Shown piece after piece: positions 1 to 24,363 of a stretch of DNA of 24,363 nucleotides (its first letter is position 1; the number at the start of each line of letters is the position of its first letter). The DNA is taken from the IMG/VR virus record IMGVR_UViG_3300050010_000493, positions 1 through 24,363 of that record; one strand, given 5' to 3'. Made by a program: the position numbers and the translations under genes. Source of the stretch: a virus. The notes beneath the pieces were generated by a model. The model had not been told where the DNA came from, did no database searches, and worked only from the letters and a program-made list of their open reading frames with translations.

Positions 1-1626
1 CAGCGCCACATAGATGATCTCAGGCGCACCGACATCCGCTTCTCCCCAGAGGCGGGCCAGTATGTGATCTCGTTTCTCGAAACTTATTGCATTCCATCCG
101 CTCAGACCACCCCCATTGTTTTGATGCCCTGGCAGCGTGCCGTCCTGTACGTCGTATATGGATGGCAGCGCCTGGATGGTTCCCGCCGCTTCCGCCGCTG
201 TGCATTGGAGGTGGCCAAAAAACAAGGAAAAACGGGACTCTGCGCTGGTTTGGCCTTATACCATCTACTCGCAGATGGCGAGTTAAGCGCCCGTGTTTTC
301 TGCGCCGCCACGGCCCGCAAGCAAGCGATGGAGGTTTTCTCGGAGGCCGTCGCGATGCGCGACAAGCACCCCGAGTTATCAGCGGCTATCCACAAATATG
401 GCAACTCACCAGTGCTGTCGCTGTATGTGCCCGATAGTAATTCTCGGCTCTCACCCCTTGCACGCGGCGCAGATTCAAGCGACGGCGCAATTGTGTCTGC
501 CTCAATCTGCGACGAGATGCATCGTTGGCCGATGTCGAACAACCTATGGTCGATTTTGAGATATGGAGGAGATACCCGTCGCCAGCCTCTCATGTGGTTA
601 ATCACCACAGCCGGTAGCTCAGCTAATAAGTCCACACTTTATTGGGGAGAGCACGAGTATTGCACCCGCATCCTTGACGGCATGGTCGAGGATGATGAGG
701 TCGCAGCCTTCATTTTCTGTTTAGACCCCAAGGACGACTACCGCGAAAAAAAGAATTGGGTGAAGCCCAACCCCTCCTTGGGGTACATCCTTCCCCTCAG
801 TGCCCTGGAAAATCAGTTTGCTGAATCTCAAGGCAAACCCACCGCGCTCGGTGAATTTTTACGCTTCAGAATGAATTTGTGGAGCGACCTAGCCAGCGAT
901 CCAGCCCTCGAAATCGAACGCTGGGACGCTTGCGCCACCGAAGACCTCTCAACCCACCCGGACCCTAAGCGTCTCCGCGCCGATCTTATTGCCTCACTTA
1001 AGGGCCGCACCTGTTTTGGAGGCATCGACTTAGCCCCAAAAATCGACACTTCTGCCCTTGTTTTGCTGTTTCCGCCCGCTAAATCCGGCGAAAAGTGGTC
1101 AACTCTTGAGTATTTCTGGTGCCCCGGGGATAACATCCAGGATCGCGTGAAACGCGACCATGTTCCATATGATATTTGGTCGCGTGATGGCTTCATCGTT
1201 CCCACCCCAGGCAACCTCACCGATGTCCGTTATATCGCCGATCAGATCACCGAACTCACCAAGCAATTTGACCTTCGCGAGATTGCCTACGACTCCGCCT
1301 GGTCCTCAGAGCTAATTCGCATGCTCAGTGAGTCTGGCTTCGCGATGAACAAGCTCGTAGATTACCCACAATCCCACTTAAAAATGAATGCCCCTTGCTG
1401 TGAGCTTATGCGCAAGGTTCTGCGCCAAGAGTTCGCGCACGCAGGCAACCCAGTTATGCGCTGGCAAATTTCCAACCTCAGGTGGAACACGCAGCGCGGC
1501 ACCGGATTCATCCGCCCCGCCAAAGATCGCAACCGGGAGAAGATCGACGGCTGCTCCTCTCTCATCATGGCCCTCGCCCGGGCCACTGACCCAGACAATC
1601 AACAAAAAAAGAAAGTGTGGTGGTAG
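1..1626 (+). CDS. terL: Phage terminase large subunit, 5'-truncated by window edge
   Basis: This is the ATPase/nuclease motor that packages DNA into the prohead through the portal. The frame is open from base 1, and the residues before the first in-frame GTG (64) read like a normal terminase N-terminus (an FSPEAGQYVI-type stretch). The true start therefore lies upstream and GTG 64 is probably internal. A Walker A motif (VAKKQGKT, from nt 211) is followed by a Walker B (ICDEMH, Asp codon at 511). The nuclease half carries likely metal-binding aspartates in GGIDLAP (1027), IAYDSAW (1291) and KIDGCSS (1546). The 541 codons present are close to full length for the Terminase_1-like family. The stop lies one base before the next ATG. 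I see no small terminase gene in the window; it may lie upstream. Confidence 0.95.
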   Translation, partial: QRHIDDLRRTDIRFSPEAGQYVISFLETYCIPSAQTTPIVLMPWQRAVLYVVYGWQRLDGSRRFRRCALEVAKKQGKTGLCAGLALYHLLADGELSARVFCAATARKQAMEVFSEAVAMRDKHPELSAAIHKYGNSPVLSLYVPDSNSRLSPLARGADSSDGAIVSASICDEMHRWPMSNNLWSILRYGGDTRRQPLMWLITTAGSSANKSTLYWGEHEYCTRILDGMVEDDEVAAFIFCLDPKDDYREKKNWVKPNPSLGYILPLSALENQFAESQGKPTALGEFLRFRMNLWSDLASDPALEIERWDACATEDLSTHPDPKRLRADLIASLKGRTCFGGIDLAPKIDTSALVLLFPPAKSGEKWSTLEYFWCPGDNIQDRVKRDHVPYDIWSRDGFIVPTPGNLTDVRYIADQITELTKQFDLREIAYDSAWSSELIRMLSESGFAMNKLVDYPQSHLKMNAPCCELMRKVLRQEFAHAGNPVMRWQISNLRWNTQRGTGFIRPAKDRNREKIDGCSSLIMALARATDPDNQQKKKVWW

Positions 1627-1627
1627 C

Positions 1628-1978
1628 ATGGCCGATCGTGGACGCAAACGCAAACTGAGTTATGAGGCTGTAATCGCCTTCGCGGCAGCCAACCCCACCA
1701 TGATTCAAGCAGAGATCGCAAATGCCTTTGCCACCACGCAGAGCCGCATCAGCCACATCCTGCGCGAGGGTGGAATCCATGGAGTGCATTCTGGTCGCCC
1801 ACTCAAGCAGCGCCCCGGCCAGTCCGATGAGGAATACAAGTGGGAGCAGATACTGCATGATGCTGGGTTAGGCATGGATCGCGGCCTCCGCCTTCAAAAC
1901 CAGCGCATCCTATATGGATACGATGCCGCAAAAGCTGCACTGGATGATAGCAGCGCCACCTGTAATGCAAATTACTAA
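1628..1978 (+). CDS. Small helix-turn-helix protein between terminase and portal
   Basis: This is a 116-aa protein whose ATG begins two bases after the terminase stop codon, so translation is probably coupled. A very basic N-terminus (MADRGRKRK) leads into a helix-turn-helix-like segment at about residues 25-50, with the pattern AEIANAFATTQSRISHIL and then a basic, Gly-rich wing. The C-terminal half contains an ILHDAGLGMDRGLR stretch, which I recall only from small phage proteins of unknown role. The family is not identified. Its place beside the terminase could suggest a small terminase-like DNA recognition role or a late-gene regulator. Small terminases normally precede the large subunit, so this remains inference. 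The same frame is open further upstream, but that part overlaps the terminase and is not needed. Confidence 0.8.
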   Translation: MADRGRKRKLSYEAVIAFAAANPTMIQAEIANAFATTQSRISHILREGGIHGVHSGRPLKQRPGQSDEEYKWEQILHDAGLGMDRGLRLQNQRILYGYDAAKAALDDSSATCNANY

Positions 1979-1998
1979 CCCTTAGGTTGAGAGTACAA

Positions 1999-3684
1999 AT
2001 GGGCCTATCCAGTCGTATTAGAGCGAGTTTTTCAGCTTTCCGAAATTCTGGGGAGAGCACACTAGCGTCCCCCAGCTCCGAGCTGGTGCATGCGCTCGTT
2101 GGTCTGCCCGCTGCCGCCGGAAAAGTTGTTACTCGCGAAACTGCTATCCGCGTGTCGGCATTTTTAGGCGGCGTGAAAATGCTGAGCAACGACCTCGCCA
2201 AGATGCCTCTGATTCTGCGTGAAACCAAGAAGGTGGCTGGCCGCCAGCGCACACAGCCCGCGATCGACGAGCCTCTGTATTCGCTGCTAAAGGACTGCCC
2301 AAACCAATACCAGACCTCCTATCAGATGCGCTGGTTCCTTGCCAGCCAGTTGATCATGAATTCAAATTGTTACTGCCAAAAAATCACCGACCAAGCTGGT
2401 GACATCACCGCACTTATTCCATTGAACGCCTGGCACACGACCCCTTTTTGGGATCGAAGCACGAATCCTCCTACCCTCAAGTATCGGTACACCAATGCGG
2501 GCCAGGGCGGAATGACAGAGTTTACTCAGGATCAAATCTGGCATGTGTCTGCACTCAACCTCGAAGGATTCGGCCTCGAAGGTTCCCCCACCATTCTTCT
2601 CGCCAAGGAGGCGCTGTCGCTGCTCATGGCAGCGGAGGAGGTAGCGGGGCGCAACTTTGCAAATGGCTTGGGCATGAGCGGCTTCATCTCATTTCCGGAT
2701 GCCGACCAGGCACCGGATGAAAAGGCCGGACAAAACATCATCGATCGACTGCGTAAGGACTTCGCCGGTTCGCAAAATGCGGGCAAGTTCTCGATCATCC
2801 CTGGTAACGGGAAGTTCGAGAAAATGTCATTTAACGCTGCTGAATCACAACTTCTGGAGTCGCGTAAGTGGTCAGAGCAAGAAGTCGTGCGCTTCCTCGG
2901 TGGCGCTCCGCTGCTGGTGAAGATGGGCCTCGGAGAGCAAAATTCCACCTACGCGAGTTCCTCAGCCTTTTTGGACGAATACTTCAACACTTCGTTGTTG
3001 CCCTATACAGCCGCGATAGAGCAGTCGATTACTCGCGATCTCATCCCGCGCAAGAAGTGGGGTAAGCTCTATGCAAAACACAGTGCCGACATCATCCTTC
3101 GTGGTTCTCCAAAGGAGAGAGCCCAAACCAACTCGGCCCTGATCAATAGCTGGCAGATGACGCCGAATGAGGCACGCCTGCTTGAGGATCGTGACTCCAT
3201 CGAGGGCGGAGACTTCTTATCAGGCCCGGCGAACGGAGCCATTTACAACCCAGTTACGGGTGAATTTTTCATCCCCGGCCAAAAGATACCTGATGCAGAT
3301 GATCCGGACGATGCAAATGAGGAGTCAGGTGAGTCTGCTCCCGATGTGCCTGGCCCAGATGCAGCCGGTGATGGTGATGGCAACACGGAGCCACCTTTCA
3401 AGCATCCCGCGCCGCCAAAGCCAGCGAAGAAGCCCGCCAAGAAGGCTGTCCCGGCCAAGCCCAATAAGGCTAACGCCCGCCTTCAGGCCCTCGCCAACAG
3501 CATGGCCGACCGCGTGATGCGCAAAGAGTTAAAGTCAGCTCCGGATGCTAAATTCGTGGCCGAGGTATTGAGTGTCGACATCGAGGCTGCCACCGAATAT
3601 GTTGAGTCGCGCAAAAGTTTGAACGATGAAGAGGCCCGCGCAGCATTAGTCGCTCTGGCCGTGGGAGACGACAATGACCAATAA
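1999..3684 (+). CDS. HK97-family portal protein with long charged C-terminal extension
   Basis: The portal is the dodecameric ring at one capsid vertex through which DNA enters and leaves. The 561-aa product has the usual HK97/GTA portal features: an early VTRETAIRVSAFLGGVKMLSND segment split by normal spacing, a WHVSALNLEGFGLEGSP motif near residues 180-195, and the late TPNEARLLEDRDSIEGGD motif near residue 400. I prefer ATG 1999, with GAGAG upstream, over the in-frame TTG at 1987. After about residue 425 comes an unusual tail: an acidic Asp/Glu/Pro stretch, then a Lys/Pro/Ala-rich stretch (KPAKKPAKKAVPAKP), then about 80 helical-looking residues. This is longer than a standard HK97 portal C-terminus. 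The end overlaps the protease gene by 11 bases. Confidence 0.93.
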   Translation: MGLSSRIRASFSAFRNSGESTLASPSSELVHALVGLPAAAGKVVTRETAIRVSAFLGGVKMLSNDLAKMPLILRETKKVAGRQRTQPAIDEPLYSLLKDCPNQYQTSYQMRWFLASQLIMNSNCYCQKITDQAGDITALIPLNAWHTTPFWDRSTNPPTLKYRYTNAGQGGMTEFTQDQIWHVSALNLEGFGLEGSPTILLAKEALSLLMAAEEVAGRNFANGLGMSGFISFPDADQAPDEKAGQNIIDRLRKDFAGSQNAGKFSIIPGNGKFEKMSFNAAESQLLESRKWSEQEVVRFLGGAPLLVKMGLGEQNSTYASSSAFLDEYFNTSLLPYTAAIEQSITRDLIPRKKWGKLYAKHSADIILRGSPKERAQTNSALINSWQMTPNEARLLEDRDSIEGGDFLSGPANGAIYNPVTGEFFIPGQKIPDADDPDDANEESGESAPDVPGPDAAGDGDGNTEPPFKHPAPPKPAKKPAKKAVPAKPNKANARLQALANSMADRVMRKELKSAPDAKFVAEVLSVDIEAATEYVESRKSLNDEEARAALVALAVGDDNDQ

Positions 3685-4561
3685 GTTTTTCAACGCGGAT
3701 CAATCGAACGGGACACTCACTCTGTCGTTCTACGACATGATCGGCGATATGGGATACGGCGACGACGGTGACAGCGCTACACCTGCCATGGTCGCGAACG
3801 CACTAAAGGGTGACTTCGACAACATCGAGCTACACCTCAACTCTCCTGGGGGGGACGCTTTCGCGGGCGTGGCAATTTACAACCTGCTTAAGGCGTGCTC
3901 CAAGCCGGTCAACGTGATCGTTGACGGCCTGGCTGCGTCTGCTGCATCGATCGTAGCAATGGCCGGTGACAACATCACGATGTGCGCTGGGAGTACCCTC
4001 ATGATCCACGAGGCTATGGCCATGGCGTTTGGCAACGCCGCCGACATGACCAAGATGGCGGACACGCTGACCACCGTTACGAGTGGCATTGCCGACATCT
4101 ACGTTGCGCGGACCGGTCTGCCAAAGAAGGACGTGCTCGCGATGCAAGCCGAAGAGACATGGATGAGCGCGGACGACGCTGTGAAGAAGGGTTTCGCGAC
4201 CTCGGTCAACAAGGACCAGTCCGCCGTCAAAAACTGCTTCGACCTGAAGCGATTTCGCAACGCGCCTGCCGCTCTCAAGATTGAGGCAAAGGTTGAGGAG
4301 CCGCCTGCCCCACAATGCACGTGCATCATGGATGGCTCGGTGCATTGCAATATCCACCCCGACGGTCCAGTAGTCACCAATATCAAAGCCGCCACCGAGT
4401 GTGAGTGTGAGTGCCAGCCCTGCGTTGACGGTGACTGCACCGGTTGCACGGGCGATCCTTGTGACTGCGTTGGATGCACATGCTCGCAGCATACGCAGGC
4501 AGCAGGCAACTCCAACTTGACCCTGTTCAGGCTGCAACTGGAGCTAAATAGGAGGAAGTAA
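3674..4561 (+). CDS. ClpP-like (S14) head maturation protease with cysteine-rich C-terminal tail
   Basis: This serine protease family processes the prohead by trimming capsid and scaffold proteins. Residues about 12-180 match the phage ClpP-like fold. They include LHLNSPGGDAFAG near residue 55, the nucleophile Ser89 in GLAASAAS, His112 in MIHEAM, and Glu161 in EETWMSADDA where ClpP has its acid residue. Glu seems to be common at that position in phage members. From Cys215 to Cys270 there is a striking tail with 13 cysteines plus several His/Asp/Glu residues in CxC, CxxC and ECECEC patterns, suggestive of metal binding. The last residues (LFRLQLELNRRK) resemble the ends of ordinary phage Clp proteases. 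The ATG overlaps the portal stop by 11 bases. The next gene is a connector, not the expected major capsid gene. Confidence 0.92.
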   Translation: MTNKFFNADQSNGTLTLSFYDMIGDMGYGDDGDSATPAMVANALKGDFDNIELHLNSPGGDAFAGVAIYNLLKACSKPVNVIVDGLAASAASIVAMAGDNITMCAGSTLMIHEAMAMAFGNAADMTKMADTLTTVTSGIADIYVARTGLPKKDVLAMQAEETWMSADDAVKKGFATSVNKDQSAVKNCFDLKRFRNAPAALKIEAKVEEPPAPQCTCIMDGSVHCNIHPDGPVVTNIKAATECECECQPCVDGDCTGCTGDPCDCVGCTCSQHTQAAGNSNLTLFRLQLELNRRK

Positions 4562-4564
4562 TCC

Positions 4565-5278
4565 ATGTTTGAGCAGATCGTCACACCTCGATCGCAGCCC
4601 GTCATCACACCCGAGCGCCTCGCAGCCTTCGGTCGTTTTGACGTCCCACAAAAGTATCAATATGGCATCTCCCCGGCTGTGTACACGGATGACTATCAAC
4701 TCTTGCTGGATATGATCTCGGCTGCCAGCGACGAAGTAGAAAACATGGCTGCCACGGCCTGTCTCAATGAACAAGTGCTGCTGACGTTCGACTTTTTCCC
4801 AGGCCAAGCTGACCCGCGCCAGGAGTTCCTCGCGTTGAGTTACGCGTATGCCACCAATCTCTGGTGGTACGGTTTCCCCACGCTGGACAGCATCGAGCTG
4901 GTCCGCCGCCCGGTCGTCGTTCCGTCAGGTTCGCCGCTCATCAACGCGGTGACGGTTACATACAACGATACCAACGGTGTGGTGCAAACGCTCGACCCAT
5001 CCACCTACACCGTCTTCGCGGACAAGATCACGCTCAACGTCGGCTTGGCTTGGCCCCTGACCGATCGCAGACAAGACTGCATCCAGATTCGATACTCTTG
5101 CGGATACTCCGCCACCGATCCAACCGAGGTTCCTTCACGCCTCATCATGGCGATTTTGTACCTCGCAAATCACATGCATGATGTGCGCCAGATCATCAGC
5201 GTGGAACCTACGAGCGAAGTCGGTATGACGTTGCGCAGGATGTTGTCATCTTTCCGATCGATGCGTATCCCGAGGTGA
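4565..5278 (+). CDS. Head-tail connector / adaptor (phiE125 gp8, HK97 gp6-like)
   Basis: This protein would form the adaptor ring below the portal to which the head-closure protein and tail attach. The 237-aa product has the typical layout. An N-terminal helical part is represented by LLLDMISAASDEVENMAAT. A central beta-rich part follows, with the characteristic SIELVRRP, VTVTYNDTNGVVQTLDPSTY and IQIRYSCGY segments. A C-terminal helix (PSRLIMAILYLANHMHDVR) closes the domain. A strong AGGAGG ribosome binding site sits 10 bases upstream of ATG 4565, three bases after the protease stop. In HK97-like and GTA-like modules this gene normally follows the major capsid gene, so its direct contact with the protease gene is notable. 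Function is assigned from family pattern only. Confidence 0.85.
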   Translation: MFEQIVTPRSQPVITPERLAAFGRFDVPQKYQYGISPAVYTDDYQLLLDMISAASDEVENMAATACLNEQVLLTFDFFPGQADPRQEFLALSYAYATNLWWYGFPTLDSIELVRRPVVVPSGSPLINAVTVTYNDTNGVVQTLDPSTYTVFADKITLNVGLAWPLTDRRQDCIQIRYSCGYSATDPTEVPSRLIMAILYLANHMHDVRQIISVEPTSEVGMTLRRMLSSFRSMRIPR

Positions 5279-5281
5279 TTT

Positions 5282-5653
5282 ATGAAGTTGCCGAAGCAGG
5301 CGTGCGGTTCCCGGTACCTCGGTTCAACGGAGTATACCGAGCAGGTCACATTTACGCAGCCCTCCAACGGCAACGGTGTGGACGGTACACCGCTCCCGGA
5401 GACGGCTGTGGCTACCGTGTGGGCCAACGTGTCCATGTGGAGGGGCAAGCAGGAGGACAAGACGCAGACCCTCCAGGCCGTAAGCAGCTACAAGGTAATC
5501 ATCCGAGCGCCCAAGACCTGGAGCCTCGACACCGGCATGAACCTACTTTGTCGTGGTCAAAGGATGAATTTGGAGTCGTTTTCCGACCCCGATGGTTCAA
5601 GGGTGGAAACACACCTGTGGTGCTGGGTGGGTGACGACACGATCAACAAATAA
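5282..5653 (+). CDS. Head closure / head-tail joining protein
   Basis: This is a 123-aa protein with the pattern of the head-tail joining family (SPP1 gp16 / HK97 gp7-like stopper). It has an early ITF-like strand (EQVTFTQPSNGNGVDG), ATVWANVSMWRGKQ at the centre, YKVIIRAPKTWSLDTGMNLL, and a final MNLESFSDPDGSRVE strand. Such proteins seal the filled capsid until the tail joins. ATG 5282 is preceded by GAGGTGA that overlaps the end of the adaptor gene, three bases after that gene's stop. A competing open frame starting at 5275 lacks any recognisable pattern and is a shadow. Confidence 0.82.
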   Translation: MKLPKQACGSRYLGSTEYTEQVTFTQPSNGNGVDGTPLPETAVATVWANVSMWRGKQEDKTQTLQAVSSYKVIIRAPKTWSLDTGMNLLCRGQRMNLESFSDPDGSRVETHLWCWVGDDTINK

Positions 5654-5691
5654 ATCACAACGAGCGGGAACAAAAGCCTGAAGGTATCACC

Positions 5692-6114
5692 ATGATCGAG
5701 CAAGGTTTATTCACTTTAATCACACAAGCCCCAACAGTCGCCGCTGCGGTTGGCGCCGACTCGAACGGCATCGCCCGCGCATGGTGGGTTCTCGCGCCCA
5801 AGGGAGCAACACTTCCATTCCTCATCTTCAGCCGCGTCTCCACCACCGACACAAACGCCATGTCCGGACCGATGGGCCTCCGCGAGGGTTTGTTCCAAGT
5901 TGTCTGCTACTCAACCACCTACTATGGCAGCCGCAGCGTTGCCAAGGCAGTCCGCAAGTTCCTCGGCAGTTACAAGGGGACGCTGCCTGATACAGATGCG
6001 ACCGTCGTTCAAGGGGTGCTCATTGAAAGAGATTGGGACGACCGTTACGAGGAGGGAGCAAAGTCCTTCATCTACGGCGCCTACTTGCAATTCAGGATTT
6101 TCTATTACGACTAA
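5692..6114 (+). CDS. Tail terminator / tail completion protein (DUF3168-like)
   Basis: This 140-aa protein resembles the DUF3168 / tail completion family, whose ring caps the tail tube and fixes tail length at the head-proximal end. The family layout is visible: an N-terminal helix with LFTLITQAPTVAAAVG, then PKGATLPFLIFSRVS, then LREGLFQVVCYSTTYYGSRSVAKAVR, and closing strands that end in FRIFYYD. It starts at ATG 5692 after AAGGT, with a 38-base gap behind the head-closure gene. Its place between the stopper and the gp10-like protein is as in HK97 and GTA modules. Confidence 0.8.
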   Translation: MIEQGLFTLITQAPTVAAAVGADSNGIARAWWVLAPKGATLPFLIFSRVSTTDTNAMSGPMGLREGLFQVVCYSTTYYGSRSVAKAVRKFLGSYKGTLPDTDATVVQGVLIERDWDDRYEEGAKSFIYGAYLQFRIFYYD

Positions 6115-6134
6115 GCAACGGTTATATAGAGCAC

Positions 6135-6261
6135 CGCGAACACGATCACGAATACCGCGCCACGAAGATAAGCTCATCCCCACCTGTAGAGGCCATCAGC
6201 CTCTCCTGCATCGGCCAGATGCAACCCGCTTGTCTTCCCTCTATTCAAGATCGTGTTCGCG
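6135..6261. repeat. 13-bp perfect inverted repeat enclosing two small hairpins
   Basis: The non-coding gap 6115-6276 holds a perfect inverted repeat. CGCGAACACGATC at 6135-6147 is the reverse complement of GATCGTGTTCGCG at 6249-6261. Between the arms are two adjacent perfect 6-bp hairpins, each with a 5-base loop: AGAGGC/GCCTCT at 6188-6204 and TGCATC/GATGCA at 6207-6223. As RNA this would fold into a closed multi-branch structure. The 3' arm ends seven bases before the GAGG ribosome binding site of the gp10-like gene, so an effect on its translation is possible. An intercistronic processing or stability element, or a relic of a small insertion, is also possible. I recognise no riboswitch or intron class. 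Confidence 0.6.
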
Positions 6262-6276
6262 CCATACGAGGCGTGC

Positions 6277-6687
6277 GTGAGTGATGCTGTCCAAATCGAG
6301 GGGCTCGCTGAGTTATCCGATCTCCTGCAAAACGAGACTGTACGGGCCGCGAAACGATATTTGCGCAATTGCATCGAGCCTTGTTCTCAGATCGTTTTAG
6401 ATGCCGCCGCCGAGACTGTACCCGTCGGCCATGGAGTCCTCGAAGAGGCACTCGGATACGAGGTTGGCCGCTGGCAGAACGATGACGGAGAGTCAAGCAT
6501 CGAGATTCGGATTGGACCGTTGAAGGGTTATTTTTGGGGGTCAATACAAGAATTTGGATCGGTCACAAACCCGGCGCAACATTGGCTACAACGCGCCTGG
6601 GAGTCTTGCAAGGATGCAGTTCTGAATGAGTTTTCAACCAACGCGGTGGGCCTACTTTTAGACCTCCAAAACAAGAAGGGTAACTGA
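6277..6687 (+). CDS. HK97 gp10-like head-tail / neck protein
   Basis: This 136-aa protein has the pattern of the HK97 gp10 family. A start of the MSDAVQIEGLAELSDLL type leads to a helical segment ending in SQIVLDAAAETVPVGHGVLEEALG, which corresponds to the family's APVRTGALRRS-like position. YFWGSIQEFGSVTNPAQHWLQRAW then carries the typical EFGT.....PFLRPA-like motif. These proteins act at the neck or in tail completion; the exact role is poorly defined. I chose GTG 6277, because GAGG lies five bases upstream and the protein then begins where family members do. The in-frame GTG 6253 lies inside the inverted-repeat arm. The stop TGA shares its A with the ATG of the next gene. Confidence 0.78.
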   Translation: MSDAVQIEGLAELSDLLQNETVRAAKRYLRNCIEPCSQIVLDAAAETVPVGHGVLEEALGYEVGRWQNDDGESSIEIRIGPLKGYFWGSIQEFGSVTNPAQHWLQRAWESCKDAVLNEFSTNAVGLLLDLQNKKGN

Positions 6688-6923
6688 TGGCAAACGCTGT
6701 GGCAGGTCCTGGATGTGCGGTATATCGAGCGTTGAGTGGTCTTGGAGTCGTCCCCGGCCATTGTAAAGAGATCACCATCAAGATCGCCTGCGATCATGCG
6801 GTCACCATCACCTACGAGTGCTGGCTGATCGATGAGATCGATGGCCCGATTGCTGAGGCAGTGATCTCAGACGCTCGCGATGCCAAGTCGAAAATAAACT
6901 ATACCAGACCGGAGGAGCTGTAA
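6687..6923 (+). CDS. Small protein of unknown function, coupled to the glycosyltransferase gene
   Basis: This is a 78-aa protein I do not recognise. It is overlapped by one base at each end (TGATG with the gp10-like gene, TAATG with the glycosyltransferase gene), so it looks translationally coupled in an operon. It has no signal peptide or membrane segment. The middle is a likely beta-strand run (EITIKIACDHAVTITYECWL) and the C-terminus is charged and helical. Three cysteines are spread through it. Its size and beta content would fit a minor virion or accessory protein, but the sequence does not show a function. Confidence 0.7.
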   Translation: MANAVAGPGCAVYRALSGLGVVPGHCKEITIKIACDHAVTITYECWLIDEIDGPIAEAVISDARDAKSKINYTRPEEL

Positions 6924-7660
6924 TGTCGGATTTGCCTCAAGTTAGTGGGATTCTCCCAGTCGGGTACGGCGACAAATACTTTCGCGTTGCCGCTGATGCG
7001 TTTCTCGCCTCTACATATGACGGCGAGATTGAGCTGGTGATCCTCGACAACAACGAGTCTCCACTCGATCCAAGCCTGCTGCCTGACGATCCGCGTGTGA
7101 AGTATTACCATTGCGATCGCATGCCTGTAGGCGCCCTACGCAACCTCGGCACGAGTTACGCAACCGGCGATATCTTCGTCACGATCGACGAGGACGATTT
7201 CAGCGGCCCGGAGCGTGTGAGCAAGCAGGTCGATCGCCTCCTCAGCACGGGTAATTCTGTAACCGGCTTCCATTCGATCTTTTACTACGATATGAGCAAC
7301 GGCCAGACGTACAAGTACTGGTATGAGCCCAACCGGCCTCACCCACCCTACGCGTGCGGCAGCAGCCAGATGTACACCCGCGCCTGGTGGATGGAGCACA
7401 AGTTCCCGGAGACCGGCATCGAGGATTACCTCTTCCAGCTTGAGGCCCTCAACGCCAACCAGCTCGACAGCATCGACGGAGCAGAGCTGCTGGTCGCCCG
7501 CGCCCACGGCGATTCAGTTTGCGCCCACGACCAGTATGGCCGCCACAGGCAGTTTCCTCCGGTTCCGAAGGATGAGTTACCCGCAGAGTTCTATGCCGCG
7601 ATCGCCCCTAAGGTCATCGCTAAAACCAAATCCGAAACCAAAAGCAAAGCAGGAGTATAA
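6923..7660 (+). CDS. Glycosyltransferase family 2-like protein inside the tail module
   Basis: This 245-aa product has the hallmarks of a GT-A fold transferase. An N-terminal strand is followed by IELVILDNNESP at residues 36-47. An RNLGTSYATGDIFVTIDEDD block (residues 73-92) contains the DxD-type metal/nucleotide-sugar site at Asp89-Asp92. An acceptor-side segment follows, with CGSSQMYTRAWWM and FPETGIEDYLF, where the ED pair is typical of the family. It probably transfers a sugar from a nucleotide donor; the acceptor is unknown. The C-terminus is Lys-rich. It overlaps the upstream 78-aa gene by one base and ends three bases before the first tail tube gene, so it would be co-expressed with structural genes. 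Candidate acceptors are a virion protein, phage DNA or host surface glycan. It is not part of the standard HK97/GTA late set. Confidence 0.82.
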   Translation: MSDLPQVSGILPVGYGDKYFRVAADAFLASTYDGEIELVILDNNESPLDPSLLPDDPRVKYYHCDRMPVGALRNLGTSYATGDIFVTIDEDDFSGPERVSKQVDRLLSTGNSVTGFHSIFYYDMSNGQTYKYWYEPNRPHPPYACGSSQMYTRAWWMEHKFPETGIEDYLFQLEALNANQLDSIDGAELLVARAHGDSVCAHDQYGRHRQFPPVPKDELPAEFYAAIAPKVIAKTKSETKSKAGV

Positions 7661-7663
7661 CCC

Positions 7664-8080
7664 ATGTCCAACCCCATCGTAGGCATCGGAGCGCAGTTTG
7701 AATTTGCGACTGTTATTTCCCCCACCGTATTCACAGCGCTTGCTGGCGTAGACTCAATCACCTTCAGCGGCGACAAAGTACAGGTTGAGAAGACCACAAC
7801 AATGGCCACCACCAATGGCGTAGATACATTCATCGGGTCAACTCAAGACCCAGGTTCTTGCGACGTCAAGGCATTCTTTCTCCCTGGAGACACTTCGCAG
7901 GTAGCGCTTGAGGCGATTCGCCTGGCAACAATTGCCGTCCAGATGAAAGCTCTGTACGGCACCTCGAACAGCAGGACCTTCTCCGGCATCGTCGAGTCGA
8001 TAACTCCGAGTTTTCCCCTCGAAAAGCCTGCCCGTCTTGACGTCAAAATCAAACTCTCTGGCCCATGGACCATCGTTTAA
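7664..8080 (+). CDS. Tail tube protein, copy 1
   Basis: This 138-aa protein has the small tail tube pattern. A variable N-terminus is followed by strands with FSGDKVQVEKTTTM, then DVKAFFLPGD, a helix (ALEAIRLATIAVQMK), and closing strands FSGIVESITPSFPLEKPARL and KIKLSG, as in phage tube proteins that end in a long beta hairpin. It stacks into the tail tube around the tape measure. AGGAG precedes ATG 7664. A close paralogue follows directly, about 80% identical over the last 113 residues by hand alignment, with most differences in the N-terminal 25 residues and in scattered positions. I cannot tell from sequence which copy is the main tube subunit. Confidence 0.78.
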   Translation: MSNPIVGIGAQFEFATVISPTVFTALAGVDSITFSGDKVQVEKTTTMATTNGVDTFIGSTQDPGSCDVKAFFLPGDTSQVALEAIRLATIAVQMKALYGTSNSRTFSGIVESITPSFPLEKPARLDVKIKLSGPWTIV

Positions 8081-8093
8081 TTAAGGAGCTACC

Positions 8094-8513
8094 ATGTCTG
8101 TTCTCCCTGATGTTGGACTCGGCGATGCGTTTTCTTACGCGACCGTCGCCGTCCCTGGAACTTACACCGTACTTGCAGGAGTTGATTCATTTGCCTTCTC
8201 CGGCGACAAAGTACAAGTCGAGAAGACCACAACGATGGCCACAACTGGAGGCGTAGACACCTTCATGGGTTCCACCCAGGACCCAGGCTCCCTTGATGTC
8301 AAGGCATTCTTCCTCCCTGGAGATACTACCCAGGTGGGGCTTGAGGCCATTCGTCTGGCGGGTGTCGCCGTCAACATGAAGGCGGCCTACGGCACGTCGA
8401 ATACCTGCACCTTTGCTGGCATCGTGGAATCTATGACTCCGAGTTTTCCGCTCGAAAAGCCAGCCCGACTTGACGTCAAAATCAAAGTGACGGGCGCAAA
8501 GGTATACGTCTAG
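8094..8513 (+). CDS. Tail tube protein, copy 2 (tandem paralogue)
   Basis: This 139-aa protein is a tandem duplicate of the preceding tube gene. The blocks GDKVQVEKTTTMATT, DVKAFFLPGDT and TPSFPLEKPARLDVKIK are identical or nearly so, while the first 26 residues and the last six have diverged. A clear AGGAG lies upstream of ATG 8094, and 13 bases separate it from copy 1. The TAG stop is followed within 20 bases by a strong GC hairpin. Either copy may be the major tube subunit, with the other forming a specialised ring or a minor tube component. It may also be a recent duplication kept without specialisation. Family assignment is by pattern only. Confidence 0.78.
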   Translation: MSVLPDVGLGDAFSYATVAVPGTYTVLAGVDSFAFSGDKVQVEKTTTMATTGGVDTFMGSTQDPGSLDVKAFFLPGDTTQVGLEAIRLAGVAVNMKAAYGTSNTCTFAGIVESMTPSFPLEKPARLDVKIKVTGAKVYV

Positions 8514-8530
8514 TAACCCATGACATGGTT

Positions 8531-8546
8531 GGGGGCTACGGCCCCC
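8531..8546 (+). terminator. GC hairpin with UACG tetraloop after tail tube genes
   Basis: GGGGGC-TACG-GCCCCC forms a perfect 6-bp stem closed by a C-G pair around a UACG loop, a member of the very stable UNCG class. It lies in the 68-base gap between the second tail tube gene and the chaperone gene. No T-run follows (the next bases are TCCTGCAT), so it is not a standard intrinsic terminator. It more likely attenuates transcription or protects the 3' end of the abundant tube mRNA, allowing high tube and lower chaperone expression. Confidence 0.55.
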
Positions 8547-8581
8547 TCCTGCATAACTGACGACGCAAGAGGATGAGACAC

Positions 8582-8998
8582 ATGCCCGACGAGACAGTTC
8601 TAAAACTGGCTATCACCCCACACTTCAAGATTTCGATCGACAAAGAAGATGGCACCGAGCCCGAGGTATGGCGTCTCTGCCTCGATTACCGTGCGCTTGC
8701 TCGCATCGAAGATGCCATCGGCCTCGACTTGAAGAAGATCGACGTGTGGAAGGACATCAGCTCGGGCAAGCACTTCCCCAAGATTATCTGGGGATCGCTC
8801 CAACGCTTCAACCCCGAGGTTACTGCGGATCAGGTACTCGACATTTTGAACCCCGAAGCTCAGCGCATCCTGTCCGACAAACTGTTCGATCTATGCTTCC
8901 CCGGCGTAAAAGATGCCTATGCAAAGCTCCTCGCTGAACAAAAAGAAACGGGTGCATCAGCCGACCCAAACTCACAGGCGGTCCCGACGACCGCATAG
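8582..8998 (+). CDS. Tail assembly chaperone, short form (G-like)
   Basis: This 138-aa protein occupies the lambda gpG position: after the tube genes and before the tape measure. It begins with a beta-rich part that resembles tail chaperones and GTA g10-like proteins (ETVLKLAITPHFKISI, EVWRLCLDYRALARIEDAIG). A helical part follows, and the C-terminus is low in complexity (ETGASADPNSQAVPTTA). I chose ATG 8582 because AGAGG lies nine bases upstream; for ATG 8573 the Shine-Dalgarno would touch the start. Near the end is the slippery sequence CCCAAAC, in phase for a -1 shift into the T frame, so ribosomes should make a minor GT fusion. The chaperone coats the tape measure during tail assembly and is absent from the finished virion. 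Confidence 0.8.
   Translation: MPDETVLKLAITPHFKISIDKEDGTEPEVWRLCLDYRALARIEDAIGLDLKKIDVWKDISSGKHFPKIIWGSLQRFNPEVTADQVLDILNPEAQRILSDKLFDLCFPGVKDAYAKLLAEQKETGASADPNSQAVPTTA
8965..8994 (+). promoter_or_regulatory. Programmed -1 ribosomal frameshift site (CCCAAAC plus hairpin)
   Basis: The heptamer C CCA AAC at 8965-8971 sits in the zero frame exactly as X XXY YYZ, so both tRNAs can re-pair one base back (CCC, AAA). Six bases downstream a hairpin begins: GCGGTC at 8978-8983 pairs with GACCGC at 8989-8994 around a five-base loop. This ends just before the zero-frame TAG at 8996. The -1 frame is open from 8938 to 9450 and codes for the T part. Slip site, spacing, stimulator and gene context all fit lambda G-GT type frameshifting. 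Confidence 0.85.
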
Positions 8999-9453
8999 AG
9001 CAGGCGCCGGAGACGTGGGTCGATTACTTCGCGATGGCGCGATATGACCTGGGCCTCACGGCGGATGAATTTTGGGACTTAACGCCTGGTATGTTTCAGG
9101 CCCTTTGCAAGCGCCGCAATGTGGGCATCCGCTACGACAGGTATGCCAACGCTCTAACCGCATCTGCTGTATACAATGTGCATCGCGGCAGCGAAGATTC
9201 CCCCACGGTATGCGCCTTCGATTTCATCCGCGATGAAAAAGAGGCGGCGAAGCTTGAGAAGTTACGCGAAGGCAAGCAGCACATCAAAAAGGTCATCGGT
9301 CAACTCCCTATGACAACGACTCGCGAGAAGTATTTGGATGTGCGCTTGAAGGTCATCGCTGATCTGACGGCGAGTAAGTTTGAAAACCCAGAAGCATTAT
9401 TCGACAGCGTGTGGCCGCACCTGAAGCCAACCACGGAAGAGGTTAAAAATTGA
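8971..9453 (+). CDS. Tail assembly chaperone T domain, made as GT frameshift fusion
   Basis: This is the -1 frame continuation of the chaperone gene. A shift at CCCAAAC would join 130 G residues to 160 T residues, giving a 290-aa GT protein ending at TGA 9451-9453. The frame codes sensibly well before the first ATG (9034). The stretch QAPETWVDYFAMARYDLGL followed by TADEFWDLTPGMF is the usual start of T-like domains, which argues against an independent ATG start. I see no ribosome binding site before 9034. The C-terminal half is charged and helical (REGKQHIKKVIG, ALFDSVWPHLKP). In lambda-like phages the T part links the tape measure to tail tube subunits. The start given here is the shift point, not an initiation codon. 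Confidence 0.8.
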   Translation, partial: LTGGPDDRIEQAPETWVDYFAMARYDLGLTADEFWDLTPGMFQALCKRRNVGIRYDRYANALTASAVYNVHRGSEDSPTVCAFDFIRDEKEAAKLEKLREGKQHIKKVIGQLPMTTTREKYLDVRLKVIADLTASKFENPEALFDSVWPHLKPTTEEVKN

Positions 9454-11741
9454 GCGAAATCGGGAGTCTGATCGTATCTTTAAAAGCCGAGACCGCTCAA
9501 TTTACTTCTGATCTCGGGAAGGTTAAGTCTGATCTCGACGACCTAAAGGATAAGTCCGGAGAGGCCGGTCAGGGCATTTCGGCTTCGATGCACGAGGCCA
9601 CCGGTGGCTTAATGCTCGTTGAGGACAGCGTCGGTGTCAGACTTCCCCGGCATCTCAACTCTCTCATTGCAACAATCCCCGGTGTTGGCCAAGCCTTCGC
9701 GATGATGCTGCCCATCGCTGGCGTAGTTGTCGCGATCAAGATCATCGCCGATCTAATTGAGAAACACGAGAAGGCCGCAGAAGCAGCGAGAGAGTTGGGA
9801 TTCGCCGAGCAAGAATCTGGTATCAAGGGCCAGCAGGCTCTGAACAGCTTGGACGACAAACTCCTCACCGTCCAAAAGCGCACTGATGAGTTGGCTGGCG
9901 ACCACCTCGGTGCCCTCAAGCGCGAACTAGAGCTGATCGATCACCAATCCCTCAACGAGTTGATCAACGAGTTCGATCGATTCGGGCACACGGCAGAGAA
10001 GATCATCAACGATATCCAGGCGAGTATCGGCAAGATGGACATCTTTGAGTCGGGAGTCAAAGGTGTAAAGAGCGCATACCAGGAGTTCACCGCCGCCTAT
10101 GAGGGATACCTCACAACCGCGACCAAAGCAAATGGCAATGAGGCAAAGGCGGAAGCTCTGCGTCAGAATACCTTACGGTCCGCCCAGGCGGTATTGACCG
10201 CGCAAAAAGAGATCGTCGCCATCACGAGCGATCAAATCCAAGTCCAAGATTCGTTAAACACGGTCAAGAAGGACATGGCCATCATCGATGCTGCGGGCAT
10301 CGGCGCCTCCGAGAAGGACATCGCCGCGCAACAGGCATGGGTAAACGTACTCAACCTCACTGGCCAAGCCAAGGAGAAGATTGCAGCCATCAGTAAAGGT
10401 GAGGGTGGCAATGCTCGCACCTCTGCCGCCATTGCGGGAATGACGGATGAGGCGAACCTCCAAAAGACCCTCGCAGCCGGTGTAGAGCAGCATAGCCAGG
10501 CACTGATCAAGCTTGCTCGCACCCAGGCTGAGTCCACCATGGCCGCGACCAAAGGTGGGGAAGACGATAACATCGACGCCAAGTTGGCGAAGCAGAAAGC
10601 CGCGATTTCCGCCGAGAAACAGGACTCTATCGATGCCGCCGACACTACCCTAAAAGCGAAGCAGGCCGTATTCAATGCCGAGTTGAAGGCCGCCAGTAAC
10701 AATGCCACGAAGATCAAAGAGCTGGATGCGCAATGGGCAAACGATGTCCGGGCCAACGCCGACGCGGTAATACAAATTACGGCCAACGCCGACAAACAAA
10801 CTGTTGAGGCCGATCGATCTGCTGCGCTTCAACGTGCGGCAATCGCAAAAGCCCTGCAGCAGGCAACCGCTGACGATGCGATGAAGGCCGCCATCTCCTC
10901 CGCTGAGCGGCTAAAGAAGATTGCCGAGCAAGCAGCCAAGGATGATGCGGCCCTGCACCGCCGGACGGAAGCACAGACTCTGCAGGCTGAGGTTGCCGCG
11001 AACAATGCCGAGGTTCAGGCAGAGGTACACGCGTATCAAACCCGCCTCAAAAACCTCGATAAGTTCGACAAAGATTACGAAAAGCAGGTCAAGCAGTTAA
11101 ACGACAAAATCGTCGAAACAACTCGCAAGGGTCAAGACCAAGAAACCTCCATCATCGCCGCCGCCGCTCAAAAGCAGGCGATGGAAATCAAAGCTTCCGA
11201 AGACAAAATGAAGGAGGCCATCGCCGGAGACATCGCGAACAGCATCGTGATGAATAAGTCCCTCGCCGCATCGTTCCGCCAGACCGGTGAACAGATGGCC
11301 GAGCAAATGATAAAAAACTTGATCATGATGGAATTGACCGGCGATAAAGAAAAGTTGATCCATGCGAAGAACGCGTATGGCAAAGCGTTCGACGCGATGT
11401 CAGGCATTCCTCCTGCTCCCGCGTGGGGGTATGTAGCGGGCGCGGCAGCCTTCGCAGCGGTGATGAGCTTTGAAGAGGGCGGTAAGATTCCTGGCTCAGC
11501 AGTGGGTTCTGCTGGCGCTGTCCCGATTATCGGGCATCAAGGGGAAACGATAATCACAAAAAGTTTGACGGATAGAGTTGAACGCGCCGAGCGGGGTGGT
11601 AACAACGGTGCAGCACCTAACATCAGCTTCTCGCCGACCATCCACGCCGTCGACGCAAAAGGTGTCGACGAGATGCTCTCCAAGCACGCTTCCATCTTTC
11701 AACGCCATATCACTGCCGCTATGCGAAGGAGTAACCGCTAA
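9450..11741 (+). CDS. Tail tape measure protein
   Basis: This 763-aa protein has the composition and layout of a tape measure, which sets tail length and is ejected ahead of the DNA. The start is TTG 9450, overlapping the T-frame stop TGA, with AGAGG seven bases upstream. The first residues (SLIVSLKAETAQFTSDLGKV) match family N-termini. A hydrophobic segment lies at residues about 80-102 (MMLPIAGVVVAIKIIADLI). A long Ala/Lys/Gln-rich coiled-coil region runs from about 110 to 600. Near the C-terminus is a second apolar stretch (YVAGAAAFAAVM), then FEEGGKIPGS and IIGHQGETIITKSL, the usual tape measure ending. At roughly 1.5 angstrom per residue the tail would be a little over 100 nm. I see no peptidase or lysozyme domain. 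Confidence 0.9.
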   Translation: MSEIGSLIVSLKAETAQFTSDLGKVKSDLDDLKDKSGEAGQGISASMHEATGGLMLVEDSVGVRLPRHLNSLIATIPGVGQAFAMMLPIAGVVVAIKIIADLIEKHEKAAEAARELGFAEQESGIKGQQALNSLDDKLLTVQKRTDELAGDHLGALKRELELIDHQSLNELINEFDRFGHTAEKIINDIQASIGKMDIFESGVKGVKSAYQEFTAAYEGYLTTATKANGNEAKAEALRQNTLRSAQAVLTAQKEIVAITSDQIQVQDSLNTVKKDMAIIDAAGIGASEKDIAAQQAWVNVLNLTGQAKEKIAAISKGEGGNARTSAAIAGMTDEANLQKTLAAGVEQHSQALIKLARTQAESTMAATKGGEDDNIDAKLAKQKAAISAEKQDSIDAADTTLKAKQAVFNAELKAASNNATKIKELDAQWANDVRANADAVIQITANADKQTVEADRSAALQRAAIAKALQQATADDAMKAAISSAERLKKIAEQAAKDDAALHRRTEAQTLQAEVAANNAEVQAEVHAYQTRLKNLDKFDKDYEKQVKQLNDKIVETTRKGQDQETSIIAAAAQKQAMEIKASEDKMKEAIAGDIANSIVMNKSLAASFRQTGEQMAEQMIKNLIMMELTGDKEKLIHAKNAYGKAFDAMSGIPPAPAWGYVAGAAAFAAVMSFEEGGKIPGSAVGSAGAVPIIGHQGETIITKSLTDRVERAERGGNNGAAPNISFSPTIHAVDAKGVDEMLSKHASIFQRHITAAMRRSNR

Positions 11742-12397
11742 TGGCATATCCAGTAATGCCGACAATGCCACTGTCCATGGCCGCCGGACTCAAAAAGAGT
11801 CCCCGGTGGAATACGGTGCGGCAAAAGGGCCCAGCCGGTATCAACGCGGCTATCGCTTTGATGCCGTTTTGCGTCTGGGATTTTGAGTTCTCCCTTGATA
11901 ACATCACCGGCCACGAGCACACCGCCTCCTCCGTAGTCGCGCAGATGCTCGGCACCTTCATGGCCACTGCAGGCGGCGCAGGATTGTTCCTGTTTGCGGA
12001 CCCCCAAGATAACTCCGTGACTGGTGCACAGTTCGGCAAGGGTGACGGGACCAGCAAGTCGTTCCAGCTTAGCCGCAACATCTATGGCTACCCAGACATC
12101 ATTCAAAACGTCAACGGGACGCCATCCATATATGTAGGTGGCACCCTCACCGCTCCAGCATCAATTACCACCACCGGGGTGGTGACATTCGCCACTGCTC
12201 CTGCAAGTGGTGCGGTCCTCACTTGGACCGGGAATTTTATGTATGCCTGCAGGTTCGCGGAAGACACCATCGACGCAACCCGTAACTTTACGATCAACAA
12301 CGGCATCGATCACTGGATGATTCAAGGGGTCAAATTTTCTAGCGAATTCCTGCCGACTTCCACCTACGGCATCATCGCTGCTCCCGGAGGCGTATAA
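11741..12397 (+). CDS. Distal tail protein (DUF2460-like, GTA g12-like)
   Basis: This 218-aa protein matches the DUF2460 pattern. After a short lead come WNTVRQKGPAGINAAIALMP, WDFEFSLDNI, GAGLFLFADPQDNSVTGAQF, GKGDGTSKSFQLSRN, VNGTPSIYVGGT and ATAPASGAVLTWTGNF, followed by a strand with CRFAEDTIDAT. In the Rhodobacter GTA this family forms the distal tail ring between tube and hub. ATG 11741 shares its A with the tape measure stop codon. The insert with NGTPSIYVGG..TTTGVVTFATAP is a small Ig-like beta domain common in these proteins. Confidence 0.86.
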   Translation: MAYPVMPTMPLSMAAGLKKSPRWNTVRQKGPAGINAAIALMPFCVWDFEFSLDNITGHEHTASSVVAQMLGTFMATAGGAGLFLFADPQDNSVTGAQFGKGDGTSKSFQLSRNIYGYPDIIQNVNGTPSIYVGGTLTAPASITTTGVVTFATAPASGAVLTWTGNFMYACRFAEDTIDATRNFTINNGIDHWMIQGVKFSSEFLPTSTYGIIAAPGGV

Positions 12398-13312
12398 ATG
12401 AAACGCCTCATGCCATCCTCACTCATCTCCTGGCTCGCTGCGAATCCCAACTGTGTTCGCGCCGACATTTTTACCATCTACTTGCCCAACGGTCAGTTTC
12501 TGCTTGCGACCGATGGCCAGTTCGACATTACCATCCCCGCCGGGACACCGGGCTGGACAAACCCGACCGCGACTTACTCCGCCTCGCTGTGGGGCCAATG
12601 GTCGCGTGGTGCCATAACATCGGATGCCTCCTTTGATTGTCACTCCAACACAATGGATTTAACGTGCATCCCGCAACTTGGCACGACCTTTCCGGGAGCA
12701 CCGACAGGGATTCTCAACGCGGCTCTCAACGGTCTCTTCGATGCTTGCGGGATTATGGTGCAGACTGTCTATTTCCCGCTGGGCCAATACGGCAATGTGA
12801 GCGCTGGGGTGGAGACCAAGTTCTGGGGTCAAATCACTGACATCCAGAGCATCGCTCGCACCAGCGTCAAGTTCCAATGCGCTGATTACTGCTACCTGCT
12901 CAATGTCAAGGTGCCCACGCGCATCATCCAATCCAATTGCCCATGGGGATTCTGCGATGTCAACTGTGGCCTCACAGCCGCGACTTACACCACCAACTTC
13001 ACTGCAGCGACGGGTACGACAGGTTGGACACTGATTCCCGCTACGGCGTTCACACAGGCCGCCGGGTACTTCACTCAGGGTGTTGTGAAGTGCCTCAGCG
13101 GTGCCAACATTGGTCTAAGTCAGTGCGTCAAGCTGCACGCGAGTGGACAGTTGCAAGTGATGTATCCCTGGCTATTCACGCCCGCTGTCGGCGATACCTT
13201 CAGCGTCATATCGGGGTGCGACAAGTCGATCACCACCTGCGGCCAGAAGTTCAGCAACAAAATCAAATTCGGCGGGATGCCTTTCGTTCCGCCACCACAG
13301 AATGCGGTCTGA
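12398..13312 (+). CDS. Tail hub protein (DUF2163 / BR0599-like, GTA g13-like)
   Basis: This 304-aa protein follows the DUF2163/BR0599 layout: N-terminal hub beta barrels, then a C-terminal region with the diagnostic cysteines. Cys181 and Cys190 lie in CPWGFCDVNCGL, and Cys274 and Cys281 in GCDKSITTCGQKF, followed by FGGMPFVPPPQNA. The related lambda protein gpL binds an Fe-S cluster through cysteines in its C-terminal region; a similar site here is an inference from the conserved spacing. An extra Cys186 lies between the first pair. ATG 12398 comes directly after the previous stop. The hub joins the distal tail ring to the tip protein encoded two genes on. Confidence 0.87.
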   Translation: MKRLMPSSLISWLAANPNCVRADIFTIYLPNGQFLLATDGQFDITIPAGTPGWTNPTATYSASLWGQWSRGAITSDASFDCHSNTMDLTCIPQLGTTFPGAPTGILNAALNGLFDACGIMVQTVYFPLGQYGNVSAGVETKFWGQITDIQSIARTSVKFQCADYCYLLNVKVPTRIIQSNCPWGFCDVNCGLTAATYTTNFTAATGTTGWTLIPATAFTQAAGYFTQGVVKCLSGANIGLSQCVKLHASGQLQVMYPWLFTPAVGDTFSVISGCDKSITTCGQKFSNKIKFGGMPFVPPPQNAV

Positions 13313-13314
13313 TC

Positions 13315-13782
13315 ATGTTGACTCAAACACAACGCGAAGCAGTAGTTGCCATTGCAGATAGCTGGCTCAATACCCCGTATCGCGGGTGGAGCAAAGTCAA
13401 AGGCGCGGGGGTTGATTGCGGGATGCTGCTTGCAGCGGTATACCAGGAGGCTGGACACATCCCCGAGGACATCGACTTACCCAAGGACTACCCACTCTTC
13501 CTCGGCCAGCACCGCGCCTCCACGGAGTACGTCGACCTGGTGCTTCGCTTCTTCCGCGAGATACCAGAATCGGAAGTCCAGCCAGGAGACATCGTCGTAT
13601 GGCGTCTCATCGGTTCAAAGTCGTTCTGCCACGGCGCGATAATCCAGTCGTGGCCTGACTACTTTATTCATGCATTCAACACCTCGGTTCGTGCGGGGAA
13701 CGCTCAGTCACGGCTGAGGTTTCTCAAGTCGGAGAAAGTGTTTTTCACTCTTCAAGATCAGTATTGTGAGGCCTCCTCATGA
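13315..13782 (+). CDS. NlpC/P60-type cell wall peptidase of the tail tip (GTA g14-like)
   Basis: This 155-aa protein has the NlpC/P60 cysteine peptidase pattern: TPYRGWSKVKGAGVDCGMLL with nucleophile Cys35, then PGDIVVWRLIGSKSFCHGAI with His106, and YFIHAFN with His119 as candidate third residue. The family cleaves peptidoglycan stem peptides, and in phages it opens the wall during DNA entry. ATG 13315 is two bases after the hub stop. The frame is open back to 12937, but that part overlaps the hub gene and lacks family features. The stop overlaps the tip protein start as ATGA. Its place between hub and tip genes is exactly as in GTA-like and many Gram-negative siphophage modules. Confidence 0.9.
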   Translation: MLTQTQREAVVAIADSWLNTPYRGWSKVKGAGVDCGMLLAAVYQEAGHIPEDIDLPKDYPLFLGQHRASTEYVDLVLRFFREIPESEVQPGDIVVWRLIGSKSFCHGAIIQSWPDYFIHAFNTSVRAGNAQSRLRFLKSEKVFFTLQDQYCEASS

Positions 13783-16700
13783 GCAACGTATTTGGCGGGG
13801 GCGGTAGCAACACGCCCGACAAACTATTCGGGGTAAAGGTCAACAGCTCCGAACTCGGCAAGCCTGTCACCTGGATAATGGGCTGCATAAAAACCAACCA
13901 GCAAATCCTCTGGGAAGACGGGTTCAGTTCGCAGGCAGTAAGCAGCGGCGGCAAAGGAGGAGGCAAAGGCAGCTCTAGCGACATTTATTCCGTCAACCTG
14001 ATCGCCGGTCTTTCCGCTGGTCCCATCTCTGGCATCGGCGATGTGTGGTCGGGTCAGTCGTGGCTGGGTTCACCAAAGGCGTATGAGAGTTACACTATCG
14101 CATCTCCGTCTTACACGTACACACCCACCAACGCCAGTGCGCTAACCAACGATTATGGGGTCACACCCACCAGCACCTACTCCGCCAACTACAATGATTA
14201 CTCCTCGCCAGGCTCAACGACCGTCAGCAACACCACCTCGGTGCCCTTCAAGAAGGTCAGCTACGGCACAACGCTGACCACGGGCACCTACAGCGTCAAC
14301 CCCTCTACGGGCGCGTACAACTACTCCTCCGCCGACGTTGGCAAGACAGTCCAAATGGCTTACAGTTATCTGCTGACGACCATCAACAACCAAGAGACCG
14401 ACATCGTACCGGCGGGTAAGGCCATTATGGTCGGAGGCAACTTCGCCTTCAACGCCGATCTCGGCGTGGTGTATGCGGGCACTGGAGCCAACTCGGGTAC
14501 CGCTCTCAGCAAGGTGAGTGGAACTCCGACCGCCATTGGGACTTATGCACAAACCGGCTCGGCACCGGCTACGTACAAGTTTGCATCAGGTGACGTCGGC
14601 GCCGAAGTCACCCTCACCTTCCAAATTAACAACCCCGGCGCTGTAGGACAGAGCGAATCCACGATGCTGGATTTCACGCTGGCTACAGGCAACATAGGGC
14701 AGTCTCCTTACAGCTTTCTGTCCGGCAGCTACCCTGGTGCGGCCCTCGGCTACAGTGGGATTGCCACTGTGCTCTACGAGCCGATGGATTTGGGGTCGGG
14801 TGGGGAGGTGCAGGAAAACAGTTTCGAGGTGATTACACCGGACATCTATGGCGGCGTCTATGCCAACGGCGCGGCAATCCTGGATTGCAATCCAGTTCAA
14901 TGCATGACCCGCGTGCTCACGGATACGGCGCAGGGACTCGGTGTTGGGGCTATCCCTTTCCCGGCAGCCTTCATCGACAACGGCCCCGGCGGTACATGGG
15001 GCGCACCTGGCACGGCAAGCGTGCAGAGTGTTGGAGCCACGGCCTGGAATTGGTTTGCTGCAAACAACTTCTTCATCAGCCCGTCGTTAGACTCGCAAGA
15101 CACCGCCGACTCCACCATGAGCAAGTGGCTTGAGGCTGGCATGTGCGCATCCTTCGTGAGCGAGGGCCTGCTCAAGCTCGTACCTTACGGCGACACAACC
15201 ACGGCGGCCAATGGTTGCACATGGACTGCGCCCACTACTTATGTGGCTGCGTTGGATGATACCTGCTTCGTGGCCAAGGAGGGCGCCGATCCAGTCAGCA
15301 TCAAGCGTTCCGCCTGGCAGGATGCTTTCAATTGCGTGCAGGTGCAGTGGGACAATCGCGCCAATCAATACGCCAAAGAAATCACTGAGGAGAGCGACCA
15401 AAGTCTGATCAATCGCTACGGCTCGCGCATCGAAGACCCGCAAGACTGGGGCTTTGTTCATACACTTCTGGCTGCTACGTTTGCTGCAAACATGCGCTTG
15501 AAGCATGGCACCTATGTCCGCAACACGTATGAGTTCACGCTGCCCTTCATCTATTCCTACTTGGAGCCGATGGACTTAGTGACGCTCACCACGTCCAGCG
15601 TGTGGGCCCAGGGCATCTCCAACACCAACCTCGGAGTCACCAACCTCCCGGTCCGCATCACCAAGATCGTCGATGATCCAATCGAGGGCCTGAAGATCGA
15701 GGCGGAGGATTATCCGTTTGGTGCTGGTTGCGCAACGCTTTATAACAAGGGCCAGTCGGCTGGCGAGGTAGTCTCCAATGCTTATGCGTCGCCGGGTACA
15801 TCGGAGGTCGTACTCTTTGAGGCCGCTGGACGCCTGACTGGATACCAGGGGAACCAGCTATGGATCGGAGCCTGTGGCACCGGCGAAAACTACGGATCAA
15901 CCAACGTGTATGTCTCGCAGGATGGAACCAAGTATTCGCAAATCGCGCAACTGACCACACCGAGTGTGATTGGCGAACTGGCCGCTGCCTTCCCTGTGAC
16001 CGCCGACCCCGACACCACGAGTTCGCTGGTAGTCCAGCTATGCGAAAACAGTGGCCCTCTCGCCTCGGGCACCACGGCGGCTGCTGACAGCGACTCCATG
16101 ATTTGCTACGTCGATGGTGAGGTCGTCAGCTACTCGGCTGCCACGGTCACCGGTCAAAACACATATACGATGGGCAGTTACATTCGTCGTGGACAGCTTG
16201 GCACCACGATCGGCTCCCATGCGATCGGCTCGTTGTTCATGCGCCTCGATGGTTCCATCTTCAAATACACCTATGACCCGCTGTGGCAAGGCAAAACGAT
16301 TTATCTGAAGTTTCAGGCGGTCAACAACTTCGGCAACAACCCGCAGCCATTATCAAACCTGGCGGCTGTCTCATTCACTCTCAAATCGACCAACAGCGGC
16401 GCTGTCTCTGCCTCCTCTGGATTGCTGATGACTGGCACCCCAGGCAACACGGTATCCGCGATCGACAGCACCGTGAACGTATTGCAAGGTTCTTCAGGCA
16501 TCAACAATGTTCCGCCGGGTTATGTACTTGTCAACAACACGGGCAGCACGGGCGCTCCGGTGTGGACACCCATCACATCGGTGCCTGGCGTGGGTGGCGG
16601 AAGCAGCCTCACGGTTAAAAACATATCAGCCAACTGGAGTCCCAACGCGGGAGATTGCGATTTAGTCACTACGACAAGCGGTAACTTGACTGCAACCTTC

Positions 16701-16886
16701 CCTCTGGCGGCTTCAAACGTCAATGGTCAGATTGTCGTCTGCAAAATTTCCTCGGACGCTAACACCATCACCATCGTCGGCAGTGGCGGCGACACAATCC
16801 GGAACGGTGCGAGTCTCACCATCCAATATCAATTCTCGTCTTGCACGTTCGTCAGCAATGGCGTCAACGGTTGGGACCTGATCTAA
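13779..16886 (+). CDS. Large tail tip / host specificity protein (GTA g15 or J-like)
   Basis: This 1035-aa protein closes the tail end. The N-terminus has the family pattern: GKPVTWIMGCIKTNQQILWEDGF split by normal spacing, a Gly/Lys linker (GGKGGGKGSSS), then YSVNLIAGLSAGPISGIGDVW. Two copies of a small beta domain ending in a YxY..ADVGKTVQM-like strand (residues about 157-200 and 218-284) are inserted early. The middle part contains the phage tail fold with PYSFLSGSYPGAALGYSG and further structural strands. The last 100 residues (from SLTVKNISANWSPNAGD) look like a fibre-end beta domain. It probably contacts the outer membrane receptor and holds the fibres. It overlaps the peptidase gene by four bases. 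Confidence 0.85.
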   Translation: MSNVFGGGGSNTPDKLFGVKVNSSELGKPVTWIMGCIKTNQQILWEDGFSSQAVSSGGKGGGKGSSSDIYSVNLIAGLSAGPISGIGDVWSGQSWLGSPKAYESYTIASPSYTYTPTNASALTNDYGVTPTSTYSANYNDYSSPGSTTVSNTTSVPFKKVSYGTTLTTGTYSVNPSTGAYNYSSADVGKTVQMAYSYLLTTINNQETDIVPAGKAIMVGGNFAFNADLGVVYAGTGANSGTALSKVSGTPTAIGTYAQTGSAPATYKFASGDVGAEVTLTFQINNPGAVGQSESTMLDFTLATGNIGQSPYSFLSGSYPGAALGYSGIATVLYEPMDLGSGGEVQENSFEVITPDIYGGVYANGAAILDCNPVQCMTRVLTDTAQGLGVGAIPFPAAFIDNGPGGTWGAPGTASVQSVGATAWNWFAANNFFISPSLDSQDTADSTMSKWLEAGMCASFVSEGLLKLVPYGDTTTAANGCTWTAPTTYVAALDDTCFVAKEGADPVSIKRSAWQDAFNCVQVQWDNRANQYAKEITEESDQSLINRYGSRIEDPQDWGFVHTLLAATFAANMRLKHGTYVRNTYEFTLPFIYSYLEPMDLVTLTTSSVWAQGISNTNLGVTNLPVRITKIVDDPIEGLKIEAEDYPFGAGCATLYNKGQSAGEVVSNAYASPGTSEVVLFEAAGRLTGYQGNQLWIGACGTGENYGSTNVYVSQDGTKYSQIAQLTTPSVIGELAAAFPVTADPDTTSSLVVQLCENSGPLASGTTAAADSDSMICYVDGEVVSYSAATVTGQNTYTMGSYIRRGQLGTTIGSHAIGSLFMRLDGSIFKYTYDPLWQGKTIYLKFQAVNNFGNNPQPLSNLAAVSFTLKSTNSGAVSASSGLLMTGTPGNTVSAIDSTVNVLQGSSGINNVPPGYVLVNNTGSTGAPVWTPITSVPGVGGGSSLTVKNISANWSPNAGDCDLVTTTSGNLTATFPLAASNVNGQIVVCKISSDANTITIVGSGGDTIRNGASLTIQYQFSSCTFVSNGVNGWDLI

Positions 16887-16923
16887 CGAACGAACTTTCA
16901 GACTCATAAGTAGGAGCTACATC

Positions 16924-19900
16924 ATGAGCGTTTTTGAAACGATCAATCAGGGAACTCCGGGAACCAATGCTACGGCATGGCCGGTTGAACTCACAGACGG
17001 CACAAACATCCTGGGCACGCCCACCCATCCTGTGAAGACCGATCCAACGGGCACAACGACACAGCCGGTCAGCGGTACGGTCGCTGTGTCTGGAGTAGCC
17101 GGTACGGTCGCCGTCACGGAGTCGGGCACATGGACTGTAACTGCCACGCAGCCAACAGCAGCCAACTTGAATGTCACGGCAGCTCAGCCGACAGCAGCGA
17201 ACCTCAACGCCACTGCTGTGCAAGGTGGAACCTGGACGCATCGCAACCAGGATGGCTCTGGGAACGCTCTCACCTCTACGTCGGGCGCGTTGGACAACAA
17301 CATCAAGACCATCGGAGGCACAGCCCCATCGACTGGCACCGGCGTCTCCGGAGCTGGCATTCCCCGCGTCACGGTATCCAACGACTCTGCGGTCAAGCTA
17401 TGGAACGGAACCAACACCTTGGCCGTGGACAGTACTGGTGCGGCCAATGCCAACATCACGGAGGTTGGTGGTTTCCCGTTGAGCCTCGGCCAGAAGACCA
17501 TGAGCCAGTCTCTCCCCGTTGCTTTTTCCTCCGACCAAACGCTAACCGTAAACGTCGGCGCCGTGTACAACAACCAGACCGGGACAATCTCCAGTGGTGC
17601 AGTCCCGACAACCGCTGGTGGCGCACTGACCATCCTCTCGGGCGTGTTTACGTGGTCCACGTTGGTTCTCAACTTTGTCCCAAGCGGCACGATTTCATTC
17701 GGTGGTGAATTCCAGGTTGAAGGATCGATCGACAGCATCAACTGGACGCCGCTGACGGGCACCCTCCTGTCGTCGAATCCGCAGCAGATCACCCAGTACC
17801 TGTCCACCAACTTCTCGATGATCTCTGCCCGCTACAACCTGGCGGGCTTCCCGTACGTCCGCATTCACACGATCGCTGGATTCTCCGGAACCATCAACGT
17901 GGAGTACGCACTCACCACGGCTCTCGGCGATGAGACGAGCTTCAGCAAAACGGAATTGATCGATGCGAGTGGCGCCGCAGTGACGCTCCCGACCCCAACC
18001 CAATACACGGATGGGGCAATGCCCTCCGGCGTACTCTACCAGTCGGGCTCGACGACGTTTACAGCCGTGGCGGATGGCAACCAGTGGATGGCGAGCCCCG
18101 TTTACGTGCTGCCCAAGTCCCCCGTCATCGGTGACACGCTGGTGGTTGCGCTGGTGGCGTTCGGGCCCAACGGCACCTCCCTGACTACGGCAAAACTTTC
18201 TGGCATGAGCCTCGTCGACTCGAACAATATCTCGTACGCGCCCGCAGCACTCTACGACTGCACGACAACCAAGTTTGGTGAAGCCGTCATCCTGTTCACC
18301 GTGCCCGTGACTCAGCTCGACTCTGAAAACAACCTGGGTTTCATAGCTGTCTGCTCCGCCATCTGCCCGACGAGCCTGTCCATCTTTGCCCACGAACTCC
18401 AAAACGTAAGCATCGGTACCTTGTCTTGTGGCCACACCACGGGCTCTTCGGGCAGCTCACTCACACCGTTGGCATCGGCTGTGGGCAACTTCCCAGTTAC
18501 ACTGTTGGTCACCCAGACGAGTGGTAACCTCCAGCCCATCGTCCCGGCTTATGCCCAATCGCAATTTGTGGACTCAGCGTATTGGGGCATCACGGGTTCG
18601 AGTTTTAACGCGATCACCTATGGGTCAGTCACGAACCAAGGATATGATCTCTTTGCTGTCGCGGCCCCTATTGTCTCGAAGGGCACGTTGATGATGGGGC
18701 AGGCCTTCGGCACCGCGCAATTTTTGCCACTTAATGTCTCAACAACCGGAGTGCTGAATACTTCAACCACGATCGTAGGAACTGTCCCGGTTGCTGCCAG
18801 CCAGAGTGGCACCTGGACGATGACCAACCCGTCCGTCGGCAGCACTGGATCAGCGGTCCCAACCTCGGCTACCCTGGTTGGCACCAAAGGTTCGACCGGG
18901 AATCTAACAGACTTGCTTTCTGACACGAGTGGCAACCTGCTGGTCAACATTGCTGCGGGTGGCGTCAGCTCCAACGCCGCTGCCGCTGCCACGGCTGCAG
19001 TCGTGCCCGCCGCCGCAAGTTACACGGGTATCAATATCGCGGGTAACTTGGTGGGGCAAACAGGCCTCTCCCTCACGAACTCAAAGGCTGCGGCTGTTGC
19101 GATTGTGGATGCCAACGGAAACCAAATCACCAGCTTCGGCGGTGGCACGCAATATATCCAAAATGGTGTATCAACCACCCCCACCGGCACGGTTGCCATG
19201 GGGTTATGCTCCTCCAACAATGGCATCGAGGCACTGTCAGTAGACACGACCGGCCACCTCAACGCCAACATCATCAATACGCCCAGCGTCACAGTCAGTG
19301 GCACTCCCAGCGTCACTATCAGCGGTTCTCCCACAATCACTGGCACGGTCAAAAACCAGGATGGTTCAGGCAACGCCTTAACCAGCACGAGCGGCGCCCT
19401 CAATGTAAACGTCACTGGTGGCGCCACCTCCGGGACTCAGTATGTCGCAGGGGCAGCCGCCGCCACACCTACTGGCACCGTAGCAATGGGCTGGGATGGA
19501 ACGGATGTCCGGGCCATAAGCACCACCACCACTGGCATCCAGAACGTAACAGGGACGGTCGCGTTGAGTGCGCCCGTCGGAATCACAGGATCGACTGGTT
19601 CGATCCTTGACGCCACCCAAGGTGCCGCAGCTCCGGCCAACATCCTGCAGGTGGGTGGCGTCTATAACTCGACTGCCCCTACCCTGGCCACTGGTAAACT
19701 CACCGCGCTGCAAACGGATATTGCTGGCGACTTGAAGGTGAGCCTTGCGGCGACGAGTGTGACTCTACCAGTTAGCATCCTGTCTGGCAGCACGGCACTA
19801 ACAAACACCAGCGGCGCGTTAAACGTCACCCTCCAGTCTGGCAGCACGGCATTGACAAACACCAGTGGTGCGCTCAACGTCAACGTCACCAACAGCTCAA

Positions 19901-20478
19901 GCGGGAGCAACGCAGCGGCGTCGGCCACAGGCTCCGCTGTTCCGGCCAACGCAGGGTACACGGGAGTCATCAACCCGAGTGGCAACCTGGTGGGATTGCC
20001 CGGGTACACCGATGAGGGAGTCGCAGGCAGCACGGGAACTCAGATCGGCGTTATGGGCATGATGCTCCAGCAAAGTGGCGGAAACTACGCCTGGGCTGAG
20101 AGGTGCGATGCGAACGGAAGTCATATTGTTACTCCTGCCCCATCCACGTACGCTGTTTGTACTTTATCCTCCCAGTTCATTAACGTTTCAGGAGCGGCGA
20201 TATGTATCAAAGCTTCCGCTGGCAACCTCTACGGCCTCTCACTCTACAGCATCGCTGCGAGCCCGATCTTTGTCGAGTTTTTCAACGTCGCTTCGGCTCC
20301 AACATTGGGCACGTCCACGGTTGTGTTCAGCGTTGTGATCCCAGCGTCGGGGAGCATCGTGATTCCACCCTATTTCGCATTGATGAACTTCTCGACCGGG
20401 ATTGGCTTCGCGGTGACAACAGCGCAGGGTGGCACGTCCACGTCCACAGCGGTGACGGGGATGATTTTCTACAAGTGA
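16924..20478 (+). CDS. Very long repetitive fibre-like structural protein
   Basis: This 1184-aa protein is rich in Thr, Ser, Gly, Ala and Val with almost no charged residues, typical of beta-rich fibre or surface proteins. A strong TAGGAG precedes ATG 16924. Repeated modules include AAQPTAANLN in tandem near residue 80, NQDGSGNALTSTSGAL at residues 108 and 811, TPTGTVAMG twice, an AAA...VPA..SYTGI..GNLVG block twice (near 684 and 998), VSGTPSVTISGSP runs, and the 18-residue SGSTALTNTSGALNV repeat near 954. Residues about 200-600 are less repetitive and may hold globular domains. The last 120 residues form a compact hydrophobic beta-rich end. Position after the tip protein suggests a side or tip fibre. 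No catalytic motif is visible. Confidence 0.75.
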   Translation: MSVFETINQGTPGTNATAWPVELTDGTNILGTPTHPVKTDPTGTTTQPVSGTVAVSGVAGTVAVTESGTWTVTATQPTAANLNVTAAQPTAANLNATAVQGGTWTHRNQDGSGNALTSTSGALDNNIKTIGGTAPSTGTGVSGAGIPRVTVSNDSAVKLWNGTNTLAVDSTGAANANITEVGGFPLSLGQKTMSQSLPVAFSSDQTLTVNVGAVYNNQTGTISSGAVPTTAGGALTILSGVFTWSTLVLNFVPSGTISFGGEFQVEGSIDSINWTPLTGTLLSSNPQQITQYLSTNFSMISARYNLAGFPYVRIHTIAGFSGTINVEYALTTALGDETSFSKTELIDASGAAVTLPTPTQYTDGAMPSGVLYQSGSTTFTAVADGNQWMASPVYVLPKSPVIGDTLVVALVAFGPNGTSLTTAKLSGMSLVDSNNISYAPAALYDCTTTKFGEAVILFTVPVTQLDSENNLGFIAVCSAICPTSLSIFAHELQNVSIGTLSCGHTTGSSGSSLTPLASAVGNFPVTLLVTQTSGNLQPIVPAYAQSQFVDSAYWGITGSSFNAITYGSVTNQGYDLFAVAAPIVSKGTLMMGQAFGTAQFLPLNVSTTGVLNTSTTIVGTVPVAASQSGTWTMTNPSVGSTGSAVPTSATLVGTKGSTGNLTDLLSDTSGNLLVNIAAGGVSSNAAAAATAAVVPAAASYTGINIAGNLVGQTGLSLTNSKAAAVAIVDANGNQITSFGGGTQYIQNGVSTTPTGTVAMGLCSSNNGIEALSVDTTGHLNANIINTPSVTVSGTPSVTISGSPTITGTVKNQDGSGNALTSTSGALNVNVTGGATSGTQYVAGAAAATPTGTVAMGWDGTDVRAISTTTTGIQNVTGTVALSAPVGITGSTGSILDATQGAAAPANILQVGGVYNSTAPTLATGKLTALQTDIAGDLKVSLAATSVTLPVSILSGSTALTNTSGALNVTLQSGSTALTNTSGALNVNVTNSSSGSNAAASATGSAVPANAGYTGVINPSGNLVGLPGYTDEGVAGSTGTQIGVMGMMLQQSGGNYAWAERCDANGSHIVTPAPSTYAVCTLSSQFINVSGAAICIKASAGNLYGLSLYSIAASPIFVEFFNVASAPTLGTSTVVFSVVIPASGSIVIPPYFALMNFSTGIGFAVTTAQGGTSTSTAVTGMIFYK
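19783..19890 (+). repeat. 54-bp tandem repeat inside the fibre-like gene
   Basis: Two adjacent 54-bp units starting at TCT 19783 and TCT 19837 encode SGSTALTNTSGALNVTLQ and SGSTALTNTSGALNVNVT. Differences are mostly silent third-position changes (CTA/TTG, AGC/AGT, GCG/GCG, TTA/CTC), so the repeat is old enough to have diverged in DNA while the protein was kept. Unequal crossing-over here could change fibre length in steps of 18 residues. Confidence 0.8.
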
Positions 20479-20532
20479 TTTGGACTTCTCAACCTTTTAG
20501 CAGGTACCCACGGGCGCGAAAGAGGGCCATGC

Positions 20533-20922
20533 ATGTTTCAGGAGGCGTTACTTCCCACCATCAACAACTATGGGCCCGCTGTAGGTGCCTCGGTTATATG
20601 CGTTGGCTTGTTCATCTGGTCCCAAATTCAAACCTACCTGATGCGCTCCGATTTAAAAGATCACACAGAGCGCAATGATAAGTCGTTCGCGGATTTGCGA
20701 CAACTTGTCGTCTCCAGCATCGAAACCCAGCGAGTTGTCGCATCCGGATTGGAACGCATCGCCGAAAGCATCCAGCATCAGGCAGACTCGCACAATGCCC
20801 AACTGGATTTTCTGCGAGAGATGTCGGCTGATCAGAAAACGATGCTTGCAAACCAAACGTCAGCGCAAGCCGGGACTCAGCGCCTACTTGAGCAGTTAAT
20901 CGATCGGATCGCCAAAGGGTAA
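20533..20922 (+). CDS. Membrane-anchored coiled-coil protein, possible holin-like or lysis protein
   Basis: This 129-aa protein has one clear membrane segment at residues about 13-34 (VGASVICVGLFIWSQIQTYL). A long charged helical region follows with heptad-like spacing (LRQLVVSSIETQRVVASGL; LERIAESI; LLEQLIDRIAKG). AGAGGG lies six bases before ATG 20533. One N-terminal membrane helix plus a cytoplasmic or periplasmic coil could fit a holin-like or spanin-like lysis protein, or a membrane-docking virion protein. The sequence does not decide. No endolysin gene is visible next to it, which weakens a lysis call. It sits between two fibre genes and its stop is three bases before the next ATG. Confidence 0.75.
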   Translation: MFQEALLPTINNYGPAVGASVICVGLFIWSQIQTYLMRSDLKDHTERNDKSFADLRQLVVSSIETQRVVASGLERIAESIQHQADSHNAQLDFLREMSADQKTMLANQTSAQAGTQRLLEQLIDRIAKG

Positions 20923-20925
20923 CCA

Positions 20926-21348
20926 ATGAGCACTCTCAACTGGACAGGTATGTGGAGCGGCACAAACACCTACAACGTAGGCGATGCCGTGTCGTACCTG
21001 GGGTCCTCCTACGTGGCTGCTGCGGCGAACACTGATGTGACGCCAAACAATAATCCGACCGCGTGGAATCTGCTGGCCGCTGCGGGTGCGGTAGGGCCGC
21101 AAGGTAGCGCTGGTATCAATGGTGCCTCAGGCTCCGGGGTCCCGCAAGGATTGAACTGGCGCGGAGCCTACTCCACTCTCACAAGCTACAACGCCTACGA
21201 TTGTGTCTCGTTTAACAACTCCTCTTACATATGCACGCGCAACGGCGTACTTAATTTAGAGCCAGACAGCAACCCTGCTTACTGGGGAGTCTTGTGCGAG
21301 GGTGGCACTGGTGGTGGCAGTGGTGGTGGCAATGGCAGCGTAGCTTAG
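20926..21348 (+). CDS. N-terminal part of modular tail fibre, ending at an in-frame amber codon
   Basis: This is a 140-aa open frame from ATG 20926, with AAAGGG just upstream. It holds two copies of a carbohydrate-binding-like module of the CBM5/12 type. Residues about 4-54 contain WTGMWSGTNTYNVGDAVSY, SSYVAAAAN and TAWNLL; residues about 75-128 contain LNWRGAYSTLTSYNAYDCV, SSYIC and AYWGVL. Between them is a short collagen-like GPQGSAGINGASGSG linker. A Gly/Ser-rich linker (GGTGGGSGGGNGSVA) runs into TAG 21346. The same frame continues openly for another 862 codons in fibre sequence, so this is not a natural protein end by composition. It could be made as a short product, or as the front of a full fibre if the amber codon is read through. 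Confidence 0.78.
   Translation: MSTLNWTGMWSGTNTYNVGDAVSYLGSSYVAAAANTDVTPNNNPTAWNLLAAAGAVGPQGSAGINGASGSGVPQGLNWRGAYSTLTSYNAYDCVSFNNSSYICTRNGVLNLEPDSNPAYWGVLCEGGTGGGSGGGNGSVA
21346..21348 (+). other. In-frame amber codon interrupting the fibre gene
   Basis: TAG is codon 141 of a 1003-residue-plus frame. The residues after it (GAITGTLTNQADLQTAL) align with a second copy further on, at 21976 (GAITGTLANQTDLSTAL). There the preceding codon is TGG (Trp, 21973-21975). One G-to-A change from TGG explains the stop. Other genes here end in TAG (terminase, tube copy 2, chaperone G), so TAG is not globally reassigned in this genome. Confidence 0.85.
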
Positions 21349-23937
21349 GGCGCTATTACCGGCACGCTGACTAACCAGGCCGACCTGCAGACGGCTTTGA
21401 CCACCAAGGTCAATGCATCATCCTTGGCGACCGTGGCGACATCCGGCTCTTACAACGATCTCTCAAGTAAGCCCACCATCCCAGCCGCGCAAATCAACTC
21501 TGACTGGAGCGCCTTATCCGGTCTCGCGCAAATCAAAAACAAACCCACACTTGCGGCAGTTGCCTCATCAGGCTCCTATACCGATCTAACTAGCAAGCCA
21601 ACGATACCCACGGTCCCAACTGCGGTTTCTGCGTTCAGCAACGACTCCGGCTACCTTACTTCTACCAGCCCGGTTGCCGCTGCCAAAGTCACCGGACTCG
21701 CGGCAGTTGCCACCTCAGGTTCTTATACCGACCTGAGTTCCAAGCCAACGATACCTGCCGCGCAGGTCAACAGCGATTGGTCTGCTGCATCGGGTGCAGC
21801 ACAAATTTTGAATAAGCCCACTATCCCAGCCGTCGTAACCTTCAAGGTAAACGGGACCAACACCGGCTCTCAAAGCATCCTGAACGCCAAAGCTGGAGCC
21901 AACATGACCATCACCGATGATGGAGTCGGTGGCCTAACTTTTACGTCAGCCGCTTCGGGTGGATCAACGTCGTGGGGAGCTATCACCGGCACACTGGCAA
22001 ACCAAACTGACCTGTCGACAGCGTTGAATGGCAAGGCAAACTCATCGGCCTTGGCGACCGTGGCCACGTCAGGTTCTTACGCGGACCTGTTGAACATACC
22101 CACTATTCCTGCTGCTCAAATAGAAACCGATTGGAATGCGTCGACTGGGCTTGGCGTGCTCCTCAACAAACCAACGATTCCCACGGTGCCATCCAACGTA
22201 TCTGCGTTCACCAATGATGCGGGCTATCTGACTCCGACAACCGGGTTGGCCGCCAACGGCACGACGGTTGGAGCCGCGTCTCAAGCACAAGCCTTTGCCT
22301 CCGGTGTGAATGTCGGAGCTGCGGACAACTCTTTGGGCGGTAACCTCGTCGCGTACTCAACACTGGGACCTGAGCTTGCCCCTGCTCTCTCAGGTGCTTC
22401 GGGCACCAACTGGACTTTCGATTCGACTTGGACAGTGGCAGGGGGCACGGCGCAACATACCACAAATGGCGCAACCACCCTGGTTCCGACGAGCATGACT
22501 CTGACGGTCGGGACAGTGTATAGGGTGTCGGTTACTGCATCAGCAGTCTCCGTCGGAAGTTTCTCGTTCGGGATCGGTGGTTCAAACCCTCTAACAACCA
22601 TCAACTCAGGAAACCTGTCGTCTACGATCTTCCAGGCCGCGCAAACCACGGCAAGCATTGTGATCACCCCTACAAGCACTGCCCGTTTTACCATTAGCAG
22701 CATATCAATAAAAGCGCTCGCGACCACGCAGGGAGGAGTAACAGCCGATGGAAGCGTGCAAACGCGGACAGTCCTGGGGTTCCTGAACTCTGCCGGTGTC
22801 CTTGATACCGGCATATCTAGGAGCGTCTTCACCCCCGGGGCTATTCAAATCGGGAATGGGACCTTTGGGAGCTCATCCGGTTCCTTAGGCTGCGGCACGC
22901 TCACAGCCAATACGATCGGCCAAGCTAGCTCAACATTCATTCTGTCCGGTGCGGGCTGTAAGTGTTCATCCAGCGCCATCTTTTCTTTTTCGGCTTCAGC
23001 CTCGGCGGCCACCGCCGATACAGCTCTATCTCGCATCAGTCCCGGCGTTATAGCCATCGGAAACGGTACTGCCGGGAACGCATCAGGGACGCTAAACGTT
23101 GGCACGATCGCAGCCACGTCCATCAACGCATCAGCCGTGCAAACATTTGGGGCGGCTCAGCCAGGGGTGGTTTCAGCCTCTGGCGGAGGCACCACGAACT
23201 TCCTCCGTGCCGATGGTACATGGGCGGCGCCAAGCAGCTCCGGTGCAGCAGCCATCCCGACGATTCCCCGTGATGCCACGTGGCGCAGGATGATTGCGAA
23301 CCAAGGCACCACCAATGGGTACGATCAGCAGGGTCTCGCCATCATGCCAGCCGCTTCCGGAGTATTCGGCATCGACACGGCTTCCGGGCTCAGTTTCTAC
23401 GGGTCGGCTCAAATCACCACCCTTAATGTCTCTGTGGGCTTGTACACCAAAAACTACTACATCGGGACTCTCTCCCCGATGCCGTCGGCCTCGGCCAGCG
23501 CGACGCTCCAATTTCAGACCTATAACACGATTGCATTTATCGGATTGCTCTCCCATGCATATGCGATCGGCGGAAACGTGAGCTCCGCCACTTATCAGCA
23601 GAGCAGTGGCTCTCCATTCTATGGATTCCGCTTCATCTATGGCACAGACACAACGTGGAAGATACACCTGACCAGCGGTGGCAGTGATCTCCAAGTAATC
23701 GACACCGGCGTGGCTTTTGATTACACCAAATTCCACACCTTCGATTTGATCTACAACGCGAGCGCGGGGACCCTGACGTTCGGCATCGATGGTGTTGTCG
23801 TGGGTGGTGGACCCATCACGCCTACCGTCGCTCTGCCGCTTACCCAGTATTACTCCGCGATCTGGGCACAAGTATCGTCAGGCTCCGCGAGCGGTGGCGT
23901 CAATGCGGCGCAGATATACCAGGGCAGGGGCTACTAA
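21349..23937 (+). CDS. Main body of the tail fibre, in frame after the amber codon
   Basis: These 862 codons are in the same frame as the N-terminal module and are open to TAA 23935-23937. The first in-frame alternative start, TTG 21397, has no ribosome binding site and lies inside a conserved repeat. Independent initiation is therefore unlikely; the part is expressed by readthrough or suppression, or else lost. Residues begin with a GAITGTL...LATVATSGSY block. Four repeats of the SYxDLxxKPTIP type common in phage fibres follow (21427-22188). A beta-rich middle comes next, then FLRADGTWAAPSS, a usual fibre hinge near 23200. The last 250 residues contain a lectin-like beta sandwich (FYGFRFIYG.., FHTFDLIYNASAGTLTFGIDG) ending in IYQGRGY, probably the receptor-binding head. 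Confidence 0.72.
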   Translation, partial: GAITGTLTNQADLQTALTTKVNASSLATVATSGSYNDLSSKPTIPAAQINSDWSALSGLAQIKNKPTLAAVASSGSYTDLTSKPTIPTVPTAVSAFSNDSGYLTSTSPVAAAKVTGLAAVATSGSYTDLSSKPTIPAAQVNSDWSAASGAAQILNKPTIPAVVTFKVNGTNTGSQSILNAKAGANMTITDDGVGGLTFTSAASGGSTSWGAITGTLANQTDLSTALNGKANSSALATVATSGSYADLLNIPTIPAAQIETDWNASTGLGVLLNKPTIPTVPSNVSAFTNDAGYLTPTTGLAANGTTVGAASQAQAFASGVNVGAADNSLGGNLVAYSTLGPELAPALSGASGTNWTFDSTWTVAGGTAQHTTNGATTLVPTSMTLTVGTVYRVSVTASAVSVGSFSFGIGGSNPLTTINSGNLSSTIFQAAQTTASIVITPTSTARFTISSISIKALATTQGGVTADGSVQTRTVLGFLNSAGVLDTGISRSVFTPGAIQIGNGTFGSSSGSLGCGTLTANTIGQASSTFILSGAGCKCSSSAIFSFSASASAATADTALSRISPGVIAIGNGTAGNASGTLNVGTIAATSINASAVQTFGAAQPGVVSASGGGTTNFLRADGTWAAPSSSGAAAIPTIPRDATWRRMIANQGTTNGYDQQGLAIMPAASGVFGIDTASGLSFYGSAQITTLNVSVGLYTKNYYIGTLSPMPSASASATLQFQTYNTIAFIGLLSHAYAIGGNVSSATYQQSSGSPFYGFRFIYGTDTTWKIHLTSGGSDLQVIDTGVAFDYTKFHTFDLIYNASAGTLTFGIDGVVVGGGPITPTVALPLTQYYSAIWAQVSSGSASGGVNAAQIYQGRGY
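21427..22188 (+). repeat. Four divergent fibre repeats of the SYxDLxxKPTIP type
   Basis: Copies begin near 21427, 21553, 21700 and 22054. Each encodes a VA(T/S)SGSYxDLxxxPTIP stretch. Three continue into AAQ(I/V)xxDW-(N/S)A..G...LNKPT-like sequence, and two carry a VSAF(S/T)NDxGYLT variant. The copy at 22054 is preceded by the same WGAITGTL block that precedes the first copy, where the Trp codon is an amber. Such repeats build a stiff shaft and allow recombination between copies. Confidence 0.8.
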
Positions 23938-23966
23938 GCAGGCGAGCCGATCGCTTAGGAGAAACG

Positions 23967-24363
23967 TTGAGCAAAGTGAAGACCTACATCCTCGCTGCAG
24001 ATTTGCATTATCCCGTGCTCGATCGATCTGCCTGGGCAGCCGTGATGGATTACATCCGGCACAATCACATCGATGGCTTTGTCTGGATGGGTGATCAGCT
24101 CGACATGGCTGAAATTAGCCACTGGAATAAATCGAAACCTCTGTACCGCAAGCAGGGCTCGCTCGCGGCGAACTTGGAAGGATTCAACAAAGAGATTCTT
24201 GACCCGCTCGACAAGGCGCTCCCAGCAAATGCTGAAAAGGTCTGGATCACCGGAAATCACGAGCGGTTTATCACAATCGATTTGATTGAGGAGCAGCCGG
24301 AGCTAGATGGGATGCTGAGCCTGGATAAAGTCCTCCACCTGCCGGAACGTGGCTACAAGATGA
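23967..24363 (+). CDS. Metallophosphoesterase, 3'-truncated by window edge
   Basis: The frame opens at TTG 23967 with AGGAG five bases upstream and is still open at the window end (132 codons). The calcineurin-like phosphoesterase motifs are present in order: DLHYP (D-x-H, residues 12-16), GDQLD (G-D-x-x-D, near 42) and GNHE (near 96), all metal-binding signatures. The family hydrolyses phosphodiesters or phosphomonoesters with two metal ions; phage members may act on DNA ends or nucleotides, and the substrate cannot be told here. The remaining histidine motifs would lie beyond the window. There is no ATG near the start, and the Shine-Dalgarno supports TTG. It follows the fibre gene after 29 bases and continues the same transcription direction. 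Confidence 0.85.
   Translation, partial: MSKVKTYILAADLHYPVLDRSAWAAVMDYIRHNHIDGFVWMGDQLDMAEISHWNKSKPLYRKQGSLAANLEGFNKEILDPLDKALPANAEKVWITGNHERFITIDLIEEQPELDGMLSLDKVLHLPERGYKM

Follow-up and report, generated by a model that had tools for sequence, protein, structure and literature searches.

In phage Qbeta, the coat readthrough protein (A1) is made by reading through a stop codon into the long frame behind it. Where a phage recodes TAG, the codon is usually translated as Gln. Laboratory phage lambda has lost its side tail fibres, with a frameshift in stf relative to Ur-lambda (PMC3509688). Here, a tail-fibre gene with a single in-frame amber codon was analysed. It lies in a 24,363-base virus record from a metagenome (the window, meaning the whole stretch of DNA studied), a fragment that begins within the gene for the terminase large subunit and continues with head, tail and fibre genes. 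The gene resembles Qbeta A1 in that the frame of a virion protein stays open for a long way behind a stop, but the Qbeta stop is conserved and functional, whereas the stop in the window was common to no relative that we found. The likeness to lambda stf is that a small mutation appears to break a side-fibre gene in a phage that is otherwise intact and whose relatives have the whole gene. The lambda lesion is a frameshift whose laboratory history is known and whose phenotype has been measured; that in the window is a nonsense codon, present in the consensus of an uncultured phage. If real, the TAG would act in the same way as this well-known fibre loss in lambda (PMC3509688). Judged from the sequence comparisons below, its most probable origin is a single-base mutation of recent date or an error in sequencing, not a built-in switch, and the case is an ordinary one.

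Translation of the frame at 20926-23937 (plus strand) gave 140 residues, a TAG at 21346-21348, and then 862 residues up to the TAA at 23935-23937. This bore out an earlier statement, made in a first-pass annotation, that one frame is broken only by the TAG. Thus, what should be one uninterrupted frame in a fibre gene of the GAITGTL/KPTIP type with a CBM5/12 head was interrupted in the window at 21346. The 862 codons behind the TAG contained neither a second stop nor a frameshift, as should be the case if the change is recent or false. The change from TGG to TAG is a transition and a single one suffices; 265 one-step nonsense changes are possible in the fibre gene, 65 of them transitions.

The gene combines a CBM5/12-like head with matches to tail-fibre families. 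The head (20926-21345, plus strand, 140 aa) consists of a CBM5/12-like module, a second CBM-like repeat that was recognised by eye and a Gly-rich linker, and it matched Pfam CBM_5_12 (E 6.8e-10) and the tail fibre family PHROG 5073 (E 6.3e-24). In isolated Rhizobium phages, fibres with a similar CBM-like region are each encoded by one gene, with the annotation concanavalin A-like protein. The shaft (21349-22341, plus strand) is built from repeated GAITGTL..Q.DL modules and KPTIP repeats, matched the tail fibre family PHROG 9729 (E 7.9e-31) and has relatives in many viral contigs. The C-terminal domain, a candidate for receptor binding, occupies 23233-23937 on the plus strand, including the stop TAA. 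It is concanavalin A/laminin-G-like at a level below the family cut-off, with the last 234 aa scoring 22.6 bits against Laminin_G_3 (E 1.3e-4; cut-off 27.6), and structure prediction of this tip domain gave no usable model (mean pLDDT 29.7).

With the large tail protein (13779-16886) as the query, 28 related viral loci were retrieved. The head was followed by the same module in two relatives, L100 (3300022861_000050) and L115 (3300047640_000006), whose large tail proteins were 91% and 83% identical to that of the window, respectively. Their fibre heads were 80-87% identical to the head in the window with a dN/dS of about 0.1. At the junction, L100 has NISWGGIAGTLSNQTDIE and L115 has NVLWGGITGLLSDQADLE; both encode Trp (TGG) where the window has the TAG, and neither has a stop. 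The L100 fibre was uninterrupted as far as it was read, and the L115 fibre was a single 661-aa ORF uniting the CBM head, the module and the C-terminal domain (L115:17101-19086). The fibres of L115 and the window have in common the head, the W-G-x-I-x-G module and the C-terminal domain, all within one gene; the L115 fibre differs in carrying TGG instead of TAG and in a shaft made mostly of collagen-like repeats instead of KPTIP. Over the last 234 aa, the window gene shared 68% identity with the C-terminal end of the L115 fibre, and a codon comparison gave a dN of 0.24, a dS of 1.8 and a dN/dS of about 0.13, a rough ratio given that dS is near saturation. This comparison indicates that the tip behind the TAG has been under purifying selection in the past, and the 862-codon open stretch is therefore not due to chance. 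Single-sequence patterns retrieved no relatives of the C-terminal half, and a two-sequence alignment of the tip domain used as the query again found L115 as the only match.

Other relatives in the clade kept the head but had quite different downstream parts, mostly collagen-like, and thus the fibre is modular. Across the lineage (L115:17101-19086, L100:9923 onward, L091:16933 onward and the window at 20926-23937), the CBM head was constant and the shaft was exchanged for collagen-like, KPTIP or other repeats, with the tip common to the window and L115. A separate gene for the tip was seen in none of the other relatives with the head. At the DNA level, the isolated phages contained no match to the window. 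In the search for a host, a scan of genomes with the tail protein found no match, and the best identity of the terminase was 39%, in widely differing bacteria.

The internal TAG (21346-21348, plus strand) replaces a Trp that was otherwise invariant. Among the other distinct module copies, from loci fetched by protein searches without bias towards TGG, Trp was present in 11 of 11. This count of 11 Trp to 1 stop predates the fetching of loci with the TGG pattern, and a later count of 116 Trp to 1 stop is biased by including those loci. The pattern of TAG followed by GAITGT, TAGGGNGCNATHACNGGNAC, had four matches in 2.9 million viral contigs, all of them lacking the fibre motif and lying outside long open frames. 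With TGG in place of TAG, at least 120 stretches matched in the same collection, and the fibre motif was present in 111 of the 119 distinct matches listed. The scan for the TAG form may omit records very near the window and could thus hide a strain with the same TAG. The exact pattern of the site, whatever the middle base of the codon, matched no other viral contig. Another contig of the same phage (L089), from metagenome 3300037134, was 100% identical over 12009-19646 (7,638 bases) and ends before the TAG site.

A single change from TGG to TAG is favoured by the TGG in both relatives that have the head and the module and by the 661-aa ORF in L115, as well as by the Trp in all 11 unbiased module copies and the absence of TAG with GAITGT from fibre frames. 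With a probability of about 0.86, we therefore consider the locus to be one tail-fibre gene (20926-23937) that is cut by a single-base change from TGG to TAG at a conserved Trp, either as a real variant or as an error in the consensus. Counted against this reading are that no second record of the phage covers the site, that the orthologous junction was available in only two relatives, and that an amber in use as a leaky stop would still be compatible with the sequence. Four explanations had been offered by the first-pass annotation; a one-base nonsense mutation and a sequencing error were supported by the relatives, but programmed readthrough and a suppression switch lost ground since the TAG was not conserved. 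The comparison of related phages at this codon, which had been proposed as a check, gave TGG in L100 and L115 and not the conserved TAG predicted by readthrough or a switch.

If the TAG were the signal for programmed readthrough, the gene would yield the head as a short protein and the long fibre in a fixed proportion. The frame stays open for 862 codons behind the stop, with no good start just after it, as would be expected of such a gene. However, the stop was missing in both relatives with the junction and in all other module copies that were not selected for TGG, a TAG form of the motif was absent from fibre frames in the viral contigs scanned, and the RNA after the stop folded no better than shuffled sequences (z 0.12). 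The stop was thus not conserved in the way that programmed readthrough demands, and we regard this explanation as extremely improbable.

Another possibility is that a full-length fibre requires TAG to be decoded as an amino acid, either by the host or by means of a phage tRNA. Such suppression or recoding would fit a gene that is intact apart from one stop, and since the record is a fragment the tRNA could lie elsewhere. On the other hand, the window contained no tRNA, and 13 related records, all of them fragments, yielded one good tRNA, for Thr (CGT); an amber suppressor tRNA was found in neither. The lost residue is Trp and not the Gln that is usual in TAG-recoding phages. TAG also terminates three other genes in the window, including the terminase gene, and reading past it in the terminase and the two other genes adds only 12, 0 and 27 codons, respectively. 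These genes show that the codon is not reassigned throughout. In an amber-recoded phage, TAG would seldom terminate genes and would often occur inside them, but here only one in-frame TAG was seen in the interior of a gene. Suppression or recoding therefore has a very small chance of being correct. Scarcely more credible is a real amber that is maintained as a leaky or host-dependent switch deciding whether the virions carry a lectin-tipped fibre.

The downstream part could instead be a second gene, translated separately by internal initiation. The first in-frame start after the stop, TTG at 21397, has no Shine-Dalgarno sequence, in agreement with the earlier view that the downstream half lacks a credible start. 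That view was too strict with regard to the first in-frame ATG, at 21904-21906 on the plus strand, a possible weak internal start with a Shine-Dalgarno-like GGAG five bases upstream and a duplex energy of -5.6 kcal/mol, which is similar to the -4.5 kcal/mol of the gene's own start, ATG 20926. Initiation at ATG 21904 is thus conceivable but weakly supported, as the GGAG match is short enough to arise by chance and about 185 shaft codons behind the stop would be discarded. In addition, the L115 homologue forms one ORF and is not accompanied by a separate gene downstream, and such a gene, which the first-pass annotation had named as evidence against an interrupted fibre, was absent from both relatives with the module. 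Two genes are consequently very unlikely.

A paralogous copy of the module with an intact TGG (codon 21973-21975) is located at 21973-22122 on the plus strand. The alignment confirmed that TGG occupies the corresponding codon of this block, which lies 627 bases downstream and reads TSWGAITGTLANQTDL compared to VA*GAITGTLTNQADL at the stop site. The two 150-base blocks (21346-21495 and 21973-22122) were 71% identical at the DNA level. Their longest exact match was 16 bases and was located 76 bases beyond the start of the stop, a weak placement for the proposed restoration of the fibre by recombination with the TGG copy. The words around the TAG recur at a length of at most 11 bases. With shared words this short, a misassembly in which the two module copies were collapsed is also unlikely.

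Returning to the one-letter change, the intact form would, as in L115, be a single chain with a CBM-like head, a repetitive shaft and a lectin-like tip. If the TAG is a real and recent nonsense variant, the product would be a head fragment of 140 aa, and the shaft and tip would be lost unless the host suppresses amber codons; alternatively, the TAG may be an error in the consensus. We infer a recent, unprogrammed change that would deprive the fibre of its tip. The annotation should show a single fibre gene, with an internal stop whose status is uncertain, and not two genes. There is little consequence beyond annotation, but if the amber proved to be fixed, it would add to the examples of natural fibre loss.

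Other features were noted in the window and in a related record. A glycosyltransferase family 2 gene (6923-7660; Pfam E 3.4e-11) lies in the middle of the head-tail block, directly before the tail tube genes. These are two tandem genes of the major-tail/tail-tube type (7664-8080 and 8094-8513), 78% identical over 130 aa, the first of which matched the PHROG major tail protein. Among the head genes, a Clp-protease-like gene (3674-4561; Pfam E 2.7e-29) has a Cys-rich C-terminal tail. Finally, in L241, from the same record as L091, a tRNA-Thr (CGT) at bases 51-123 adjoins an ORF at the contig end that was judged by eye to be integrase-like, an arrangement suggestive of a temperate relative with a tRNA gene as its integration site.
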